From the NCBI GenBank assembly GCA_019637395.1, contig JAHBVR010000004.1, positions 248,001-312,000 of the forward strand: a DNA stretch of 64,000 bases, written 5' to 3'. Positions 1-64,000 of this stretch are shown here, one piece after another. The stretch comes from Vulcanimicrobiota bacterium. Lineage in GTDB: Bacteria > Vulcanimicrobiota > Xenobia > Xenobiales > JADMJV01. The notes beneath the pieces are model-generated. The model searched no databases. It was given only the letters and a program-made list of their open reading frames with translations, and was not told the origin of the DNA. The translations under genes were made by a program, and so were the position numbers. Position 1 is the first letter of the stretch, and each line of letters begins with the position of its first letter.

Positions 1-43
1 CCGGTAAACGCCGAGTGAACTTATCGGATCGGTTTGAAGGCGT

Positions 44-1651
44 CTAATTTTCCAGCCAGCTACACAGACGAATGCGGTCTTCCAGCTTGAGGACGCTGTT
101 CAGGTCGACTTCCACTGTCGGACCCGTCGGCCCCGAGCTTCCGGGCTGGCCGGGATTCAGATCGGAGCCTGTGTGCGCAGGGTCGCCGAGTAGTCCCTTT
201 TTGATGCGGCGAACGGGCGCGAACGGCACATCAGGGACCGCCCAGGTGCCGGTTTTCGGAGGGAAAACGTTCCCCAGCAGCTCCCCCAGGTCGTCGACTC
301 GGGGGTGTTCATAAGTTTGCGTCCCGGAGGCATCATAGATACGCACATGGTAGCGGCTGGTACCATTCAGCAGATACTTGACGATGCTGACGTAGGCTGA
401 AGGAGGATTCGGGTCTTCGGGTGATTGCGTAGTCCATTTGTCCAGACCCTCGGGGCTCAGCCGGATCCAGAGTACGTTGTCCGGAGGAGCCAGCTGCACC
501 GTAACTTGGCTGCTGGAGGGCAAGGAAACCAGGCGAGAATCCTGGAAACTGGAGTCTTTCTGTGTCACCAGCGTGCCCAGCACGCTCAAGGAGTGGGCTT
601 CAAAAGTCCCGCCCGAGTAGACCAGACCACTCACCTGGGAATGGTCCGGGTTGCTGCCGCGCAGCTTCATGTCGCCCTGGCTGAGCAGTGCCAGGGAATC
701 GCTGCCCTCGAGTTGACTGGCCTGGTTGACTTCCAGCTTGCCGGTGCTGACCACCATGCCCTTGCCGGTGATCTTGCCGCTCACTTCCAGATCTCCATCC
801 ACATAAAGCAGGCCGCCGTCCAGCGCCAGGTCGCCTTGCACGCGCACCAGGCCCTGACCACGAAAAGCGCCGCTCAGAGGGTCGTCCCAGTGATTGGGGC
901 CGGGAGCTACGGTGGCGCTGGCCAGTCCCAGGCGCTGGGGATCGAATTTGTCCATCTGCAGGAGCGGAATGGTTACCGGGTTGCTGCCCACGCGGGTTTC
1001 GCCTTCCACCACGATGGTTTCGGGCTGAACCAGGGAGCGCTGGACCTGCCCGGCCGTCTGCAGGTCTCCGGAAATGTGGGTCCTGGGCCCCAGGGTGACA
1101 TCGTCATTGGCCACCACGTCGGCCGGCTGAAGTTGGAGATTGTCGAGATGATCGGGAGCGGAATCGAGCTTGCCGATCTCCAACCCGTCCGTGCGCAGCT
1201 TGCCGCCGCTGGCCACCGCCCAGGGGAAGGGGGGCACCACCAGCGTGACGGTTACGGTCTGGCGGACTCCCCGGCATGTTCCCACCGAGTAGAGGCGCAC
1301 TCCGTTAGGGGGGACTACCTCGCCCCGAGAGTCCACCACGCTCTGAGGATTCTCCAAATTGTTGCAGGATTCCCCGTCGTCAAAGCTGAGGCGAGCCGTG
1401 CAATCACCCTCCAGGGTCAATTGGAAGGGACGGGTGGCCTGGCCGGGCTGGCCCAACTTGGTGTCGTGGTAGATGCGCTCGATCACCAGGCTGGCCAGCG
1501 AGCGGGCCACGTTCAGAGCGGCGCGGCGCTGCCGGGCGCGCGCTAGCAAAGTATGTTCGGCGATCACACCCCCGGCCAGGGCCAGGCCCAGAGCGGCCAG
1601 CAGGCTGATGACGATCAGCACCGTGCCCAGCGACATGCCGCGCCGCTTCAT
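44..1651 (-). CDS. PilX-like pilus/secretion-associated protein with one N-terminal membrane segment
   Basis: The chosen ATG at 1651 overlaps the stop of the preceding gene (ATGA, 1648-1651) and gives 535 residues. An in-frame open stretch continues further upstream but only over the neighbouring pseudopilin gene. The protein starts MKRRGMSLGTVL and then has a hydrophobic helix, like minor pilins or PilX-type proteins. The middle (about residues 200-400) is a run of short alternating beta motifs rich in Gly, Asp and Val, suggesting a beta-solenoid. A Pro/Gly linker and a short tail end the protein. It is the last gene of a five-gene coupled operon (5178 to 44) with two pseudopilins and a GspF-like membrane protein, so a structural or cargo role in a pilus or type II secretion-like apparatus is inferred. 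No specific family is certain. Confidence 0.72.
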   Translation of the reverse strand: MKRRGMSLGTVLIVISLLAALGLALAGGVIAEHTLLARARQRRAALNVARSLASLVIERIYHDTKLGQPGQATRPFQLTLEGDCTARLSFDDGESCNNLENPQSVVDSRGEVVPPNGVRLYSVGTCRGVRQTVTVTLVVPPFPWAVASGGKLRTDGLEIGKLDSAPDHLDNLQLQPADVVANDDVTLGPRTHISGDLQTAGQVQRSLVQPETIVVEGETRVGSNPVTIPLLQMDKFDPQRLGLASATVAPGPNHWDDPLSGAFRGQGLVRVQGDLALDGGLLYVDGDLEVSGKITGKGMVVSTGKLEVNQASQLEGSDSLALLSQGDMKLRGSNPDHSQVSGLVYSGGTFEAHSLSVLGTLVTQKDSSFQDSRLVSLPSSSQVTVQLAPPDNVLWIRLSPEGLDKWTTQSPEDPNPPSAYVSIVKYLLNGTSRYHVRIYDASGTQTYEHPRVDDLGELLGNVFPPKTGTWAVPDVPFAPVRRIKKGLLGDPAHTGSDLNPGQPGSSGPTGPTVEVDLNSVLKLEDRIRLCSWLEN

Positions 1652-2007
1652 CGATTCAGCCTCTGCACCAGGGTCTCGCGCACCAGCTCGCCTTTTTCCC
1701 ACTGGAGCTGCAGGCGTAACAGCACCAGCAGTTTCGGATCGGAGTCGGCGTAGGCCAGCACCTGGACCTCCCCGCTCACGGGAAGTTCGCGCCAACGAGC
1801 CTGCACCGCTTGAACCTTGCCTACCGGCCAGTTTTCGCAAGCGTAAAGCTCCAATAGCGAGCGGGCGCGCGCATCAAACTCTTCCGCGCGCTGCACGCTG
1901 CGCAGGGTGGTCATGGCGGTAGGAAAGAGGTTGAGCAGGAAAACACTGACGCTGACCAGCAGGGCTAGTGAAACGATCACCTCCACCAACGTCAGACCGC
2001 GCTTCAC
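1648..2007 (-). CDS. Type IV pilin-like / pseudopilin minor subunit
   Basis: A GTG start at 2007 overlaps the upstream stop (GTGA, 2004-2007), giving 119 residues. The N-terminus KRGLTLVEVIVSLALLV is the classic prepilin motif: a short basic leader, Gly, then a hydrophobic helix with Glu at mature position 5. Prepilin peptidase would cleave after Gly4. An upstream ATG giving a 153-residue protein would place the prepilin motif about 35 residues in and is rejected. The C-terminal half is a small globular domain typical of GspI/GspV-type minor pseudopilins. It is translationally coupled on both sides within the pilus-like operon. Confidence 0.85.
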   Translation of the reverse strand: MKRGLTLVEVIVSLALLVSVSVFLLNLFPTAMTTLRSVQRAEEFDARARSLLELYACENWPVGKVQAVQARWRELPVSGEVQVLAYADSDPKLLVLLRLQLQWEKGELVRETLVQRLNR

Positions 2008-2501
2008 AGTCGGGCGTTCCGCATCCACAGGCACAGACTGCGCTGCAGCTGATACTCGTTCTGCAGAATGTAATCCACCCGTACGCAGCCTTGAGGCAGA
2101 CTGCTCCATTCGAAGCGGGCCAGTCCCTGAGCCAAAAGTTGGGTTGCAACAGGTCGATTTAGATCTGGATCGCGTGATTCCCAGCGCAGCAACTTCTGAT
2201 CGCTCCAGCGGTACATGACCCAGACCTCCGACCAGATTTGCTGAGAGGTCTGGTCTACTCCCAGCAACGGCTGCATCGATATGCCCAGGGAAGGCTGCAG
2301 TCGCAGATCGACTTTGGCCACCCGGCTGACATCCTGTTGCAAACGGCGCTCCAGCACCAGGGCCGTTTGATCGAGCTGCATGAGCTGATGGGCTTTGTGG
2401 CTGGGGCGCTGCATGGCTGCTCCCAGGTAGGCCAGCAGACCTGCCAGCAGGAGCATCAAACTGGCGCTGATCAGGGTTTCCAGCAGAGTGAAGGCTTTCA
2501 T
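2004..2501 (-). CDS. Type IV pilin-like / GspJ-like pseudopilin
   Basis: The ATG at 2501 overlaps the stop of the GspF-like gene (ATGA), giving 165 residues. The leader is very short (MKA) followed by FTLLETLISASLMLLLAG, a type III prepilin signal with Glu5 of the mature protein. The cleavage site here is Ala-Phe rather than Gly-Phe, which some minor pseudopilins tolerate. The rest is a beta-rich globular domain with a Cys pair near the C-terminus. Length and order (J-like next to I-like) match minor pseudopilins that form the tip of a pseudopilus. Its substrate and whether it serves secretion, motility or DNA uptake cannot be told. Confidence 0.82.
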   Translation of the reverse strand: MKAFTLLETLISASLMLLLAGLLAYLGAAMQRPSHKAHQLMQLDQTALVLERRLQQDVSRVAKVDLRLQPSLGISMQPLLGVDQTSQQIWSEVWVMYRWSDQKLLRWESRDPDLNRPVATQLLAQGLARFEWSSLPQGCVRVDYILQNEYQLQRSLCLWMRNARL

Positions 2502-3946
2502 AGCTGATCGAGCATTCCCATGGTGGGCAATAGTGTGCCCACCAATACTAGAGCCACCAGTAGGCCGGCTCCCCCCAGCAAGATGGGTTCCAGCATTTTG
2601 CTCCAACCATCCAGGGCCGAATCGAAGTCGAGCCTGGCCATCTTGCCCGCGTGACGCAGCATGGCTGGAACGGTTCCCGTTTCTTCTCCCACTCGAATGG
2701 TTTCCACCACCAGGGGCGGGAGTCCGCCTTCCAATCGTAGAGCTTCAGCCAGGGTGGCGCCCCCCAGCACCAGATTGATGACCCGATCTGGATGTAGATC
2801 GGGATTTTGCGCCGCCTGTCCGGCCTGGCTGAGGGCTTCGGGCAGGGGAAGACCCGCTTCATAAATCAGTGCCAAAGTTTCGCAGAACTTCCAGGTGGAA
2901 CTGCTGCGCAACAGGCCACCGAGAGCCGGCGCCCGGAACCATAGGCGTTGAGGGACTTTTTTCAGAAGCCAGGCCACCGGTAGCAGCAACCACACCAGAT
3001 AGGGCGCCAGCATGAGCAGTCGGGTCAGCAGCGGCAGAGCCTGGCCGGAACGCTGCAAAATCTCGAGCTGGCCGCCGAGCACCGAGGGAATCAGCCAGCT
3101 CAGCATGATCAGCGCCAGCAGGCCCACCACGGCCGGGTAGACCAGCGCCGCCGCCAGGCGCTGGCGATGCTCCTGGAGCTGGTCTTCATGATCGGCCAAC
3201 CGGCGCAGTACCACCACCAGCGCGCCCGAGAGCTCTCCGGCTTTGACCAACTGCACCTGGGATTTGCTGAAAGCACCGCTGGCCGCGAAAGCCCGATGCA
3301 GAGCCGCTCCCTCTTCCACCTGGCGGCACAAATGTTCCAGGATCTGGGGCTGGGCACTGGTTTTCATCAAAACATGCAGAGCTCGTAGCAACGGCAGTCC
3401 GGCTTCCAACATCACGGCCAGGCTGCGCAACCAGAGGGCGCGTTCCGGCGCCTTCCGCGGCTGGGCCACCTCCGCCTCGAGCTTCTTTTCCGGCTGCCGG
3501 AAAGTGCGCGGCACTTGCTCCTGCGACTGGCCGGTGACGCTTCCAAAGATCTCCTCTTCGAGACGCCGGGCCAGCCGCTGCGCCGCCGTGACGTTCTTGG
3601 GGGAAAAGAAATTGGAGCGGCGGGTGCAGTCGGCATAGAGGACCCCAGCCAGTTGGCCCCCCGGGTTCCACCAGGGCAAACAGGCGCAAGACTGCAGGCC
3701 GCCCATCATGACACTCAGCCTCTGGTTGAGACTGGTTTCCTGCACGTCGGCTTCGATGCGCGCCAACCCGGAGCGGGCCACCTCTTCGATCAACGAGAGG
3801 CTGATGGAGGCCTCCTGCAGGCGCGTAATGCTGATGCCCAGCGCGGCCCGGCTCCTCCATTCTCCGTTTTCCCGCTCGAGCACTACCACCCGCTCCGCCT
3901 GCAACTCCTGGCGCAGGCTTGCGGCGGCCTGTTCGTAGGGCGTCAC
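2498..3946 (-). CDS. GAF domain fused to type II secretion F / PilC-like inner-membrane platform protein
   Basis: 482 residues; its ATG overlaps the kinase stop by ATGA. Residues about 1-135 read as a GAF-type sensor domain (segments ALGISITRLQEASISLSLI and LAGVLYADCTR are typical of GAF). After a charged linker, residues about 165-480 are two T2SSF repeats with three long membrane helices, ending in the family-typical helix at the extreme C-terminus. GspF/PilC proteins form the inner-membrane base on which the extension ATPase turns. A GAF domain on this subunit is unusual and suggests signal-controlled assembly, together with the adjacent kinase. No ATPase, secretin or prepilin peptidase lies in the window, so other components must be elsewhere. 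Confidence 0.85.
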   Translation of the reverse strand: MTPYEQAAASLRQELQAERVVVLERENGEWRSRAALGISITRLQEASISLSLIEEVARSGLARIEADVQETSLNQRLSVMMGGLQSCACLPWWNPGGQLAGVLYADCTRRSNFFSPKNVTAAQRLARRLEEEIFGSVTGQSQEQVPRTFRQPEKKLEAEVAQPRKAPERALWLRSLAVMLEAGLPLLRALHVLMKTSAQPQILEHLCRQVEEGAALHRAFAASGAFSKSQVQLVKAGELSGALVVVLRRLADHEDQLQEHRQRLAAALVYPAVVGLLALIMLSWLIPSVLGGQLEILQRSGQALPLLTRLLMLAPYLVWLLLPVAWLLKKVPQRLWFRAPALGGLLRSSSTWKFCETLALIYEAGLPLPEALSQAGQAAQNPDLHPDRVINLVLGGATLAEALRLEGGLPPLVVETIRVGEETGTVPAMLRHAGKMARLDFDSALDGWSKMLEPILLGGAGLLVALVLVGTLLPTMGMLDQL

Positions 3947-5178
3947 GACTGCAGGTGAAGGCGAAGCTGCTCGCTCGCCTCCACCAGACTGGGGTAACGC
4001 CGGGCCGGATCTTTGGCCATCATCTGGTAGAGTACTTCGTCAAGTCCGGCAAGGTCAGGACGGAAGTCACTCAGGCGGGGCGGGGCGGTCTGCAGGTGGC
4101 TGTAGATTAACTGCACCACGTCAGGATCTTGAAAGGGCGGACGCCCGCTGAGGATCTCGAAAATCATAGCTCCCAGCGCATACTGGTCGGTGGCTGGATG
4201 CAGGTTGCCGCCCTCGATTTGTTCCGGAGCCATGTAGAGGGGCGTTCCCATGATGGTGCCGGTGGCCGTAAGTTTTTGCGAGTCTGTGCTTTTGGCCAGG
4301 CCGAAGTCCATGACTTTGAGCTTCGGGCTGAACATGATGTTCTCCGGCTTGAGATCGCGGTGCACCACGCCGTTCTGGTGAGCGTAGGCAACCGCTCCCA
4401 GCAAGGGTTCCAGAATGCTCCAGGCTTCGGCGGCCGGCAACTGGCGGTCACGCAGAACCTCGCGCAACGTCGGTCCTTCGATCAGTTCCAGTACCAGGTA
4501 GAGCATTTGCTGGTGGTGGCCGTAATCCAACAGCGTCACGATGTGAGCGTGGCGCAGATTGCGGCAGATGTCGATTTCGCGGCGAAAGCGCTCCCATTCC
4601 TGGGCGTCTGGAGCGCGGATGACCTTGACGGCTACCGACTGGGATTTGTCCAGCGTGTCCGCCGGGACACCCCGGTAGACGGTGGCCATGCCACCTTTGC
4701 CCACCACTTCCGTGAGCAGGTACCGGCCGACCGTTTCCATGAGCAGCGAATCTTCCGGGCCGCCCTCTTTCATGAGACTGGCGCGTTGCAATTGCCGTTG
4801 CACCAGGCTTTGTCGTCGTCGGGCCAGGATGGCCAGCCCCAGGGCCGCCAGGCCGGCTACGGAGAGTTCGGCGGGGTGGGTTTTACACCAGTAAGCCAGG
4901 GCCGTCCACCGGCTCTTGGGCTCGAGGCGAAAGATCTTTCCCTGAAGAGCTGTTAGCTTATTGACCGGGACGTAGACGGGTTCAGGCCGGTAGCCCTCCA
5001 GAATCAAGGTCAATTCCGTCGTCTTCCCGTCCAGGCGGCAGGGCTTGCCGGTCTGGCCCACGGCGTTGCCCGTATAGTCATAAATAGTGGCTCCCTCCGG
5101 CTCGGAGTGCAGGGTCACCGTGATCGGATCGGCCCAGGCCAGACAGCCAAGGAGCAACAGGAGCAGCCATGTCTTCAC
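3943..5178 (-). CDS. PEGA-domain transmembrane Ser/Thr protein kinase
   Basis: 411 residues from a GTG start with no strong ribosome-binding site. Residues 1-16 are a signal peptide, 17-88 a PEGA domain (SEPEGATIYDYTGNAVGQTG), about 105-120 a membrane helix, and 150-408 a Hanks-type kinase domain. The kinase keeps the glycine loop GKGGMATVYRG (160-170), VAVK with Lys185, HRDLKPEN (273-280), DFG (291-293) and the APE motif. Topology is the reverse of PknB: sensor outside at the N-terminus, kinase inside at the C-terminus. It heads the pseudopilin operon, so it may regulate the apparatus by phosphorylation; that is inference. The start lies only 21 nt beyond a bidirectional terminator. Confidence 0.9.
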   Translation of the reverse strand: MKTWLLLLLLGCLAWADPITVTLHSEPEGATIYDYTGNAVGQTGKPCRLDGKTTELTLILEGYRPEPVYVPVNKLTALQGKIFRLEPKSRWTALAYWCKTHPAELSVAGLAALGLAILARRRQSLVQRQLQRASLMKEGGPEDSLLMETVGRYLLTEVVGKGGMATVYRGVPADTLDKSQSVAVKVIRAPDAQEWERFRREIDICRNLRHAHIVTLLDYGHHQQMLYLVLELIEGPTLREVLRDRQLPAAEAWSILEPLLGAVAYAHQNGVVHRDLKPENIMFSPKLKVMDFGLAKSTDSQKLTATGTIMGTPLYMAPEQIEGGNLHPATDQYALGAMIFEILSGRPPFQDPDVVQLIYSHLQTAPPRLSDFRPDLAGLDEVLYQMMAKDPARRYPSLVEASEQLRLHLQS

Positions 5179-5198
5179 CGGGTGGTTTTCCAGCCAAG

Positions 5199-5233
5199 AA
5201 AAAAAGGACCCGCTATACGGCGGGTCCTTTTTT
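5199..5233. terminator. Bidirectional intrinsic terminator
   Basis: A perfect 8-bp stem, GGACCCGC (5206-5213) with GCGGGTCC (5220-5227) around a 6-nt loop, is flanked by an A7 run on the left and a T6 run on the right. It can stop transcription in either direction. It serves the leftward gene ending at 5240. The kinase start at 5178 is only 21 nt past it, so the pilus operon is either fed by read-through or has a promoter overlapping this element. Confidence 0.88.
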
Positions 5234-5239
5234 CGACGA

Positions 5240-6958
5240 TTACGAGTTACGGCAGGCGTTCAGGTCGGCTTGCAGCTTGTCGTGGGTGGCGTCGGCCTGG
5301 TGGTGTTCGGCGTTCAGGTTGTCCTTCTGGTTGCTCAGATCGCGAATGGCGCTGTTGAGGTTGTTGACGCGATCCTGATTCCTGCGGACTTCCTGACGAG
5401 CCGAGTTGAGCTGGCTTTGAGCGGACGACAGCTGGCTGGCGGCATTGCCCTTCTCGTTGTTGGCCTGGTTAGCGTCCTGCTGGGCGCGGTCGCGCTCTTG
5501 TTGGGCGTAACGCAGGTCGTTTTGCAGGCCGGGCTTTTGAGCGTTGACCTGCTGGTTGGTCTGCTCCTGAATCCGCGAGTCAATCGAGTTTTTGCGGTTG
5601 TTCAGGTCGGTTTCCTTGGCGTTCAGCTCGCCCTGCAGACCGTCGTAGCGTTGCTCGACGGGCACACGGTCCTTGGCGAACTTGGCGTCGGATTCCCTGG
5701 TGATCTGAGTATCCAGCCCGGCCTCTTTGGTTTTGAGCTGACTTTCGAATTGTTTGAGTTCCTTGTCTTTGGTCTCCAGACGCGCGTTCCAATTGACCAG
5801 GCTTTCACCGGTCTGAGCGTCGGGCTTGGAGGCCTTGTCCTTGTATTGGGCCTGGCCACCGGCCTCGATTTTTCCGTTGATTTCGTCGAGGCGACCCTTG
5901 ACGTCGGCTTCGGCGGCGGCGATGCCGGCTTCCCGTTCATCCAGCTTCTTGGTTTCGCCGCGGTAGAATTCACGTTTGCTGAGGGCATCGGCCTTAAGGC
6001 TGTCTTCGCGGGCGTCCAGCGCCGCCTTTTTCTCTTCCAGGCGTTTGCCTTTGGCGTTCTGCGATTCATGGTCGCCTTGCGCCATTCCCAGCAGTTTGCC
6101 GCCGGTGTGATCCCAAAGTTTCTTGGAGGCTTTGGCGGCGGTGAAACCACCCAGTCCGCCAACCGCCGCGAAGAGCGCGCCGCCGATGATGCCGCCAGCC
6201 ACGCCGGCCGCGCCGATAGTGGAAAGACTGACGTTGCTGGCCAGCAGACCATTGACCAGGCTACCGGCCGAGGCGACCGAGGCGCCCAGTGTGAAACCGC
6301 CGACCGCGCCGCTGAGCATACCGACGCCGCCCAACACCGAGGAGTAAAGTTTCATTCCGCCGCTCATGTTGTTGAGGTCGGTGAAGTTGGTCTTGAGGAT
6401 GTTGGGTTTTTCTTCCTTCTGGATGCGCGGCGGGCCGTCGCCGCCGGCGGCGCTTTCCGCTTTGGCCCAGACTCCTTGCACCGCGCCGACGGCGGCGCCG
6501 GGGACGAAGCCGGCCGCCTTGCCTACCGCGTTGCCAATTCCGTTACCCACTTGCCAGGCGCCGGCCGCGCCGCTGATGCCGCCGATAACCATACCGGCCT
6601 TGGCCATCACACCGGCGGTGGCAAAGGTGCGGCCGACGAAGTCGAGCGCGCCATGCGAGGTGACCGCGCTGAGCACCGGTCCGAAGCCCGCGCCGGTCAG
6701 AGTGCCGACGATGGCGCCGCCGAGCACGCCGGCGTAGAGGGCACCGGTCACGGTAGCCAGTCCAGCAGCACCACCCACCACGGTTCCAGTGGCGTTACCC
6801 CAGGCGATACCCGTGCGGATCGCGGTCTGACCAACGGTCGGCTTAAAACCATCCTGAGGTCCGGGCGGAGGCGGAGTGTCGCCGTTGGGCTTGGGAGCCT
6901 CATTTTTGTTCAGAGTGGTGATCGGGGCCTGGAAATTATTCACTGACTGGAGTTTCAT
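5240..6958 (-). CDS. Glycine-zipper and coiled-coil protein of unknown function
   Basis: 572 residues, ATG preceded by GAAGGA about 11 nt upstream. Residues 1-45 are polar and Pro-rich. Residues 45-275 are several Gly/Ala-rich hydrophobic stretches (for example VVGGAAGLATVTGALYAGV, GGIIGGALFAAVGGLGG) that look like glycine-zipper membrane-inserting segments. Residues about 300-560 are an almost uninterrupted charged coiled coil rich in Lys, Glu, Gln and Asn. There is no Sec signal peptide. The start (MKLQSVNNFQAPIT) resembles the starts of two other small proteins in this window (39262 and 43536). The combination of hydrophobic hairpins and coiled coil recalls translocator or pore-forming proteins, but I recognise no family and assign no function. 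Confidence 0.7.
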   Translation of the reverse strand: MKLQSVNNFQAPITTLNKNEAPKPNGDTPPPPGPQDGFKPTVGQTAIRTGIAWGNATGTVVGGAAGLATVTGALYAGVLGGAIVGTLTGAGFGPVLSAVTSHGALDFVGRTFATAGVMAKAGMVIGGISGAAGAWQVGNGIGNAVGKAAGFVPGAAVGAVQGVWAKAESAAGGDGPPRIQKEEKPNILKTNFTDLNNMSGGMKLYSSVLGGVGMLSGAVGGFTLGASVASAGSLVNGLLASNVSLSTIGAAGVAGGIIGGALFAAVGGLGGFTAAKASKKLWDHTGGKLLGMAQGDHESQNAKGKRLEEKKAALDAREDSLKADALSKREFYRGETKKLDEREAGIAAAEADVKGRLDEINGKIEAGGQAQYKDKASKPDAQTGESLVNWNARLETKDKELKQFESQLKTKEAGLDTQITRESDAKFAKDRVPVEQRYDGLQGELNAKETDLNNRKNSIDSRIQEQTNQQVNAQKPGLQNDLRYAQQERDRAQQDANQANNEKGNAASQLSSAQSQLNSARQEVRRNQDRVNNLNSAIRDLSNQKDNLNAEHHQADATHDKLQADLNACRNS

Positions 6959-7038
6959 CGTCCTATCCTTCTTTCAAGGGTCCTGTGGGTTGTATGGATA
7001 CTACAAGGGGTGACTGAAAGAACCCTGAAACCTCCCTG

Positions 7039-7057
7039 AGGGGGACGCAGTCCCCCC
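7039..7057 (+). other. Hairpin in the leader of the 7088 gene
   Basis: AGGGGGAC (7039-7046) and GTCCCCCT (7050-7057) form an 8-bp GC-rich stem with a 3-nt loop. No T run follows, so it is not a standard terminator. It lies 31 nt before the start codon and just upstream of the AAAGGAG ribosome-binding site, so it could affect translation or mRNA stability. Confidence 0.45.
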
Positions 7058-7087
7058 TAGAACCTTGGATTTAAAGGAGCGCTCGCT

Positions 7088-7447
7088 ATGGCAGACCCGC
7101 ACAAACCTCCGTCTCGTAAGGAAGTAGAAGATTCCGGCGCAGCCGACTGGGTGCAAAAAGCTATGGACAAACATGAGGCCAAGCAGGCCAAACTGGGTTC
7201 GATCTTCGGTGAGTCGCAAAAGGAGCTGCGCATGGAAAAAGATGCTCTGGCCAGCGCCTGGAACAAAGCGGCCGAGGAAGAAGTCGACAGGGGCCCCGAC
7301 CTCTTCGCCGCCGAGCGTAGCCAGGGCGCCGCCGAAAAGAAGAAGCTGGCCAGCGTCTGGGATCAAGACCGGGCCGCCCGCGAAGCCGAAGAAGCCCAGT
7401 TGAGGAATATGTTCGGCGGCGGACCCCCAAAGAAGAGAAACCGGTAG
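7088..7447 (+). CDS. Small charged helical protein, unknown
   Basis: 119 residues with ATG at 7088 and a good ribosome-binding site (AAAGGAG, 7074-7080). It is very hydrophilic and Lys/Glu/Ala-rich with two related helical units: LGSIFGESQKELRMEKDALASAW (about 39-60) and a later AAEKKKLASVWDQDRAAREA block. There is no membrane segment, cysteine or known motif. It sits alone between divergent and convergent genes, ending 4 nt before the end of the radical SAM gene. Coding is supported by the ribosome-binding site and ordered composition; function is unknown. Confidence 0.65.
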   Translation: MADPHKPPSRKEVEDSGAADWVQKAMDKHEAKQAKLGSIFGESQKELRMEKDALASAWNKAAEEEVDRGPDLFAAERSQGAAEKKKLASVWDQDRAAREAEEAQLRNMFGGGPPKKRNR

Positions 7448-7451
7448 TTTC

Positions 7452-9176
7452 CTACATCACTAAGAAGCCGAGGTCGGTCGTTGCACCGATCTCGTAGGTG
7501 ATTTTGAGGCGGCCGCTGTCGCGGGCCTGGCGGATTTGTTCCCATTGGGACCCGGCCCAGGCGAATTGATCGTCAAACTGGAAGATCTGAGCCGGAGGTA
7601 CGCGTACGTGAGCCCGGGTGGTGTCGATGACCACTTCGGGCAGGTTGCGCGAAAGCGCTTCGGCGGCGGCCCATACGATCAGGCGCCAGTCATCCTGGAA
7701 GATACTGCGGGTGTGCAGGTGCAAGAAGAGGCGGTTTTCCTCCAGGCGCAAGCTACGCACGGCTTTGTCGGCATCCCAGCGTTGAGCTTTGTCGTTGATG
7801 CGCTCCTGAATGCGCTTGTAATCGTTGAAGACTCGGGCAGGATGCTCGTGACTCTGGAAGATACCGTAGGGATGGGGCTTGTCTTCGGAGTAGCCGCTGG
7901 CGAAAATCGCCCCGGTCGACTCGAACTGCGTCTTGGTGAAGGCCAGATAGTCCTCGAGGCCGTGGCGCACCCGGGTCATCCCGTATTTTTCGGGATTGCG
8001 GTCCATCAGCGAATCGGGCTCGATGCTCAGTGGGGTGGTGTGTACACCGTTGGGCTGCAACACGTCGTGATAGGCGTCCTGGATGTAGGCCATCATGCTT
8101 TCGCCGCGCTCCACGTCGTAGGCGGTTTCCCCCTGAAGTCCGATGATGCCGTAGACGATGCCGTGAAGGTTGGGGAATTGGCGCAGATACTCCAGCCTCG
8201 AGAGCAATTCGTTGTCCGAGGAGAAGGGCTTGATTTGCCTTTTGGCGGCCAATCGATAGCGCAGGGGCTCGCTGTAAGTCTGGGCGTCCAGAGAAATGAT
8301 GGCACTGGCGAAGTTCTCGCTGACCTGGGCGATGAACTCCTGGCTGGGCAGGGTCCAACAGTAAAAGGCGGCGTGAAAGCTTTTGGGTGGCAATTGTTTA
8401 GCGATTTGTAGGTAGTAATCTTCGCGCCCCGGATCGGTGACCGGGTCAAAGTCGAACATAACCGCCTGTTTCGTCCACGGTCCCAGGGCCTGCATGTCCC
8501 AGATGACATCCTCGATGGGACGATATTGAAAACCGGTACGGCCGAAAAGCTTCTTGTGGCCAAAGGCACTGCCCGAACAATAGGTACAGGTACTTTGGCA
8601 ACCTTTGCCGGTCCATACAAAAGGAGCGGTAAAGCCAGCGTGATAGAGCAATTCGGTGGGTGCGATCTCGGTCAGGTCGGCCAGCAGGCGCAACTGATCG
8701 CCTCCGTTGCGGGGTTGCACATATTTTTGAGGCAGCCGGCTGACGGTGCCGTCATGGCGCAGCACCACGTTGCAGTCGGGTTCGCCCCGCACCAGGTGGG
8801 TGAGAGGTACTTCGGCGTCTCCCGTGATGACGGCGTCGAAGTGGGTTTTGTGCACGATTTCCTCGGCAAAGGAAGTGGCCGTCTGACCGCCGGTGACCAG
8901 TTTTACTTGGGGATGATTTTCGCGGATGTAGCGGGCCACTTCGGTGGCACCATAGACGGTGTCCCACCATTTGCAGCTGATGGCCGCCCAACGCGGTTTC
9001 CAGGAAGTCAGCGCCCTTTCCAGGCGGTCCTTCCAGTCGCTTCCCACCAGGGGTTCAACTCGAACCTCCAACCCGTTCTGACGTAGGAAGCTGCCCAATT
9101 GCAGGGTGGCGTTGTTGAAGAGGTAGTTGGAGCCATCCGAGCGGCGCGGGGGACTGAGGAAAAGAACGTCGATCAC
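7452..9176 (-). CDS. B12-binding-type radical SAM protein
   Basis: 574 residues from a GTG start. Residues 1-150 have the Rossmann-like cobalamin-binding arrangement typical of B12-radical SAM enzymes (start MIDVLFLSPP; VKLVTGGQTATSFAEE; a conserved DAVITGDAE segment), although the canonical DxHxxG motif is not evident. The radical SAM cluster motif is CQSTCTYC with Cys193, Cys197 and Cys200 (CxxxCxxC), followed by a TIM-barrel-like region to about 430. The C-terminal 140 residues are uncharacterised. Such enzymes catalyse methylations or rearrangements of peptides, lipids or cofactors. Neighbours give no pathway, so the substrate is unknown. It converges with the 7088 gene. Confidence 0.88.
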   Translation of the reverse strand: MIDVLFLSPPRRSDGSNYLFNNATLQLGSFLRQNGLEVRVEPLVGSDWKDRLERALTSWKPRWAAISCKWWDTVYGATEVARYIRENHPQVKLVTGGQTATSFAEEIVHKTHFDAVITGDAEVPLTHLVRGEPDCNVVLRHDGTVSRLPQKYVQPRNGGDQLRLLADLTEIAPTELLYHAGFTAPFVWTGKGCQSTCTYCSGSAFGHKKLFGRTGFQYRPIEDVIWDMQALGPWTKQAVMFDFDPVTDPGREDYYLQIAKQLPPKSFHAAFYCWTLPSQEFIAQVSENFASAIISLDAQTYSEPLRYRLAAKRQIKPFSSDNELLSRLEYLRQFPNLHGIVYGIIGLQGETAYDVERGESMMAYIQDAYHDVLQPNGVHTTPLSIEPDSLMDRNPEKYGMTRVRHGLEDYLAFTKTQFESTGAIFASGYSEDKPHPYGIFQSHEHPARVFNDYKRIQERINDKAQRWDADKAVRSLRLEENRLFLHLHTRSIFQDDWRLIVWAAAEALSRNLPEVVIDTTRAHVRVPPAQIFQFDDQFAWAGSQWEQIRQARDSGRLKITYEIGATTDLGFLVM

Positions 9177-9235
9177 GGTAAAATCTTCGGGTGGGGCGGC
9201 AGACTTTCCCCCAGGCGTGCAGAAGGGGGGGGGCG

Positions 9236-10114
9236 ATGAGAACGCTGCTGATCGTCAACCCTATGTCCGGGGCTCGAGGCCAACGCTGGCGCAGCCAGGA
9301 CCTGCCGGGGATGGTGCAGAGCTGGTTTCCGGAAGCGGCGTTGCACCTGACGCGGGGAGAAGGGGACGCAACCCTGGCCGCCCGCCAGGCGGTAGCGGAT
9401 AAAATCGAACTGGTGATCGCCGTGGGGGGGGATGGCACCATTAACGAGGTGGTCAACGGGCTGGTGGGCTCCTCGGTGCACCTGGGCATTTTGCCGGCCG
9501 GCACGGAGAATGTGCTGGCTAAGGAGCGCCACGTCCCGACCTCTTTGGAGAAGGCGGCCGCCTACTTGAAAGAAGCGCCGGCCCGGCGCGCCGACGTGAT
9601 CCGGGCCGGCAATCGTCACTATCTATGTTTTGCCGGTGTCGGCTTTGATGCCCTGGTGGTGGACAAGGTTCAGCCCGACGCCAAGGCGCGCTTAGGAGCC
9701 ATGGCCTACGTCATGACGGGCTTTGAGCAGATGTTCAAATACCAGGAAGTGGCGCGCACGGCCACGGTGCAAATCGACGACGGTCCGCCTCTGAAGCTTC
9801 CTTTTTGGCAGATCGTCGTTTCTAATATTGCCACCTATGGGGGAGGACTGCGGCCGGCGCCGCGCGCTTCGATGCACGATGGTTTGCTGGACGTGATTGT
9901 CTGGCCGCGCGCCGACCTTCCCGGCATGATTCACCAGATTGTGGCCACGGCCACCGGAGCCCATCTGGGCCTGGCTGAGGTGCGCTATCTCCAGGGACAG
10001 CGCTGTTGGATCGAAACCGAGCCGCCCAGTCTGGTGCAGATCGATGGGGACCTGCTGGGCCCTACGCCGGTACTGTTTGAGGTCTTGCCCCAGGCCTTGT
10101 GGACCCGGTTCTAA
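9236..10114 (+). CDS. YegS/BmrU-type lipid (diacylglycerol) kinase
   Basis: 292 residues from ATG 9236 with a G-rich ribosome-binding site just upstream; an earlier in-frame start at 9191 lacks one. The protein has the DAGK catalytic N-domain: IVNPMSG, the nucleotide-binding GGDGTINEVVNGL, and LGILPAGTENVLA (usual motif LGxxPxGTxNxxA, here Glu replaces the second Gly). The C-terminal beta-sandwich (YGGGLRPAPRASMHDGLLDV) is also family-typical. It should phosphorylate a lipid such as diacylglycerol or a sphingoid base at the inner membrane with ATP. The gene is divergent from the radical SAM gene and ends in a terminator shared with the convergent 10166 gene. Confidence 0.93.
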   Translation: MRTLLIVNPMSGARGQRWRSQDLPGMVQSWFPEAALHLTRGEGDATLAARQAVADKIELVIAVGGDGTINEVVNGLVGSSVHLGILPAGTENVLAKERHVPTSLEKAAAYLKEAPARRADVIRAGNRHYLCFAGVGFDALVVDKVQPDAKARLGAMAYVMTGFEQMFKYQEVARTATVQIDDGPPLKLPFWQIVVSNIATYGGGLRPAPRASMHDGLLDVIVWPRADLPGMIHQIVATATGAHLGLAEVRYLQGQRCWIETEPPSLVQIDGDLLGPTPVLFEVLPQALWTRF

Positions 10115-10119
10115 AAACG

Positions 10120-10150
10120 AAAAAAGGGCCGACTTTCTAGTTCGGCCCTT
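10120..10150. terminator. Bidirectional intrinsic terminator
   Basis: GGGCCGA (10126-10132) pairs with TCGGCCC (10142-10148). An A6 run precedes the stem, giving a T run on the minus strand, and TTCT follows on the plus side. It separates the convergent lipid kinase and repeat-protein genes. Confidence 0.8.
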
Positions 10151-10165
10151 CTGGAATTTGTTGGT

Positions 10166-10603
10166 TTAGTTGGAAAAGCCGGGGGAGGAGAAAGACGGGT
10201 TGCTGAAGCTAGGGCTGGAGGAAGCGGGGCTAGAAGTGCCCGGACTGCTGAAGCCAGGGCTGCTGAAACTCGGGCTGCTAGAACTCGGGCTGCTAAAAGC
10301 TGGAGAGCTAAAAGCTGGAGCGCTGAAAGCCGGGCTGCTAAAAGCTGGAGCGCTAAAAGACGGGCTGCTGAAGCCGCCACCAAGGCGCTTGGGCTGGTCG
10401 CGCTTGACATAGGTCACGCGGGGGCTCGGGATACGCTCCGGAGGCGTCCAGGAAGAAGGGGCGGGGATGTTGCGATTGCGGCTGACCACGCGGACGTGGG
10501 TGGCCGGACCTTGCATGCTGTAGGAGTGCTCGCCGTCGGTGGGCATCGCATAAGCGCTCCCCATCGTGATTGCGGCCAAACTGAGCATCATCATCTTTTT
10601 CAT
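10166..10603 (-). CDS. Exported Ser/Phe/Pro-repeat protein
   Basis: 145 residues from ATG 10603 with an AGGAG ribosome-binding site. An N-terminal Sec signal peptide (MKKMMMLSLAAITMGSAYA) is followed by a short unique region and a low-complexity tail (residues 78-145). The tail is made of about 15 copies of a 4-5 residue unit of the type FSSP or FSAP. Regular Phe and Pro spaced by Ser/Ala suggests an extended, possibly surface- or wall-associated, segment. No homologous family is recognised. A strong terminator follows and the gene is monocistronic. Confidence 0.72.
   Translation of the reverse strand: MKKMMMLSLAAITMGSAYAMPTDGEHSYSMQGPATHVRVVSRNRNIPAPSSWTPPERIPSPRVTYVKRDQPKRLGGGFSSPSFSAPAFSSPAFSAPAFSSPAFSSPSSSSPSFSSPGFSSPGTSSPASSSPSFSNPSFSSPGFSN
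10169..10372 (-). repeat. Coding micro-repeat (Phe-Ser-Ser/Ala-Pro units)
   Basis: Tandem 12-15 bp imperfect units encode the Phe-Ser-(Ser/Ala)-Pro tail of the exported protein. Copy-to-copy variation is mostly third-base or Ser/Ala exchange, so the repeat probably expands and contracts by slippage while staying in frame. Confidence 0.7.
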
Positions 10604-10701
10604 CGCGGTTACTCTCCTACGTCTCTTCTTTCCTGAACTCAGCATAACCAACCGCTATGAATAAAATCTGAAAAATTCGTAACATTCTTGGTTCAATAAG
10701 A

Positions 10702-12618
10702 CTACGTGTCTTGTGCCTCCACTTCCCGAGCATGTTCCATTACTAACTGGAAGCGGGGGGCGGGGTCTTTGCCGAAACAGTCGCGGACCGCCAGATCGGC
10801 CGCTTCTTCGTCGCGCAGAGCCACTCGATAGAGCGTGCGGCTGGCCGGGTCCAGGGTGGTCTCCTTGAGCTGCTGGGGGCTCATTTCACCCAGCCCTTTG
10901 AAGCGCGTAATTTCCGGTTTGGCGCGCTGGGTGCGCAGCATGCGCTCCTTTTCTTTGTCGTCCCAGGCCCACAGGGTCTGCTTGCTGGTGCGCAGGCGAT
11001 ACAGTGGTGGACGTCCCAGATAGACATGGCCGCCGCGAATCAGCTCCGGAAGATAACGATAGAAGAAGGTGATCAGCAGCCCGGCGATGTGATGTCCGTC
11101 CGAGTCGGCATCGGTCAGAATGACGACCTTGTGGTAGCGCAGTTTTGAAAGGTCGATTTTGTTGCCGACACCGCAGCCCAGGGCGCTGATCAGATTCAGG
11201 ATTTCTTTGTTCTGCTGGATTTTGGATAGATTGGCCTGCTCGGTGTTGAGCACCTTGCCGCGCAACGGCAAAATAGCCTGGTTTTTGCGGTCGCGGGCCT
11301 GTTTAGCGGAGCCGCCGGCGGAATCGCCTTCGACCACGAAGAGTTCGCATTCGGAAGGCCGATTGCTGGAGCAATCGGCCAGTTTCCCCGGCAAATTCAG
11401 ACGGGTAGTGGCCGTCTTGCGTGTGACCATGTCGATGGCCTCGCGCTGGGCTACGCGACTGCGGGCCGCCTGCAGGATGCGCTCGATGACGGCTTCCGCG
11501 TGCTTGGGATTGGCGTTGAGGAACTGCTCCAGGACCGGCGCCACTCCGTTGCTGACCAGGCTCTGCACTTCGGGATTGTTAAGGCGCTCCTTGGTTTGTC
11601 CTTTGAACTGCGGCTCCTTGACGTAGACACTGAGCACGCAACGCAGTCCGTCGCGCAGGTCTTCGGCGCTGAGCTTCAGGTTTTTGGGCGTCAGGTTGTG
11701 AGTTTCCATGTAGTTGCGCAGGGCGCGTACCACGCCGGCCCGCAGGCCCAGGTCGTGAGTGCCGCCCTGGGCGGTGGGAATGCCATTAACGTAGCTCCAG
11801 ACCCGCTCGTCGCCGTCCTCGACCCAGGATAAGGCTGCTTCCATGCGCGGTTCGTTCTCACGCTGCAGATAGAACGTCTGCTCATAAGCGGGATTACGTT
11901 GTTCGTGGTCGACCAGGCGTTGTAGATAGCCGTCGATGCCTTGACCATGATCAAAGCGCTGGATGCCTCCCGGTCCCTTAAAGGTGATTTTGACGCGATG
12001 CAGGTAGGATTTGGCTTCCAGTCGTTCTTCGATGACCTTGGGGTCGAAGGTGGTGGTGGCGAAAATCTCTGTGTCGGGGCGGAAAGCGATGGTGGTGCCA
12101 CTGCCGTGAGCGTCACCGAGAATCTCCAGCGGCGTCATGGCTTCGCCGCGACAATAGGACTGGCGGTAGAGTTTGCCGCCGCGTTTTACGCGGGCTTCCA
12201 GTCTTTCACTGAGGGCGTTGACCACCGATGCGCCTACGCCATGCAAACCACCGGAATACTGGTAATTCCCCTGTGAGAATTTGCCGCCCGCGTGCAGGGT
12301 GGTGAGGATCAATTCCAGTGCCGGCTTGTTGAACTGCTCATGAAGGTCGATGGGAATGCCGCGCCCGTTGTCGGTGATTTTGATGCCCTGCAGATCGGGC
12401 TCCAACTCGACTTCGATGCGGTCGGCGTGGCCGTTCATCACTTCGTCGATACAGTTATCCACGATTTCCCAGACCAGGTGGTGGAGACCGGCTTTGTCGA
12501 CGCCGCCAATATACATGGCCGGACGCACACGCACCGGCTCCAGTCCGGAGAGAACTTGAATATCCTGGGCCGTGTATTGCTCGGTTACCGGCTTAGACCG
12601 ACTCATCGTTGTTGCCAT
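10702..12618 (-). CDS. Type IIA DNA topoisomerase ATPase subunit (GyrB/ParE)
   Basis: 638 residues from ATG 12618, which has AGGAG 4 nt away; an alternative ATG lies at 12606. The order is GHKL ATPase domain (EIVDNCIDEVMNGHADR, DNGRGIPIDLH, GGLHGVGASVVNAL), transducer domain with the catalytic Lys region, and TOPRIM domain with EGDSAGG, PLRGKVLN and DADSDGHH (usual DADVDG). It ends with the FKGLGEM motif. The length, about 640, is that of GyrB/ParE forms without the large enterobacterial insertion. It overlaps the A subunit gene by 26 nt and is read after it. Adjacency and a variant A-subunit C-terminus leave gyrase versus topoisomerase IV open. Confidence 0.95.
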   Translation of the reverse strand: MATTMSRSKPVTEQYTAQDIQVLSGLEPVRVRPAMYIGGVDKAGLHHLVWEIVDNCIDEVMNGHADRIEVELEPDLQGIKITDNGRGIPIDLHEQFNKPALELILTTLHAGGKFSQGNYQYSGGLHGVGASVVNALSERLEARVKRGGKLYRQSYCRGEAMTPLEILGDAHGSGTTIAFRPDTEIFATTTFDPKVIEERLEAKSYLHRVKITFKGPGGIQRFDHGQGIDGYLQRLVDHEQRNPAYEQTFYLQRENEPRMEAALSWVEDGDERVWSYVNGIPTAQGGTHDLGLRAGVVRALRNYMETHNLTPKNLKLSAEDLRDGLRCVLSVYVKEPQFKGQTKERLNNPEVQSLVSNGVAPVLEQFLNANPKHAEAVIERILQAARSRVAQREAIDMVTRKTATTRLNLPGKLADCSSNRPSECELFVVEGDSAGGSAKQARDRKNQAILPLRGKVLNTEQANLSKIQQNKEILNLISALGCGVGNKIDLSKLRYHKVVILTDADSDGHHIAGLLITFFYRYLPELIRGGHVYLGRPPLYRLRTSKQTLWAWDDKEKERMLRTQRAKPEITRFKGLGEMSPQQLKETTLDPASRTLYRVALRDEEAADLAVRDCFGKDPAPRFQLVMEHAREVEAQDT

Positions 12619-14902
12619 TTCTCTCCTCATTCACGACTACGAGTTGTCCTCGTTTGATGATTTCTTTGCCTTTGCCCCCACGGCTGGTCATAGTGATACC
12701 GCCCGCTTTGAGAGGAATCACCTTGCCTCCGTCCGAGCGCTGCACCGTCAGACCGTCCTGGTCGTCGGAGCACAATTTGATGGTCAGCAGCCGATCATCG
12801 TCCTCCAGCTTGATGAGCGTGACGCCTTTGGAGGCGCCATTTAGATAGGAAACCTCTTCGACCGGATAGAGCAGCACCCGCCCTCCGCGCGAGACGCACA
12901 TGAGCGCCTCGCTGCCGCGGCACAGGCTGACCTGCACCACTTCCTCTCCCTGTGGAGGTCGGGCGCAGCGGCGGCCGGCTCGGGTGGAAGCTTCACAAAA
13001 ACTCTCCAACGACATACGATAACCGCGCCCTTCGCTGGTGGCCAACAGAATGTGTTGGGGAGGAGGAGTCTCGGTGTCGGCCGAGCGTAGCTCAGGGTCG
13101 TTCGGGTCGAGGCATAGGGCTGCGATCACCTTTTCTCCGTCATTGAAGGAAAATAGCTTCTGAACCGGATCTCCGAAGCCGCGCGGCTGTACCTGCAGAT
13201 CATGGATGCGGGTGGTATAGGCCACGCCCAGGTTGGAGAAAAAGACCACCGTGCTCTTGGTGGTGCCTTTGAGCACCGCCATCATTTCGTCATCGGTGCG
13301 CAGTTTGGCCTTGGCCGGGTCGGTGCCGGCCGAGACGCGGCGTACCCAGCCGTCGCGGCTGAAGAGCACCATCGCTTCCTCTTCCACGATCAGGTCGTCG
13401 GCGTTGATGACGATCTCGGCCACGCCCTCGTGGACCACCTGGGTGCGCCGCTCTTCGGGAAAGCGCGTGCGCATCTCTTTGATTTCTTTTTTGACCAGAT
13501 TCCACAGGCGGCGCGGGCTGGCCAGCATGCCCTCGATGACTTCGACCTGCATTTGCTTGTCTTTGTATTCGCCGGTGATGGCCTCGATGTCGGTCTTGCC
13601 GATTTTGTAAAGGCGCAGGTCGAGGACGGCGTCGGCCTGGTCCTGATCCAGGCCGAAGGTGGCCATGAGCTGCTGCGCGGCGTTGGCGCGGCCGGTGGAT
13701 TCGCGAATGATCTTGAGAGCCAGATCCAGGTCGGCGAACACCCTGGCGAAGCCCTCCAGAATGTGCAGGCGCTGCTTGAGGGCGCGCAGGTCGTAGTTGA
13801 GGCGCCTGCTGACCACCTCGAAACGGAAGTCGAGGAAATGGCGTAGCGCTTCCAGCAATCCGATGCGCCGGGGAGTGGGAGCGGCGCCCGGTTCCGGAAT
13901 CAGGCAGGTTAGATTCAGGTGGAAGTTGTTCTGCAGTTGGGTGTTCTTATACAGATAACCCACCACCAGTTGGGCGTCGCTGCCCGGCTTGCACTCCATC
14001 ACAATGCGCACGTCATCGGTGGATTCGTCGCGAATGTCGAGCACTTGAGGGAGCTTGCGGTTGACGATGTGTTCAGCGATTTCTTCCACCAGGGCGCTCT
14101 TGTTGACCATGTAGGGAATCGAGGTGAGCACGATGTTCATGCTCTTTTTGTCTTCCTCGACCTTATATTGGCCGCGCAGCCGGATGCGACCCTGACCTTC
14201 GCTGTAGAGTTTGACGAGGCTGGCGCGGTCTTCGAGGATCTCGCCGCCGGTGGGGAAGTCCGGCCCTTGCACCACTTCCAGCGCCTGTTCGATGGTCATC
14301 TGGGGGTTGTCGATCAGATTTTCGCAGGCCTGGCAGACCTCGGCCAGATTGTGCGGAGGAATGTTGGTGGCCACGCCCACCGCGATGCCGGTGCAGCCGT
14401 TGACCAGCAATTGGGGTATGCGGGCGGGGAGAACCACGGGCTCGTCCTGGCTGTCGTCGAAGTTACGGCGCATGTCGACGGTTTCTTGGCCCAGTTCTTG
14501 CACGAACTCCATGGCTATGGCGGTGAGCTTGGCTTCGGTGTAACGATAAGCGGCGGGGCTGTCGCCGTCCAGCGAACCGAAGTTGCCCTGGCCGAAGATC
14601 AGGGGATAGCGCATCACCCAGGGCTGGGCCATGCGCACCAGCGCTTCATAAACGGCCCCGTCGCCGTGAGGATGATAGTTGCCCAGCACCTGGCCGACCA
14701 CTTTGGCGCATTTCAGAGTTGGCTTGTCGGGAGACAGGCGCAGATCGTGAAACATGGTGTAGAGAATGCGCCGCTGCACTGGTTTCAGGCCGTCGCGCAC
14801 ATCGGGTAGAGCGCGCGAGGTGATGACCGAGACGGCATAGTTGAGGAAACGCTCACGAGTAACCTCATGTAATTCAATGTCTACGACGGACTGAGCCTGC
14901 AT
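12593..14902 (-). CDS. Type IIA DNA topoisomerase breakage-reunion subunit (GyrA/ParC)
   Basis: 769 residues, ATG 14902 with AGGAG 7 nt upstream. The winged-helix region contains the catalytic tyrosine in AAYRYTEAKL (Tyr121) and the quinolone-determining segment NYHPHGDGAVYEALVRM. The position equivalent to E. coli GyrA Ser83 is Gly82, and Asp87 is Glu86. The long coiled-coil tower lies near 370-480. The C-terminal half is a beta-pinwheel of repeated blades, but I do not see the canonical GyrA-box QRRGGKG; a loose TSRGGKGKE occurs near the end. This favours a ParC-like or divergent gyrase role. It is co-transcribed with the B subunit. Confidence 0.95.
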   Translation of the reverse strand: MQAQSVVDIELHEVTRERFLNYAVSVITSRALPDVRDGLKPVQRRILYTMFHDLRLSPDKPTLKCAKVVGQVLGNYHPHGDGAVYEALVRMAQPWVMRYPLIFGQGNFGSLDGDSPAAYRYTEAKLTAIAMEFVQELGQETVDMRRNFDDSQDEPVVLPARIPQLLVNGCTGIAVGVATNIPPHNLAEVCQACENLIDNPQMTIEQALEVVQGPDFPTGGEILEDRASLVKLYSEGQGRIRLRGQYKVEEDKKSMNIVLTSIPYMVNKSALVEEIAEHIVNRKLPQVLDIRDESTDDVRIVMECKPGSDAQLVVGYLYKNTQLQNNFHLNLTCLIPEPGAAPTPRRIGLLEALRHFLDFRFEVVSRRLNYDLRALKQRLHILEGFARVFADLDLALKIIRESTGRANAAQQLMATFGLDQDQADAVLDLRLYKIGKTDIEAITGEYKDKQMQVEVIEGMLASPRRLWNLVKKEIKEMRTRFPEERRTQVVHEGVAEIVINADDLIVEEEAMVLFSRDGWVRRVSAGTDPAKAKLRTDDEMMAVLKGTTKSTVVFFSNLGVAYTTRIHDLQVQPRGFGDPVQKLFSFNDGEKVIAALCLDPNDPELRSADTETPPPQHILLATSEGRGYRMSLESFCEASTRAGRRCARPPQGEEVVQVSLCRGSEALMCVSRGGRVLLYPVEEVSYLNGASKGVTLIKLEDDDRLLTIKLCSDDQDGLTVQRSDGGKVIPLKAGGITMTSRGGKGKEIIKRGQLVVVNEERNGNNDESV

Positions 14903-14911
14903 TCTCTACTC

Positions 14912-15322
14912 CTAACCAAATACGGACACGAACAAACGGCGTGGCGGCGTTTGCAGCCGGTGTTCGAACAGATAGATTCCCTGCCAGGTGCCCAAAGCCA
15001 ACTGTTCGTCGACCACCGGAATGGTCAGGCTGCACTGGGTAAGGGCGCTCTTGATGTGCGACGGCATGTCATCGGGGCCCTCATCGGTGTGGGTAAAGAG
15101 ATGCGCCTGAGAAGTGGCCAGGCGCTCGAAGAAGGCCTCCAGATCGGCGCGGGCGCTGGGATCGGCGTTCTCTTGAATGAGCAGGCTGGCCGAAGTGTGC
15201 TGCACGAAGATATGGCACATACCGCGGGCCAACTGGCTCTGTTGAACCACTTCCGCGATCTGGTGGGTGATTTCGAAGAGGCCCTGGCGGGGGGCTTTAA
15301 TGACGAGTTGGCGTTGATGCAC
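14912..15322 (-). CDS. yjbQ: YjbQ / UPF0047 family protein
   Basis: 136 residues from a GTG start. It has the family signature HTSASLLIQENADPSARADL and the later THTDEGPDDMPSHIKSAL, with the conserved His and Asp residues. Members are small trimeric proteins of about 135-140 residues, and some show thiamine-phosphate synthase activity in vitro. The true role is uncertain. It ends 10 nt before the topoisomerase A subunit start and may be the first well-supported gene of that operon. Confidence 0.92.
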   Translation of the reverse strand: MHQRQLVIKAPRQGLFEITHQIAEVVQQSQLARGMCHIFVQHTSASLLIQENADPSARADLEAFFERLATSQAHLFTHTDEGPDDMPSHIKSALTQCSLTIPVVDEQLALGTWQGIYLFEHRLQTPPRRLFVSVFG

Positions 15323-15355
15323 GCCTCAGATTTATAGGTCTTACTTGAATTTCCT

Positions 15356-15550
15356 TCAGGCCGAAAAACGGGGCCGCAGCCGGGGCTTTTCGGCGGGGGG
15401 AGGTGGGGGCTGGCGACGGATGCGGGCTTCCCAGCGAGGGCGTGGCCGGGACAGGTCATGGCTACGTAAAACCGCAACGGCCAACCAGCCGGGGAGGCTG
15501 AGGCAACTGCTGAGAGCCTGGAAGGCGAGCCACTGGGGTTTTTCATTCAT
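15356..15550 (-). CDS. Small putative membrane protein ahead of yjbQ
   Basis: 64 residues from ATG 15550. The first 30 residues (MNEKPQWLAFQALSSCLSLP and on) contain one hydrophobic helix; the rest is Arg/Pro-rich. A near-consensus promoter (15557-15585) ends only about 6 nt before the ATG, so the transcript would be leaderless or nearly so. That placement supports the ORF as the first gene of the yjbQ-topoisomerase transcript. No family is recognised, and low-complexity Arg/Pro coding makes chance possible. Confidence 0.45.
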   Translation of the reverse strand: MNEKPQWLAFQALSSCLSLPGWLAVAVLRSHDLSRPRPRWEARIRRQPPPPPAEKPRLRPRFSA

Positions 15551-15556
15551 ACCTTT

Positions 15557-15585
15557 ATAATAGGGTATGACAGTTTTGCTGTCAA
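15557..15585 (-). promoter_or_regulatory. Strong sigma70-type promoter with an inverted-repeat operator
   Basis: On the minus strand TTGACA (15585-15580) and TATTAT (15562-15557) are separated by exactly 17 bp. A perfect inverted repeat, TGACAG-CAAAA-CTGTCA on the same strand (plus-strand coordinates 15568-15584), overlaps the -35 and spacer, where a dimeric repressor could sit. On the plus strand the same region contains a perfect TATAAT (15556-15561) without a clear -35. The promoter would drive the small ORF at 15550, yjbQ and the topoisomerase genes. Confidence 0.75.
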
Positions 15586-15651
15586 TTGTGTCGAGTAACT
15601 GTCAGGCTTGTTTGAGAGGGAATTGTCGAAGGCGTCTCTAAGCAGGCCCAA

Positions 15652-17502
15652 GTGTTGTCGAGGATCCGTCCTTCCCAAAGCCTGATCGGCTTGCTTTTGT
15701 GGGGTGCGTTGTTGTCTCAGCCGGTTTCTACAGAGCCACTCGACCCGGTAACTTACCGAGTTAGTTTTCCCATGGCCCAGAATCATTACGTGGACGTCGA
15801 GGCGCGCATCCCCGCGAACAGCGGCGACCTGGAGCTTTTTCTACCGGTTTGGACACCCGGATCCTACATGGTACGCGAATACAGCCGACAGATCGAAGGG
15901 ATCCAGTTCAGCGGCGCCGACGGCAAGGCGCTGCAGTTCGAGAAAACGCGCAAAAACCGCTGGCTGGTGCGAAACGTCCAGGGACCGGTCACGGCTAAAT
16001 ATCGTGTCTACTGTCGCGAGATGTCGGTGCGCAACTGCTGGGTGGAGAACGACTTTGCCCTGCTCACCGGGGCGCAGCTCTTTCTGGCTCCGGTCGGCCA
16101 ACTGCAGCGTCCCTTTCAGGTTCAAGTCGATCTGCCGGCCGGTTGGAAACGTGTCGAGACCGGCCTGGCCGCGCTGGGCAACAATCGCTTCGAAGCGGAT
16201 GATTTCGATGAACTGGTCGACTGTCCCATGGTGGCGGGCAATCCCGCCGTTTATGACTTCACCGTGAGCGGAGTCAGCCATCGCCTGGTCAACGAGGGGG
16301 AGGGCGGCATTTGGGACGGGCCGCGTAGCGCCAAAGATGCCGAGAAGATCGTAGCTACCGTGCATAAGCTGTGGGGGGACATTCCCTACGCGAAGTATGC
16401 GCCGAATACTTATACTTTCTTCAATATGCTGACTCAGGCCGGAGGGGGACTGGAGCACAAGAATTCCACCGTACTGATGAACAGTCGCTGGGGGCAAAGA
16501 GCCCGTCAGGATTATCTCCACTGGTTGTCGCTGGTGGCGCACGAGTTTTTTCATGCCTGGAACGTCAAGACGCTTCGGCCCAAGGCGCTCGGACCGTTTG
16601 ACTACGAAAACGAAGTTTACACGCCCAGTCTGTGGGTGGCTGAGGGTTTTACCGCCTATTATGACAATCTGTTGGTGCGACGGGCCGGATTCTCCACCCA
16701 CAAAGAATACCTGGAAGCCATTTCCAAGGATATTGAGTCTCTGCAGTTAGCTCCCGGGCGCCTGGTGCAGCCGTTGCGCTATAGCTCTTACGACGCCTGG
16801 ATTAAATACTACCGGCCTGATGAGAACAGCCCTAATAGCGGAGTTTCCTACTACATTAAGGGGTCGCTGGTGGGGCTTTTACTGGATGCGCGCATTCGCC
16901 AGGCCAGCGACGGCAAGCGCAGTCTCGATGACGTGATGCGCCGGGCCTATAAACTCTACTCGGGAACTCAAGGTTACACTGAAGAGCAGTTCCGAGCCGT
17001 GGCCGAAGAAGTGGCCGGCACTTCTCTCGCGGGCTTTTTTGCCGATACCGTGGATAGCGCCAAGGAATTGGATTACAAACCGATGCTTGCCTACTACGGC
17101 CTACGTTTCAAAACCCCTGAGGTCAAGAAGGAAAATAAGGATCCGGAAGCGGGCTGGATGGGCGGGGCGGTAGCCATCCAGAGCGGCCGCCTGGTGGTCA
17201 CTTCGGTGCGCCGCGGCACTCCCGCCTATGAGGCCGGCCTGAATACCGATGACGAGATTCTGGCCGTCAATGACTTCCGAGTCTTACCGGATAGAGTCGA
17301 CCGGCTGGAGGAGCGCCTGCGCCAGTACTCACCGGGGGCCACGGTGACCCTTTTGGTGGCCCGCCGCGAGAAACTGACGCGCTTGAGTGTGCGCCTGGCC
17401 AAGAAGCCCTCTGAGACCTGGACTTTGGAGGTCAATCCGGAGGCCGATGAGCGCGCCAGGCAGCATCGCGAAGCCTGGCTGGGACCCGATCTGAAGTCAT
17501 GA
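15652..17502 (+). CDS. M61-family (glycyl aminopeptidase-like) peptidase with PDZ domain
   Basis: 616 residues from a GTG start, with a probable signal peptide (hydrophobic 11-26). The M61 fold is clear: an N-terminal beta domain (LPVWTPGSYMVREYSR), then the zinc site HEFFH (297-301) in AHEFFHAWNVK and third ligand Glu331 in WVAEGFTAYY. A PDZ domain near 500-585 (GTPAYEAGLNTDDEILAVND) follows. These are periplasmic or exported metallopeptidases with a preference for Gly/Ala N-termini. The stop overlaps the start of the kinase-WD40 gene (ATGA), so the two are coupled. Confidence 0.92.
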   Translation: MLSRIRPSQSLIGLLLWGALLSQPVSTEPLDPVTYRVSFPMAQNHYVDVEARIPANSGDLELFLPVWTPGSYMVREYSRQIEGIQFSGADGKALQFEKTRKNRWLVRNVQGPVTAKYRVYCREMSVRNCWVENDFALLTGAQLFLAPVGQLQRPFQVQVDLPAGWKRVETGLAALGNNRFEADDFDELVDCPMVAGNPAVYDFTVSGVSHRLVNEGEGGIWDGPRSAKDAEKIVATVHKLWGDIPYAKYAPNTYTFFNMLTQAGGGLEHKNSTVLMNSRWGQRARQDYLHWLSLVAHEFFHAWNVKTLRPKALGPFDYENEVYTPSLWVAEGFTAYYDNLLVRRAGFSTHKEYLEAISKDIESLQLAPGRLVQPLRYSSYDAWIKYYRPDENSPNSGVSYYIKGSLVGLLLDARIRQASDGKRSLDDVMRRAYKLYSGTQGYTEEQFRAVAEEVAGTSLAGFFADTVDSAKELDYKPMLAYYGLRFKTPEVKKENKDPEAGWMGGAVAIQSGRLVVTSVRRGTPAYEAGLNTDDEILAVNDFRVLPDRVDRLEERLRQYSPGATVTLLVARREKLTRLSVRLAKKPSETWTLEVNPEADERARQHREAWLGPDLKS

Positions 17503-19307
17503 GCCAACCCGAGGTCGAGCACCAGCGCCCGGTGCGCGAACCCTTGCCCGAGGGTTCCAAGTTGCACGGCGGGATCTACACGGTCGGACCCTTGGTCGGA
17601 GTGGGCGGCTTCAGTTTGACCTACCTGGCCTATCAGGGTCCTTTGCGCTTGCCGGTGGCTATCAAGGAATTCTTTCCGAACGGCTGCGTGCGCCGGGAAG
17701 ACGGTATCCATCCCACCGGTGCCTGGAATCCGGAGTCCTTTGCCGCGGCTATCGAGACTTTTCAGCGCGAAGGCTCGATTCTGCAGCGGTTTCATCATCC
17801 CAGCATCGTGCGCGTGCACACCCAGTTTCAAGAGAACCGGAGCGCCTATCTGGTCGAGGAGTTGCTCGAGGGAGAGACGCTCGGCGAGGGCCTGGCCCGG
17901 GCCGGAGCCATGCCTCTGACTCAGGCTCTGGAGGTCTGCCAGCAGGTGGGCCAAGCGTTGATGCTAGTGCATGCGGGCGGACTGGTTCACTCCGATCTTA
18001 AGCCGGACAACCTTTTCTGGACTCACGACGGCCGTTACGTGATTCTCGACTTTGGAGTTTCTCGCGGCTATTTAAGCGACAAGGCGGCCAAAGAAGGTAT
18101 GGCGGCCGTCTCTCCCGGGTATTCGCCGCCCGAGCAGTACGACAAGAATCATAAGCTGGCTCCGGCTGCCGACGTCTATTCCCTGGCGGCCACGGTCTAC
18201 CACCTGCTGGTGGGCCACCCGCCTCTGGATGCGCGGCGCCGTTGTAAGGGCGAGCGCCTGACCTCGGTGCGGGCCGCCAACGGCACCGTCACGGTGGAGA
18301 CCGAGCAGACCATTTTTCAGGGATTGCAGTTGGACGAAAAGCGGCGCACCGCCAGCGTGCGCACTTTCATGGAGGGCCTGGGCCTGGAGATTACTCACAA
18401 GCCCGCCCCCGCCCAAGAGTTTCAGATGCAGAGGGAAGTCATCGCCCATCAGGGCGGCACCCATGCGCTGGCTCTGCACGTGGAAACCGGGCGCATTTAT
18501 TCGGCCGGCAAAGATGGGCGAATCTCCCTTTGGACCTGGCCGGATCTGCAGCACCTGGGCAGTCTGAACGCGCACAGCACGGCCGTGCAGACCCTGTCGG
18601 TGTCGCCGGACGGCGGTTACCTGGTCAGTGGCGCCCAGTCCGGCGAGGTGAAGCTATGGGACTGCCGGCAGGGAACGGAAATTCAGACCCTGGTAGCGGC
18701 CGGGCCGGCGGTGGTGCGCTTATGTTTTCACCCCGAGGGTAGCCTGGTGGTCGCTTCTTTCACGGATGGCCGCTGCGCCCTGATGGGGCCCAGTCTGCCT
18801 CAAGGAATGGCCTGGCAGGCCCACAAGGGTTCGGTCAACGCCGCTGACATCAGTCCCGATGGCTGCCTGCTGGCTACGGGAGCCGACGACAAGACCATCA
18901 ATCTCTGGCGCCTGCCCGACGGGCGCTTCCTGCGGGCCTTGACCGGACACGACAAGATTCTTCAGTCGGTGCGCTTCAGTCCCGACGGGCGTCTGCTCAT
19001 CAGTTCCTCCAATGACCTGTCGGTGCGCGTTTGGGATCTGGCTGCCCACATCGAGATGCGCAACCTGAAGGGGCATCGAGGAATGGTTTGGGACGCCAAC
19101 TTCACCTCCTCGCCCGAAGTGGTGGTGACGGTCTCGGCCGATCGCTGCCTGCGCGCCTTCCGGGTCGATAGCGGCCGCATTCTCTTCTGCTCCGAAGCCC
19201 ACGACGGCTGGGCTCGAGCCCTGGCCGTCTCGCTTTCCGAGCCCCTGGTGGCCACCGGCGGCGCCGACGGCCGCCTGCGCGTCTGGCGTATTCCCGCCTT
19301 CAGCTAG
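17499..19307 (+). CDS. Ser/Thr protein kinase fused to WD40 propeller
   Basis: 602 residues. The kinase domain spans about 25-290, with glycine loop VGVGGFSLTY, Lys56 in VAIKEFFP, DFG at 184-186 and a PPE in place of APE. The catalytic loop reads VHSDLKPDN, so the HRD arginine is Ser (Ser165). Residues about 305-602 are seven WD40 blades (for example VSPDGGYLVSGAQSGEVKLW and FSPDGRLLISSSNDLSVRVW) forming a propeller. There is no membrane helix or signal peptide, so it is cytoplasmic. The propeller probably recruits substrates or partners. Loss of the HRD arginine implies activation without loop phosphorylation. Coupled to the M61 peptidase upstream. Confidence 0.93.
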   Translation: MSQPEVEHQRPVREPLPEGSKLHGGIYTVGPLVGVGGFSLTYLAYQGPLRLPVAIKEFFPNGCVRREDGIHPTGAWNPESFAAAIETFQREGSILQRFHHPSIVRVHTQFQENRSAYLVEELLEGETLGEGLARAGAMPLTQALEVCQQVGQALMLVHAGGLVHSDLKPDNLFWTHDGRYVILDFGVSRGYLSDKAAKEGMAAVSPGYSPPEQYDKNHKLAPAADVYSLAATVYHLLVGHPPLDARRRCKGERLTSVRAANGTVTVETEQTIFQGLQLDEKRRTASVRTFMEGLGLEITHKPAPAQEFQMQREVIAHQGGTHALALHVETGRIYSAGKDGRISLWTWPDLQHLGSLNAHSTAVQTLSVSPDGGYLVSGAQSGEVKLWDCRQGTEIQTLVAAGPAVVRLCFHPEGSLVVASFTDGRCALMGPSLPQGMAWQAHKGSVNAADISPDGCLLATGADDKTINLWRLPDGRFLRALTGHDKILQSVRFSPDGRLLISSSNDLSVRVWDLAAHIEMRNLKGHRGMVWDANFTSSPEVVVTVSADRCLRAFRVDSGRILFCSEAHDGWARALAVSLSEPLVATGGADGRLRVWRIPAFS

Positions 19308-19366
19308 AACTTTCCTCGCCAGTTCGAGAGGAGAGCAGGAAAGATTGAATAAATTTCTACCCGCCC

Positions 19367-20662
19367 ATGACTGTGCTTCCCGGGATTTTGATTCTATTAG
19401 TATTTTTAGTGGCGGCTGCCTTAATGTTCACGCGCCGCCTGCCGGCACTGCTGGCCTTGCCTTTGATGGCTATCCTGATCGGCCTGATCGTCGGCTGCAG
19501 CCAGCCGGAAGTGACCCCGGCCAGTCTGAAAGAACTGATTTTCAACCAGATCCTCAGCAAAGGCGCCGTCCGCATGGCGGGTCCTATGGTGACCACGATG
19601 TTTGGCGCCATCCTCTCGCAAGTGGTGATGCGCCAGGGCATTGCTCAGCAGTTCATCCGCTGGGCCGCCGAATACGCCGGCGACCGCAAGATGCTGCTCG
19701 GCCTGGTTTTGTTCGCGGTGGTCGCCTTCAATTTTACCACCTTGAGCGGTCTCGGCGCGGTCATCATGCTGGGTTCGCTGGTCCTACCCATCCTGGTCAG
19801 CAGCGGATTCACTCCCCTCTATGCCGCCACCCTGATGCTGTTCGGCATCGGTCTGGGCGGTATGTTCAACCCGGCCAACTGGAAGTTTTACGAGGATTTG
19901 CTCGGTCTGCCCCAGGACCAGGTCAAGTTTTACGCCCTGAGAGTGGCCGGCGCGATGCTGGCGGTGGCGCTTTTCTACCTGGTTTTTGAAGGCCGACGCC
20001 AATCCAAAGTCTTTGCCTGGGCGGCCATCAACGATGAACCCGAAGGGCCGCGCGTGCCCCTGCCCGCGCTGTTCACCCCCATTTTGCCCCCCTTCTTGAT
20101 GATCGCCTTCGGCTGGCCGGATATTCCGGCGTTTATGGCGGCTATTGTCTATGGTTGTCTGGTGACCCAGCCGCGCCGGCTGGTCTCCAATATCACCGCC
20201 GCCATCCTGGAAGGCCTGAAGGATGTCGGTCCGGTGGTTGCACTCTTCATCGGACTGGGTATGACCTTGATTGCAACTATGGATGAATCTGCCAAAGCCA
20301 TCATGAACCCGTTTTTAGAGCGAGTGTTGCCTTCCAGTCCGATCGGCTACGTAGTTTTCTTCACCCTGTTGGCTCCCCTGGCCCTTTATCGAGGACCCTT
20401 CAATCTTTACGGCCTGGGCGCGGGTTTCGCGGCTTTGATGGCCAAGTCGGCGGTGCTGCCCCCGCTGGCCGTGATGACGGCCTTCATGAGCGTGGGCCAG
20501 ATGCAGTCGGTATGTGACCCGACCAACACGGCCAATGTTTGGATCGGCCAGTTCGTGCAAGTTTCGCCCGAGAAAATTCTCAGGCATACCCTTCCCTACA
20601 TTCTGGTCTTCATCTTCTTGTCTCTGTCCGCCATGGTCACGCTGGCCGGAGTTCTTCAGTGA
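19367..20662 (+). CDS. Multi-pass permease of the GntP/citrate-transporter (IT) type
   Basis: 431 residues with about 11-12 hydrophobic helices and two similar halves, as in ion-transporter superfamily permeases. Reentrant-like motifs TTLSGLGAVIMLGSLVLP and CDPTNTANVW resemble the substrate-binding hairpins of this superfamily. ATG 19367 has only a distant G-rich tract upstream; no closer start has a better site. It overlaps the HyuA-type gene by GTGA, so the pair probably imports and processes one substrate, perhaps a hydantoin, oxoproline or related carboxylate. Confidence 0.82.
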   Translation: MTVLPGILILLVFLVAAALMFTRRLPALLALPLMAILIGLIVGCSQPEVTPASLKELIFNQILSKGAVRMAGPMVTTMFGAILSQVVMRQGIAQQFIRWAAEYAGDRKMLLGLVLFAVVAFNFTTLSGLGAVIMLGSLVLPILVSSGFTPLYAATLMLFGIGLGGMFNPANWKFYEDLLGLPQDQVKFYALRVAGAMLAVALFYLVFEGRRQSKVFAWAAINDEPEGPRVPLPALFTPILPPFLMIAFGWPDIPAFMAAIVYGCLVTQPRRLVSNITAAILEGLKDVGPVVALFIGLGMTLIATMDESAKAIMNPFLERVLPSSPIGYVVFFTLLAPLALYRGPFNLYGLGAGFAALMAKSAVLPPLAVMTAFMSVGQMQSVCDPTNTANVWIGQFVQVSPEKILRHTLPYILVFIFLSLSAMVTLAGVLQ

Positions 20663-22767
20663 AAATACGTGTAGGAATTGACGTGGGCGGCACTTTCACG
20701 CATGCCGTGGCCATCGACAATGCCACTCTGGAGGTGGCTCACCACGCGGTTACGCCCACCACCCACCATCACGCCAACGGCGTGGCCCAGGGGATCGTCG
20801 ACGTCTTCTCCAAGCTTTTGGAGAAACTGCCGGAGGCCAAGGTGGTTTTCCTGGCCCACTCGACCACTCAGGCTACCAACGCTCTGCTGGAAGGCGACGT
20901 GGTCAAGGTGGGGATCCTGGGTTTGGGTAGTTCCCTGGACTTGAAAGCCAAAGCCGACATGGAAGTGGGCGACATCGAGCTGGCTCCCGGCAAGTACCTG
21001 CACTCACAATTGGCCTACGTCAGCGATAAAGCCGTGGAAGGTGCTTTGGAAAAACTCAAGGCCGACGGCTGCGGGGCCATCGCCGCCGCCCAGCCGATGA
21101 GCGTGGACGACAGCCGTGGCGAGGTCGAGGTCATGGAAAAGGCCGCCGCCATGGGGCTGCCCGCCTGCGGCAGTCACGAGATGTCCGGTCTCTACGGTCT
21201 GCAGAAGCGGACGCGCACGGCTGTTTTGAACGCCAGTATTCTGCCCCGTATGATCGATACGGCCGTGATGACCGAAAAGGGGTTGCGCCAGGCCCAGGTG
21301 GACGCGCCCCTGATGGTGATGCGATCGGATGGGGGCGTCATGGGTCTGGACGAGGTGCGCAAGCGTCCGGTGCTAACCCTACTTTCCGGTCCGGCCGCCG
21401 GTATCGCGGCCGCCCTGGTCTATCTACGCGCCAGCGACGCCATCTTTCTCGAAGTAGGCGGCACCTCCACCGACTGCTGCCTTATCAAAGATGGCCGCGC
21501 CGCCATCCAGAGCGCCACTCTGGGTGGGCATCCCACTTTCTTGAAAACCCTGGACAGTCGCACGCTGGGCGTGGCCGGCGGCTCCATGCTGAGAGTGGGT
21601 GGCAAGATCGAAGTCGGTCCGCGTAGCGCCCATTTGGCCGGTTGTCACTACGCCGCTTTCACCGAGTCCGAGTGGTTCGAAGGCGCCCAATTGGTGGCCG
21701 AGAAACCGCTGGTCGACGACCCGGAATATTGGGTCTTCCACAAGGGCGAGGAAAAGGTCTGCGTTACCACCACCTGCGCCGCTAATTTCCTGAACTTCGT
21801 GCCTGAAGGCGGTTATTCGCAGGGCAAGCGCGCCAGTTTGGAGCGCGCCTTTGCCATGGTCGGAGAGAAGACGGGTTTGACTCCTGAAGAGTTGGCCAGG
21901 CGCATGCTCGAGAGCGCTGCCGACAAAGTCATTCCCACCCTCAAGCAGTTGATCGCCGATTACAAAGTGGGCGACCGGGCCATCAAGCTGATTGGTGGAG
22001 GAGGCGGGGCCGCCGCGGTGGTCCCTTACGTGGCCAAGAAACTCAACCTGCCCCACGAGATCGCTCCCCGAGCCGAGGTGATTTCGGCCATCGGCGCGGC
22101 TTTGGCCATGGTCAAAGAAACGCTGGAAAAGAACATCGTCAATCCTTCCCAGACGGACCTCTCCGCTCTGCGCGGCGAAGCCGAACAGGCCGTCATTCGC
22201 ATGGGCGCCGACCCCGATACAGTGGACGTGCAAATCGAAGTCGACGCTCAGCGCAATCTGGTGCGCGCCACCGCCACCGGTTCGGTGGCTTTCGTGGCCC
22301 AGGACCTGCTCCAGCAGACGGTCACCGAGGAAGAACGGGTCAAAGCCCTCAAGGAAGCAGCTCCGCGCGAGCAATCACTGACCTTGAAGGGACAGACCGA
22401 CACGCTCTACCTTTACGAAAGCCAGCGCAGCGAAAAGTATTTCTTGAATCTGTTTACGCGTACCAAGCAAACAGTGTGGGTGACCGACGGGCGCGGCGGG
22501 GTGAAGCTGCAAGTTCCCGGCGGGAAACTGGTGGCCAGCCCGGGTGAGAATTGGCACCGTTCTCTGGAAAAAGTGCTGCAACAGCACACCGATTACGGCG
22601 ACGCCGGCGCTCTGCTGCCGGCCGTGCACGTGGTGGCTGGCCGCAAACTGGTCGACCTGACCTCGCTGCAGACCGCCGAGCAGGTGCTGGGCTTCGCTCA
22701 ACAGGAGTTGCACCAGATGCACCTGGCCGATCACTCCGTTTTCTTCTTGATTCATCCCCGCAACTGA
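20659..22767 (+). CDS. Hydantoinase/oxoprolinase A-type (HyuA) protein
   Basis: 702 residues from GTG 20659, coupled to the permease; an earlier TTG start would run through the permease end and is rejected. The N-terminus VKIRVGIDVGGTFTHAVAI is the ASKHA phosphate-binding loop of HyuA proteins. Further motifs are HSTTQATNALLEG, MRSDGGVMGLDEVRKRP and GPAAGIAAALVYL. These enzymes cleave cyclic amides with ATP, usually with a HyuB partner. No HyuB gene is adjacent, so it may act alone or with a distant partner. The C-terminal 120 residues go beyond the usual A subunit. Confidence 0.88.
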   Translation: MKIRVGIDVGGTFTHAVAIDNATLEVAHHAVTPTTHHHANGVAQGIVDVFSKLLEKLPEAKVVFLAHSTTQATNALLEGDVVKVGILGLGSSLDLKAKADMEVGDIELAPGKYLHSQLAYVSDKAVEGALEKLKADGCGAIAAAQPMSVDDSRGEVEVMEKAAAMGLPACGSHEMSGLYGLQKRTRTAVLNASILPRMIDTAVMTEKGLRQAQVDAPLMVMRSDGGVMGLDEVRKRPVLTLLSGPAAGIAAALVYLRASDAIFLEVGGTSTDCCLIKDGRAAIQSATLGGHPTFLKTLDSRTLGVAGGSMLRVGGKIEVGPRSAHLAGCHYAAFTESEWFEGAQLVAEKPLVDDPEYWVFHKGEEKVCVTTTCAANFLNFVPEGGYSQGKRASLERAFAMVGEKTGLTPEELARRMLESAADKVIPTLKQLIADYKVGDRAIKLIGGGGGAAAVVPYVAKKLNLPHEIAPRAEVISAIGAALAMVKETLEKNIVNPSQTDLSALRGEAEQAVIRMGADPDTVDVQIEVDAQRNLVRATATGSVAFVAQDLLQQTVTEEERVKALKEAAPREQSLTLKGQTDTLYLYESQRSEKYFLNLFTRTKQTVWVTDGRGGVKLQVPGGKLVASPGENWHRSLEKVLQQHTDYGDAGALLPAVHVVAGRKLVDLTSLQTAEQVLGFAQQELHQMHLADHSVFFLIHPRN

Positions 22768-22778
22768 AGCAGACCAGG

Positions 22779-23480
22779 ATGCTCGAGGTTCAAGTTAAAA
22801 TGCGAGCCGCCGGCTCGCCCGCCAGGGCCCAGCACTCGTCGCGCTTTTTCAGAACGGGGCCGGGGCAGTATGGGGAGGGCGACCGGTTCTTGGGGCTGAC
22901 GGTACCGGAGGTGCGGGCCTTTGTGCCCCAGTGTAAGGACCTGAGTCTGGAACAAGTGGTGGAACTGCTTCACTCCCCCTGGCACGAGGAGCGTTTGTTG
23001 GCTCTGGTTTTGCTGGCGAAGCGCTTTCCTAAGGACTCCCGGCGCATCTACGACCTCTATCTGGAGCACATCGCTGACTACGTCAACAATTGGGACCTGG
23101 TGGACACTTCCGCGCCCGCCATTGTGGGCGCGTTTCTTGTGAAACAACCCGACCGCTCGATTTTGCGCCGCCTGGCTTGTTCTTCCAATCTTTGGGAACG
23201 CCGCGTGGCTGTCGTGGCCACCCAGGGCCTGATTCGCCAGAACCAGTTTCAAGACACCCTGGACTTGTGCGAACTGCTGCTGAAAGATCGTGAGGACCTG
23301 ATACACAAGGCTTGCGGTTGGATGTTGCGCGAGATCGGCAAACGCGCTCTTTCCGCGCTGCTGGAATTTCTGGACAAGTGGGCCACCCAAATGCCCCGCA
23401 CCATGCTGCGCTACTCCCTCGAAAAGCTCGATCCCGATCAGCGCCGTACCTATATGGATGCCCGTCCAGCAAACGTCTGA
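22779..23480 (+). CDS. AlkD-like DNA alkylation repair HEAT-repeat protein
   Basis: 233 residues from ATG 22779, 12 nt after the HyuA stop. The length and all-helical HEAT-like pattern fit the DNA alkylation repair family: FLGLTVPEVRAF, WHEERLLALVLL, YVNNWDLVDTSAP and LIHKACGWMLREIGK are typical. AlkD proteins excise N3- and N7-alkylated purines. The conserved WDLVD and the Lys/Arg-Glu-Gly-type motif near the C-terminus are present in recognisable form. Possibly part of the same transcript as the HyuA gene, with no evident functional link. Confidence 0.9.
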   Translation: MLEVQVKMRAAGSPARAQHSSRFFRTGPGQYGEGDRFLGLTVPEVRAFVPQCKDLSLEQVVELLHSPWHEERLLALVLLAKRFPKDSRRIYDLYLEHIADYVNNWDLVDTSAPAIVGAFLVKQPDRSILRRLACSSNLWERRVAVVATQGLIRQNQFQDTLDLCELLLKDREDLIHKACGWMLREIGKRALSALLEFLDKWATQMPRTMLRYSLEKLDPDQRRTYMDARPANV

Positions 23481-23519
23481 TCGCGAGGAACGTCCACAGC
23501 GGTCGGGGAAGTCGCTAAG

Positions 23520-23942
23520 ATGGAAAATTTAGATTCTCGCGTCACCCGCCTGGAAGACAAGTTAGATTCGTTGTCTGCCAAAGTGGAACAACACACCCAA
23601 ACCTTAGAACTACACACCCAAACCTTGGAACAACACACTCAGACCTTGGAACAACACACCCAGACCCTGGCTCAGCATACGGAGAAGCTGGACCGTATTG
23701 AGGCCCGTCAAGCCCGAACAGATGACCTTATTTCTCACTTGATTCAATCCGTCAATACCACTTTCGAAAGATTCGAACGGCAGATCATCGCCCACATCGA
23801 TATGCGGTATGAGAGTTTACGCAGCGACATGCGCGCTTTCAAGGACGAACTGGCCGATCACGGACGGCGTATTCCCGCCCTGGAGGCAACCGCGGAGTCG
23901 CAGGACAGAAGGCTCGGAATCTTGGAGCGGCGCGTCTCCTAG
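23520..23942 (+). CDS. Coiled-coil protein with heptad tandem repeats
   Basis: 140 residues. Residues 23-57 are five tandem copies of a seven-residue unit of the type HTQTLEQ, a perfect heptad series predicted to be a continuous coiled coil. The flanks (SRVTRLEDKLDSLSAKV and the C-terminal LEATAESQDRRLGILERRV) continue it. There is no signal peptide or membrane segment. GGGGAAG about 9 nt upstream can serve as ribosome-binding site. It resembles the many short bacterial coiled-coil proteins of unknown function and probably self-associates. Confidence 0.7.
   Translation: MENLDSRVTRLEDKLDSLSAKVEQHTQTLELHTQTLEQHTQTLEQHTQTLAQHTEKLDRIEARQARTDDLISHLIQSVNTTFERFERQIIAHIDMRYESLRSDMRAFKDELADHGRRIPALEATAESQDRRLGILERRVS
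23589..23672 (+). repeat. 21-bp in-frame tandem repeat
   Basis: Four near-identical 21-bp units start at 23589, 23610, 23631 and 23652, with a degenerate fifth to 23693. Each encodes one HTQTLEQ heptad. Length change by slippage would keep both frame and heptad register. Confidence 0.85.
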
Positions 23943-23978
23943 GCACAAACTTGACACTCTGTGCTACAGTTCGCCGAT

Positions 23979-25202
23979 ATGAATACATTCCAAGAGTTCG
24001 GCCTGCTTACCAGCAGTCTGAAAGCTCTCGCCAAGATGGGCATCACTTCGCCCACCCCCATTCAAGTCCAGACCATTCCGGCCCTTATGCAGGGCAAGGA
24101 TGTGGTGGCCCAGGCCTGCACCGGCTCTGGCAAAACGTTGGCCTTCGGCCTCCCCCTGATCGAATATGTGGAGCCGGGTTTGCGCGCCGTGCAAGCCCTG
24201 GTGCTGGTTCCCACCCGCGAGTTAGCCAATCAAGTCGGTGAGGTGCTGCAAGCGCTGGGTCAAGCCGACGGAATCAAGACCACCGTGGTGGTCGGAGGCC
24301 GCGGCATCGGCCCGCAGGAGCAGGCTATCCGCTCCGGTGCCCAGATCCTCGTGGGCGCGCCGGGGCGTGTGCTCGACCTGCTCCGTCGAGGGTCTCTCAA
24401 GCTCAACAAGCTCTCCTTCATGGTGCTGGACGAGGCCGACGAAATGCTCGACCGCGGCTTCATGCACGACGTTAAAGCCATCCTCGCTTTTGCCCCGCCT
24501 CCCAACAAGCGGCAGACCGCCCTGTTCTCGGCCACCCACCCTGACTGGGTGGACAAGGCCGCCATACCCTTCCTCTATCAGCCGGTGCGCGTTAAAGTGG
24601 ACCCTTTGCCGGAGCAAGCTCCCAAGATCGACCACGTGGTCCAGGAGGTTCCCGATAACGGCCGCTGGGATGCTCTGCGCGGACTGCTGGACCAGCGGGA
24701 CGGACTCTCGATTGTTTTCACTCGAACCAAGCATGGCGCCAAGAAGCTGGCCAAACAATTGGCCGCCGTCGGTTATCCGGTCGACGCCCTGCAGGGCAAC
24801 ATGAGTCAGAATGCGCGGGACCGCGTCGTGCTTCAGTTCCGTAGCGGACAGATCGAGATCATGGTGGCCACCAACGTGGCCGCCCGCGGCCTGGATCTGG
24901 ACGGGGTCACCCAGGTCATCAATTACGAATTGCCGGAAACTTCCGAACTCCTTACTCACCGGGTGGGGCGCACCGGTCGGATGGGCAAAGCCGGCACGGC
25001 CGTCACCCTGATTACCCGGGAGGACAAGCCCAAGTTCTTGCAGTTGGAGCGCGGCCTCCCTCAAAAAATCACCCGACTGGGCTGGACGACAGAATCCCGT
25101 CGTTCGCCCACTACCCCCGGTGACAATAACTGGCGTGGACGGGGTTCAAGTCGAGTAACTTCCGGCTCGCCTCGGGGCGGGGCCAGCAGCCGTTCGAGGT
25201 AA
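23979..25202 (+). CDS. DEAD-box ATP-dependent RNA helicase
   Basis: 407 residues from ATG 23979 (start MNTFQEFGLL). All core motifs are present in order: Q motif (PTPIQVQTIP), ACTGSGKT (I), PTRELA (Ia), GG (Ib), APGR, DEAD (II), SAT (III), IVFTRTK (IV), VATNVAARGLD (V) and HRVGRTGR (VI). The C-terminal tail is Arg/Gly/Ser-rich (WRGRGSSRV), usually an RNA-binding extension in RhlE/CsdA-type helicases. Cytoplasmic; likely roles in ribosome assembly or RNA turnover. Confidence 0.96.
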   Translation: MNTFQEFGLLTSSLKALAKMGITSPTPIQVQTIPALMQGKDVVAQACTGSGKTLAFGLPLIEYVEPGLRAVQALVLVPTRELANQVGEVLQALGQADGIKTTVVVGGRGIGPQEQAIRSGAQILVGAPGRVLDLLRRGSLKLNKLSFMVLDEADEMLDRGFMHDVKAILAFAPPPNKRQTALFSATHPDWVDKAAIPFLYQPVRVKVDPLPEQAPKIDHVVQEVPDNGRWDALRGLLDQRDGLSIVFTRTKHGAKKLAKQLAAVGYPVDALQGNMSQNARDRVVLQFRSGQIEIMVATNVAARGLDLDGVTQVINYELPETSELLTHRVGRTGRMGKAGTAVTLITREDKPKFLQLERGLPQKITRLGWTTESRRSPTTPGDNNWRGRGSSRVTSGSPRGGASSRSR

Positions 25203-25223
25203 CCTTCAGTAGATAGCAGGGCC

Positions 25224-26399
25224 ATGAACTTCGTATACCTTTCGCCGCATTTTCCCCCCAATTACCAGGACTTCATCCGCGGCCTTCACGAGATCGGAGT
25301 GCGTGTGCTCGGCATCGGGGAGACGCCCTACGAGGAGCTGGGTTCTGCCTTGCAAGGCTGGCTTCATGAGTATTATCGGGTGGATTGCTTGCAGGACTAT
25401 GATCAGGTCTATCGTGCCTTTGGTCATTTTATCAGCCGCCACGGGCGTATCAATCGCGTCGAATCCAACGCGGAGTTCTGGATGGAGACCGATGCCCGGC
25501 TGCGCACTGATTTCAACCTGGACGGTTACCACACGTGCGATATCGAACGGATCAAGCGCAAGTCCGTCATGAAGCAGATTTATCTGGAGGCTGGCGTGCC
25601 GGTAGCCCGAGGGGCGTTGGCCGGCGACCGCAAGGCGGCGCTGGCCCTGGGCAAAAAGGCGGGCTATCCACTGGTGGCCAAGCCGGACCATGGAGTGGGG
25701 GCGGCCGCTACCTATCGTCTCGAAAACGAGCAGCAGCTCAAGCACTTTCTGGACAACCTGCCGGAAGTTGAGTATTTTCTCGAAGAATACCTGTCCGGCC
25801 AGTTGGTGACCTATGACGGTCTGGCCAATCAGGAGGCGGAACCCATCTTCGTGGCCAGCCATCTCTTCAACACGGGCATCATGGAAGTGGTCAACGAGCG
25901 GGTAGACCTTTTTTACTGGTCAGCCCGAGAGATTCCGAATGATTTGGATGGGTTGGGGCGCCGGATCTTGAAAGCTTTCGACGTCCGCAAGCGTTTTTTC
26001 CATTTGGAATTCTTCCGCACCGCCCAAGGGTTGCGAGCTCTGGAGGCCAATCTGCGGGCGCCCGGCGCGTTGACCACGAATATGATGTGCTACGCTAATG
26101 ACATCGATATTTTTCGAGTGTGGGCCGAGGTGGTTTGTGACCGGCGCACCAGCGTGGACTACGCTCGGCCCTACCACGTCGGTTACTACGCGCGTTGGGA
26201 GGAACGCACTTACTTGCATGACCTCGAGGAGCTCAAGCGCCGCTTCCCCGAAGAATTCATGCTGCATCGCGTGAACGAAGAAATTTTCCGTAAGGCTACG
26301 GGGGATCAGGCGTTTGTTCTGCGTAGCCCTGAGATGGACCGGTTGGAGCAAGCCCGCCAGGTCATCTTTGCCTCAGAAAAGGAGAAAGCGCAGGGGTAG
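25224..26399 (+). CDS. ATP-grasp carboxylate-amine ligase-like protein
   Basis: 391 residues. The N-terminal 110 residues form a pre-ATP-grasp domain. The ATP-grasp region follows: KRKSVMKQIYLEAGVPVARG, then GYPLVAKPDHGVGAAATYRL, an EEYLSGQLVTYDGL lid segment and the metal-binding end HLEFFR..LRALEANLRAPG (E-x-N motif). The substrate is not identifiable; such enzymes join a carboxylate to an amine using ATP. It lies 21 nt after the helicase and its last 27 nt overlap the convergent esterase gene. Confidence 0.88.
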   Translation: MNFVYLSPHFPPNYQDFIRGLHEIGVRVLGIGETPYEELGSALQGWLHEYYRVDCLQDYDQVYRAFGHFISRHGRINRVESNAEFWMETDARLRTDFNLDGYHTCDIERIKRKSVMKQIYLEAGVPVARGALAGDRKAALALGKKAGYPLVAKPDHGVGAAATYRLENEQQLKHFLDNLPEVEYFLEEYLSGQLVTYDGLANQEAEPIFVASHLFNTGIMEVVNERVDLFYWSAREIPNDLDGLGRRILKAFDVRKRFFHLEFFRTAQGLRALEANLRAPGALTTNMMCYANDIDIFRVWAEVVCDRRTSVDYARPYHVGYYARWEERTYLHDLEELKRRFPEEFMLHRVNEEIFRKATGDQAFVLRSPEMDRLEQARQVIFASEKEKAQG

Positions 26400-27095
26400 G
26401 TGGACGCGCGAGCGCCAGCTGCCCTCGGAGTGGTCGTGGCCGGGAAAGCTGAGAGTTTCCCAGTCCTTGCCGCGCCGGTAGCCGCGCTGGCGCAAGATTT
26501 CGTCGACTTCTTCTTGATAGGGACGATAGGCGGCGTCGGCCGTTTCGGTACCCCAGTCGAAGTACCAGCGATGACGCCCGGGCGGAATCAGGTTGCGGCG
26601 CAGCCAGTGCACCATTTCGCCGTTGTGCCAGGGCCAATGGGTGGACAGACAGGCGGCCCCCCCAAACTGCTCCGGCAGTTTGCACAATATATAGGCGCTG
26701 ATGATGCCGCCCATGGAGGAGCCTATCAGGAAGTGTTCACTGGGGTCGAGGCTGATGGGAAACTCTTCTTGCAGCTTGGGGCGCAGTTGTTCCGTGAGGA
26801 AGCGCAGGTAGGCGTTGCCCTTGGGACCCGGCGCGTACTCTTGCATACGTTCGGGGGAGTTACCGATGCCCACCACCAGGGTGGAGCGGGCCTGGCCCTT
26901 GTGAATCAGGTTCTGCAGGGTGGTGTGCAGGTCCCAGTCGACACCCGCGAAAGAGGTCTCGGGACGGAACAGGTTTTGCCCATCATGGGCATAGAGAACG
27001 CACAGTGGATAGCTGAGCTGATCGGGTACCCACAGAGTGATGGGCCGAGGGGAGAGTTGGGAAGGTTCCCACCAGCCCCAGTCGATGATAGGCAT
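26373..27095 (-). CDS. Alpha/beta-hydrolase esterase (enterochelin esterase-like)
   Basis: 240 residues, ATG 27095 with an AAAGGAG ribosome-binding site. It has the putative-esterase fold: LCVLYAHDGQNLF, LVVGIGNSPERMQEYAPG, nucleophile Ser127 in GSSMGG (125-130) and a C-terminal His in FPGHDHSEGSW. No signal peptide, so probably cytoplasmic. Convergent with the ATP-grasp gene, sharing a 27-nt tail. Confidence 0.9.
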   Translation of the reverse strand: MPIIDWGWWEPSQLSPRPITLWVPDQLSYPLCVLYAHDGQNLFRPETSFAGVDWDLHTTLQNLIHKGQARSTLVVGIGNSPERMQEYAPGPKGNAYLRFLTEQLRPKLQEEFPISLDPSEHFLIGSSMGGIISAYILCKLPEQFGGAACLSTHWPWHNGEMVHWLRRNLIPPGRHRWYFDWGTETADAAYRPYQEEVDEILRQRGYRRGKDWETLSFPGHDHSEGSWRSRVHLPLRFLLF

Positions 27096-27157
27096 GCGGC
27101 TCCTTTCCGCCCTCTCCCCCGTAGGACCCTGCCGGCGGGGCGAGAAACCTCCGGGAT

Positions 27158-29626
27158 ATGCTCAAAAAATGCGGCCTGCTGGCCCTTCTGACTTTGCCTT
27201 GTTGGGCTCAGACCAACACCACCACTGTCCCGGAACTCAAGCCCTACGATCAGGTCATCACTTCCAAGGCCAGGAGCCAGGGCGGGCTTTTCAAGGTCCA
27301 CCAGGTCGGCGAGAAGTTCTATTACGAGATACCCAAAGGCCAATTGGATCGGGATTTTTTGATGGTGGTAACGATTGCCCGAGGGAAGCCCGGCACGGGG
27401 GATGGCGGCGGCGAGGGGATCGGCCGGCGGGTGGTCCGCTGGCATCGACAGGACCGCCGGGTTTTGCTTCAAGAGCTGGACTATAGTGTGTGGGCTGACC
27501 CCAGGCTGCCTATCGCCCGGGCGGTGGCGGAAGCGAACAACCCGGTGATTCTGGGTTCTTACCTGGTGGAGACGGAAGGCGATCAGAAGGCTCCTGTCAT
27601 CGAGGTCACCAAACTGTTCAATAGTGAGGTCATCGAATTCAGCCCGCGCTACATGTTGGGGGCCAAAGCCTTCGACCAGACCCGCAGCTTTGTTGAGCGC
27701 ATCTCGGCTTACCCGGAAAATATCGAGGTCGAGTCCACCCTGACTTTGACCAACCCGGAAGCCAGCCCCACCTATGTCTACGGGGAGATGGGCCGGGGCA
27801 CGGCCACCGTGCGCATGCACTACAGCATGATCAAGTTGCCCGAGCAGCCCATGAAACCGCGCTTGATCGACAGCCGGGTGGGCTTTTTCGGCACCCGCCA
27901 GATCGACTACGGCACCAACGACCACTTTGTCAAAAAGCAAGAGTATCTGGCGCGCTGGCGTCTGGATAAGAAAGACCCGAGCGCAGCGGTGTCTGAACCG
28001 GTTAAACCTATCGTGTTCTATATTGATCCGGCCACGCCGGCGGCCTGGGTTCCCTATGTCAAGAAAGGCGTGGAACAATGGCAGCCGGCTTTCGAGGAAG
28101 CCGGCTTCAAGAACGCCATCCTGGCTTTGGAGCCGCCCAAAGATGGCAATTGGAGTATTGAGGATGCCCGCTTCAGCACCATCCGCTGGGTGGCCTCGGA
28201 TACTCCCAATGCTTATGGACCGCATATATCCGACCCGCGCACCGGCGAAATTCTGGAAGCGGACATTCATATGTTTCACAATATCTTGGATTTGCAGCGG
28301 CGCTGGTATTTCACCCAGGTGGCTCACCTGGATCCACGCGCTCAGCATTTGCCCATGCCGGATGATTTAATGGGACAGTTGATTGAATTCGTCGTTGCTC
28401 ACGAAGTCGGACACTCTCTGGGATTCCAGCACAATATGCGCGCCAGTTCAACCTACTCGCTGGCCCAGGTGCGCGATCCCATCTGGGTAAAAAAAATGGG
28501 CCATACCCCCAGCATCATGGATTATTCGCGCTTCAATTATGTGGCCCAGCCCGGCGATAAAATTGCTATTACCGATTTAATACCACGGGTAGGAGCGTAT
28601 GATCGATTTGCGGTGCATTGGGGCTATGCTCCGATTCCGGGGGCTCCGACCGCGCAGGCTGAAAAGGCCACTCTGGACCAATGGGCTCGTCAGCAAGACT
28701 CCACGCCCTGGCTGCGCTTTTCCAACCTGGACAGCGGTGGCGCCGATCCTGGCGATCAAACGGAAGCGGTGGGTGATCAGGACCCGGTGGCGGCCACCCG
28801 CCTTGGTCTGAAGAACTTGAGACGCACGGCCGGGTTGCTGTTAGGGGCCACCCAGCAATGGGGCGAGGACTACAGCGAGTTGCGCCACTTCCGCAATGCT
28901 CTTTTCGGTCAGTGGGGTACGGAGTGCAATCATGTGGTGGCGCTGGTGGGCGGCGTGCATAAACAGAACAAACACTTCGGCCAGAGCGGGCCGATCTATA
29001 GCGTGCTTCCTAAAAAACGCCAGCAGGAAGCGGTGGATTTCTTGCTCAAAGAAGTCATGGGCCCGCAGGACTGGTTACTCGATCCGGGCCTGGTGCGCTT
29101 GTTGCAAATGGAGCGCTCCATCGACCAGGTGGCTTTCGTGCAGCGCCGACTGCTCTCCAACCTGTGCAGTTCGCGCCGGCTGAATCGCATGGCCGAGCAG
29201 GGGGTCTATCCGGTCTCGGAGTTGCTGACTACGGTTCGTCACGGTCTCTTTGCCGAGCTGCTCAAAGGCCAACCGGTCTCCCTGCAGCGTCGTATGGTGC
29301 AACGCGCCCTGGCCGATATTTTTATCGATCTCAGCTACTCCAGCGGTGACTCTCGCAATCATGGCCTGCGCCAGATGCGCTTGCTGGAGCAAGAATTAGC
29401 CGCGGCTCGCAAACGCACCAGGGACGAGGACACGCTGGCCCACCTGGACCAGCTGGCCGACGACTTGCATCGCGAACTCGACCCCCGCGCCCACGGCCGG
29501 CGCGGCAGCGCCGGCCAGCACGCCTGGAACTATACCGAACCGGCCGTGCAGAACTGCTGGTTTGACTCGGGTTCTCAGTGGCTACTGCCGGCCGACCAGG
29601 GCGCCGAACTACATACTATTCGGTAA
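27158..29626 (+). CDS. Exported zinc-dependent metalloprotease (metzincin-like)
   Basis: 822 residues with a signal peptide (MLKKCGLLALLTLPCWAQ). The catalytic motif is HEVGHSLGFQH (415-425), an HExxHxxGxxH metzincin site, with MDYSRFNYV as the probable Met-turn. The N-terminal 250 residues and C-terminal 300 residues match the arrangement of large secreted proteases annotated as DUF5117/DUF4953. The role is probably periplasmic or outer-membrane-associated protein degradation. ATG 27158 lies 63 nt from the divergent esterase start. Its end overlaps the next, convergent gene by 11 nt. Confidence 0.92.
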   Translation: MLKKCGLLALLTLPCWAQTNTTTVPELKPYDQVITSKARSQGGLFKVHQVGEKFYYEIPKGQLDRDFLMVVTIARGKPGTGDGGGEGIGRRVVRWHRQDRRVLLQELDYSVWADPRLPIARAVAEANNPVILGSYLVETEGDQKAPVIEVTKLFNSEVIEFSPRYMLGAKAFDQTRSFVERISAYPENIEVESTLTLTNPEASPTYVYGEMGRGTATVRMHYSMIKLPEQPMKPRLIDSRVGFFGTRQIDYGTNDHFVKKQEYLARWRLDKKDPSAAVSEPVKPIVFYIDPATPAAWVPYVKKGVEQWQPAFEEAGFKNAILALEPPKDGNWSIEDARFSTIRWVASDTPNAYGPHISDPRTGEILEADIHMFHNILDLQRRWYFTQVAHLDPRAQHLPMPDDLMGQLIEFVVAHEVGHSLGFQHNMRASSTYSLAQVRDPIWVKKMGHTPSIMDYSRFNYVAQPGDKIAITDLIPRVGAYDRFAVHWGYAPIPGAPTAQAEKATLDQWARQQDSTPWLRFSNLDSGGADPGDQTEAVGDQDPVAATRLGLKNLRRTAGLLLGATQQWGEDYSELRHFRNALFGQWGTECNHVVALVGGVHKQNKHFGQSGPIYSVLPKKRQQEAVDFLLKEVMGPQDWLLDPGLVRLLQMERSIDQVAFVQRRLLSNLCSSRRLNRMAEQGVYPVSELLTTVRHGLFAELLKGQPVSLQRRMVQRALADIFIDLSYSSGDSRNHGLRQMRLLEQELAAARKRTRDEDTLAHLDQLADDLHRELDPRAHGRRGSAGQHAWNYTEPAVQNCWFDSGSQWLLPADQGAELHTIR

Positions 29627-30821
29627 GTAGTGAGCCCAGCACGCGGCGGCGGGCCGTGCGCAGTTGGCGCAAACGATAATTGGCGTGACTGGATTCCCCC
29701 TCCAGGGTGCGCAGATGGTTCTCGTGGTCCAGGATCTGGACTTCGTAGGGGAAGAAGAAGCGCAGCACGGGCTCAGGATTGTCCGCGCTCAGTTTGGAAA
29801 GCAGGGCGGCTAGTTCCTCGTTGGGAATGCGCTCGCTGAGGGCGGCGCGCAGCTCTTGCAAGGCGGAGTATTGCGGATTGGGCACGCGGATCAACTGGCG
29901 GCAGGTGAACTGGATGGAGCGAAAAGTCGAGGACGAGTGGGGGTTCTGGGGTGGATTTTCCTCGCCGCTCGGTTCCGTGGGCCGTTGCAAGGCCGCCCAA
30001 TTGCTCTTGAAGCTGCCGGGCGCGCCCGGGCGCGAAATGGACTCATAAACGTCGCGGAAGCGCTCCAGGTCGATCAGTGTGTTACGGGAGCGTCCGGGCA
30101 TGATGTTGGCAAAAATAGCCAGGTGGTTGCGCCGTATGTATTTCAATACGAGCAGCGCGTCCACTTTGGTGGGGGTGACCAGCTTGACGCCAATGCGGTC
30201 GTAGACGCCCTGGGCCACGTTGTCGGGCTTGTGCAAGAGTTTCAGGATCAGGCTGTCGCGGCTCTTTTCTTCCCGTAACTGGATGTCTTCCAGGGGCACC
30301 GCCAGCAGTCCGGTGCCCAGGTGGAGTTTGCCCTGAGCGTCCTGATGAACGTGCTGGCGATAGCGTTCTAAGATTTGGCTTTGGATCTCCTGGTAAAAGG
30401 GAGAGCGGACGGCGTGGTTGGCGTGGCTGATGGTATGCATGACGCGCAGCAGGGCGCAGGCCCAGGGTTGGAGCGGACCTCCGTGGGAAGCCAGTAGGAG
30501 GATTTCGGTCAGGTCGGTAATCTGTTGCAAATCCTCGGGTAGTCCCACGGCCTGATCTTCTGGGGTAGGGGCGGGACAGAGGACGCGCTCGAGGTATTCG
30601 ATGCCTTCGCGAAATACAGTCCAGGCTTCGTGATGTTCGCTGGGGATGGCCATGTCATAGCCGTAATGAACCAAGAACTGGTATGCTTCGTCACGACTCT
30701 GCAGAGCCAGCCGATTCAGGTCGATGGGAGAGACGCCGTCCAGAAAAGAACGTAAGGTTTCCCAGGAAAAATCGTAGCGGTTGCGTCCCCAACTCAAGCT
30801 CATATAGGGCCTATCTTGCAT
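29616..30821 (-). CDS. Unknown protein with a possible RelA/SpoT-like nucleotidyltransferase segment
   Basis: 401 residues from ATG 30821 behind a G-rich site. The central part contains LREEKSRDSLILKLLHKPDN followed by VYDRIGVKLVTPTKVDALLVLKYI. This resembles the Arg/Lys-Ser...Lys and DIxGxRI strands of the RelA/SpoT synthetase fold, but the match is by eye only. The rest is helical and charged, with a Pro/Ser linker near 285-300. No signal peptide or membrane helix. It is divergent from the strong promoter of the Ro/ubiquitin-like cluster. I do not assign alarmone synthesis without a profile search. Confidence 0.72.
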   Translation of the reverse strand: MQDRPYMSLSWGRNRYDFSWETLRSFLDGVSPIDLNRLALQSRDEAYQFLVHYGYDMAIPSEHHEAWTVFREGIEYLERVLCPAPTPEDQAVGLPEDLQQITDLTEILLLASHGGPLQPWACALLRVMHTISHANHAVRSPFYQEIQSQILERYRQHVHQDAQGKLHLGTGLLAVPLEDIQLREEKSRDSLILKLLHKPDNVAQGVYDRIGVKLVTPTKVDALLVLKYIRRNHLAIFANIMPGRSRNTLIDLERFRDVYESISRPGAPGSFKSNWAALQRPTEPSGEENPPQNPHSSSTFRSIQFTCRQLIRVPNPQYSALQELRAALSERIPNEELAALLSKLSADNPEPVLRFFFPYEVQILDHENHLRTLEGESSHANYRLRQLRTARRRVLGSLLTE

Positions 30822-30862
30822 ACCCACCCCGGGACCCCTTCGAAAAAATTTGCAGTTGTCTG

Positions 30863-30891
30863 TTGACAGAATTACGGAGTCTCCCTATACT
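30863..30891 (+). promoter_or_regulatory. Strong sigma70-type promoter upstream of the Ro/Ub-like cluster
   Basis: TTGACA (30863-30868) and TATACT (30886-30891) are separated by exactly 17 bp. Transcription should start near 30898 and read a 32-residue ORF and then a terminator at 31044-31078. Confidence 0.8.
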
Positions 30892-30924
30892 CGAAAAATC
30901 CCACGACGAAAGGAAGAATATCTA

Positions 30925-31023
30925 ATGCTCGGATTTAGTAATTATCGTCCAACGCATTCGATTGTCGATTGCCCCACCCTATGGGCAATGGGCCAATCCC
31001 TTCGTCGCAGCGGCATAAGTTAG
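30925..31023 (+). CDS. 32-residue leader-type ORF
   Basis: ATG 30925 is preceded by AAAGGAAG about 7 nt upstream and lies 27 nt after the predicted transcription start. It encodes MLGFSNYRPTHSIVDCPTLW plus twelve more residues and ends in TAG at 31021. It is followed within 21 nt by a strong intrinsic terminator. This is the layout of a leader peptide and attenuator, or of a short monocistronic peptide mRNA. There is no obvious run of one regulatory codon, so what would be sensed is unclear. Confidence 0.5.
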   Translation: MLGFSNYRPTHSIVDCPTLWAMGQSLRRSGIS

Positions 31024-31043
31024 CGTTCTACAGCGCTCGCCGA

Positions 31044-31078
31044 AACCCGCTGCTCAGCCAACGACCAGCGGGTTTTTT
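31044..31078 (+). terminator. Intrinsic terminator / possible attenuator before the Ub-like gene
   Basis: AACCCGCTG (31044-31052) pairs perfectly with CAGCGGGTT (31066-31074), with a 13-nt loop and a T6 run to 31078. It lies between the 30863 promoter and the 31139 gene, so it either ends a small RNA of about 180 nt or controls read-through into the cluster. Confidence 0.88.
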
Positions 31079-31138
31079 AATGGGCTCCCTCGGATCCCAC
31101 GGAGTCTCCCGCCGGCTACAGAAAGGAGACCCTCGACT

Positions 31139-31339
31139 GTGTTCCACATTCGTTACGCAGGACGTACCTTCGAAATCAAGCCTAAAGTATTTGAATTGTC
31201 CCTGAAAGCCACCGACCGCGAGATTATGTCTCGGGTCGCTGACTGGCTGGGCATCCCGGAAACCGGCTTGAAGAATTACGTCATCGACCGTCGGCCCAGC
31301 GGCCAGGTGGTCGTTCGCCCTGAAGCCATTTTTGGCTAA
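31139..31339 (+). CDS. Ubiquitin-like beta-grasp protein (putative)
   Basis: 66 residues from a GTG start with an AAAGGAG site closely matching the one before the TROVE gene. The pattern is beta-grasp-like: a beta hairpin (MFHIRYAGRTFEIKP), one helix (TDREIMSRVADWLGIP), then strands ending VVVRPEAIFG. The GIP after the helix sits where ubiquitin has GIP too. The C-terminal residue is Gly, as needed for adenylation by an E1 enzyme, although only one Gly is present rather than two. The size is like ubiquitin and like the small Ub-like proteins of PRTRC and related bacterial cassettes. With an E1-like and a JAMM gene downstream in the same direction, it is the best candidate modifier. Fold assignment is inference. 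Confidence 0.62.
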   Translation: MFHIRYAGRTFEIKPKVFELSLKATDREIMSRVADWLGIPETGLKNYVIDRRPSGQVVVRPEAIFG

Positions 31340-31408
31340 CGGATTCGTAGCATAATTGTCGGGATGGGTCCTCATTTTATGGGGAAATGGGGATCCATTT
31401 CGGCTCAG

Positions 31409-31547
31409 GATCGAAGGGCGCGCCCTGACTGGAAAAGCTTACATACTGCTACTGGTTAGCACCTTTCCTTGGTAAGAAAGACCCCGTAGGTTCGACTCCT
31501 ACTGTGTAACAACAGCTTTTTCGACTTGCGCGAAATTCGATCTTTTT
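31409..31547 (+). ncRNA. Y-RNA-like RNA with a complete tRNA-like module
   Basis: The outer stem is GATCGAA (31409-31415) with TTCGATC (31536-31542), then CGCGC (31419-31423) with GCGCG (31528-31532), then AAAAGC (31433-31438) with GCTTTT (31515-31520). A T5 run follows at 31543. Inside is a tRNA-like cloverleaf. It has a 7-bp acceptor TTACATA/TGTGTAA (31439-31445/31503-31509), a D arm GCTA/TAGC (31448-31451/31457-31460), an anticodon arm CTTTC/GAAAG around TTGGTAA, and a 5-bp T arm GTAGG/CCTAC with loop TTCGACT (31491-31497). The acceptor continues into the long stem and no CCA end exists, so it is not a tRNA. Bacterial Y RNAs near Ro genes are known to carry tRNA-like modules. Confidence 0.8.
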
Positions 31548-31573
31548 CTCCGGCAATCATTCCATTTTGGCTC

Positions 31574-31662
31574 GGTCGGCGTCCCGACCTGGAAAGCTTA
31601 CATACACCCGACTGTAAATCGGGCTTATCGTTTCCAAACGAAGCTCACCCAATGTGCTTTCC
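31574..31662 (+). ncRNA. Second, shorter tRNA-like / Y-RNA-like RNA
   Basis: A hairpin GGTCGG/CCGACC (31574-31579/31584-31589) is followed by a 7-bp outer stem GGAAAGC/GCTTTCC (31591-31597/31656-31662) and ACAT/ATGT (31600-31603/31652-31655). It encloses a perfect anticodon-arm-like hairpin CCCGA-CTGTAAA-TCGGG (31607-31623), identical in form to a tRNA-Tyr arm. A further hairpin CGTT-TCCA-AACG lies at 31629-31640. The D arm and a proper T arm are missing. It shares GCTTACATAC and the preceding GGAAA with the 31409 RNA, so the two are probably paralogous. No terminator follows; it may be processed from the TROVE mRNA leader. Confidence 0.6.
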
Positions 31663-31713
31663 TGACTTACGCTTGGCCTTGCCATTTCTTCGCCCTCTGG
31701 AAAGGAGACTCTC

Positions 31714-33171
31714 ATGTTCGAACGCGATATTCGCCTGGGCCTGATGGATTCGTTGCTGTCGCCGGCCAAGGCGGAATTGTCGGATCTTGTAAAGATCCAC
31801 GCCGATGCTCTCGAGCTCGACGTACATTTTTACGGCCACCTCGCCGCCTGGTTTCATAAGCACGGACGTGTCCGAAGCTTTCGTGAGGTCTTCTGTGCCG
31901 GTCTGTTCGCCAGCCCGCTGCCCGAGCATCGCGAAGCGGGCTGGGTGATCCTCCAGTCTTTGGCCCCTCACCAGGTGGCCAACGTGGTGCGGGCGGCCAA
32001 GCAGCACTTCCACAAGGCTCCGCGCACTTTGCGCAGCGCCGTGGTCGACTTCTTGCGCCAGCGCGAAGCCAACTCGTTTGTCTTCGACCGTGCCGCCGCT
32101 CGTCAAGGTAAGGCTTTGAAAGAGCTCTACGCGGCTCTGCACATCGCCCCCGGCGAGCGCGCGCAGTCGGTGCTTTTTGCTCGCAAACCGCCCGAAGGCT
32201 CGCTGGCGGCCAGGGTCAAGGCCCTGGCCAACAGCACCTCTCCGGCCGAGCAGGCGCTGATGATTCTCGATCTCAAGTTGCCTTTCCCGGTGGCCGTGGG
32301 CGCCGTGCGTCAAATGACGCCGGCCGTGCTGGCCGCTCTGGTGGAGGTGATGACTCCGGCCGAAATCATGAACCACCTCAAGATGCTGGAAGCTCGCGGT
32401 GCTCTCGAACACAAGGAGTTGCGCCAGCGCATTGAGGAGAAGCTGAAAGAAGCCGGAACGGATGCGCGAGTGTCCGATTTGAAGGGCTTGAAGGCCGCCC
32501 GAGCGGTGAAGGATGACAATATTCGTCACCAGGTCGAGGCGGTGGTTCAGCAGCGGGCTTCGGCCCAGGGTCGCATCGTGCGCAGCACGGCCATCCTGGT
32601 GGATAAGTCCAGCTCTTTGACGGTGGCCATCGACGCGGCCATCCAGTTGGGTGCGCTGGTGGGTGGCCTGATGAAGGCCGACCTGCACGTGCTCGTCTTC
32701 GATACCGTGTCGCGCCCCGTCAAGGTGCCCGCCGGTTCGGCTTCCATCGCCGATTGGGAACGCGCTTTCCAGGGAGTGGTGGCCAACGGCGCTACCTCGG
32801 TCGGTTCTCCCGTAGCCTGGCTGCGGGCCAACCGGGTGGAGGTGGAGCAGTTGGTGGTCATCACCGACGAGGAAGAGAACACCGCTCCTTACTTCCACAG
32901 CCAGCTCGAGCTTTACCAGCGCGAGCTGGGCCTAATGCCCGGCGTAGTTTTGCTCAAGGTGGGCCACGCCTCCAATCACTTGGAGCGCCAGCTTCTCCAG
33001 CGGCAGATTGCGTTTGATACTTACCAGTTCACCGGCGACATTTTCTCTCTCGCCAACCTGATTCCGATGTTGACCCGACCGGGCCGTCTGGAACTGTTGA
33101 TGGAGATCCTGTCCACACCGTTGCCGGTGCGCCAGACCAGCCCTGCCGTCAAGAGCAATAGGGCCAGCTGA
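31714..33171 (+). CDS. TROVE-vWA protein, bacterial Ro60 (Rsr) homologue
   Basis: 485 residues, ATG 31714 with an AAAGGAG site. Residues about 1-285 are alpha-helical repeats of a TROVE domain, the ring that binds misfolded RNA and Y RNA in Ro60. Residues about 290-470 are a von Willebrand A domain with an intact MIDAS: DKSSS (Asp297, Ser299, Ser301), Thr361 in GATSVG and Asp385 in ITDEE. Bacterial Ro proteins act in RNA quality control, often with PNPase or the RtcB/RtcA repair genes; neither is here. The two tRNA-like RNAs directly upstream are the expected Y-RNA partners. It is followed by an unknown gene and E1- and JAMM-type genes in the same direction. Confidence 0.9.
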   Translation: MFERDIRLGLMDSLLSPAKAELSDLVKIHADALELDVHFYGHLAAWFHKHGRVRSFREVFCAGLFASPLPEHREAGWVILQSLAPHQVANVVRAAKQHFHKAPRTLRSAVVDFLRQREANSFVFDRAAARQGKALKELYAALHIAPGERAQSVLFARKPPEGSLAARVKALANSTSPAEQALMILDLKLPFPVAVGAVRQMTPAVLAALVEVMTPAEIMNHLKMLEARGALEHKELRQRIEEKLKEAGTDARVSDLKGLKAARAVKDDNIRHQVEAVVQQRASAQGRIVRSTAILVDKSSSLTVAIDAAIQLGALVGGLMKADLHVLVFDTVSRPVKVPAGSASIADWERAFQGVVANGATSVGSPVAWLRANRVEVEQLVVITDEEENTAPYFHSQLELYQRELGLMPGVVLLKVGHASNHLERQLLQRQIAFDTYQFTGDIFSLANLIPMLTRPGRLELLMEILSTPLPVRQTSPAVKSNRAS

Positions 33172-33233
33172 GCTGCAGTCGTCCGAGCGCTAGGGCCGTC
33201 GACTGTCGTCGGCCTCCCTGATTGGAGTAGGAA

Positions 33234-34004
33234 ATGACTCTACGCGCGCTCGTACAGAGACTCGCTCAGCAGGAACTAGATTGGCAGGGACGTCACCTGC
33301 TCGCCCCGGTGGTTGCCCCGGGGCGAGCGCGGGTGCGTCTCCAGGGTCTGGTTTATGAGTTTCGCACCTCGCCCGCGGATTTCTGCGGCTTTGGTGTGTT
33401 CGCACTGAATGCCTCGGGGCTGGCCGATTACGTCCGCTCGGCCAGCCCCCCCGAAAGGGAGAAATACCTCAAGCTATGGCCGCGCCGGCAGGTGCGGTTG
33501 CTGCGGGAGGTTGCTCCCGGTAGCTGGCTGACGCCCGGCGGACTGGTCCACGAAGTCGAACGCGGCTCGCTCTTTGAGCTGGTCGAGGTGGCTTTTGATG
33601 GCCGCAACCTGTGGTATTGCCGGCCGGTGTTAAATACCCGGCTGGCCCTGGCGGAAGAAATGGCTCGTGCGCTGCGCGATGGTGTATCCGAACACGAATT
33701 GCATCTCAAGGGTCTGACGCCAATGGATCGCGCCGCCTTCGCTTTACTGGTGAAGCCGGTGGTGGGGGATGACCACGAGCGTCTGGCTCGCGCGTTGCGG
33801 CGTGGTGGCGGAAGCTTACGCAGCTTTTCGGTGGACGGGGATTCTTTCCAGGTCCACTGGGAAGATAGCCGCGGATTGTCCCGTTTTTCAAGTATCCGAC
33901 GAAATGATCTGACGGTTTTGAGTTCGGGCATCTGTTTGTCCGGACGAGATTCCGATTTTGACCTCACGTCTCTAGTGGGCGTGCTGGAGGAGGAAGAAGA
34001 CTGA
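33234..34004 (+). CDS. Unknown protein of the Ro/Ub-like cluster
   Basis: 256 residues, ATG 33234 with a good GGAGTAGG site. No membrane segment or signal peptide. The N-terminal half is beta-rich (VRLQGLVYEFRTSPADF, then a single Cys in FCGFGVF); the C-terminal half has a helical part and an acidic tail (LEEEED). It lies between the TROVE gene and the E1-like gene, with 1 nt to the latter, so it belongs to the same operon. An adaptor, E2-like or target-binding role would be the obvious guess, but no E2 catalytic signature is visible and I leave it unassigned. Confidence 0.78.
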   Translation: MTLRALVQRLAQQELDWQGRHLLAPVVAPGRARVRLQGLVYEFRTSPADFCGFGVFALNASGLADYVRSASPPEREKYLKLWPRRQVRLLREVAPGSWLTPGGLVHEVERGSLFELVEVAFDGRNLWYCRPVLNTRLALAEEMARALRDGVSEHELHLKGLTPMDRAAFALLVKPVVGDDHERLARALRRGGGSLRSFSVDGDSFQVHWEDSRGLSRFSSIRRNDLTVLSSGICLSGRDSDFDLTSLVGVLEEEED

Positions 34005-34005
34005 T

Positions 34006-34644
34006 ATGAGCTTCACCCTACACGAGACCCGCTACCGCGGGCGGGAACTATTGCAGAAGCTGGCCGGAGCCCGTATTACCGTGTGCGGCGCCGGTTCGCT
34101 GGGAGCCAACCTGGTGGAACAACTGGCTCGTTGCGGAGCCACCGGTTTGACCGTCATCGATCGCGATCGTTTGGAAGAGCAGAATCTGGCCACCCAGCCT
34201 TACGGCCGCAGCGAGTTGGGTGGTTATAAGGCTATCCTGTTGTCAGCCCAGGTTTACCGGGCACTGGGACTGCAGGTCACGGCCGTGGCCAAGGAGCTGA
34301 CTGGCGATACGGCCGCGCGCTTGCTGCGCGGTTCACAACTGGTGGTTGACTGTCTGGACAATCGGGCCGGTCGCCTGTGCGTTCAGGAAGCCTGCCGCCA
34401 ATATCAGATCCCCTTGCTGCACGGTGGGTTGAATGGAGATTACGCCGAAGTGGTCTGGGACGCGGCCTACACTGTTCCCAGCGGCGCCGGCGAGGATGTC
34501 TGTGACTACCCGCTGGCCCGCAACCTGGTGACGCTGACCGTGTCGACTTTGGCCGAATCGATTTTGACATGGTTAGACAACCAGGAGCAACAGAGCTGGT
34601 CACTGACCCTGCGCGACTTCGCCATCCGGCCCTGGTTGGCGTAA
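34006..34644 (+). CDS. E1-like / ThiF-family adenylyltransferase
   Basis: 212 residues. It has the Rossmann ATP-binding loop CGAGSLG (27-33), acidic IDRDRLEEQN (51-60) and a QPYGRSELGGYKA segment matching the E1/ThiF region that binds the modifier tail. A Cys in EDVCDYPLA near residue 168 could be the thioester cysteine. The family adenylates the C-terminal Gly of ubiquitin-like or sulfur-carrier proteins. It is compact, without extra domains. No ThiS, MoaD or thiamin/molybdenum gene is near; the 66-residue beta-grasp candidate upstream and the JAMM gene directly after point to a conjugation cassette instead. Confidence 0.88.
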   Translation: MSFTLHETRYRGRELLQKLAGARITVCGAGSLGANLVEQLARCGATGLTVIDRDRLEEQNLATQPYGRSELGGYKAILLSAQVYRALGLQVTAVAKELTGDTAARLLRGSQLVVDCLDNRAGRLCVQEACRQYQIPLLHGGLNGDYAEVVWDAAYTVPSGAGEDVCDYPLARNLVTLTVSTLAESILTWLDNQEQQSWSLTLRDFAIRPWLA

Positions 34645-34976
34645 TGGAACACGCCCGGCGGTGTTTTCCTGAGGAGTGCGTGGGCTTATTGATCGGCGAG
34701 GGGGATGAGGTTTTCAACTTCATCCCCCTTTCCAATGTACATCCGGCGCCACGACAGGGGTTTGCTTTAGCGGAGGCGGAGGTGGCTCTACATTTGGGTA
34801 AGGGCGTGGTAGGACTGTACCATAGCCATCCAGGAGGGGGGGGAGGGGAGCCGTCGGTCCTGGATGATCTCGCCGGCTTTTGTTTCTATTGGATAGTAGA
34901 CCCGCTCAACGGTAAGATCTACGAAACCCGCCGTAGGATGAATAAATGCGGCCGCGGTGAAAGCTGCCCAGAGTGA
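34644..34976 (+). CDS. JAB/MPN (JAMM) metalloprotease-like protein
   Basis: 110 residues from ATG 34644, whose A is the last base of the E1-like gene's TAA stop. The JAMM zinc motif is complete: catalytic Glu10 or Glu11 in PEECVGLLIG, then YHSHPG with His60 and His62, exactly seven residues to Ser71, and Asp74. This is the classical HxHPx7SxxD spacing. Prokaryotic JAB proteins cleave ubiquitin-like proteins from targets or trim their tails. The fold is slightly short at the C-terminus. Its last 71 nt overlap the convergent gene ending at 34906. It completes the Ub-like, E1, JAMM set. Confidence 0.87.
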   Translation: MEHARRCFPEECVGLLIGEGDEVFNFIPLSNVHPAPRQGFALAEAEVALHLGKGVVGLYHSHPGGGGGEPSVLDDLAGFCFYWIVDPLNGKIYETRRRMNKCGRGESCPE

Positions 34977-35547
34977 ACCCCTGGCGCAGCCAGCGCTGGT
35001 AAGTGGGGTCGGCGTTGGTGGAGGTGGGGTGATACCGGGCGCTGCTGGCGCCGGCGTAGGCGACCCGCTGCTGCGGTGGAGGCGCCGGGATGGAGATCAC
35101 GTTCACCCAATCGCCCGGGGCCAACTGGAGATTGCCCGTGGTGGCCAATTGGGCGCCGCCGGTGCTGGCCACGGTGACGCGGGCTTGTCCCAGAAACTGC
35201 GTGCCGCGCCCGATACCCACCAGGCTGCCGGTGGGGATGCTGCCGTTGGAGGTGATAGTGGCATAGCCGGCAGTATCGGCCTGCACTACGGTGCCCCCCC
35301 AATTCGAGAGACTGGGAGGAACGGGGCGCTGGCCCAGGCCGGCGCCCATGAAGCTGAGCGAGGGTTGAGGAGGCTGATAGATTGTCCGCGGCTGGGAATA
35401 GGCCGGCGGCTTGTGCGTTGAGGGGGCCGAGTAGCGCTGCACATGGCGTTTCGGGCCCTGAAAGCTATAGCTGGGGACGAGTTCACCGGCTTCCTGGGCC
35501 GACACGGCCGAGGTCAGGAGCAGACCGCAAAGAAGTAGCGTGCGCAT
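34906..35547 (-). CDS. Exported Pro/Gly-rich protein, unknown
   Basis: 213 residues from ATG 35547 with GGAGG immediately before it. A Sec signal peptide (MRTLLLCGLLLTSAVSA) is followed by a Pro/Tyr/Gln-rich region and a beta-rich domain about residues 80-160 (GTVVQADTAGYATITSNG, GDWVNVISIP). The C-terminus is Arg/Tyr-rich. The beta part has the alternating look of small all-beta repeat domains, but no family is recognised. Its tail overlaps the JAMM gene on the opposite strand by 71 nt. Confidence 0.68.
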   Translation of the reverse strand: MRTLLLCGLLLTSAVSAQEAGELVPSYSFQGPKRHVQRYSAPSTHKPPAYSQPRTIYQPPQPSLSFMGAGLGQRPVPPSLSNWGGTVVQADTAGYATITSNGSIPTGSLVGIGRGTQFLGQARVTVASTGGAQLATTGNLQLAPGDWVNVISIPAPPPQQRVAYAGASSARYHPTSTNADPTYQRWLRQGFTLGSFHRGRIYSSYGGFRRSYR

Positions 35548-35642
35548 ACCTCCATTTTCACCGCCCAGAGAGTCGAATGCAAGTGTTTTCTTTGTAACCT
35601 TCTCCCAATCTCTGCGAAATTTGCCCGGGCCCCGCCCGCGCC

Positions 35643-35905
35643 CAGGCGAGGCAAAGCCTCGGCTCCAGGCGGGCCCCCCTGCCGCGCCGAGGCGAGGCAA
35701 AGCCTCTCCTCCAGGCGAGCCCCGCTGCCCGCGCCCAGGCGAGGCAAAGCCTCGGCTCCAGGCGGGCCCCCCTGCCGCGCTCAGGCAAGGCAAAGCCTCC
35801 CCTCCAGGCGAGCCCCGCTGCCCGTGTCCAGGCGAGGCAAAGCCTCGGCTCCAGGCGGGCCCCGCGCCTGCCCGCGCCCGGGCGAGGCAAAGCCTCTCCT
35901 CCAGG
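35643..35905. repeat. Six-copy tandem repeat of about 45-50 bp with internal palindrome
   Basis: Six units begin at about 35645, 35691, 35738, 35783, 35831 and 35881. Each contains GAGGCAAAGCCTC (one copy A-AGGC), a 5-bp palindrome with a 3-nt loop, then CTCCAGGCG and a C-rich stretch. Units differ by 1-4 nt in length and by scattered substitutions. It fills the 433-nt gap between the divergent exported-protein and rhodanese genes. Open frames through it are compositional artefacts. Confidence 0.85.
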
Positions 35906-35980
35906 CGGGCCTCGGGCCTGGCCTCGAATCAAGCTGGTGTTCGCGAGGTTTGCGGCGGGTGGGCAGGGAAGGCGCGGACT

Positions 35981-36304
35981 ATGGACGAGATAACCCCTTT
36001 AGAATTCAAAAAACAATGGGATGAGGGCCGCCGGCCGGTGCTCATCGACGTGCGTGGCGCCGACGAATGGGAGATCTGCAATCTCGAGGAGTTCGGCGCC
36101 CGGCTGATTCCCCTCCAGGAGTTGCCACAGCGCTACACGGAAATCCCCAAAGACGGCGACATCGTCATGCAGTGCCGCTCCGGGGGACGTAGCGCCCAGG
36201 CTCAGCGCTTTCTCCAGGCCCAAGGTTACGCAAAAGTGCAGAATCTGACCGGCGGCATGCTGCGCTGGTCGGACGAAGTCGATAGCAGCAAGCCCAGATA
36301 CTAG
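35981..36304 (+). CDS. Rhodanese-like sulfurtransferase domain protein
   Basis: 107 residues from ATG 35981; a longer open frame to the left runs through the tandem repeat and is not credible. A single rhodanese domain: LIDVRGADEWEICNLEEF, then the active-site loop CRSGGRSAQA with the catalytic Cys and the GGMLRW end. These proteins transfer sulfane sulfur or act as Cys-based sensors. The stop TAG shares its G with the GTG start of the NurA gene, so they are coupled. Confidence 0.9.
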   Translation: MDEITPLEFKKQWDEGRRPVLIDVRGADEWEICNLEEFGARLIPLQELPQRYTEIPKDGDIVMQCRSGGRSAQAQRFLQAQGYAKVQNLTGGMLRWSDEVDSSKPRY

Positions 36305-37176
36305 TGATCAGCGTCAGCGAGTGGGTGCCCTCCTATGGGGACCCACACCAGCTGGAGGATGAGCAAGAGTATGCCCGTGTTTGGGAGCACGCCGAGCTGC
36401 AGGCGGTCGATACGCCTCTTACGCCGCGCCCGCGGGTCGCCTTCGTGGATGGGGTGCGGCGAGCGGAGGCGCTTCTGTATTTGGACGAGATTACGGCCGT
36501 AGCCGGAGTGCTGGCGGCGGGGGCGGCCGTTCCGGGTGGCGGCTACGCGGGGGTGCGGGTGGAGCGCGTCTTCCTGCGGGCTGCCGAGGTTCGATTGCCT
36601 CCTCAAGCCGGCGGCTGGAGTTGGCGTTCGCTGCTGATCCCCGCCGACCTGAACGCCGAATTGGCCCTGCAACGAGCCATGCGCGAACTGGAAGCGGAAA
36701 TCGGCCTGGCTCTGGCCCGGGAAGGTTACGCCCTGGTGCTGGACGGCCCCATGGCAACCGCCCTGCCACGGGCCGTCGGTTACGTAAAGACTCAGCAGCG
36801 CTCGTTGCTTCCACCGGAACAGAACGAGGCTTTGGGTAAATTACGGGCGGGCCAGCGCAGCAGCATGTTCGCCTGGGGCAGCAAGCACGGCTGCTATATG
36901 CGCCTGAGTCATGACCGCGAGCACCAGCATCCATACCACGGCCTGGTTCGACTGGAATGCATGGGGGAGGCGGAAAGTTGCCGCGCCTGGCTCCACGAAG
37001 TGGCCGGCTGGCTACCCGCCTTCGCCGGGGTGGCTCACCTCGATCCGCGTGCTCCCCAGAATCTGCAGCCCATCGCGGGCCTTGAAAAAGAACTGCGCCG
37101 CCGCTGCGGCGATCCCGGTCTGGCCCTGCGCGCCGTGCGCCAGGCCGTGGCTCAGCTACAGAAAGGTCTCAGTTGA
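36304..37176 (+). CDS. NurA-domain nuclease
   Basis: 290 residues from a GTG start. NurA signatures appear in order: VAFVDGVRRAEALLYL (metal-binding Asp), ALVLDGPMATALP, GYVKTQQRSLL and a C-terminal HPYHGLVRLE segment. NurA is a Mn-dependent 5'-3' nuclease that works with the HerA hexameric translocase to resect DNA ends. A HerA-type gene begins 2 nt after this stop, confirming the pair. Pairing is usual in archaea and scattered in bacteria, where such pairs occur in repair and in phage defence. Confidence 0.87.
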   Translation: MISVSEWVPSYGDPHQLEDEQEYARVWEHAELQAVDTPLTPRPRVAFVDGVRRAEALLYLDEITAVAGVLAAGAAVPGGGYAGVRVERVFLRAAEVRLPPQAGGWSWRSLLIPADLNAELALQRAMRELEAEIGLALAREGYALVLDGPMATALPRAVGYVKTQQRSLLPPEQNEALGKLRAGQRSSMFAWGSKHGCYMRLSHDREHQHPYHGLVRLECMGEAESCRAWLHEVAGWLPAFAGVAHLDPRAPQNLQPIAGLEKELRRRCGDPGLALRAVRQAVAQLQKGLS

Positions 37177-37177
37177 A

Positions 37178-38959
37178 ATGGAACGAGTCGGTTTGATCGA
37201 CGGCCTGGAGCCGGGAACCACCAGCAGTTTCCGCGTAGTCCTGCAGGAAGACAGCCTGGTGCAGCTTGACGATCTGCTGGTCACCCAGCAGAAGCTGCCC
37301 GACGGCAGCCTGCACCGCACTTACGGACTGGTGGCCGAAGTCTACTCGCGACTGGAGGGCGCTTCTTTCCTGAGCGATACAGCGCGTATCGCCCAGGACC
37401 ACACCATGCCCGGCCAGGGAATGCGCTACGCCGACGTGCGCGTGCTGCGCCACGTGCCCGAGCTCTATATCCCGCCTCAGTCCGGCGCCGAGGTTTTCAA
37501 GGCTGCCGGCGAACTCAGGCGCGAAGCCCTTTATGAGGATCAGATGGGCAAAGGAGTGGCGGTCGCGCTCGATCAGTCCGGCATGCCGGTCATGGTGGAT
37601 CTGGAGTTCCTGGATGGCACGCGCGGCGGCCACGTTTCCATCTCGGGCGTTTCCGGCGTGGCCACCAAGACGTCCTTCGCCCTGCATCTGCTCTACACTC
37701 TGATGGAGAGTCCCCAGGGACGCCAGGCGCTGGGTGTGCACGCGGCTTCCACCCGGGCCCTGGTATTCAACGTCAAGGGTGAAGACTTGCTCCACTTTGA
37801 CCAGCGGTCGCGGCGCTACTCCGAGCGGTTGGCGGCCAACCCGGACCTGGCCGAGCAATGGCGCCAGCTCGGCATCGAAGAACCGGGACCCTTTCGCAGC
37901 GTGGCTTTTTACGCGCCCCTCTCCCGTCAGGCCGGCACCACCGCCATGACCGATGTCAGCTCGCGGGCCGGCGGCAACCTGCGGGTTTACGGCTGGCCGC
38001 CTCTCGACTTCGTCAAACAAGGGTTGCTGCGTTTCTGTTTCGCCGACGCGGACGACGGCCGCAACCAGCTCTCTTTCGTGGAGCAGCGGGTGCGCGTGCA
38101 ACTGGCCCGGTGGACCCACCCCAGCCTGGAACACCCTGGCGCCATCGTGATGATTCCGCCTGAGCACGGCTGCTCGTTTAATTTGGAGAAGCTGGTTGCC
38201 CAAAAGCGTCCGCCGCGTCAGGCCGGCGAGGGGGAATTGTGCCGCACCCTGGCCGACATTCTCGATTTCTTGGAGAATCAGTTCGAGGTCAATTTGCAGG
38301 AATGGGCCGGTAATACCCAGGCCAATACGGTCAATGCCTTTCTCCGACGGTTGCAGGCCATGGCGCCCCGTTTCGGCCATCTGATTAGCGATAAGGTCAC
38401 CTCGCTGCAGCTCGAAGGCCCGCTGGCTCCGCAGGAAAACGTGGTCGTGGTGGATATCCACAACCTGCACGACGACGGCCAGCGTTTTGTGGTGGGCACG
38501 CTGCTTTCGTCGGTCTTCGCCGCCAAGGAACGCGGGCAGCGCTTTCCGCTCCATTTCGTGGTGCTGGATGAACTCAATAAATACGCTCCCCGACAGGGTA
38601 GCTCACCATTGAAAGAAGTCTTGGTAGATATCGCTGCTCGCGGTCGCTCTTTAGGAGTTCTCCTGATTGGGGCCCAGCAGTCCGCTTCGGACGTGGAGCC
38701 GACGGTGGTGCGCAACGCCGCCATTCGGGTGGTGGGGAGACTCGACTCCGGCGAATCGACCGCCGATTTTTATCGCTTCCTGACCCCCGCGCTCAGGGAG
38801 CGCGCCATCCGACTTCTGCCGGGGACGATGATTTTGGATCAGCCGCTGGTGCCCTCGCCGCTGCCCATTCGCTTCCCCTTCCCCAACTACGCCACCAGGC
38901 ACGATGAACTACCCGATATGAGTGAGGAAGAAAGCCAGGACCTGTTTACGTTTCGTTGA
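37178..38959 (+). CDS. HerA-type DNA translocase/helicase
   Basis: 593 residues from ATG 37178. Residues 5-110 form an N-terminal HAS-barrel (GLIDGLEPGTTSSFRVVLQ). The RecA-like core has a variant Walker A, SGVSGVATKTS (157-166 region), Walker B VVLDELNKYAPR and the sensor-like GAQQSASDVEP with RVVGRLDSGES. The order and length match bacterial HerA/DUF87 proteins that form hexamers with NurA. The Walker A inserts Val-Ala before Thr-Lys-Thr, slightly unlike GxxGxGKT, but the Lys-Thr is intact. Confidence 0.9.
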   Translation: MERVGLIDGLEPGTTSSFRVVLQEDSLVQLDDLLVTQQKLPDGSLHRTYGLVAEVYSRLEGASFLSDTARIAQDHTMPGQGMRYADVRVLRHVPELYIPPQSGAEVFKAAGELRREALYEDQMGKGVAVALDQSGMPVMVDLEFLDGTRGGHVSISGVSGVATKTSFALHLLYTLMESPQGRQALGVHAASTRALVFNVKGEDLLHFDQRSRRYSERLAANPDLAEQWRQLGIEEPGPFRSVAFYAPLSRQAGTTAMTDVSSRAGGNLRVYGWPPLDFVKQGLLRFCFADADDGRNQLSFVEQRVRVQLARWTHPSLEHPGAIVMIPPEHGCSFNLEKLVAQKRPPRQAGEGELCRTLADILDFLENQFEVNLQEWAGNTQANTVNAFLRRLQAMAPRFGHLISDKVTSLQLEGPLAPQENVVVVDIHNLHDDGQRFVVGTLLSSVFAAKERGQRFPLHFVVLDELNKYAPRQGSSPLKEVLVDIAARGRSLGVLLIGAQQSASDVEPTVVRNAAIRVVGRLDSGESTADFYRFLTPALRERAIRLLPGTMILDQPLVPSPLPIRFPFPNYATRHDELPDMSEEESQDLFTFR

Positions 38960-39050
38960 TCTGAGGGAGCAGACCGCGAGTGGTCAGCCAGTTATAGTTC
39001 TCGGGTAGCTCGGCCGCGTAGTTGGGAAATCGAAACTCCGGCTAGTCCCG
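38955..39050 (-). pseudogene. Possible C-terminal gene fragment
   Basis: On the minus strand, after an in-frame TAG, the frame reads PEFRFPNYAAELPENYNWLT and continues to a TAA near 38955. Composition and the lack of stops look coding, but it has no start and is preceded by a GC-rich hairpin (TCCCGC/GCGGGA, 39047-39061). It may be the remnant of a gene cut by the adjacent inverted-repeat element. Confidence 0.3.
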
Positions 39051-39082
39051 CGAAGCGGGATAGCCGCTCACCAGGATGTGGT

Positions 39083-39192
39083 CTAAATTGCCCCACTAAC
39101 AGAACGCGGGAGGTGGTATGTGGGGCCCTCCCTGCGGGGTCCCTCCCGCGCCAGCTTGCTGGCGACCGACCGCACGGCTGGGGGCAATTTAG
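39083..39192. repeat. 110-bp inverted-repeat element (MITE- or REP-like)
   Basis: Perfect 12-bp terminal inverted repeats, CTAAATTGCCCC (39083-39094) and GGGGCAATTTAG (39181-39192), enclose nested hairpins. One is a 9-bp stem CGCGGGAGG/CCTCCCGCG (39105-39113/39142-39150); the next is CGCCAGC-TT-GCTGGCG just after it. There is no coding capacity. It fills most of the 300-nt gap between HerA and the 39262 gene. It could be a miniature transposable element, a REP-type palindromic unit or a structured RNA. Confidence 0.65.
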
Positions 39193-39261
39193 GGCTAGAC
39201 ATGCCCCGGATCGGTGGGATAAGCAATTTACACACACACAAGAAGGCCAGGAGGGGCACCT

Positions 39262-39660
39262 ATGCAGGCTATTTCTCATTTCCGTCCCAATCTCACCGTT
39301 CAGAATCGTTTGAAGACCCAGGCGAGAATGCAGAACGAAGTTTCCCAACATTCCGGTGACCGAGTTATTCTTTCTTCGACCAGCCAAAAACGTGATCTCA
39401 AGAAAATGAGTTTGTTTGGCGGCATCGGAGCAGCGGTTGGAATAGCAGCCGCGGCGCTAATTTTCCCGGCCGCTGGAATTGGTGCCATGGCTTTGACCGG
39501 GCTGCTAAGCGGTGTCGCCGGAGCAGCTGTCGCTGACGGAGCTTTGGAAACAGCCGGTACAGGTAAGCCGAAACCTTTCGACCCCTACAATCCCAGCCAT
39601 GTGCTGGACCCTGACAATCTCTATCATCCGCGCAATCCTTATAACCCGATGAATTTCTAA
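39262..39660 (+). CDS. Small glycine-zipper protein
   Basis: 132 residues, ATG 39262 behind a strong AGGAGG site. A polar 48-residue N-terminus (MQAISHFRPNLT) is followed by a Gly/Ala-rich hydrophobic hairpin (FGGIGAAVGIAAAALIFPAA and LTGLLSGVAGAAVADGAL). The C-terminus has a repeated Pro/Tyr/Asn motif (DPYNPSHVLDPDNLYHPRN). No Sec signal peptide. The hydrophobic Gly-zipper and N-terminus resemble the large 5240 protein. Function unknown; membrane insertion is likely. Confidence 0.72.
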   Translation: MQAISHFRPNLTVQNRLKTQARMQNEVSQHSGDRVILSSTSQKRDLKKMSLFGGIGAAVGIAAAALIFPAAGIGAMALTGLLSGVAGAAVADGALETAGTGKPKPFDPYNPSHVLDPDNLYHPRNPYNPMNF

Positions 39661-39663
39661 GAG

Positions 39664-40857
39664 GTGACGCCCGCCGAGCAGACCGCCTGCCTTTATAAGG
39701 CGCTGGAGTTGCCCGTGCCCGAGCAGATTCTCTGCTGCGATTCGCCCCTGGCGGCTCTGAAAGAAGTGCGCAGCCTGTGGGTCAACCAGGGTAGGGACTT
39801 GTTCAGCGGGCCCGACCCGAGCCTTTTTCATGCCCTCATGAAGTGCCGCGAGCGCATTCGCAAGGGCTACAGCTCTCAGTTTCCCGACCCGAGTTGGCGC
39901 AGCACCCGCAGGGGAGCGCAGTTGCTGGGTCGGTCGAAGCTGGTGCAAGAGGCCCTGCGCGGGGAGTTCAAAGATTACCCCGAGCTGGTTCGCGTCTTTC
40001 AGTTTGATGCACAAATTTGGCGGGGCGACGACTTTGAGTTGCGCCAACCGATGTGTCTTAATTCGGACGGAGTGGCCGAGACCATCTATGAGGTGAGCAA
40101 GCTGGCCAAACGCGGTCTTTCACCAGAATTGCAATTGCTGCAGGAATGGAGCGGCAAGGCTGGTTTTCTCTGGCCTTTTGACAGGGTGGCGGTGGTTTCG
40201 GGTTTACCGGAAAATAGCGAATATGACAAAGAAAATCGACTTCACTGCGAGACCGGCCCGGCCGTGCGCTACCAGGACAACTGGCGAATTTGGGCATTGA
40301 AAGGGCGACAAGTTCCGAGGGATTTAATCGAATGTCCGGAACGACTGACAGAGGATGATTTGCTGGCCATGGAAGATCTGCAGCTGCGGCGCTGGATGCT
40401 GCAACGGCGGGGCTTACCGGTGCATAACCCCCGGCTTCAGAAGCTGAAACGAATGGTGGATAGAGCTCAGTTCTACCGATTTGATAAGCGCCACATTCCG
40501 CCCCGGGCTCAAGATTGGCCGGCGGCGCTGCCGGTGCCGGTCCCCCCCAACCGTCCCAGCCAGACTCCTCCGGATGGCGTCTACTTTCGATTGTTTGAGG
40601 ACGGGCAACTGCAGCTGGTGGCCTGGAGCGAGAAGGAGCAGATGATTTACCTACGTCTCGATCAGGGTAAAGCCAGCGGCTATTTTCACGTTCACCTGGG
40701 GGGCGAGCAATACTTCGAGGACGGGCGCATGGAAGACTTCAGTCCCTGGGATGACGATTCGCCGCCCTATTTTGTGGAGCAAAGCTTTGAGGACTGGGTG
40801 CGCGCCTCGCTGGTGCGCTTCCCTGGCCTGGGGCGAGAGGTTTACGCTCGAGGTTGA
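39664..40857 (+). CDS. DUF6745-like protein
   Basis: 397 residues from a GTG start 3 nt after the preceding stop. The segment ENRLHCETGPAVRYQDNWRI plus WALKGRQVPRDLIECPERLT (about 195-230) matches the DUF6745 pattern (R-H...GPA..Y.D.W..W.L.G..VP...I). The C-terminal third, beginning DGVYFRLFEDGQLQLVAWSE, is a separate beta-rich region. No signal or membrane segment. The domain's function is not known. Its last 119 nt overlap the convergent 40739 gene. Confidence 0.8.
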   Translation: MTPAEQTACLYKALELPVPEQILCCDSPLAALKEVRSLWVNQGRDLFSGPDPSLFHALMKCRERIRKGYSSQFPDPSWRSTRRGAQLLGRSKLVQEALRGEFKDYPELVRVFQFDAQIWRGDDFELRQPMCLNSDGVAETIYEVSKLAKRGLSPELQLLQEWSGKAGFLWPFDRVAVVSGLPENSEYDKENRLHCETGPAVRYQDNWRIWALKGRQVPRDLIECPERLTEDDLLAMEDLQLRRWMLQRRGLPVHNPRLQKLKRMVDRAQFYRFDKRHIPPRAQDWPAALPVPVPPNRPSQTPPDGVYFRLFEDGQLQLVAWSEKEQMIYLRLDQGKASGYFHVHLGGEQYFEDGRMEDFSPWDDDSPPYFVEQSFEDWVRASLVRFPGLGREVYARG

Positions 40858-41437
40858 GTGCCTGCAGTAACGGCCACAGCTTGCTCTCGCGCAATTCCAC
40901 CTGATATTTCTGGAGAAAGGCCCGGCAGTGGTCGGGAGACCAGATTCTGGCTAAAAGGGCCGGCAGTTGTTGCCCGCGACCTGAGTAGGTGAGCCGGTTG
41001 GCCATCTTTCGGACCTCGGTGACGGGGGGCAGCGGGTAGTCGTAAAAGGGTTGTTCCCGAGCTAACTGGATGAGCGCGAGAATTTCCTTTTCGGTGGGCG
41101 CCGGCAATTTGCGCATGAGTTCCGGCGCGGGCTGCAACCCGTGCGGGCCGCAGCGCAGTACATAGGTGGGAAACTCTTTGTGCGGCCCGACTTCGGGGTC
41201 GGTGGCCAGGAATTCAAAGCGCCCATCCCCGTCCAGGTCAGCCAGGCGTGCATGGTAGAGCGTAGCCTCGGCAAGTTTGCGCTTTCCCTGGAAGACGCTG
41301 ACTTCCATAACCGGATAGGTTCCCCCCAGGTCGTGTAAAATCACCCGCTCAGGTCGGCCGTCACCGATGACGTCACGCCATAATTCTTCACTTTGGGCGG
41401 GCACCGTCAGGGCCACCAGGAGGAGGAGCCATCGCAC
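40739..41437 (-). CDS. Exported protein with EF-hand/FG-GAP-like calcium loop
   Basis: 232 residues from a GTG start, with a signal peptide (MRWLLLLVALTVPAQS). DVIGDGRPERVILHDLGG and ARLADLDGDGRFEFLATD are two Asp-rich loops of the type found in FG-GAP repeats and EF-hands, probably binding calcium. The C-terminal Arg/Pro/Asn-rich tail lies entirely in the region overlapping the convergent gene, so the functional protein may be shorter. Periplasmic or surface location is inferred. Confidence 0.65.
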   Translation of the reverse strand: MRWLLLLVALTVPAQSEELWRDVIGDGRPERVILHDLGGTYPVMEVSVFQGKRKLAEATLYHARLADLDGDGRFEFLATDPEVGPHKEFPTYVLRCGPHGLQPAPELMRKLPAPTEKEILALIQLAREQPFYDYPLPPVTEVRKMANRLTYSGRGQQLPALLARIWSPDHCRAFLQKYQVELRESKLWPLLQALNLERKPLAPGQGSAPARRAPSPQSFAPQNRAANRHPRD

Positions 41438-41526
41438 CGTCAGGAGATTCCACGGCCGGGGGAATGTTCCCGGGATGAGGCATTGGCCGCTGTAACCGCC
41501 GAAAGTATTTAACTTCTCAGGGGCTT

Positions 41527-41558
41527 CGGTAGTGGTCCGGTAGTGGTTGCTCCATTAT
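41527..41558 (+). promoter_or_regulatory. Direct repeats with 11-bp period upstream of a -10 box
   Basis: CGGTAGTGGT occurs at 41527-41536 and again at 41538-41547, exactly one helical turn apart. CATTAT follows at 41553-41558 as a possible -10; no good -35 exists. This is the layout of promoters activated by OmpR/PhoB-type regulators, and it would transcribe the 41589 peptide ORF with a leader of about 24 nt. Confidence 0.4.
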
Positions 41559-41588
41559 GCTCCAGACCGAACGGAGGAGAGCAATCCA

Positions 41589-41687
41589 ATGAGTAACGTT
41601 TACGCCCAGGTGGTCATTTCTGACCTGTGGAATTTCTCGGCCGACTTTTGCCTCGTCGATGACTATGGTTGTTTCCTCGACGCTTGA
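41589..41687 (+). CDS. 32-residue peptide ORF with strong ribosome-binding site
   Basis: ATG 41589 is preceded by GGAGGAG about 10 nt upstream. It encodes MSNVYAQVVISDLWNFSADF followed by twelve residues with two Cys, ending FLDA. The WNFSAxxxCxVD pattern resembles the C-terminal region of the 43536 protein (MWFFSAGSGCVDGG). It could be a secreted or modified peptide, or the surviving start of a decayed gene. Confidence 0.42.
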   Translation: MSNVYAQVVISDLWNFSADFCLVDDYGCFLDA

Positions 41688-41790
41688 CAGCTGCTATCAG
41701 GCGGAGACGAAGATAGATTCGTGATGCACTTCGACCGAGGCACCCTCTCCTATCTGAAAGTAGCCGGGGCCCGGTGAAGCAGCGGCTGCA

Positions 41791-42105
41791 TTACTTGGAG
41801 AAAGCGCCTGGGAACGAGTAGGTTCCGACGACGATCGTTCCGTCGTTGCGGAAGGTGCCGGTGCACCGGCATTTACCTGAAAATTGCAAGTTGGCCGTGT
41901 TGAGATTGCCCATGTTGACCCTGGCCGTATCGGCGGTGACGGAACCGGCCGAGCCATCAGCACCAGCCGGGCCTTGCGCCCGGTCCCTGAGCCTCTTCGG
42001 AACCACAACCTGCGATGGATGCCGAAATTGCTCCCAGATAAACCAGATGCCGTCTTCACCGGGCAGAGTGATGTCGGCGACCAGATGTCAACGGTGACGA
42101 CTTCA
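41791..42105 (-). pseudogene. Decayed response-regulator-like and collagen-like fragment
   Basis: On the minus strand the frame reads ADITLPGEDGIWFIWEQFR, which looks like the phospho-acceptor strand of a receiver domain (DI-LPG-DG). It then passes in the same frame into GPAGADGSAGSVTADTARV and a short globular end with a CRC motif, stopping at 41791. No proper start or N-terminal half exists. The join of unrelated pieces suggests a recombined, non-functional remnant. Confidence 0.45.
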
Positions 42106-42257
42106 AGCTTGGCCAACGCTACTCCGGCTCGACTGGGAAATGACCGGTTGGTCCGTCAAGATTGTCCGCCGGGATGAGAAAGATGAACCGGAAGGATGAG
42201 GGGAGTGAGTTCTCGGCCGCGACATACTTTTCTCAGCTTTACCAAGGAGATGAAAAC

Positions 42258-42810
42258 TTGGCTTCCAAACTTCTGCTCTCGGTTTTCCTTGTGGTGGGTT
42301 GTGTCCATCTCACGCTGGCTGCTTCCTTCGGCAAGGTTTCGGTTTCAAATAGCGGCCAGGTCCAGAACGTCATGATCTATTTAGCCGGCTGTGCGTTCCA
42401 ATTTCGATCGAAGTGGAAACCTCAGAGGTCCGGCCCGGAGTATCGGCCTGCTGAATTGTATCTACCGCGGTAGCGAGAAATTTGACTTTGGCTACAATTC
42501 CGACGGCCAGGTCCGAGCCATTTATGCCGGCGGGGAGAATATGTCTTTCAGCTACGATGGGCAGGGCCGCCTCACCAATGTGTAGGGTTCCTTGTCCAGG
42601 GTGGATGTGGCGCAAGGCCAGTCCCCCGGGATGCAACCGCCCGGGTTTCCATCCGCGCCGTCGACGACCGCTTCCGCTCCTCCCATGGTGGTTGTGAAAC
42701 AGGCCCCCGCGCCCACCTCGATGCCATCCAAAGCCATCGAAACCATTCGACGGCAGCCGCCGCCCCCCCGGCCACCGGTAGTTCCCGAAATCACGGTGCA
42801 GCGCCGTTAA
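42258..42810 (+). pseudogene. Broken lipoprotein gene with YD-repeat-like motif and Pro-rich tail
   Basis: A TTG start with AAGGAG opens a lipoprotein-like signal (LLLSVFLVVGC, lipobox VVGC). Near 42390 the sense shifts by +1 into a frame containing FDFGYNSDGQVRAIYAGGEN and FSYDGQGRLTNV, typical of YD/RHS-type repeats. A TAG at 42583 interrupts that frame. Beyond it the same frame continues into a Pro-rich tail (RRQPPPPRPPVVPEITVQRR) ending at 42810. One frameshift and one nonsense change explain the whole. Confidence 0.55.
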
Positions 42811-42828
42811 TCTAAGCCTGTGGCAACT

Positions 42829-43111
42829 GCCAAATTTAGTCAAGCCCTCGGTGACGATGCGGTAGAGGAAGGCTCCGGCCCAGCGTACCTCCGGGGGGGC
42901 GAGCCCACTCCTGCAGGGCGTTGAGCGCGTCCCGTTCCCCTCCGGCCGGCTGGCTCAGGCCGCTCATCTGGTGAGTCATTTCGGTCAGGACGGAATGAAG
43001 CGTGGCCAGACATTGGTCTAACTGAGGGAAGCTTCTGAAGCTGCAAGTTCAGAGCCGCCAGAGGCTGGCTTATTCCCTCGTGGAGTTCGGCCGCCAGCAG
43101 GCGCCATCAAG
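42829..43111 (-). pseudogene. Decayed sensor histidine kinase fragment (HisKA_3/NarX type)
   Basis: The minus strand reads RLLAAELHEGISQPLAALNL, the phospho-acceptor helix of NarX-type kinases (ELH-D/E-G-I-Q-L). After a frameshift near 43030 it continues QLDQCLATLHSVLTEMTHQM. After a second shift it gives AGAFLYRIVTEGLTKFG, the start of the HATPase domain (N box). Both ends are missing. The neighbouring receiver-like remnant suggests loss of a two-component system here. Confidence 0.6.
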
Positions 43112-43535
43112 AAGCGTTTGGGAGAACGCGTGAACCCCTTTAGGGCGTTTACCAGGAATGTTGTTGATGTTAGTTAGCCGCTACCGCGAATCGGCGAGTT
43201 TTTTCAAAATAAATTGCAGGTAGGAACCGCCTGGAAGCAAGCGTGGTAGACTTGCTTCGCCCCGATATCTTCTGCTATGTACCGGAGTAACCAATCCAGC
43301 ATAGTCGCGAAAATGAACTGTAATAGTCGGAAGGCGGAATTCCTTTTGATTGACCAATTTGCACCAGTCGCTGCTGAACGAGATCCGTGTCCATGTGGTC
43401 TCGCTTTTTCAAAAACTCAGGTCCGGTTAATATGCTGGATAAAACTTGTTAACAAGCTGGTCCACTCGGTAGAGATTTGGTAGAAATCGGGCGGCTATTC
43501 TCCTGGTATAACGAACCCGAAGGAGATGGAACCCG
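43112..43535. other. Non-coding, AT-richer gap
   Basis: 424 nt with lower GC than the surroundings. Short open frames lack ribosome-binding sites and ordered composition. TATAAC near 43506 may be a -10 for the 43536 gene, but no matching -35 is convincing. I see nothing else. Confidence 0.5.
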
Positions 43536-43868
43536 ATGAACGCCATTTCGAGCCTGAATAGCCTATACTCCAGCTATGCCATATGGAGTGCGCCCGTGGC
43601 GCCACCCAGTAAAGCCGGGACGGATCTTGGCCCAATGGATGCTTACGACATCTCGGGCGTCTCCGACCCGTTGGAGGGCCTTCCCCAGGATGCGCCTGCG
43701 CCAGCCGAGAGTCCCGAAGCGGAAGGTGGGGCCGCGCCGATGGTGGAGGAAAACGGTTTCACCCCTCAGGCAACTGACATCCCTGGCGAGATGTGGTTTT
43801 TCTCGGCCGGCTCCGGCTGCGTGGATGGAGGTGCGAGCGATTGGGGCGGGCTGGCCGGCCTGGATTAG
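43536..43868 (+). CDS. Small acidic Ser/Pro-rich protein, unknown
   Basis: 110 residues, ATG 43536 with a strong AAGGAGATG-type site. The start MNAISSLNSLYSSYAIW resembles the N-termini of the 5240 and 39262 proteins. The middle is acidic and Pro/Ala-rich (disordered), and the end GEMWFFSAGSGCVDGGASDW carries the only Cys. No Sec signal. Could be a secreted or modified small protein; function unknown. Confidence 0.55.
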   Translation: MNAISSLNSLYSSYAIWSAPVAPPSKAGTDLGPMDAYDISGVSDPLEGLPQDAPAPAESPEAEGGAAPMVEENGFTPQATDIPGEMWFFSAGSGCVDGGASDWGGLAGLD

Positions 43869-43891
43869 CGTTGGCCGCAGCGGCCAGCCCT

Positions 43892-44620
43892 TCACAGCGG
43901 AATGGCTCGGCCGGCTCCGGGGTTGGGGATGCGTTCTTCGCCCATGGTGAGACGCTTGGGCTCTTCGGCCAGAAAGCCGTTGGGAGCCAGACGAGCGGCT
44001 TCTTCAATCCGTTCCATACCCTGGTCGAAGCGATTCTCGAAAAGATCGATACGGCCCAGGTAATAGAGGCGATGGGCTTTATAGAGCCTGGGTATATTGG
44101 CTTCCTGGAGCAGGCGTTCCAGAGTTTCGCGAGCGATGGGCAGGTCGCCGCAATGGTATTGATAAGTGGCGGCCGTTCCCTTGAGGCAGTGGTCGAGCAG
44201 CGGATGACCCGTGCGGGGCACGATTTTCTCGGCCGACTCGCTCCAGACTTCGACCGCTTCCTGATAACGCCTGGCGCACAGCAGCGTATAAAGCAGGTTG
44301 TTGAAGTAGAGGGCATCGGTGAATTTCTTCTGACGTCCCCACCAGCCCGAACTTAGCTTTTTGCGGTCCACGCTACGCAAAGCCACCAGCGCTTCATCGA
44401 ACTGGCCGATATAGACCAGGCCGGCCGAGCGATTGAGTTTGAGCAGTTCATAGAGCGGTCCACTGGGGCGCCGCTCCAGTTCTCGATCGATGTCCTGGAG
44501 GAAATCGTAAGGGCGGCCTTCTTCCAGGGCGCGATTGATCCGCTGGACACGCGACTGCGTCTCCAGGTTTCCAAATAGGAGCCACCCCGCCGCGGCTACA
44601 AAGAAGACCTCTAGGAACAC
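43892..44620 (-). CDS. Membrane-anchored TPR-like protein
   Basis: 242 residues from GTG 44620 with a strong GAGGAGG site. One N-terminal membrane helix (FLEVFFVAAAGWLLFGN) is followed by helical repeats of TPR type (for example IYIGQFDEAL-like and RRYQEAVEVWSESAEK, LYYLGRIDLFENRFDQGMER). TPR proteins scaffold complexes. It lies 9 nt after the small coiled-coil gene at 44629, probably as an operon. Confidence 0.75.
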   Translation of the reverse strand: MFLEVFFVAAAGWLLFGNLETQSRVQRINRALEEGRPYDFLQDIDRELERRPSGPLYELLKLNRSAGLVYIGQFDEALVALRSVDRKKLSSGWWGRQKKFTDALYFNNLLYTLLCARRYQEAVEVWSESAEKIVPRTGHPLLDHCLKGTAATYQYHCGDLPIARETLERLLQEANIPRLYKAHRLYYLGRIDLFENRFDQGMERIEEAARLAPNGFLAEEPKRLTMGEERIPNPGAGRAIPL

Positions 44621-44628
44621 AACCCTCC

Positions 44629-44859
44629 TCAGGTCCCCGGCTTGCGGCCCAGTAGTTCGGCCGCCGCGGCCATATCCAGCTTGGCCGCCTCTGCTTTGCG
44701 TTTTTCTTCAGCAATGCCCTCTTTGACGCGCCGCATCAGCTCTTCCGGCCGCAGGATTTTTTCGAAGGCCTCCAGCTTGAATTTTAAACTGGCCACCTGA
44801 TTCTCCAATTTACCGACGCGCTCCAGCAGCCGCTGGGCCTCTTGCTTGGACAGACTCAT
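44629..44859 (-). CDS. Small coiled-coil protein
   Basis: 76 residues, ATG 44859 with AGGAGGT. Almost entirely a charged coiled coil (RLLERVGKLENQVASLKFKL), with no signal peptide. It directly precedes the TPR-like gene and may partner with it. Function unknown. Confidence 0.72.
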   Translation of the reverse strand: MSLSKQEAQRLLERVGKLENQVASLKFKLEAFEKILRPEELMRRVKEGIAEEKRKAEAAKLDMAAAAELLGRKPGT

Positions 44860-44887
44860 TCAGCACCTCCTGAAGTTGTATTCGATC

Positions 44888-46222
44888 TCATTGCGTTTTT
44901 TCTTTGTCACCGGCGCGTAACCAGGGATAAGCTAAAAGCAAGCCGACCGGGCTGACGCAGGCGATGAAGCCGTAAATGGTCCACAAGGCCTCCGGGCTAC
45001 GAGTCCCTTCCATGGGGACGTACCTGGTGAGCATTGCCCCTGAGTAAAGTCCAGTGGTGAATTTGGCCAGGAACCATGGCAGATTGCCAACGCCCATGTA
45101 GGCTCCAACCTTGCCAGGCGGGGCCAGCCTGGCCACATATTCGAGAAAACGGCTGGCCCAGAGGGCTTCACCTAAAGAGAATACCAGAACGTAGGCCACC
45201 AGCCGGCCGACGTCGGGCGGCAGGCTCAGCAGGAAAGTGGCTCCGGCGCTCACGGCCGTGCCTATAATCATCATCCGCAGCACGTGAACGCGAGCGGTGA
45301 GATGGCACAGGATGGGTACGGCAAAGAAAATGACCAGGGGATTCAAGGCATTGAACCACTCGAATTTGTCGCTTACCGCCTGTCCAAAGCATCGGGTGAT
45401 GTAAGGGCCCAGAGTCAACCACTGATGAGCGAAGAGCGTGCGTACCGGCAGAAGGATGAAAATGAAAAAGAGAAAGCGAGGATCGGCCAGCGGATTGGCT
45501 GGACCCAGGTTGTCCGCGGACTCGATTCCGATAGGCTCCTCGGTCGCATCGGGAGCGGCCTGAGCCACCCCATCCATCCTGGGAAAGGTGAATACATGGA
45601 GCGCCAGCTGCAGGAAGGTGATCAAAGCCATCAGGCCAATCACACCTCCGTAGCCGAGGTTCAGGCCGGATTGGGTGCGCACATACGGGGAGGCCAGGCT
45701 TTCGACTACAATCCCCAAATTCATGATGGCGTACAGGAGGCTGAACGCCATGCTGGACAGGCGCACCGTGGTCGTTTCTTTGACTCCCGCATAGAGTGCG
45801 GTTTGCAGGATTCCGGTGGCGAAGGCCATGACTACCAGAGAGAGCACGACCCCCATCGGGAGAAAACTGGCGGGGAGTTTGTCGCACTGCCAGAGAGCCG
45901 CGCGACCGACGAATCCCAGCGCTAGCGATAGCGTCATGGCGTTACGGATTCCCAGCGAATCCGAGATCCAGCCGCCCGGGACCATCAGCAAAGCCACCAA
46001 GCCGGTCAGAACCGAGACGTAAACCGAGGCATACTGGTCGGGAATGTGCAGATCGTGAGAAAAATACAGGACCAGAATGTTGAGGATGCCAAAGTAGGCG
46101 ATGCCGTCGGTGAAGTTAACCAGGTTTACCAGCCAGTAGGCGGGGCCGGTCTTGATCAGGCCGCTCAGGGCCTCCATCAGCCCGGGAGTGTCAGCTTCCT
46201 CCTGCGGGGCCTGGTCGCTCAC
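44888..46222 (-). CDS. Major facilitator superfamily transporter (POT/PTR-like)
   Basis: 444 residues from GTG 46222, which overlaps the stop of the KAS III-like gene (GTGA). A longer open frame upstream runs antisense to frame within that gene and is rejected. There are about 12 membrane helices, an N-terminal WLVNLVNFTDGIAYFGI helix resembling POT-family F-Y-G motifs, and a cytoplasmic central loop near 225-245. Substrate unknown. Coupling to a ketoacyl-synthase-like gene hints at export of a lipid-like product or uptake of its precursor. Confidence 0.88.
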   Translation of the reverse strand: MSDQAPQEEADTPGLMEALSGLIKTGPAYWLVNLVNFTDGIAYFGILNILVLYFSHDLHIPDQYASVYVSVLTGLVALLMVPGGWISDSLGIRNAMTLSLALGFVGRAALWQCDKLPASFLPMGVVLSLVVMAFATGILQTALYAGVKETTTVRLSSMAFSLLYAIMNLGIVVESLASPYVRTQSGLNLGYGGVIGLMALITFLQLALHVFTFPRMDGVAQAAPDATEEPIGIESADNLGPANPLADPRFLFFIFILLPVRTLFAHQWLTLGPYITRCFGQAVSDKFEWFNALNPLVIFFAVPILCHLTARVHVLRMMIIGTAVSAGATFLLSLPPDVGRLVAYVLVFSLGEALWASRFLEYVARLAPPGKVGAYMGVGNLPWFLAKFTTGLYSGAMLTRYVPMEGTRSPEALWTIYGFIACVSPVGLLLAYPWLRAGDKEKTQ

Positions 46223-47235
46223 CAGCGCACTTCCATCATCGAGCAGTTCAAACCCGAGCCGATGCCCATCAGGGCGACGCGGCTGCCGGGCTTGAGTTTG
46301 CCGGCTTCCTCGGCCAGCGCCAGGGTGAGCGGCACCGAGGCGGGGCCGACGTTGCCCAGGAAGGGATAGGTTACGAACGAGTTGGCCTGATTGAGGCCCA
46401 GCGAGTTGAAGAGTACCTCGTAGTGGCGCCGTCCCACCTGGTGGCCGACATAGAGGTCGATTTTGTCGTCGCTCCAGCCGAAGACTTCCTGGCATTTCTG
46501 CCAGGTGCGATTGGCCAGCGAGACCCCGGCTTCCATCAGAGGGCGAGCCTGTACCGTCATTTCCGTTCGGTTGCCCAGGCACAAGTTGCGGTGGCGGGTG
46601 TCGGCCACGTTGACGTGGCCCATCACCTGGTGGCCCGTCTTGGAGACGCTGCTGTGGGTCAAAACCGCCGCCACCGCTCCCGAGCCCAGGGTGAGCGCGG
46701 CGAAATGCAGTTGGAAGTCGGCCACGCTGATATGCGGCTGCAGCAGATGGCGAATGGTGGCTTCAACCACTTCGCGCGAGGACTCCGAATCAATGATCAG
46801 AGCCGCTTTGATGCGGCCCTGGGCGATCATGTCGCCCACGATGGAAACCCCGTTCATGAAGGCCAGGCAGGCATTGCCGATGTCGAAGTTCAGACAATTG
46901 GGCGACAAACCGAGTTCGCCGTGGACGATGCTGGCCATGGAAGGCTCGATGTAATCCTTGCATACCGAAGTGCTGACGATGCAGCCGATTTCCAGCGGAT
47001 CGATGCCGGTTTTCTCCAGGACTTTGCGCGCCGCCCTGGTGCTGCTCTCCACAATGGTCGTGCCGGCCGGGAAGAAGCGCCGTTCTTCCACGCCGGAAGC
47101 GGCCGCGATGGCTTCTTGGGGAATTTTCAGTCTTTCCAGCATGGGCGCCAGTTCGTCGAAAATGGCGTCGGTGGTCATTACATAGGCGGGGAGTTCGTAA
47201 GCCACCCCTTCCAGGCATACATTTTGCAGCAACAT
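46219..47235 (-). CDS. Beta-ketoacyl synthase III-like (thiolase fold) enzyme
   Basis: 338 residues. Active-site Cys123 lies in DIGNACLAFMNG, and the catalytic His in YVGHQVGRRHYE and Asn in FLGNVGPASVP complete the Cys-His-Asn triad of FabH-type enzymes. Condensation of an acyl-CoA or acyl-ACP is the family reaction; OleA-like or secondary-metabolite roles are possible. Start SGVEERRFF is the usual KAS III substrate-arm region. No other fatty-acid genes are near, so a special role is more likely than housekeeping FabH. Coupled to the MFS gene. Confidence 0.9.
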   Translation of the reverse strand: MLLQNVCLEGVAYELPAYVMTTDAIFDELAPMLERLKIPQEAIAAASGVEERRFFPAGTTIVESSTRAARKVLEKTGIDPLEIGCIVSTSVCKDYIEPSMASIVHGELGLSPNCLNFDIGNACLAFMNGVSIVGDMIAQGRIKAALIIDSESSREVVEATIRHLLQPHISVADFQLHFAALTLGSGAVAAVLTHSSVSKTGHQVMGHVNVADTRHRNLCLGNRTEMTVQARPLMEAGVSLANRTWQKCQEVFGWSDDKIDLYVGHQVGRRHYEVLFNSLGLNQANSFVTYPFLGNVGPASVPLTLALAEEAGKLKPGSRVALMGIGSGLNCSMMEVRW

Positions 47236-47245
47236 CTGCCGTTGT

Positions 47246-47785
47246 CTACGTGCCCGAGGATGGTTCCCCTTCAGGCGGCCAGTGGAACAGGTCGGGAGGG
47301 CCTTCGCAGAGGCGATAATCGGGCGTCACCCAGCGTACCCAGCGGCTGTGTTCGTGGCCTTGCACTACCCAGTAGTATTCGCCGCGTTCCAGTTCGCCGT
47401 CGAAACCGCGAGCCACCAGCAACCGGGCCGGAATTTTGTTCTGCCGTTCCAGGCACTGCGCCAGCAACGGCGCCATGCGCTCCTCGAAAGCGTCCAGCCC
47501 CAACTGCTCGGCGGGCCACTCGGACGAACGCAGCCGCGCCAGAGCCAGCGACGGCGGCCAGCGCATGCCCGAGTGGAGCAGCCGGTGCAGGCGCTCGCCC
47601 ACCAGATAGGGGCGGATGGCCTCGAAGTTGGCGTCCAATTGTAGCTGATCGGTGATGTGACAGATGCACAGAAGCAAGCCGGGGCTGGCGGGAAAGAGAG
47701 GCGTCAGGGAACAACCGGGAGGAGCTTCGGGAAAGAAATCGCCATCGTAGCTTAACGGACAGTAGGCAAAAAAGTAGTGTTCCAT
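47246..47785 (-). CDS. Unknown 179-residue protein
   Basis: ATG 47785; ends 10 nt before the KAS III-like start, so probably the first gene of that operon. Mixed alpha/beta composition with no signal peptide or membrane segment, Trp-rich (VVQGHEHSRWVRWVTPDYRL). I recognise no domain. Confidence 0.68.
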   Translation of the reverse strand: MEHYFFAYCPLSYDGDFFPEAPPGCSLTPLFPASPGLLLCICHITDQLQLDANFEAIRPYLVGERLHRLLHSGMRWPPSLALARLRSSEWPAEQLGLDAFEERMAPLLAQCLERQNKIPARLLVARGFDGELERGEYYWVVQGHEHSRWVRWVTPDYRLCEGPPDLFHWPPEGEPSSGT

Positions 47786-47831
47786 GCGGGGTCAGCAGGT
47801 GGGCTACGTTTAGGGTGGGAAGCTTTCCTGC

Positions 47832-48158
47832 ATGCACCTGTGTCCTAACTGCGTGGAGCCGTTGCGCAGCCGCACCATGAGCAATTTCACAGTGGATGAA
47901 TGTCCGCTGTGCGATGGCCTGTGGTTCGACGACCAGGTGCCCGAGACGATGGTGTGCACGGTGGACAAACCGCAGTTCTTCTTTGAACCGATTGCCTTCG
48001 AAAGGAAGCGCGAGGTTCCCGAAGGCGAGTTGCAGTGTCCGCGTTGTAAGGTGAAAATGGCGGTTTACGACGTGCGGGGGACCCCCGTGGACGTGTGCCC
48101 GGAGTGTCGCGGAATGTGGCTGGACAGCCATGAACTCCGCAAAATTCTAGCCGACTGA
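47832..48158 (+). CDS. Double TFIIB-type zinc-ribbon protein
   Basis: 108 residues with two zinc ribbons: CPNC...CPLCDGLWFD (4-33 region) and CPRC...CPECRGMWLDSHEL (70-104 region), both ending in the G-x-W-x-D signature of the zf-TFIIB family in bacteria. Small cytoplasmic metal-binding protein of unknown role. It lies 9 nt upstream of gpmI in the same direction. Confidence 0.88.
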   Translation: MHLCPNCVEPLRSRTMSNFTVDECPLCDGLWFDDQVPETMVCTVDKPQFFFEPIAFERKREVPEGELQCPRCKVKMAVYDVRGTPVDVCPECRGMWLDSHELRKILAD

Positions 48159-48167
48159 GGTTCTTTT

Positions 48168-49706
48168 ATGCGTCCCGTTATGCTGGTCATTCTCGATGGT
48201 TTTGGCATCGCCCCGCCCGGTCCCGGCAACGCCGTGTACCTGGCCAACACTCCCAACTTCGATAGATACTGGAGCGACTGGCCGCACACCCAGTTGGAAG
48301 CTTCGGGTCTGGCCGTGGGCCTACCGCGCGGGCAGATGGGTAACTCCGAAGTGGGCCACCTCAATCTGGGAGCTGGCCGGGTGGTGATGCAAAGCCTGAC
48401 CTATCTGGACGCCGCTATTGAAGACGGCTCTTTTTATGCGAACGAAGCTCTCACCACGATTTGTAGGCAGGTCAAGGAATCGGGCGGCACTCTCCATCTG
48501 GGCGGTCTGGTCAGTCGCGGCGGGGTGCATAGCGAACTCGGCCATATCCTTGCCCTGATCGAGTTGGCCCGCCGCCAGGGGGTCCAGAAACTTCGCCTGC
48601 ACTGCTTTACGGATGGTCGCGATACCCCGCCGGATTCGGCTCTGGACTTCGTCGGGGAAGTGGAGGACTATCTCCACCGCGGCGGAGGAGATTACCGAAT
48701 TGCCACGGTGGTGGGACGTTACTACGCCATGGACCGAGACAAGCGCTGGGAACGTGTGACCCGGGCTTACAGGGCGGTGGTCAGCGGCCAGGGTGAGTTC
48801 CGTGCCGGCAGTGCCCGCGAGGCCGTTCAGTTGGCTTACCAGAGAGGGGAAACGGATGAGTTCATCCTGCCCACGGTGGTGGGGGAGGCCGAGGAGATTC
48901 AGGAGGGCGACGGTTGGATCTTTTTCAATTTTCGAGCCGACCGAGCCAGACAACTGAGCGCGGCCTTGTTAGGTGGCCCGGAATGGAATGAGTTCGAGCG
49001 CTCGAAAATAATTCAAAATTTGCACTACCTCTCGCTGATGAGTTACGGTGAGCAGATCCAGCGGCCTTTCGCCTTCGCGCTGCCCCCTTTGACTCATTGT
49101 TTGGCGGAAGTGATCAGTGCGGCCGGAAAGTGCCAGTATCACACCGCCGAAACCGAGAAATACCCTCACGTCACCTATTTTTTCAACGCTACGCTGGAGC
49201 AGCCGTTTCCCGGCGAGGATCGCCATATGGTGGCTTCTCCCAAGGTGGCTACTTATGATTTGCAGCCTGAGATGAGTGAACCCGCGTTGGCTCGAGATAC
49301 CTTGATGCGCCTGCAGACCCAGCAGGACGATTTTCTTCTAATCAATTTTGCAAATCCAGATATGGTGGGACATACCGGCTCTTTGGCTGCGGCTATTAAG
49401 GCCTGCGAGGCCAGCGATCAGGGATTGGGCCTGCTGGTGGAGGAGGTTTTGCGCCAGAACGGTGCTGTGATGGTGCTGGCTGACCACGGAAACGCCGAAG
49501 TCATGATTGATGAGAATGGTTCTCCACATACTGCGCACACCACCAATCCGGTGCCCTGTGTTCTGATCGGCGGTCCGAAAGACGCGCATCTTCGCGAGGG
49601 AGGGGTTCTGGGCGATGTGGCTCCCACCATCCTTCATTTGATGGGCCTGAATGTGCCGGCGGAGATGACCGGCCGGTCGCTTTTGGAACAACAAAGGGTT
49701 CCTTAG
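48168..49706 (+). CDS. gpmI: 2,3-bisphosphoglycerate-independent phosphoglycerate mutase
   Basis: 512 residues, the normal family length. Metal-binding Asp10 in VILDGFG, phospho-Ser60 in QMGNSEVGHLNLGAGR, FTDGRDTPP, and the C-terminal metal site NFANPDMVGHTG...VLADHGNAE...HTAHTTNPVP are all present. It converts 3- and 2-phosphoglycerate in glycolysis using two Mn ions. The terminator-like hairpin at 49761 follows. Confidence 0.97.
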   Translation: MRPVMLVILDGFGIAPPGPGNAVYLANTPNFDRYWSDWPHTQLEASGLAVGLPRGQMGNSEVGHLNLGAGRVVMQSLTYLDAAIEDGSFYANEALTTICRQVKESGGTLHLGGLVSRGGVHSELGHILALIELARRQGVQKLRLHCFTDGRDTPPDSALDFVGEVEDYLHRGGGDYRIATVVGRYYAMDRDKRWERVTRAYRAVVSGQGEFRAGSAREAVQLAYQRGETDEFILPTVVGEAEEIQEGDGWIFFNFRADRARQLSAALLGGPEWNEFERSKIIQNLHYLSLMSYGEQIQRPFAFALPPLTHCLAEVISAAGKCQYHTAETEKYPHVTYFFNATLEQPFPGEDRHMVASPKVATYDLQPEMSEPALARDTLMRLQTQQDDFLLINFANPDMVGHTGSLAAAIKACEASDQGLGLLVEEVLRQNGAVMVLADHGNAEVMIDENGSPHTAHTTNPVPCVLIGGPKDAHLREGGVLGDVAPTILHLMGLNVPAEMTGRSLLEQQRVP

Positions 49707-49760
49707 GCCTTTCCTGGCGGTAAATTGCCGGGCAATTTGTGGCACATCCGAGTCAAACGG

Positions 49761-49791
49761 CAGAGGCCTTCGGCCTGTCTGGCCTTATTTT
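49761..49791 (+). terminator. Probable terminator of gpmI
   Basis: GGCC-TTC-GGCC (49765-49775) extended by CAGA/TCTG with a 2-nt bulge, followed by TTATTTT. A separate short palindrome AAATTGCC-G-GGCAATTT lies just upstream (49722-49738). Confidence 0.55.
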
Positions 49792-49793
49792 AG

Positions 49794-49822
49794 TTGACAC
49801 AGCAGGACTCATGCGCTACCCT
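49794..49822 (+). promoter_or_regulatory. Possible promoter for the zinc-ribbon gene
   Basis: TTGACA at 49794-49799 with a weak TACCCT (49817-49822) 17 bp downstream. The predicted leader (about 155 nt) contains a GTGGGG/CCCCAC hairpin near 49830-49848. Confidence 0.4.
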
Positions 49823-49986
49823 GACTTGGTGGGGGAATTGCCCCACATCAGTAGCAAGGTCGTTCGAGATTTCCTGTTGTTTGCGCTCGAGTTGGGGTGG
49901 GAGCGTAGACACAACCCAAACCCTAGGGACAACAGTCTTGCCTCGACAGCCGAGCTCTAACCAAAAGTCATCAAGGAGCCTGTCGA

Positions 49987-50451
49987 GTGTCATTCGTAGA
50001 CAAAACTTTAACCTGTATAGATTGCAAGGCGCCGTTCACATTTACGGCCGGTGAGCAGGAGTTCCACTCCTCCAAAGGGTTCACCAACGAGCCGCGGCGC
50101 TGCAGCAACTGTCGTCAAAACCGTCGTTCGTCCCGTGACGGTGGAGGCGGTGGTGGATTCAGCGACCGCGGTGGTAGTCGCGGTGGCGGAGAGCGCGGCG
50201 GATTCGGTGGAGACCGCGGCGGATTCGGCGGAGGTGGCGGCGGTTTCGGCGCTCCTCGCCGGGAAATGTTCGACGCGGTTTGCGCCGAATGTGGCAAGGA
50301 GACCCAGGTCCCCTTCCAGCCCAGCGGATCTCGCCCCGTGTATTGCCGTGATTGCTTCTCCTCCCACAGCCCCCCGCGCCGCGGTGGTGGCGGCGGTGGT
50401 GGATTCGGCGACCGCGGTGGTCGCGGCGATAGCCGTTCCAGCCGTTACTAA
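49987..50451 (+). CDS. RGG-rich double zinc-ribbon protein
   Basis: 154 residues from GTG 49987 with AAGGAG. Residues 5-45 match the probable-zinc-ribbon domain (LTCIDCKAPFTFTAGEQEFH...RRCSNCR). A second CxxC...CxxC unit is at about 97-127 (CAECGKETQVPFQ...YCRDCF). Each is followed by a Gly/Arg tract (RGGFGGDRGGFGG type), as in RNA-binding proteins. An RNA or ribosome-associated role is inferred. Cytoplasmic. Confidence 0.85.
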   Translation: MSFVDKTLTCIDCKAPFTFTAGEQEFHSSKGFTNEPRRCSNCRQNRRSSRDGGGGGGFSDRGGSRGGGERGGFGGDRGGFGGGGGGFGAPRREMFDAVCAECGKETQVPFQPSGSRPVYCRDCFSSHSPPRRGGGGGGGFGDRGGRGDSRSSRY

Positions 50452-50474
50452 GGACTTCGAACGCGCGTTCGGAC

Positions 50475-51935
50475 CTGAGTATCCAGAACCTGTACTATAG
50501 GTCCGGTTTTCAGCCGGTCTATTTTTGCCCGGACGGGACTTCTCTCGTCTGGGCAATTTGTTTTTCTCGCTGGCAGTGGATTCAGGACCCGCAACTGGTT
50601 CCCGTTCTCCGCCAACTTTACGAGTCGTTAGCCCGGCCTCGAGTGCTTACGCCGGACGAATTGCCGTTCGGTGAATTCCTACGCGAACAGGGCGCTCTTT
50701 CTTGGGAAGAACCTCGACCCCAGCCAGGACTGGCTTTAGAGCCACGGGCCTGGCCCAGACTGCGTAACCCCGGCCTCTACGAGATGGCCGGCGACGGGGA
50801 AGGAGGGGGCTGGCGCTATCTCTACCAGCCCGGTCAGGCGGCCTGCCTCCAGTGTGTCTGGCGCTGGTGGATGGAACGTTTTCATCCTCCGGAATGGTGG
50901 CAGCGAATCCTGGCCTGGCCGGACTTCCGCTTGAGTTGGCCCGGTTTGGAGGTGGCGCCGGAGGCTCCGACTCGCCCCGGGTGGCTGCACTATCAACGGG
51001 GGACGGCTACTTATCGAGCCCAGGTGTTCCCCCGCCAGGACTGCGACTGTCTGGCCGGTAGCGCGGCCTGGCCCCGCCACTGGGCCAGCTGGACGCATCC
51101 TATCAGCGGACCACTCACGCAGGTCGTGGAGCGTCGCCGCAACGGCCTCTGGCGGGTGAGTCTGCATTTACGCCAGGCTCTTGCCAGCGGCGCTCACGCG
51201 CACAGGAAAAGGGCCCGGCGGGCGGCGGTGGCCGAGGCATGCGAGCGTTGGGCCGCCTTGCAGCCTTGCTCGCAGGAATGGCTGCGGGTGCGGCGCCTGG
51301 GTGCTTCGGGTAGTCGAAGATGCCGGAGCGGTCTGGTTTTTTTAGGCGAAGTATCTCACCCGCAGCAGCAGCAGTTAAGTCATGGTCTGGCCTGCGGTTC
51401 TTCACTCAAGCGAGCATTGCGGGCCGGGCTTTGGGAATTGCTGGAGCGCGATGGCTTGCGCCGGTGGTGGCGGGATTGGCGGGCCGGCCGTCCGGTGGCG
51501 GGGCTGCAGCGACACGGCCGGCATCTATGGTCCTTGCCTGGCGGTGTCTTTGTCGCTTTTGTGGGTCGCGACGGCAAAGGGGCCTGGGGTAGCGCCGCCG
51601 GACCTCGTGCCGTCCAGAGGGCCCGGCGCGAGGCCCGCCACAACTATCAACTGCAGCGCCGCACACCACCGCCCATTCCCGGTTCATGTCGGACTTTTGG
51701 CGACCACGCCGCCTGGGCCTGGCACAACCCGGTGCCGCGTTGGGAAGAGCTGACCGCTCTTCCTCTCAAACCCCTGCCGGCTGCTGGCCCACTCCGGTTG
51801 AGCCAGCCCGTTTATTATTATGTATTTGATTGCATCTGGGCGGAACGGCTGGGCTGGACCGTGGTCAAGGTGCTCTCGCCTCGCCTGCGCGGCCTGCCCA
51901 TCGGGGGCGAGGCGCCTTTTCATCCGTTCAGTTGA
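50475..51935 (+). CDS. YcaO-type azoline cyclodehydratase with RRE-like and Cys-rich N-terminal regions
   Basis: The frame is open from 50433 and reads as protein from about 50475 (IQNLYYRSGFQPVYFCPDG), but the first ATG/GTG/TTG is GTG 50643. I place a CTG start at 50475 tentatively; 50643 is the conservative choice. From 50475 it is 486 residues. Residues 1-80 look like a PqqD/RRE leader-binding domain. ACLQC (about 123-127) and CDC (about 190-192) resemble the zinc cysteines of the E1-like partner protein. The YcaO domain has AVAEACERW and LLERDGLRRWW (conserved E-x-x-E-R and ERD) and ends FHPF. These enzymes make thiazolines/oxazolines on RiPP precursors. No precursor, dehydrogenase or exporter is identified nearby. 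Confidence 0.75.
   Translation: MSIQNLYYRSGFQPVYFCPDGTSLVWAICFSRWQWIQDPQLVPVLRQLYESLARPRVLTPDELPFGEFLREQGALSWEEPRPQPGLALEPRAWPRLRNPGLYEMAGDGEGGGWRYLYQPGQAACLQCVWRWWMERFHPPEWWQRILAWPDFRLSWPGLEVAPEAPTRPGWLHYQRGTATYRAQVFPRQDCDCLAGSAAWPRHWASWTHPISGPLTQVVERRRNGLWRVSLHLRQALASGAHAHRKRARRAAVAEACERWAALQPCSQEWLRVRRLGASGSRRCRSGLVFLGEVSHPQQQQLSHGLACGSSLKRALRAGLWELLERDGLRRWWRDWRAGRPVAGLQRHGRHLWSLPGGVFVAFVGRDGKGAWGSAAGPRAVQRARREARHNYQLQRRTPPPIPGSCRTFGDHAAWAWHNPVPRWEELTALPLKPLPAAGPLRLSQPVYYYVFDCIWAERLGWTVVKVLSPRLRGLPIGGEAPFHPFS
50527..50554 (+). other. Terminator-like hairpin inside the 5' part of the YcaO frame
   Basis: GCCCGGACG (50527-50535) pairs with CGTCTGGGC (50546-50554), one G-U pair, and is followed 6 nt later by T5. 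It could end the zinc-ribbon transcript, but it lies in a frame that reads as coding for the YcaO protein, so it may also act as an attenuator. Confidence 0.5.
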
Positions 51936-51981
51936 TAGGGGATTGACGCAGGCGGTTGAACCGCCATGGAGAGTGCGCCGT

Positions 51982-52476
51982 ATGTCTGGAATGATGTTTT
52001 CGTATGGGTTGGCCCTGGTCTTGTGGGGGTGTGCCGGCCCTTCTGTAGAGTACCGCTCGGTTTCCTGGAAGGAGCTTGCCAGTTTTGCCTACGCCCCCAG
52101 CGTCACGCCCCGAACCAGGCAGAAAAAGCCGGTGCATTTTCCCCCCGCCATCACCAACCTCAATGGAACTCCGTTGCGTCTCAGCGGCTATATGCTGCCG
52201 GTGGATATGGATGGAGAGAAGGTGGCCACTTTTGTTTTGGTGCGCAATCAGGCCATGTGCTGCTTTGGACAGACTCCGGCCATGAATGAATGGGTGATGG
52301 TGCGTTTCCCGGCCGGGCGTTCGGTAGCCATGAACATGGACCAGCCGATCTCGGTGATGGGAAACTTCGAAGTTGGAGAACAAATTGAGGAAGGGGCGGT
52401 TATCTCCCTATACAGAATGGTGGCCGATAGGGTGGAGATCGACGAAGGGAAGCCGGCGGGATGGCAGGCGAACTAG
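51982..52476 (+). CDS. DUF3299 lipoprotein
   Basis: 164 residues from ATG 51982 with GGAGAG 9 nt upstream. A lipoprotein signal (FSYGLALVLWGC) precedes a DUF3299 domain: GTPLRLSGYMLPVD, FVLVRNQAMCCFGQTPAMNE with a conserved Cys pair, and VMGNFEVGE. DUF3299 proteins are often encoded with ABC exporters of the Lol/Mac kind. Its last 16 nt overlap the ABC ATPase gene, making it the first gene of a five-gene coupled operon (51982-55163). Confidence 0.85.
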   Translation: MSGMMFSYGLALVLWGCAGPSVEYRSVSWKELASFAYAPSVTPRTRQKKPVHFPPAITNLNGTPLRLSGYMLPVDMDGEKVATFVLVRNQAMCCFGQTPAMNEWVMVRFPAGRSVAMNMDQPISVMGNFEVGEQIEEGAVISLYRMVADRVEIDEGKPAGWQAN

Positions 52477-53390
52477 CGATTCAGTTGCAGCAACTGACCA
52501 AGACCTACCGCACTTTGCGGGGACCGGTGGAGGCTTTACGCGGGCTGGACCTGGAGGTGCGAACGGGAGAAATTTTCGGCTACATCGGAGTGAATGGTGC
52601 CGGCAAATCGACCAGTATCAAAATTTTGTTGGGCTTATCGCAAGCCACCTCGGGTCAGGCTGAGGTTTTTGGCGAGCCCGCGGGCACGCTGGCGGCCCGC
52701 AACAAGATCGGCTATCTGCCCGAAGTGGCCACTTACCACGAATTTATGTCGGTCGAGGAGTTGCTCAAGATTCACGCGCGCCTGGCCGGGGTTCCGAGCA
52801 ACAAGGTCGAGGAACGCTGCCGGATCGCTTTAGAGGCGGTCAAGTTGGAAGACCGCCGGCGCAGTCGCATCTCTGAGCTTTCCAAAGGTCTGAAGCAGCG
52901 CTTTGGAGTGGCTCAGGCGCTGGTGGGTGATCCGCCGCTGCTGATTCTGGATGAACTGACCTCGGGTCTGGATCCCTTTGCTCAACGCGATTTGCGCGAT
53001 ATTCTGGTCGGTTTGCGCGAGCGGAAGATTACGGTGTTTTTTTCCTCCCACTATATGACCGAAGTCGAGAATGTCTGCGATCGAGCGGCTATTATTCACG
53101 GCGGCAAACTCCAGGTGTGCGGCACGATTCCCGAGCTGACCCAGAATCGCGAGAAGGTGGAAGTGGTTCTTCAGGTTCCGCCCGGCGTGCTGGAGCAATT
53201 GCCGGGCCTGGAGCCGATTTCCGACGAGGTGGGCGACTTTCACCGCGTTTCTTTGAGCCGGGAAGAAGCCGATGGCTACATCCAAAAATGTCTGGGATTG
53301 GGTTGCAGCGTGCGCCGGCTGAGCACTGTGCAGCATAGCCTGGAAGACGTTTTCTATCAAATGACTCGTGGCTCTGGAGTCACCCCATGA
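52461..53390 (+). CDS. ABC transporter ATP-binding protein (ABC-2 exporter type)
   Basis: 309 residues. Walker A GVNGAGKST, signature LSKGLKQRFG, Walker B LLILDELTSGLD and the switch His in FSSHYMTE are present. The C-terminal 80 residues are the accessory domain of ABC-2 ATPases. Works with the permease at 53387; the substrate is unknown. Confidence 0.94.
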   Translation: MAGELAIQLQQLTKTYRTLRGPVEALRGLDLEVRTGEIFGYIGVNGAGKSTSIKILLGLSQATSGQAEVFGEPAGTLAARNKIGYLPEVATYHEFMSVEELLKIHARLAGVPSNKVEERCRIALEAVKLEDRRRSRISELSKGLKQRFGVAQALVGDPPLLILDELTSGLDPFAQRDLRDILVGLRERKITVFFSSHYMTEVENVCDRAAIIHGGKLQVCGTIPELTQNREKVEVVLQVPPGVLEQLPGLEPISDEVGDFHRVSLSREEADGYIQKCLGLGCSVRRLSTVQHSLEDVFYQMTRGSGVTP

Positions 53391-54163
53391 GAGCGATTCG
53401 GGAGATTGCCCGGCTCCAACTGCTGGAGAACATTCGCCGCCAAGTGCATCTGATTACCGTTTTCATGGCTTTTGTGATGCTGGCGCTGCCGGCTTACGTC
53501 AACACGTTCAGTATGGGCCTGCAGGCCTTTGAACTGGCCGCCAAGGATTTCGGCCTGACTTTGCTCAGCTATTACGGGGTGGCCATGGCTCTGATGCTGG
53601 GTTCCAGCGTGGTGCCGCGGGATATCGAGCGTAAGACCATCTATCCGATCCTCTCGCGACCGGTCGCGCGCGTATCCTATCTGGCGGGGCAATTCCTGGG
53701 AACGGCCGTGTTGCTGGTGGGCAGTATGTTCCTGCTGGCCACCGCTCTGGGTGTCGGAATCGCCGGCCTTTCTCACTACTTCGACTGGGCTATCTACGCG
53801 GCCGCGCTGGGCTATTCTTTGGAATGCACCGTGCTGGTGGCCGCCTGCTTGTGTTTCAGCACTCTGGCCAGTCCACCTTTGGCCGGGGTCATGGGCCTGT
53901 TTCTCTACGTGGTGGGAGGGATGTCCACCGCCTTCACCCGCTTTTTCTTGCGTGAAGACCGAGGCAACGAGACGTTGGCCAATATCGTGGACGGAGCCAA
54001 GAATTTTCTTCCCAATTTTGAGGTGTTTCGTTTAAAATATCCGGTGGTTCACGATATTTATATCTATCCCAGCTATCACGTTTACGAATTTATCTATGCC
54101 ATGGGCTGGGTCACTCTCTTTCTGATGCTGGCCGGCATTCGATTCGAAAAGAGGGACCTGTGA
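53387..54163 (+). CDS. ABC-2 type permease
   Basis: 258 residues, ATGA-coupled to the ATPase. Six hydrophobic helices and the cytoplasmic DIERKTIYPILSRPVARVSY loop are typical of ABC-2 permeases, which couple to the ATPase. Inner-membrane partner of the 52461 gene. Confidence 0.92.
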   Translation: MRAIREIARLQLLENIRRQVHLITVFMAFVMLALPAYVNTFSMGLQAFELAAKDFGLTLLSYYGVAMALMLGSSVVPRDIERKTIYPILSRPVARVSYLAGQFLGTAVLLVGSMFLLATALGVGIAGLSHYFDWAIYAAALGYSLECTVLVAACLCFSTLASPPLAGVMGLFLYVVGGMSTAFTRFFLREDRGNETLANIVDGAKNFLPNFEVFRLKYPVVHDIYIYPSYHVYEFIYAMGWVTLFLMLAGIRFEKRDL

Positions 54164-54486
54164 GAACGTTCCTGTTGCTGGTTCTGCTGCTGCCCTGGCT
54201 GGCCTGGGCTCAGCCGGAGGCCACTCCTGTAAGCGAAGAACAACAGAAGAAGCAGGCTTTGGAACATGCTTTGGGCGAGGAAGAGGAAGAAGAGGCCGCG
54301 CCCAGCGCCAAGGACAACAATCGTCCGGCCGTCTTCGGCGTTATGATTGCCGAGTCCCAGGTGCAGAGGGCCGGGACTCCCATGCACGTGATCCGGCAGC
54401 GCTCGATCATGCCCTGGCTCTTCAGTTTGATTCTGTTGCCGGTCTACTTGCACATCGCGCGCCGGCGAGGGTTTCGCATCCGGTGA
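54160..54486 (+). CDS. Small exported membrane-anchored protein of the exporter operon
   Basis: 108 residues from GTG 54160, coupled to both neighbours by GTGA. Signal peptide (MRTFLLLVLLLPWLAWA), a Glu-rich stretch, then a C-terminal membrane helix (PWLFSLILLPVYLHIARRR) with a basic end. Unknown role, perhaps an accessory to the exporter. Confidence 0.78.
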   Translation: MRTFLLLVLLLPWLAWAQPEATPVSEEQQKKQALEHALGEEEEEEAAPSAKDNNRPAVFGVMIAESQVQRAGTPMHVIRQRSIMPWLFSLILLPVYLHIARRRGFRIR

Positions 54487-55163
54487 AGCGAGCGCCGCTC
54501 ATGCTTTTGTGCTGGTTGGGGGTAGCCGCCATGTCCCACCTGTTGCTGGGGCAGCATCAGCGGTTGCAGGCGCAAAAACCGATCATTCGCTATCAGGACT
54601 TGTTCCTGGATCTGCTGGGAGAAGGGCGCACGCTGCTGGCCCGGCTGCTCTGGTTCCAGGCCGATCTCTACCACGAGCAGCAGGATGCGGCCGGTGTGGC
54701 TACTTTTCAGCAGAAGGAAGTGATTCCGCTGCTCCGCATGGTGACCTACCTGGACCCGAGCTTTGTCGATGCCTACGACGTAATTGCTTATGACCTGGAT
54801 GAAGGGTTCGGGCAGACCCGCCAGGCTATCGATCTGGTGGAAGAAGGTTTGCTCTACAATCCCAAGTCCTACGCTCTCAACTTTCGCCGAGCCTTGCTGG
54901 CCGAAAAACAACGGGATTCGATCTCGGCCATGCTCTACGGGCAGAGGGCTTATGATTCTGAAGAAGAGGATGTCAATAAATTCTTGCCGGTCAAGATTAT
55001 GCGCCGGGCCGCCTTGCGCATGCGCGATCCCTGGTGGGGTGTGCAGGTGGCCGATCTATTGACCCGACTGAGAGTGGCCGATCCGGATCCGGAATTGACC
55101 CGATATTATCGGCAGTTGCTTCAGGGCAAAGGTGTAAAGACCGGATCCGGACCGGCCGGGTAG
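54483..55163 (+). CDS. TPR-like protein of the exporter operon
   Basis: 226 residues from GTG 54483 (GTGA overlap). An N-terminal hydrophobic helix (LMLLCWLGVAAMSHLLLG) and TPR-like helices (YDLDEGFGQTRQAIDLVEEG and LNFRRALLAEKQRDSISAML). Probably membrane-anchored and periplasmic. Its tail overlaps the convergent PEGA gene by 43 nt. Confidence 0.82.
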   Translation: MKRAPLMLLCWLGVAAMSHLLLGQHQRLQAQKPIIRYQDLFLDLLGEGRTLLARLLWFQADLYHEQQDAAGVATFQQKEVIPLLRMVTYLDPSFVDAYDVIAYDLDEGFGQTRQAIDLVEEGLLYNPKSYALNFRRALLAEKQRDSISAMLYGQRAYDSEEEDVNKFLPVKIMRRAALRMRDPWWGVQVADLLTRLRVADPDPELTRYYRQLLQGKGVKTGSGPAG

Positions 55164-55870
55164 CTCGGAGGCGCTGGCGGCGGCTCGTAATGGCTGGGCG
55201 GAATAGGGGTGAATAAGGGCTCGGCCGGACGAGCCGGCGGCCGGTAGACCGGCCGGGGCGGCTGATAGTCATGGTAGCGCGGTCGAGACTGGGGTGGAGT
55301 GTAGAGGGGGGCTGCCGGCGGGCGCGCCTGAGTAGGGCGCGGCACGGGCACGGGCACGGCTGGGAGAGCGGGCCAGTCCAGGGCGATTTCCAGAGATTGG
55401 CCGGGCTTCAGTTCAAATCGTCTGGGCCGGGCCGGAATTTTAGCGCGCACAGCCGTCAGTTCATACTGACCCGGCGCCAGCTTCCATGGGCCTTTGCCTT
55501 CGAGAGTTCGCCCCACGCCAGGGCCGAGCCGAAGTTTGGCCTGGCCCGCTCCGGTGACGCGCAGGCTGGCCGGTTGGGGACTCAAGCGCTGATGAATTCG
55601 CTCGGAATGCTCATTCAGGACGATTTCGGCCGGCACGTAGCCCGGCAGGCGGAAAGTCAGCTTGTGGGAGTCGGATGAGCGCTCCCGGGTGAGGGGAGTC
55701 TTTCCAATCTCTTTATTGTCCAGGAGCACCTCGGCTCCGGCCGGTTCACTGACGATATCCAGAGATGCGGTTTGGCCCTGAGGTTTCGGCTCGAAGGCAG
55801 CGGCCAGAGCGCCCAGTCCCCCCAGAAGCGTGGCCGTGAACAAGATAGCCGGCAGAGACGGGCGGCGCAT
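55121..55870 (-). CDS. PEGA-domain exported protein with Pro/Tyr-rich tail
   Basis: 249 residues from ATG 55870; a longer frame upstream is antisense to the next gene. An N-terminal hydrophobic helix is followed by a PEGA domain at about 30-95 (DIVSEPAGAEVLLDNKEIGK, LTFRLPGYVPAEIVL), a second beta domain, then a long Pro/Tyr/Arg tail (VPVPRPTQARPPAAP and similar). PEGA domains are surface-associated. Convergent with the exporter operon. Confidence 0.8.
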   Translation of the reverse strand: MRRPSLPAILFTATLLGGLGALAAAFEPKPQGQTASLDIVSEPAGAEVLLDNKEIGKTPLTRERSSDSHKLTFRLPGYVPAEIVLNEHSERIHQRLSPQPASLRVTGAGQAKLRLGPGVGRTLEGKGPWKLAPGQYELTAVRAKIPARPRRFELKPGQSLEIALDWPALPAVPVPVPRPTQARPPAAPLYTPPQSRPRYHDYQPPRPVYRPPARPAEPLFTPIPPSHYEPPPAPPSYPAGPDPVFTPLP

Positions 55871-55933
55871 ATCAGAAACAAATTCGCCGCCCGGGCAAGT
55901 AATTCCGGCCGGGACGCCAAAACTTGCCTCAAG

Positions 55934-56656
55934 ATGTTGGTTAAATGGCGGGTCCCGGTTATGCTGGTCTGCTTGAGCGCCCTGCTCTTGGGGGGCTTGA
56001 GCTGGCAAAGGCGTCAATGGAACCAGGAAAAGCAGGCCGAGTACGCTCGCCTGGCCTGGTGGCTGCGCCGAGGCGACGATAAAGTTCGACTGACTCCGGC
56101 GCGTCGGGCCTACCTGGCGGGGCGATTTGTCGAGTGCTTGCGCCTGAGCGAAGAGCCGGACGGCGCGGGTGAGCGAGAATTGCAGTCGGCTGCCTTCCTG
56201 GCCTTGCTCTATGACGTTCCGTGGCCGGAGCAAGTGCTCGGCCGCGAGCAGGTCGAAGCCCAGAAGCCGCGTCCCCGCCTGCTGGCCCGCGCGGTGGAAT
56301 CCGGCTATCTCGAGGATCGCGGCAAGCTGCGCCTTGATCTAATGGTGTGGAAAGACGGTAAGCTGGAAAATTTACCGGCCGGCAAGGATCTGGGCAAGGA
56401 TGATGACTGGAAAGAAATTGATGAGTTGGCGGTGGTTCACCTGGACCGCAAAGACGAGCATTTGAGCCAGCTTTATGTACATGGGCGCACTCGGGGCGGC
56501 CGCCAGCGCGTCGACGTCCTCTATGGAAGCACGGATTGGAAGCGTTGGACCCTGCTTAACTCCAAGACCCTGAGCCGCTTAAAGGATCGGGTCGAGGTGG
56601 CCAAGGAGGCCTCTTATAAGCTGATCGAGGACGAGTGGGTGGAACTCAAGCGTTAG
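55934..56656 (+). CDS. Membrane-anchored protein, unknown
   Basis: 240 residues from ATG 55934. One N-terminal membrane helix (RVPVMLVCLSALLLGGLSW), then a charged soluble domain with helices followed by beta strands (VDVLYGSTDWKRWTLLNSKT). No family recognised. Divergent from the PEGA gene by 63 nt; its stop overlaps the ARPP-like gene by 4 nt. Confidence 0.72.
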   Translation: MLVKWRVPVMLVCLSALLLGGLSWQRRQWNQEKQAEYARLAWWLRRGDDKVRLTPARRAYLAGRFVECLRLSEEPDGAGERELQSAAFLALLYDVPWPEQVLGREQVEAQKPRPRLLARAVESGYLEDRGKLRLDLMVWKDGKLENLPAGKDLGKDDDWKEIDELAVVHLDRKDEHLSQLYVHGRTRGGRQRVDVLYGSTDWKRWTLLNSKTLSRLKDRVEVAKEASYKLIEDEWVELKR

Positions 56657-57699
56657 TCCTTGGGCCGGGTGGGACGCACCAGGTCGATGGCCGGGGGCCA
56701 GGGGGAGGGCTCGACTCGCACCGGCTTGCGGCGACTGTGCCAGCTCAGGATTTGCAGATGGGCCAGCCCTTCCGGTTGCTCCAGAGCCTGCCCGTCCAGG
56801 CCGCCATCGTGCATGGAATAGAGGTCGCCGCGCCCGGGGGTGTCGCTGTACGACCACCGGGCCGAGGCGGCGTCATTGAGGAAGTTGCGCACTTGGGAGC
56901 GGCTCAGAGCGTTTTGCCGATGGTCGCGGCTCAGGGCTTCGAGGGCGTAGCTGCGGAGCAATTTGGGCCACAGGGAAACCAGCAGACGACGATCGGGGAA
57001 CACGTCCACAGCCACGATGCGCTCGTCAATCTGCACGACCACGCCGTTCATATCGGGGTAATCCTGAGGAAGGTCGCGCAGATCGCTGACCATGGAGTCG
57101 AGACGGCGGGAAAGGCGGCTGTCTTCGTAAACCACCAGCAACGCGCCGGAAGGGGAAGAGACTCCATTGGCTTTCTGGGTTTCGGCCACCGAGTCCCAGA
57201 CGGCGCCCTGGCCGGCCTCGGAGAGGGCCGCCTGGCGCACGCGCGCGTTGCTGATCGAGCCGCTCGAGTCGAACTTGCGCTGGTCGCCTTTATAGCCCCA
57301 GCGGCCGTGCTCCACGCAGTAGACGGCCACGGTGATTTCGCCGGAGTCGGCCGGGAGCCAGAGATCGTGTTTGAGAACGCGGTCCTGGCGGGCGCCTTTG
57401 AGAATTTCCCCGGCCATGATGAAGACCGGCCGGTCGCCACGATTTTCCACCACCAGTCGATTGACGTCGCCTTCTTCGCGGACTTCGCGCACGCGTAGAT
57501 CGTCTTGCATGAGGGCGGAGTCGAGGGAACGGCAGCGGGGTAAAGACTCGGCCGAGCCCGACAGAGGAAAGACTAGCAGCGACCCGGAGCGCTGCGGCCC
57601 CTGGACTTCACAGTGCTCTAGCCAGTGGCTCCAGGGCCGGCTCCGGGCCCAACAAGCCAGTCCCAAGAGCAAAAAGAAAAGCAGTTTCGGCAAGCGCAT
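56653..57699 (-). CDS. ARPP-1-like exported protein
   Basis: 348 residues with signal peptide (MRLPKLLFFLLLGLACWARS). The region VENRGDRPVFIMAGEILKGA, RQDRVLKHDLWLPADSG and VYCVEHGRWGYKGDQRKF matches the ARPP-1 family (ARG and rhodanese-phosphatase associated). The Cys in YCVEHGRW is family-typical. Function unknown; periplasmic location inferred. Confidence 0.85.
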   Translation of the reverse strand: MRLPKLLFFLLLGLACWARSRPWSHWLEHCEVQGPQRSGSLLVFPLSGSAESLPRCRSLDSALMQDDLRVREVREEGDVNRLVVENRGDRPVFIMAGEILKGARQDRVLKHDLWLPADSGEITVAVYCVEHGRWGYKGDQRKFDSSGSISNARVRQAALSEAGQGAVWDSVAETQKANGVSSPSGALLVVYEDSRLSRRLDSMVSDLRDLPQDYPDMNGVVVQIDERIVAVDVFPDRRLLVSLWPKLLRSYALEALSRDHRQNALSRSQVRNFLNDAASARWSYSDTPGRGDLYSMHDGGLDGQALEQPEGLAHLQILSWHSRRKPVRVEPSPWPPAIDLVRPTRPKD

Positions 57700-57732
57700 A
57701 GTCGAGGTGTCGCAGGCGCGAGGGCGGCTATT

Positions 57733-58956
57733 TCATTTTAGCAGGCAGTGGGCGGCCATTCCTTCGAAAAACTGGCCGTGGCCGGCCGCCTGGCTGAGCA
57801 GGTCGCGGGCGTGAGCGGTGTCGCGTTGGCGCGCCAGCAAAGCCAGGCCGATGGTGAACTGCGACTCGACCCGGTGGGAGAGTATGGGGGCAGCGATTTC
57901 CAGGAGTTCTTCTTCGCAGATTTCGCGATTCAGATAGCGCAAGATTGGATACGGCCAGGCCCGGGGCGCCTCATCCAGGCCTTTCTGTAAGAAGGCGCGG
58001 GTTTGTTCTTCCGGAGCTCCCCCCAGCCAGTCGCTCAGCACCCCCACCACAATGGCGTTGCCGGCGAAGGCAACTTGCCAGCCTCCGTCGTGAATCACTT
58101 CCTGACATTTTTTACGGGCTTCCGGATAGCGTTTCAGGGCGAGCAAGGCGTAGGCTTCAAAGAGCGCGTCTTGCTTGACCTGTTCCAGCGTTTGGGCGGC
58201 TTGTTCGGTCTGGTCGAGGTAGAGTTCGGCCATGCATTTCTGCACAGGGCTCGGATCGCTTTGCAATACTTCTTGGAACCGGCCCAATTCCAGTAGACAA
58301 TTCCATTGGCTTAGCGGCAGATCTTTGCGATTGGGCGATTGCTCATACACTTTGAGCGCTCGCTGGCCCTCGCCTAGGGCCAGCAAGCTATCGATCAGCA
58401 GTTCGTCGGCTTCGCTGGCCTTGGCTTCGCGAAACTTTTCGCAGGATTTGACGGCCTGCTGGAAATCGTCGCTGTAATAGGCGGTATAGGCGCGCAGCCA
58501 GTTTTCCTGGAGCCGGCCGTCGTCATCCAGGGTGGCGGGAGTGCGCCAGGCATCCAACTGCTGGCCGCCCCGGGAGTCCCAGAGTACCAGCGCGCCGGGA
58601 TGCGGATGGAAGGGACAGATCACCACAAAGGCGTCCCAGCGGACGATGCGGTAGCTCAGTCCGGTGGTGGGGCAGCGAGTGTAGGGGCCGGGGGTGATGA
58701 TTTCCAGCACCTGGGCGTTCTGGCGGAGTTGCTCGCGCAACTGATGGCCGGTGTTCTCGATTTGTTGGCGGCAGCGTTTGAATTGCTCGGGGGTGTCGTG
58801 GAGCGGTTGGCTGGCTTTGCCGGTGTAGGGCGTGGGGCGCCATTGCCGGGGATACCATTTGTGGCGGTAGGCGTACGGGTGAGCGAAAGTGCCGCTGTAG
58901 GCAAAGATCAGCGCGTAAGCCAGGCTGAGCAACGCCAGTAGCAGAAACCTGGGCAA
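57733..58956 (-). CDS. Exported TPR protein
   Basis: 407 residues from a TTG start. A signal peptide or anchor (RFLLLALLSLAYALIFAYSG) precedes a small domain with TRCPTTGLSYRIV and many TPR-like helices from residue 150 onward (for example ALGEGQRALKVYEQSP, LLALKRYPEARKKCQEVIHD). Scaffold or assembly role inferred. Same direction as the ARPP-like gene, 33 nt away. Confidence 0.78.
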   Translation of the reverse strand: MPRFLLLALLSLAYALIFAYSGTFAHPYAYRHKWYPRQWRPTPYTGKASQPLHDTPEQFKRCRQQIENTGHQLREQLRQNAQVLEIITPGPYTRCPTTGLSYRIVRWDAFVVICPFHPHPGALVLWDSRGGQQLDAWRTPATLDDDGRLQENWLRAYTAYYSDDFQQAVKSCEKFREAKASEADELLIDSLLALGEGQRALKVYEQSPNRKDLPLSQWNCLLELGRFQEVLQSDPSPVQKCMAELYLDQTEQAAQTLEQVKQDALFEAYALLALKRYPEARKKCQEVIHDGGWQVAFAGNAIVVGVLSDWLGGAPEEQTRAFLQKGLDEAPRAWPYPILRYLNREICEEELLEIAAPILSHRVESQFTIGLALLARQRDTAHARDLLSQAAGHGQFFEGMAAHCLLK

Positions 58957-58981
58957 GTTCAGTGGCCTCTGGCGTCGGAGG

Positions 58982-59656
58982 TCACTTAGGAGTGGCGCTT
59001 ACGGCGGGCGCTGGCGTGGGAGTGGCGAGGGCGGGAGTGGCGCTGACCACGGGAGTGGCAGTTGCGGCCGGAGTAGCCGAAACCGCGGGCGTGACGGTTG
59101 CCGCCGGTGGGTTGATGACCGGAGTGGGCGAGCTGCCTGCGGGTACGCCGAAAGTCGCCACGATCTCGACGAAAGTGGCTTCATGAGCGGGAAAGTCCGC
59201 CTTGGCGTCGGTGAACTGGAGCAGCCAGTACTCATTCTTGTCTTTGAGCTTGCTCAGGTAGGCGCGCCCGTGCAAATCCTGGCCGTTGAACTGATAGTCG
59301 AAATCCAGGATGTCGCTGGGGGCGGGCAAGGACTGATAATGGTCGAGCTTCTTGAACTCGGCCTCGGCCTGAGCGCGCATTTCATCCAGGCTGGCGGCCG
59401 CCAGCGGGCCGGAGACGATCAGGTTCTCCTGGAACTTATCGCCTTTGGCCTTGTCCAGAGGGCTGCGCGCGATGACGCGGTGCCCTTCCACGTTTTCCCG
59501 AATGTCCCAACTGGTGGGGCACTGAAAAATCAGGCCCTGCTTGGCGTCTTCAAAATGGCCTTTATACTCTTTCGCCTTCATAGTGCCGGTGCTGCCACCA
59601 CAGCCGAAGAGTGTCAAAAGAAGGGCCAGCGGCGCCAGATGTCTACGATTGAACAT
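58982..59656 (-). CDS. PsbP-like lipoprotein with Ala/Thr/Pro tail
   Basis: 224 residues from ATG 59656. Lipoprotein signal with lipobox LFGC. The domain FQCPTSWDIRENVEGHRVIA...SLDEMRAQAEAEF has the PsbP/Mog1 pattern. The C-terminal 60 residues are an Ala-Thr-Pro-Val repeat (PAVSATPAATATPVVSATP), an extended linker. Outer-membrane or periplasmic location inferred. Confidence 0.82.
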   Translation of the reverse strand: MFNRRHLAPLALLLTLFGCGGSTGTMKAKEYKGHFEDAKQGLIFQCPTSWDIRENVEGHRVIARSPLDKAKGDKFQENLIVSGPLAAASLDEMRAQAEAEFKKLDHYQSLPAPSDILDFDYQFNGQDLHGRAYLSKLKDKNEYWLLQFTDAKADFPAHEATFVEIVATFGVPAGSSPTPVINPPAATVTPAVSATPAATATPVVSATPALATPTPAPAVSATPK

Positions 59657-59712
59657 GAACTTCCACAAATCTTGCCAGGAAGCAATCCCGGACAACCGAA
59701 TTTGACCCACCC

Positions 59713-60609
59713 ATGATTCACCAGGTTTCTACTCCGGCGCGTGGAGTTCCCCTTGTCGTCGAGGGCTTGACCAAGTTTTACGGCAGCACCCGGGCGCTCC
59801 AAGAGGTCAGCCTGGAGGTGCCGCAGGGCAGCATCTTCGGCGTGCTCGGTCCGAATGGCAGCGGCAAAACCACCCTGCTGGGAATCGTCCTGGATATTTT
59901 GCTGGCCACGCGCGGCACCTATCGCTGGGCGCCGGGATTGAAGCGCGGGGCTCTGTTGGAGACCCCCAATTTCTACCCTTACCTGACCGGTCGGGAGAAC
60001 CTGGCCATCGTGGCCGAGCTGCGCGGCCGTGGCCGGGACCGGATAGGCGACGCCCTGACCGTGGTCGGTCTGGATAGCTATGAAGCCATGCCCTTCGCCA
60101 AGTATTCGCTGGGAATGAAGCAGCGTCTGGCCATCGGCGCCACCATGATCGGGAACCCGGAGGTGGTGGTGCTGGATGAGCCCACCAACGGCCTGGACCC
60201 CGCCGGTATCGCCGATGTCCGCGAGCTGATTCGAGGGCTGCGCAATGAAGGTAAAACGGTGTTGCTGGCCAGCCACATGCTGGACGAAGTGGAAAAGGTC
60301 TGTACTCACGTGGCCATCCTCAAAAAGGGCCAGGTCCTCTCCCAGGGACTGTTGGAGGACGTGCTGCGCGACGAAGACCGCCTGGAGGTCAGGAGCGATG
60401 ACCTGGAAGCCTTGCAGGCCCTGCTGCAAAAACATCCTTTGAATCCAAAAGTCCAGCCTGGAGACGGCTATTTGACCGTGGCTTTTGAGGCCGGTGCCAT
60501 GAAGCCGGCCGATCTCAACCGCTATTGCCTGGAGGGCGGGCAGACCCTGGGTCACCTGGTGCTGCGCAAGAAGACTCTGGAGAGTCGTTTTTTGGAGCTG
60601 ACCGACTGA
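59713..60609 (+). CDS. ABC-2 exporter ATP-binding protein
   Basis: 298 residues. Walker A GPNGSGKTT, signature YSLGMKQRL, Walker B VVLDEPTNGLDP and switch His in LASHMLDE. C-terminal accessory domain present. Coupled to the permease at 60609. Confidence 0.95.
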   Translation: MIHQVSTPARGVPLVVEGLTKFYGSTRALQEVSLEVPQGSIFGVLGPNGSGKTTLLGIVLDILLATRGTYRWAPGLKRGALLETPNFYPYLTGRENLAIVAELRGRGRDRIGDALTVVGLDSYEAMPFAKYSLGMKQRLAIGATMIGNPEVVVLDEPTNGLDPAGIADVRELIRGLRNEGKTVLLASHMLDEVEKVCTHVAILKKGQVLSQGLLEDVLRDEDRLEVRSDDLEALQALLQKHPLNPKVQPGDGYLTVAFEAGAMKPADLNRYCLEGGQTLGHLVLRKKTLESRFLELTD

Positions 60610-61391
60610 TGCTCAAGATCGAATGGCTCAAGCTTAAGCGCTACAAACCTTTCTGGGTGCTTATGACGCTTTACCCGCTGTGTCTTTTTGGTTTGCTTTT
60701 TCTGGTGGCCGGCTCCATCGACTCCCTCATGGCGAAGACGCAAAAGGTTCAGGCGATCCAAAATATTACCGCCTTCCGCTTTCCCGAGGTGTGGACGACG
60801 GTCACCTGGACGGCCAGCTGGTTCCACTTTTTGCCCTGCGTGCTGATTCTTTTCACCGTCTGCGGCGAATTCGAGAATCGCACCCACCGTCAGAACTTGC
60901 TGGACGGCTGGACGCGCCTGCAGTTTTTCCTGTCCAAAGTACTGGTCACGCTGGGAGTGACCGCCTCTTCGGTCTTCTGGGTGGCTGTGCTGGCCGCGTT
61001 GCTGGGCGCGACCCACGGTTCCTACCCGGGGCTGGAAGGCAGCCAGACACTGCTCTATTTCCTGGAGCAATGCCTGCTCTACAACTTCTTCGCTCTGGCT
61101 CTGGGATTCGCTTTGCGCCGCGGCATTTTGTCGCTGGCTTTCTTCCTGGTCTACTCGGTTACCTTGGAGTACATTCTCTTCGGGACGGCCGGTTCCATGG
61201 TGAAGAACATCGAGTTTTACGCTCCCCTGCGGGTAGCCAACCAGTTGTTGCCCTTTCCTCTGTGGAGCGAGGCCGCCCGCAAGCTTCATCCGGGGGCGCC
61301 CGGGCTGGAGGTGCTGCATGCCTTCGCGGTCGGCTACCTGGTCTTGTTTATCGGCTTTACCTGGTGGCGTTATCGCCGCTCCGATCTCTAG
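60609..61391 (+). CDS. ABC-2 type permease
   Basis: 260 residues, ATG overlapping the preceding TGA. Six hydrophobic helices; GEFENRTHRQNLLDGWTR is the typical cytoplasmic coupling loop. Substrate unknown. A second exporter, distinct from the 52461 pair. Confidence 0.92.
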   Translation: MLKIEWLKLKRYKPFWVLMTLYPLCLFGLLFLVAGSIDSLMAKTQKVQAIQNITAFRFPEVWTTVTWTASWFHFLPCVLILFTVCGEFENRTHRQNLLDGWTRLQFFLSKVLVTLGVTASSVFWVAVLAALLGATHGSYPGLEGSQTLLYFLEQCLLYNFFALALGFALRRGILSLAFFLVYSVTLEYILFGTAGSMVKNIEFYAPLRVANQLLPFPLWSEAARKLHPGAPGLEVLHAFAVGYLVLFIGFTWWRYRRSDL

Positions 61392-61398
61392 AAACATC

Positions 61399-61427
61399 TT
61401 GACACAAGCCACAAGGTGGCATTTAAT
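61399..61427 (+). promoter_or_regulatory. Promoter of the rpmB gene
   Basis: TTGACA (61399-61404) and TTTAAT (61422-61427) separated by 17 bp, about 30 nt before the L28 start with AAAGGAG just ahead of it. Confidence 0.82.
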
Positions 61428-61460
61428 GCTAAAACTGTTTTTTAGACAAAGGAGTCTATC

Positions 61461-61691
61461 ATGTCTCGCGTATGTGAATTGACGGGCAAGAAACCCGGTT
61501 CTGGCAATAAAGTCTCCCACTCGCAGAGGAAGACGCGTCGCCGCTGGCTGCCCAACCTGATCGAGCAGCGCTTCTTTCTGGAAAGCGAAGACCGCTGGGT
61601 GAAGCTGCGGGTTTCCGCGCGCGCCCTGCGCACCATCAAAAAGCTCGGCGGAGTGGAAAAAGCCATCCGCAAGTACGCCAAGAAAGGCTAG
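61461..61691 (+). CDS. rpmB: 50S ribosomal protein L28
   Basis: 76 residues. The start [20 protein letters not shown] and the [13 protein letters not shown] segment are diagnostic of bacterial L28, which binds the large ribosomal subunit. AAAGGAG lies upstream and a good promoter precedes it. Confidence 0.97.
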
Positions 61692-61697
61692 ACTCCC

Positions 61698-61877
61698 ATG
61701 GCAAAAGGTTCTGCTAAGAAGCCCGGTGAGAAGAAATGTCGCGGATCCGCCGGTCCCATCGAAGGTCGCGACTGGGTCCGCATCGGCGGTTCCAAATGGC
61801 TGCGTGAAGTTGCCGAGCAAAAGGGTAAGTTCATTCCCCTGGAATACCGTAAGGGCGCCAAAGCCGAGGCTGAATAA
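61698..61877 (+). CDS. 59-residue basic protein after L28
   Basis: ATG 61698, 6 nt after the L28 stop; AAAGG within the L28 end can act as ribosome-binding site. It starts MAKGSAKKPGEKKCRGSAGP and ends with an acidic Ala/Glu tail after KFIPLEYRKG. Lys-rich and ordered with high coding quality. The tight coupling to L28 suggests a ribosome- or translation-associated role, but no family is recognised. Confidence 0.75.
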   Translation: MAKGSAKKPGEKKCRGSAGPIEGRDWVRIGGSKWLREVAEQKGKFIPLEYRKGAKAEAE

Positions 61878-61880
61878 GCC

Positions 61881-62879
61881 TTGTCCGCCGCCGCCCTGGA
61901 CGGGCGAATCCTGGTCACGGGTGGCGCAGGCCTGATTGGCAGCGCGGTCATCTGGTTCCTCAATCGGCAGTATCGAGAGAATATTCTCGTGGCTGACGCG
62001 CTCGACCAGAGCGACAAATGGAAGAACCTGGCCGCGCTGTCGTTTTTTGATTACCTGGAAGGCAGCGAATTGCGCGGCCGCTTGCGCAACGACAGCCTGG
62101 GGCCGATCAGTTGCGTCTTTCATCTGGGCGCTTGCTCGGACACCCGCGAGCGCGATTCGCGCTACCTGATGGACAACAATTACGCCTTCACGCGCGAATT
62201 GGCCGAGTGGTGCCTGGCCCGGGGCGTGCGTCTGGTCTACGCTTCTTCGGCCGCCACCTATGGTGACGGCTCTCACGGGTTTTCGGAGAAGGTCGGCCTG
62301 CATAAACTGCGTCCGCTCAACGCTTACGGCTACTCCAAGCACCTGCTCGACCGCCACGCCGAAAAGCAGGGCTGGCTGGACCAGCTGGTGGGCTTGAAAT
62401 ATTTCAATGTCTACGGTCCCAATGAGCAGCACAAGGGCGATATGCGCAGCGTCGTCAGTAAAGCTTTCGAGCAGATTCAGAGCTGCGGCCGGGTGGGCCT
62501 GTTCAAGAGCTATCGTCCCGAGTATGCGGACGGCGAACAGCGCCGCGATTTTCTCTACGTGAAAGAAGCCGCCGAGATCACGGTCAAGTTGGCCACTTCT
62601 CCGGCCTGTGGGCTATTCAATGTGGGGTCGGGCGATACGCACACCTGGAATGAACTGGCTCAGGCCGTCTTTGACGCGCTGGGCCAGCTGCCTCAGGTCG
62701 ATTTCATCGACATGCCCGAAGGCCTGCGCGAGCGCTATCAATACCATACCCAGGCTGATTTGCGCCGTCTCTCGGGAGTGGGGCTGGATTGGCAGAAGTT
62801 TACCTTGCGCGAGGGCATCTTTGATTACGTGCGCAACTACCTGATACCCGAGGCTCGCTTAGGCGACGAGAGTTTCTAG
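61881..62879 (+). CDS. hldD: ADP-L-glycero-D-manno-heptose-6-epimerase
   Basis: 332 residues from a TTG start 3 nt after the previous stop. NAD-binding GGAGLIGSAV, ASSAATYGDG, the catalytic YGYSK and RDFLYVKEA are as in HldD (RfaD). The enzyme epimerises ADP-D-glycero-heptose for lipopolysaccharide core. It implies a diderm with LPS. Confidence 0.94.
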   Translation: MSAAALDGRILVTGGAGLIGSAVIWFLNRQYRENILVADALDQSDKWKNLAALSFFDYLEGSELRGRLRNDSLGPISCVFHLGACSDTRERDSRYLMDNNYAFTRELAEWCLARGVRLVYASSAATYGDGSHGFSEKVGLHKLRPLNAYGYSKHLLDRHAEKQGWLDQLVGLKYFNVYGPNEQHKGDMRSVVSKAFEQIQSCGRVGLFKSYRPEYADGEQRRDFLYVKEAAEITVKLATSPACGLFNVGSGDTHTWNELAQAVFDALGQLPQVDFIDMPEGLRERYQYHTQADLRRLSGVGLDWQKFTLREGIFDYVRNYLIPEARLGDESF

Positions 62880-63055
62880 CTCTGCCAGGGGCTGGGCAGG
62901 TTGCGCACCTGCTCTTCCTCTTCCTGGGTCAGTCCGGGCGGCGTGCTGTAACTGATGGTGGGCTTGTCGTAGCCCACCCAGAAGACGGCTTCGCCAAAGC
63001 GTTTGCCGTCCTTGAGTAAATAGAAGGTGCCCTCAGGGCCGGGTTCGATTTCCAT
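62876..63055 (-). CDS. Small 59-residue protein, unknown
   Basis: ATG 63055 gives 59 residues (MEIEPGPEGTFYLLKDGKRF to PSPWQS). Longer upstream starts run into the divergent gene. Mixed beta composition, with no ribosome-binding site visible. The stop overlaps the hldD end by 4 nt. Moderately convincing. Confidence 0.5.
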   Translation of the reverse strand: MEIEPGPEGTFYLLKDGKRFGEAVFWVGYDKPTISYSTPPGLTQEEEEQVRNLPSPWQS

Positions 63056-63079
63056 GGGAGGTGCTTCGGCTTTGCAGGG

Positions 63080-63115
63080 GCTTATGCCTGGAAATGGGAA
63101 TTCCCGGGCATAAGC
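63080..63115. promoter_or_regulatory. 9-bp inverted repeat with nested palindrome
   Basis: GCTTATGCC (63080-63088) and GGCATAAGC (63107-63115) form a perfect 9-bp repeat around a core that contains GGGAATTCCC (63096-63105). It lies 17-52 nt before the M20 gene start, between divergent genes, so it is a candidate operator or mRNA hairpin. Confidence 0.45.
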
Positions 63116-63131
63116 TTTGGAGGTTTTGCCT

Positions 63132-64000
63132 ATGTCCACCACCGTCAGCGATACCCAACGAGCCCAGCGGGTCGTCTCGGATCTTCGGGAGCTGGCCGAG
63201 CTCACGTCCGACGAGCACGGCGCTCAACGGCTGGCCTTCGGCCCGATCTGGCGCAAAGCTCGTGACTGGTATCAGGCCAAGGTGAAAGCTCTGGGACTGC
63301 CCATCGAGCGCGACCCGGCCGGCAACCTGTGGGTGACCCTCGAGGGAGCGAAGCCGGAATCGGTGCTGGTCGGCAGCCATCTGGATTCGGTGCCTAACGG
63401 CGGCTGGCTGGACGGTTGCCTGGGTGTGATCGCCGGGCTGGAAGCGCTGCGTTATTATAAAGAATCGGGCCGGAAACCGGCCGCCACCCTGAAAGTGGTG
63501 GACTGGGCCGATGAGGAAGGAGCCCGCTTCGGCCGCAGCCTCTACGGTTCGTCGGCGGCGGGCGGCTCGCTCAAGTTGTCGGAAGTGGACCATCTCAAGG
63601 ATCGCCAGGGCGTCTCGCTGATCGATGCCCTCAAGGAAAACGGCATCGACATTCACGAGGCCCTCAAGTGCAACGAGTATCTCAAGAAAGTGCCCGGTAA
63701 GGCCTATCTGGAATTGCATATCGAGCAAGGGCCGGTGTTGGAGTCGCTTCAGAAGAGCAGCGGTGTGGTCATGGGCACCTTCGGAGTGGAGCGCCACAAG
63801 ATCTTCTTCTCGGGTCAGGCCGCCCATTCGGGCTCGACCCCCATTCCCATGCGCCGCGACGCCTTCCTGGCCGCTGCTCAAACCGCCCTGGCCATTCGCG
63901 AGATCGGCAAAAAATACAGCCAGCCGGGTGCCAACGTGGTATGCACGGTGGGAGTGGTCAAAGTCGAGCCCTGCATCGTCACGGCTGTGCCCGGCGAGTG
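63132..64000 (+). CDS. M20-family amidohydrolase (allantoate / N-carbamoyl amino acid type), partial
   Basis: ATG 63132 with GGAGG 9 nt upstream; runs off the right edge after about 289 residues. Zinc site GSHLDSVPNGGWLDG, VDWADEEGARFG and LELHIEQGPVLE are typical of hydantoin-utilisation and allantoate amidohydrolases. Product ammonia or carbamate depends on substrate. The dimerisation domain begins (IFFSGQAAHSGSTPIPMRRD). Confidence 0.92.
   Translation, partial: MSTTVSDTQRAQRVVSDLRELAELTSDEHGAQRLAFGPIWRKARDWYQAKVKALGLPIERDPAGNLWVTLEGAKPESVLVGSHLDSVPNGGWLDGCLGVIAGLEALRYYKESGRKPAATLKVVDWADEEGARFGRSLYGSSAAGGSLKLSEVDHLKDRQGVSLIDALKENGIDIHEALKCNEYLKKVPGKAYLELHIEQGPVLESLQKSSGVVMGTFGVERHKIFFSGQAAHSGSTPIPMRRDAFLAAAQTALAIREIGKKYSQPGANVVCTVGVVKVEPCIVTAVPGE

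What the first reader, a model, noticed from the sequence alone, without database searches (positions are those of the whole stretch)
30863..34976. Ro60/Y-RNA locus fused with a ubiquitin-like conjugation and deconjugation cassette
In one direction lie a 66-residue beta-grasp candidate ending in Gly, two tRNA-like RNAs, a TROVE-vWA protein with intact MIDAS, an unknown 256-residue protein, a compact E1/ThiF enzyme and a JAMM protease with exact HxHPx7SxxD spacing. Ro proteins bind misfolded and Y RNAs; Ub-like systems tag proteins. Together they suggest RNA-guided or RNA-triggered protein tagging, or Ub-like control of the Ro particle. Known PRTRC-type cassettes share ThiF, JAB and a small Ub-like protein, but a Y RNA is not part of that set as I know it. 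The order is seen; the fold of the 66-residue protein and the function are inferred.
Basis: partly seen in the sequence, partly recalled or inferred. Interest (0 to 1): 0.9.

Follow-up and report, generated by a model that had tools for sequence, protein, structure and literature searches.

The report
Ro RNA-protein particle with ubiquitin-like cassette
Some bacteria, cyanobacterial plasmids and giant phages carry one gene cluster that joins a relative of the human Ro60 autoantigen and its tRNA-shaped Y RNAs to a complete-looking ubiquitin-like tagging kit, which suggests that a cell's RNA-quality particle may be wired to protein tagging; the wiring itself is untested.

Summary
A beta-grasp Ubl ending in Gly, a Ro60-like HEAT+vWA protein, a 256-aa protein ('B'), a compact E1 and (often) a JAMM protease form one conserved cassette. 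It occurs in eleven genomes of the window's phylum with Ubl and Ro together, in Planctomycetota, on two cyanobacterial plasmids and in huge-phage contigs. The Ubl is predicted beta-beta-alpha-beta-beta (pLDDT 87); 25 of 26 homologues end in [FY]G. The E1s form one group apart from PRTRC and the host's MoeB- and TcdA-type enzymes, with an invariant Cys. B is predicted as tandem OB folds plus an alpha-4beta-Cys-alpha domain; E2-like character is plausible, not shown. The two RNAs belong to a covarying Y-RNA-like family: 10 of 149 genomes have matches, all beside Ro. Cousins match Rfam YrlA and carry tRNA cloverleaves, circularly permuted tRNAs, or sit inside a tRNA's anticodon loop. Best reading: a Ro-Y RNP that recruits or controls a Ubl-conjugation cascade. 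Composition is well supported; covalent tagging, targets and RNA-triggering are inference. Not PRTRC by the tests run. I rate it a new variant (Ro/Y RNP with a new effector), possibly a new kind.

The parts
30863..30891 (+). sigma-70-like promoter TTGACA-17-TATACT upstream of the cassette (also present by eye in L004)
   Evidence: 11 of 12 matches; L004 sequence
30925..31023 (+). short leader ORF, 32 aa (MLGFSNYRP...), similar start and length in L004; coding status unproven
   Evidence: by eye
31044..31078 (+). terminator-like hairpin AACCCGCTG...CAGCGGGTT + T run between promoter and Ubl, conserved in L004; possible attenuator
   Evidence: by eye; loop too long for the scan
31139..31339 (+). 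Ubl: 66-aa beta-grasp protein ending in Phe-Gly (GTG start)
31420..31531 (+). Y-like RNA copy 1: closing helix GCGC/GCGC + GGAAAAGCU/AGCUUUUUC with CCUGAC and GACUUG motifs, UUACAUAC, non-permuted tRNA cloverleaf
31578..31672 (+). Y-like RNA copy 2: same closing helix, two-hairpin insert
31714..33171 (+). Ro60-like protein (helical-repeat region + vWA with intact MIDAS), 485 aa
33234..34004 (+). B: predicted tandem OB folds (about 18-135) + C-terminal alpha-4beta-Cys234-alpha domain
34006..34644 (+). compact E1-like enzyme, 212 aa; GxGxxG, D52xD54, R42, N60, Q64, K75, D118, R123, Cys166 invariant in 24 homologues; no CxxC pairs
34644..34976 (+). JAMM/Prok-JAB protease with HxHPx7SxxD; ORF listed from 34569, ATG at 34644 overlaps E1 stop (TAATG)

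Best explanation
A Ro/Y-RNA ribonucleoprotein coupled to its own ubiquitin-like conjugation cascade. The Ro-like ring binds the conserved closing helix of the Y-like RNAs; the tRNA-shaped head is the adaptor. E1 adenylates the Ubl C-terminal Gly and takes it on Cys166; B accepts it (probably on Cys234) and is brought to the Ro particle by its OB folds binding the tRNA-like head, as PNPase is tethered by YrlA in RYPER. The Ubl is then placed on Ro or on proteins bound to Ro-held RNA; JAMM, where present, removes it. Shown by computation: families, catalytic residues, conserved order, co-occurrence, RNA family. Inferred: every transfer step, B as the carrier, RNA tethering, targets.
For: Same cassette in the window's phylum (L035-L047), Planctomycetota (L068-L070, L074), cyanobacterial plasmids (L088-L090) and huge phages (L079-L087, L091). 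Ubl with Ro in 11 of 149 genomes; two of the three loose ends are contig ends. RNA model hits: 11 places in 10 genomes, all beside Ro genes; held-out hits in L074, L046, L048, L072, L079, L087. Inner helix 90.6% paired with 64 two-sided changes, none of 500 shuffles as high. Ubl beta-grasp; terminal Gly invariant. E1 residues incl. Cys166 invariant, one clade 96/98. B: OB folds, invariant Cys234 in a GICL motif. Ro60 kinship. YrlA kinship of RNAs. RYPER precedent: PMC8394870.
Against: No conjugate, thioester or RNA binding has been shown. B has no detectable profile similarity to E2 (hhalign E 0.11 over 7 columns) or to PRTRC B, and its C-terminal domain was not covered in the fold search. The Ubl ends in a single Gly after Phe/Tyr, not GG. 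JAMM was not found in many loci of the phylum. The paralogous loci (L006, L035, L037) have no RNA detected and a shortened B. Some Ro loci lack the Ubl cassette in the stretch read (L043, L048).
Confidence: 0.5

Rival explanations
1. Sulfur-carrier module: E1 makes a Ubl thiocarboxylate that delivers sulfur to tRNA or the tRNA-like RNAs, as with Urm1/TtuB; JAMM and conjugation are secondary.
For: Single-domain E1 of ThiF type; MoaD and TtuB are among the Ubl's structural matches; a MoeZ-type rhodanese follows the cassette in the window, L004 and L036; RNAs are tRNA-like.
Against: No thiolase recognised in the cassette; the rhodanese is confined to the genus among loci read; E1 lacks CxxC pairs, which MoeB/ThiF have; B and Ro have no role in this model.
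Confidence: 0.15
2. Ubl control of the Ro particle only: the cascade modifies Ro (or B) to open the ring, load or release Y RNA; no client tagging.
For: Ro lies inside the cassette and is a constant neighbour; Y RNAs gate access to Ro in known systems (established knowledge).
Against: Nothing computed here separates Ro modification from modification of Ro clients.
Confidence: 0.2
3. A far-diverged PRTRC cassette in which Ro took the place of protein F: gene order Ubl-Ro-B-JAB-E1 parallels PRTRC C-F-B-A-ThiF, and PRTRC B carries a similar G-x-IC motif.
For: Order and motif; E1 profiles align (hhalign E 2.6e-18); both occur on plasmids.
Against: The E1 tree separates the two groups, 96/98 and 99/99; Ubl versus PRTRC C and B versus PRTRC B show no profile similarity; PRTRC B and C models in NCBIfam do not hit.
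Confidence: 0.1
4. Chance or loose neighbourhood: Ro/Y RNA and a Ubl module sit side by side without working together.
For: Ro homologues without the Ubl cassette exist (L043, L048-L052).
Against: Ubl and RNA both track close Ro relatives (Fisher p 7e-14 and 3e-13), and the set recurs in several phyla and phages; shared ancestry inflates the p values but not the recurrence.
Confidence: 0.05

Closest known systems
Bacterial Rsr-YrlA-PNPase (RYPER) and rsr-rtcBA RNA-repair operons
   Same: Ro60 homologue with vWA/MIDAS; small RNA with a Ro-type closing helix and a tRNA-like head; some copies here match Rfam YrlA.
   Different: Effector genes are a Ubl cascade; the Ro proteins fall below Pfam/NCBIfam cut-offs for TROVE/Rsr; several RNA copies per locus with three tRNA topologies; window copy 1 is a non-permuted cloverleaf.
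PRTRC cassette (proteins A-F, ThiF, ParB) on plasmids
   Same: Small Ubl-like C, ThiF-like E1, JAB and a B protein with a conserved Cys; parallel gene order.
   Different: E1 is a separate clade; Ubl and B not alignable by profile; Ro and Y RNA in place of F, E and ParB.
Archaeal SAMP/UbaA/HvJAMM1 and bacterial CBASS-linked or Bub-type Ubl cascades
   Same: Ubl + E1 + JAMM logic; the JAMM here resembles the desampylase model weakly (34 bits of 130).
   Different: Ro protein and Y RNAs; a separate small E1 (not an E1-E2 fusion as in Cap2); Ubl and B hit no PADLOC model, and E1 only the general E1-E2 models.

Membership tests
Ro60/TROVE (Rsr) proteins | sequence kinship over helical-repeat + vWA | tested here: met
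   Profile of 30 homologues hits human RO60 9nen E 6e-11 and TROVE proteins 9l5y/9kop 1.5e-7 over positions 165-419; Pfam TROVE itself not hit
Ro60/TROVE (Rsr) proteins | intact MIDAS in the vWA domain | tested here: met
   D297, S299, S301, D385 invariant, T361 in 90% or more of 30
Ro60/TROVE (Rsr) proteins | Rsr equivalog model NF041674 | tested here: not met
   16 bits against a cut-off of 900: a distant branch, not Rsr proper
Y RNA / YrlA | conserved closing helix and tRNA-like head beside a Ro gene | tested here: met
Y RNA / YrlA | Rfam YrlA (RF02553) gathering score | tested here: not met
   Relatives' copies reach 35.1 (E 9e-6, L068) and 32.7 bits (E 2.5e-4, L088) of 69; window copies not listed
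Y RNA / YrlA | binding to the Ro protein | not testable with these tools
   needs pull-down or gel shift
Ubiquitin-like beta-grasp modifier | beta-grasp fold | tested here: met
   AF2 beta-beta-alpha-beta-beta, pLDDT 86.7; VIA matches mainly ubiquitin, ISG15, MoaD, TtuB, PB1, also protein G; Z 4.3-5.5 for a 66-aa model
Ubiquitin-like beta-grasp modifier | free C-terminal Gly | tested here: met
   25 of 26 end in [FY]G, one in RG
E1-like enzymes | ATP site and catalytic Cys | tested here: met
   invariant residues incl. C166 in 24
ThiF/MoeB biosynthetic enzymes | equivalog score / clustering | tested here: not met
   80 bits of 275 for ThiF; clade apart from host MoeB-type and TcdA-type paralogues; only two such references in the tree
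JAMM/MPN+ | HxHPx7SxxD | tested here: met
   window residues, Prok-JAB E 3.5e-13
E2/UBC fold | UBC fold with active-site Cys | tested here: inconclusive
   alpha-4beta-Cys-alpha order and invariant Cys234, no profile or fold match
PRTRC | E1 of the PRTRC_ThiF clade | tested here: not met
   separate clades, 47 bits of 144.75
PRTRC | PRTRC B and C homologues | tested here: inconclusive
   no profile similarity, but remote kinship cannot be excluded
PRTRC | linked PRTRC ParB, E and F genes | not tested
   ORFs around the relatives were not scanned for these families

The most novel reading that the evidence does not exclude
The loci encode RNA bait arrays: one Ro-binding helix grafted, in three topologies, onto mimics of different tRNAs (and perhaps an rRNA piece), so that Ro particles display decoys of the translation apparatus; a nuclease or modifier that attacks a bait is caught by Ro and tagged with the Ubl. 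That would be RNA-directed ubiquitin-like tagging, carried by bacteria, plasmids and huge phages.
Probability: 0.2. Interest if true: 0.96.

Novelty: new variant of a known kind. Interest (0 to 1): 0.86.

Why it matters
Ro60 is a major human autoantigen whose cellular role is still debated, and bacterial Ro particles are known, as far as I am aware, with RNA-decay or RNA-repair partners only. A conserved Ro-Y RNP with a dedicated Ubl cascade would tie RNA surveillance to protein tagging, in a system small enough (five genes, short RNAs) to rebuild in a test tube. It also makes testable whether Y RNAs act as general adaptors that plug different effectors onto Ro. The range of tRNA grafts (cloverleaf, permuted, anticodon-loop) is a natural experiment on how Y RNAs arose from tRNAs.

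Tried and rejected
ARAGORN and Rfam on the window at default cut-offs: nothing. Pfam, NCBIfam, PHROGs, PADLOC for Ubl and B: no family. PDB sequence search with B and Ubl profiles: nothing credible. E2 hypothesis by hhalign: not supported, though PRTRC B does align with UBE2D2 (E 0.001), so the test can see such kinship. CM search with filters off on the window gave low scores (12.7 and 9.0 bits) against 47.9 for copy 2 with default filters, and copy 1 was not listed; I have no explanation and rely on the default runs and the whole-genome scan. The A12 alignment was picked partly by stem pairing and trimmed of inserts, so its pair counts lean towards the structure; held-out hits and genome specificity are the independent checks. 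Literature: no paper in the held library was found that links Ro/TROVE to a Ubl cassette (PMC1779556 has no TROVE mention). Burroughs and Aravind's 2016 survey of RNA repair systems, which I recall treats TROVE contexts, is not held and could already note this association.

Full report
What is in the window. On the + strand lie, in order, a 66-codon gene (31139-31339), two structured RNAs (31420-31531, 31578-31672), a 485-codon gene (31714-33171), a 256-codon gene 'B' (33234-34004), an E1-like gene (34006-34644) and a JAMM gene (34569-34976; an ATG at 34644 overlaps the E1 stop). A sigma-70-like promoter precedes them. Pfam gives ThiF (4.8e-27) and Prok-JAB (3.5e-13), a weak vWA_Ro60 match, and nothing for the 66- and 256-residue proteins. 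The genome belongs near Candidatus Eremiobacterota: its closest named relatives by the Ro-like protein are L003 (93%) and L004 (85%).

The cassette is conserved. A profile of the Ro-like protein finds 17 of 149 genomes of the phylum and 10 of 392 genomes drawn from the phylum of the planctomycete relative, two cyanobacterial plasmids, a 595-kb phage record and nine viral contigs. HMM searches of the surrounding ORFs find Ubl, Ro, B and E1 together in most of them. Order is Ubl-Ro-B-E1-JAMM in the genus and Ubl-Ro-B-JAMM-E1 in planctomycetes and phages, with other genes between in some phages and one Ubl-B-E1-Ro arrangement (L045). The window's genome has a second, shorter copy (L006: Ubl-Ro-B-E1, no JAMM, no RNA found). 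Across 149 genomes, Ubl is present in 11 of 13 with a close Ro and in 1 of 136 without; that one lies at a contig end in an incomplete genome. In G135 the contig ends just before the Ubl.

The Ro-like protein. The 30-sequence profile matches human RO60 (E 6e-11) and TROVE-domain structures (1.5e-7) over part of the helical repeats and the vWA domain. MIDAS residues D297, S299, S301 and D385 are invariant. It is a distant branch: the Rsr equivalog model scores 16 of 900 bits.

The Ubl. AlphaFold2 with 23 homologues gives beta-beta-alpha-beta-beta at pLDDT 87 with a loose C-terminal tail. Foldseek alone is weak (best ubiquitin chain E 0.43); the second-look aligner lists mainly ubiquitin-fold proteins, several aligned up to their C-terminal residues, with protein G as the main other fold. 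Invariant positions are H3, G8, R60, P61, A63 and G66.

The E1. GxGxxG, R42, D52, D54, N60, Q64, K75, D118, R123, W151, P158 and C166 are invariant in 24 sequences. None of the 24 has a CxxC pair, which MoeB and ThiF have (established knowledge). In a maximum-likelihood tree the cassette's E1s form one group (96/98) apart from seven PRTRC E1s (99/99) and from the host's MoeB-rhodanese (L111) and TcdA-type (L112) paralogues; long branches make the deeper order unsure.

B. Predicted at pLDDT 90 as two OB-like barrels (matches include S17, IF1 and the double OB of Mpa, Z about 6-7, so this may be only a common arrangement), a helical linker and a domain of helix, four strands, Cys234 and helix. 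Cys234, G232 and L235 are invariant in 26, and the short paralogous B keeps this end. The order of elements and the GICL motif recall E2 enzymes, but no profile test supports it. I therefore treat B as the likely Ubl carrier by elimination and motif, not by demonstrated homology.

The RNAs. The Ubl-Ro gaps of relatives carry one to several modules: a closing helix with CC(C/U)GA on the 5' side and ACUUG on the 3' side, an inner helix, then UUACA(U/A/C)AC and a variable insert. These motifs resemble the Ro-binding helix of vertebrate Y RNAs as I remember them (UCCGA, CACUUGAC). Inner-helix pairs hold in 90.6% of cells with changes on both sides at 7 of 8 pairs. A covariance model hits 10 of 149 genomes, 11 places, every one beside a Ro gene, and finds held-out copies such as L074 1190-1264.

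The inserts are tRNA-like. Window copy 1 folds as a cloverleaf whose acceptor-like stem sits on the closing helix. Copies in L036, L038, L085, L088, L090 and L091 pass Rfam's tRNA cut-off. Others hold a circularly permuted tRNA: ARAGORN calls tRNAs across the joint when the insert is read as a circle (L039, L068, L070, L075), against 0 of 4200 shuffles. Such copies in L068 and L088 match Rfam YrlA (E 9e-6 and 2.5e-4), whose T-arm, acceptor, D-arm order the L068 alignment shows. In phage loci the helix is turned inside out and sits as an insertion in the anticodon loop of a tRNA gene (L085 1572-1690 and 3397-3527, L091 3789-3916 and 5968-6093, L082 3976-4114). On the Kovacikia plasmid the cassette follows a long tRNA array.

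How it most likely works. In RYPER the tRNA-like head of YrlA tethers PNPase to Rsr (PMC8394870). By analogy, B, with its OB folds, is the candidate for the head's partner, and the Ubl cascade is the effector. Shown: parts, residues, association. Inferred: activation at Gly66, relay C166 to C234, tethering, targets. The patchy spread over chromosomes, plasmids and huge phages suggests a mobile accessory function, perhaps in RNA conflict, but no defence library recognises the cassette as a system.

Novelty. Membership in PRTRC fails on the E1 test and is inconclusive for Ubl and B; membership in the Ro/Y-RNA kind is met at the level of remote homology. I file it as a new variant of Ro/Y RNPs with a Ubl cascade as effector. 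The open-access library gave no report of the association, but key surveys could not be read, so priority is not claimed.

Noticed in passing
L085 1572-1690, 3397-3527; L091 3789-3916, 5968-6093; L082 3976-4114: Phage tRNA genes with the Y-type helix inserted, strand order inverted, in the anticodon loop; ARAGORN reads it as an intron.
   Followed up: partly
L088 3438-6778: Array of more than 25 tRNA genes on the Kovacikia minuta plasmid directly before the cassette; one Y module (6570-6641) appears to split a tRNA of the array.
   Followed up: partly
L090 about 1430-1565 (minus strand); L088 11272-11346: Stretch resembling 23S rRNA (AACGGTTCTAAGGTAGCAAAATTC, by eye) inside a Y-type insert; and an LSU rRNA fragment (55 bits) between Ro and B.
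   Followed up: no
window 30925-31078: Short leader ORF followed by a terminator-like hairpin between promoter and Ubl, conserved in L004: possible attenuation.
   Followed up: no
window 35972-36301: Stand-alone MoeZ-type rhodanese after the cassette, also in L004 and L036 only; the genome has a separate MoeB-rhodanese (L111).
   Followed up: partly
window 36304-38959: 290-aa protein and HerA-like ATPase (NCBIfam HerA_antiphage 19.9 bits, far below cut-off) downstream: possible HerA/NurA-type pair.
   Followed up: no
L006 12696-14423: 575-aa protein after the paralogous cassette, possibly GHKL/Hsp90-like by eye.
   Followed up: no
L078 3546-7783: Divergent planctomycete locus with Ro, B-like, JAMM and E1 but no Ubl found; may be a second branch of the system.
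   Followed up: no
window 29616-30827 (minus strand): Gene of the TIGR04552/TIGR04562 families (E about 1e-105), unknown function, divergent from the cassette.
   Followed up: no

What the first reader, a model, noticed from the sequence alone, without database searches (positions are those of the whole stretch)
31409..31547. Tail-less tRNA cloverleaf embedded in a long stem: a Y-RNA-like RNA
All four tRNA arms are present: a 7-bp acceptor, a 4-bp D arm, an anticodon arm with a Thr(GGT)-like TTGGTAA loop, and a T arm with TTCGACT. The acceptor leads into a three-part stem closed by a T5 run instead of a CCA end. This matches the tRNA mimic known from YrlA-type bacterial Y RNAs, located directly upstream of a Ro gene.
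Basis: seen in the sequence. Interest (0 to 1): 0.85.

Follow-up and report, generated by a model that had tools for sequence, protein, structure and literature searches.

The report
Y RNA carrying an unpermuted tRNA
Upstream of a bacterial Ro gene lies a Y RNA-like RNA with a tRNA-like body in ordinary tRNA order, whereas the known bacterial Y RNA mimic (YrlA) has a rearranged tRNA; the same variant appears in related bacteria and in Ro-carrying viral contigs, and one genome can hold both forms.

Summary
The structure is real: 31409-31547 folds as described (z -3.7, 0 of 200 shuffles as stable). It is a Y RNA-like element beside a diverged Ro60/Rsr homolog, but not a YrlA-type mimic. In YrlA the tRNA is circularly permuted (T arm, closed acceptor hairpin, D arm) and its Rfam model does not match here. 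In the window the cloverleaf is in ordinary order, acceptor side joined to the Ro-side stem. I collected 34 relatives from 17 genomes with one shared stem: P2, internal loop CCYGAC/ACUU, a 9-position P3 that covaries, then YUACAYAC. That stem carries canonical-order tRNA bodies (6), permuted ones (11) or other loops (17); the window's genome has both topologies. A model of the six found further canonical cases in G017, a Planctomycetota genome and a 595-kb phage. In 22 Ro-bearing viral loci, 19 of 46 ARAGORN tRNAs sit in such a stem, against 0 of 33 control tRNAs. Best reading: a Ro-bound Y RNA that presents a tRNA elbow, anticodon end outward, the reverse of YrlA. Ro binding, expression and partner are untested. 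The window copy is degenerate (8-nt anticodon loop, no CCA, tRNA 20.5 bits). Key Y RNA papers were not held, so novelty is provisional.

The parts
31409..31542 (+). Y RNA-like element Y1 (with T5 to 31547): Ro-side stem carrying a canonical-order tRNA-like cloverleaf
   Evidence: fold z -3.71; relatives and covariation
31409..31415 (+). outer stem P1, 5' strand (3' strand 31536-31542)
31419..31423 (+). stem P2, 5' strand (3' strand 31528-31532)
31424..31429 (+). internal loop CCTGAC, 5' side (3' side ACTT 31524-31527); conserved in relatives; putative Ro-binding site (inferred)
31430..31438 (+). stem P3, 5' strand (3' strand 31515-31523)
31439..31446 (+). conserved motif YUACAYAC; here it doubles as the 5' strand of a 7-bp acceptor-like stem with 31503-31509
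31447..31461 (+). D-like arm, 5 bp, loop CTGGT
31463..31480 (+). anticodon-like arm, 8-nt loop CTTGGTAA
31486..31502 (+). T-like arm, loop TTCGACT
31569..31683 (+). second Y RNA-like element Y2 with the same stem; loop domain not a full tRNA
31714..33171 (+). Ro60/Rsr homolog (TROVE-like helical ring plus vWA domain)
   Evidence: profile E 1.4e-6 to human RO60; AlphaFold2 pLDDT 86; Foldseek and VIA-align
31139..31339 (+). 66-aa predicted ubiquitin-like protein with invariant C-terminal RPxA..G
   Evidence: fold match to ubiquitin weak
33234..34004 (+). conserved neighbour of unknown family, near Ro in most relatives with enough sequence
34006..34644 (+). ThiF/E1-like adenylyltransferase, same strand
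34569..34976 (+). Prok-JAB peptidase, same strand
30863..30891 (+). promoter-like TTGACA-17-TATACT upstream of the gene group
   Evidence: 11 of 12; consensus match only

Best explanation
31409-31547 encodes a Y RNA for the adjacent Ro60/Rsr-type ring protein. Shown by sequence: a conserved stem (P2, internal loop CCYGAC/ACUU, 9-position P3, then YUACAYAC) shared by many Ro-linked RNAs, whose end carries a tRNA body; here that body is in canonical order, with the Ro-side stem joined at the acceptor end. Inferred: the stem docks on Ro as Y RNAs do, and the tRNA-like body is the effector module. Because the D and T arms are common to canonical and permuted forms, while acceptor pairing and anticodon identity are not kept, the most likely function is to present a tRNA elbow to a tRNA-binding partner (PNPase or a tRNA enzyme, as for YrlA). 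In this topology the acceptor end faces Ro and the anticodon arm points away; in YrlA it is the reverse.
For: Fold z -3.71. 34 elements from 17 genomes, each found letter for letter in a fetched record; P3 pairs 260 of 306 cells, against mean 197 and maximum 221 in 2000 shuffles of 3' strands; without the two anchor pairs 192 of 238 against mean 132, 0 of 5000 as high; one element per genome (17) 99 of 119 against mean 72, 0 of 5000. D, anticodon and T arms pair in all six canonical elements. Topology test: over every cut point of each domain ARAGORN finds a tRNA in 3 of 6 canonical elements only with cuts near the ends, in 3 of 11 permuted ones only with cuts in the middle, in 0 of 17 others. 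Out-of-sample R1 matches: G017:C234 71.7 bits, Planctomycetota G149:C699 64.5, phage LR756511.1 74.2. In viral loci 19 of 46 tRNAs score above the best of 33 control tRNAs on an explicit stem test. Orphan copies away from Ro: G000:C9, G006:C691 and G005:C181, G017:C234. Neighbour is Ro.
Against: No RNA or binding data. The window copy is a weak tRNA mimic: 20.5 bits, no ARAGORN call in any rotation, 8-nt anticodon loop. Its 7-bp acceptor is shared only by G002 and G003 (7 of 7); G004 5 of 7, G005 0 of 7, G006 3 of 7 as I paired them. The 34 elements were picked by motif and eye. No match of this stem to a described Ro-binding site was tested.
Confidence: 0.68

Rival explanations
1. A cis-acting leader of the Ro mRNA: the tRNA-like structure is an autoregulatory or processing element of the operon, not a free partner RNA.
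For: Lies between the small ORF 31139-31339 and Ro on the same strand, with a promoter-like site far upstream at 30863 and none called directly before Y1.
Against: Elements with the same stem lie away from any Ro gene: G000:C9, G006:C691 with TATAAT upstream and a hairpin plus T-rich stretch downstream, and G005:C181; two or three elements in tandem per locus.
Confidence: 0.12
2. A caged or precursor tRNA: the Ro stem flanks a tRNA that is later cut out and used in translation.
For: Phage LR756511.1 has a 69.3-bit tRNA-Thr(tgt) inside the stem; CCA at the tRNA end in 12 of 19 stem-embedded viral tRNAs against 8 of 27 others, Fisher p 0.036, post hoc.
Against: The window copy has an 8-nt anticodon loop, no CCA and a sub-threshold score; the genome has its own tRNA-Thr(ggt). 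Odd anticodons occur among embedded viral tRNAs (6 of 19 against 4 of 27, p 0.28, not significant).
Confidence: 0.1
3. A decayed permuted YrlA or a chance cloverleaf inside a Y RNA hairpin.
For: tRNA score under the cut-off; a model trained on few sequences scores real tRNAs up to about 47 bits.
Against: G004 (41.3 bits), G005 (42.7), G006:C691 (35.2) and G017:C234 (44.3) pass Rfam's tRNA cut-off in native order; rotation test; local alignment of the window body to tRNA-Pro(cgg) 54 against a shuffle maximum of 30.
Confidence: 0.05

Closest known systems
YrlA-type bacterial Y RNA (Rfam RF02553; Salmonella YrlA, PDB 6CU1)
   Same: Ro-linked RNA with a long end stem and a tRNA-like body; a conserved 3' ACUUG is visible in both consensuses
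   Different: YrlA is circularly permuted and its model has no anticodon arm (PMC11472068 passages). The window element is in canonical order with an anticodon arm, and RF02553 does not match it
Permuted Y RNAs of the same genomes (G000:C9a/b, G001:C62, G003:C87, G004:C119 and others)
   Same: Same P2/loop/P3 stem and YUACAYAC motif
   Different: tRNA body permuted, acceptor closed by a short hairpin (11 of 11 fully paired as listed)
tRNA (RF00005)
   Same: Cloverleaf arms and T loop; the body aligns to the genome's own tRNA-Pro(cgg)
   Different: 20.5 bits against a cut-off of 29; no free ends, no CCA, 8-nt anticodon loop
Ro60/Rsr (human RO60; D. radiodurans Rsr 2nvo)
   Same: The neighbour protein has this fold: Z 22.6 over 436 residues, next non-Ro chain 13.8
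   Different: Diverged: the Pfam TROVE model finds nothing in this genome; about 15 % identity; sits with ThiF, JAB and a predicted ubiquitin-like protein

Membership tests
bacterial Y RNA (functional class) | encoded next to a Ro60/Rsr ortholog | tested here: met
   31714-33171 is a Ro homolog
bacterial Y RNA (functional class) | long stem from pairing of 5' and 3' ends, conserved in relatives | tested here: met
bacterial Y RNA (functional class) | tRNA-like domain | tested here: met
   canonical order; weak in the window (20.5 bits), over the Rfam cut-off in G004, G005, G006:C691 and G017:C234
bacterial Y RNA (functional class) | binds Ro; expressed as a discrete RNA | not testable with these tools
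   needs binding and RNA experiments
YrlA, Rfam RF02553 | covariance score at or over 69 bits | tested here: not met
   no match at E up to 10 in 30820-31740
YrlA, Rfam RF02553 | permuted order T arm, closed acceptor hairpin, D arm | tested here: not met
   order is acceptor, D, anticodon, T, acceptor
tRNA, Rfam RF00005 | score at or over 29 bits / ARAGORN call | tested here: not met
   20.5 bits; 0 genes
Ro60/Rsr (neighbour protein) | TROVE plus vWA fold | tested here: met
Ro60/Rsr (neighbour protein) | Pfam TROVE over its cut-off | tested here: not met
   0 matches in G000; vWA_Ro60 17.6 bits under its cut-off 27.7
Ro60/Rsr (neighbour protein) | MIDAS DxSxS in the vWA domain | tested here: met
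   DKSSS in the window, DKSGS in many relatives; that this is the MIDAS motif is recalled

The most novel reading that the evidence does not exclude
A Ro-held tRNA class: whole or nearly whole tRNAs, in ordinary order and with many different anticodons, are built into a Ro-binding stem by large phages and some bacteria, so that Ro displays the anticodon side. They act as decoys for tRNA-cutting (anticodon) nucleases or as stored tRNA, while the permuted YrlA form displays the acceptor side; some phage tRNA genes called by software, stop-reading ones included, would really be Y RNAs.
Probability: 0.25. Interest if true: 0.9.

Novelty: new variant of a known kind. Interest (0 to 1): 0.74.

Why it matters
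What the tRNA mimic of bacterial Y RNAs is for is open. Here one Ro stem carries the tRNA body in two opposite orders, sometimes in one genome or operon: what both share (elbow, stem) can be separated from what differs (which end is free). It also warns that some tRNA genes called in phages, including one with a stop-reading anticodon, may be Ro-linked RNAs rather than translating tRNAs.

Tried and rejected
Rfam over the window at curated cut-offs: no match. Functional tRNA for the window copy: rejected. Thr identity: rejected, anticodon loops differ in every canonical element. T5 as a conserved terminator: not kept in relatives. Odd anticodons as a mark of stem-embedded viral tRNAs: not significant. 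The fold match of the small protein to ubiquitin is weak (the best row, E 0.24, is another fold; ubiquitin 0.26, TM about 0.5). A degenerate-pattern scan of viral contigs gave 120 or more mostly unspecific stretches and was not used. In one search two printed positions and loops (G004 D arm, G006 T arm) are wrong because the string search took an earlier copy; the pair counts come from the typed strands. In one search at least three viral tRNAs that I read by eye as embedded (L340 aat, L346 tca, L351 ttt) fall under the threshold and are counted as not embedded; that score was devised after a stricter test (12 of 54 with duplicates, 0 of 33 controls). The control uses 33 host tRNAs, not the 47 distinct ones, because records with short flanks were dropped. 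Duplicate viral loci L345, L348 and L357 were dropped.

Full report
Check of the observation. The stretch 31409-31547 folds to -43.9 kcal/mol, z -3.71, with 0 of 200 dinucleotide shuffles as stable; a wider frame gives z -2.43, 1 of 200. The predicted structure is an outer stem in three parts, a 7-bp acceptor-like stem and three arms, followed by T5. The D-like arm is 5 bp and the anticodon-like loop 8 nt. Rfam's tRNA model aligns the whole cloverleaf in ordinary order at 20.5 bits (cut-off 29, E 0.18 in 921 bases). ARAGORN reports nothing and no Rfam family reaches its cut-off in the window.

The neighbour. 31714-33171 matches no Pfam family over its cut-off; vWA_Ro60 gives 17.6 bits. A 22-sequence profile (A3) finds human RO60 at E 1.4e-6 and two TROVE-domain chains at 5.8e-6. 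The AlphaFold2 model (pLDDT 86, pTM 0.75) matches Ro proteins best: Foldseek E 1.4e-11 to D. radiodurans Rsr; VIA-align Z 22.6, rmsd 4.1 over 436 residues to Ro60, with the first non-Ro chain at 13.8. It is a Ro homolog. In the phylum 17 of 149 genomes have a relative of this protein and 17 of 149 match Pfam TROVE, this genome not among them. The nearest named records are an Eremiobacterota MAG (93 %) and isolate SZAS-1 (85 %).

A family of RNAs with one stem. Reading upstream of the Ro relatives and two pattern searches in 8 genomes (11 and 10 hits listed; the reversed control patterns gave 3 and 5) gave 34 elements in 17 genomes, all found in fetched records. They were picked by motif and eye. 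Common features: P2, a 5' internal loop mostly CCYGAC against 3' ACUU, exactly nine positions of P3 before the 3' ACUU, and mostly YUACAYAC after P3. P3 is paired in 260 of 306 cells against a shuffle mean of 197 and maximum of 221; without the two anchor pairs 192 of 238 against 132; with one element per genome 99 of 119 against 72; 0 of 5000 shuffles reach either. Such shuffles do not remove relatedness.

Two topologies on one stem. The Rfam YrlA consensus, printed, runs T arm, closed acceptor hairpin, D arm, and PMC11472068 (passages) describes the Y RNA/tRNA match as circularly permuted. Eleven of my elements have that order or part of it; their acceptor hairpins pair fully in 11 of 11 with many different sequences (strands chosen by eye). 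Six, the window's Y1 among them, have the ordinary tRNA order; 17 have other loops. Cutting each loop domain at every position, ARAGORN finds a tRNA in 3 of 6 canonical elements only with cuts near the ends, in 3 of 11 permuted ones only with cuts in the middle, and in 0 of 17 others. The window's Y1 is not found in any rotation. Rfam's tRNA model scores the canonical elements in native order at 42.7 (G005), 41.3 (G004), 35.2 (G006:C691) and 20.5 (window); G002 and G003 did not reach E 1. The window's genome holds both forms: Y1 here, and at G000:C9 two tandem permuted RNAs (YrlA 46.4 and 37.6 bits, under the cut-off of 69) with the same stem and no Ro next to them. G005 holds both in one gene group.

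What varies. In the six canonical elements the T arm pairs 5 of 5, the D arm 5 of 5 in four and 4 of 5 in two, the anticodon arm 5 of 5; D and T arms change sequence on both sides, the anticodon stem only in G006. The acceptor stem pairs 7 of 7 in the window, G002 and G003, 5 of 7 in G004, 0 of 7 in G005 and 3 of 7 in G006; its 5' strand is the conserved YUACAYAC motif that permuted elements also have. The six anticodon loops all differ, two of them 8 nt long. Among the genome's 47 distinct tRNAs the Y1 body is closest to tRNA-Pro(cgg), score 54 against a shuffle maximum of 30. So the elbow and the Ro-side stem are kept, not the acceptor or the anticodon.

Out-of-sample tests. A covariance model of the six (R1) was run on 149 phylum genomes. 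Ordinary tRNAs reach about 47 bits (one was read), so only higher scores count. It returned the six (87-133 bits) and one unseen canonical element, G017:C234, at 71.7, which follows the nine-position rule with P3 7 of 9 and a fully paired P2 and has a 44.3-bit tRNA. In 392 Planctomycetota genomes, 7 have the Ro relative and one match passes 1e-6: G149:C699 at 64.5 bits, canonical by eye, tRNA 25.9 bits, under the cut-off, no ARAGORN call. The only phage record of 50,697 with this Ro (LR756511.1, 595 kb, 37 % identity) has a 74.2-bit match about 1.1 kb upstream of Ro, enclosing an ARAGORN tRNA-Thr(tgt) of 69.3 bits.

Viral contigs. The Ro profile finds 26 loci in IMG/VR. R1 gives 48 rows at E up to 0.1 over these 26, duplicates included. 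Because tRNAs alone raise R1, I scored the flanks directly: in L334 plus 21 loci (duplicates L345, L348, L357 and the fragments L359, L360 left out) 19 of 46 ARAGORN tRNAs, in 14 loci, score above the best of 33 host-tRNA controls. The threshold is that control maximum; a stricter first version gave 12 of 54 (duplicates included) and 0 of 33. A model of permuted elements (R2) finds permuted cases too, for example L350:2909-3058 at 67.2 bits, beside a canonical one in the same locus.

How it most likely works. Shown: Ro neighbour, conserved covarying stem, tRNA body in two orders, orphan and tandem copies. From published work on YrlA (PMC8394870, passages): the basal stem holds Rsr and the tRNA-like domain binds PNPase. 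Inferred here: the P2/loop/P3 stem docks on this Ro and the elbow recruits the partner. Joining Ro at the acceptor end leaves the anticodon arm free. PMC7790460 (passages) suggests that YrlA might be a competitive inhibitor of an anticodon nuclease; a canonical form with an anticodon arm would suit that better, but nothing here tests it.

Novelty. Nine literature searches and passages of PMC11472068, PMC8394870, PMC7790460, PMC4726728, PMC7824862, PMC7765460, PMC11208441, PMC7159879 and PMC1779556 showed no canonical-order tRNA in a Y RNA. The central papers (PMC4201824, PMC6047535, PMC6281776, PMC10870794) are not held, so prior description is not excluded. I file it as a new variant of bacterial Y RNAs.

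Noticed in passing
window 30863-31078: Promoter-like site, a short conserved ORF 30925-31023 (homolog in G003) and a terminator-like hairpin 31044-31078 ahead of the gene group; looks like a leader or attenuator.
   Followed up: partly
window 31360-31402: Very stable hairpin (z -5.1 for 31360-31420) between the small ORF and Y1; a similar one in G002, none in G003 by eye.
   Followed up: no
window 31139-31339, 34006-34976, 35900-36304: Predicted ubiquitin-like protein ending in G, ThiF/E1, JAB and rhodanese in line with Ro; small ORF, Ro, unknown gene and ThiF recur in relatives and Planctomycetota, suggesting a Ro-linked conjugation or sulfur-transfer system.
   Followed up: partly
L043 (G000:C14:52155-53543): A second Ro paralog with its own small ubiquitin-like ORF and no Y RNA seen beside it.
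   Followed up: partly
L032 1931-2006 (G017:C125): A tRNA-Leu(cag) gene recognised by ARAGORN and Rfam lies among tandem Y RNAs upstream of Ro, a possible source of captured tRNA bodies.
   Followed up: no
L349 3007-3081 and L346 3215-3291: ARAGORN tRNAs with anticodons tta and tca in Ro-bearing viral contigs sit inside Ro-type stems (L346 by eye only).
   Followed up: partly
L206 3035-3115: Permuted Y RNA of a Planctomycetota genome keeps a CCA-like stretch in the acceptor loop, as if made from two tandem tRNA genes.
   Followed up: no
window 37121-38959: HerA/FtsK-like ATPase (weak) at the end of the same-strand gene run.
   Followed up: no
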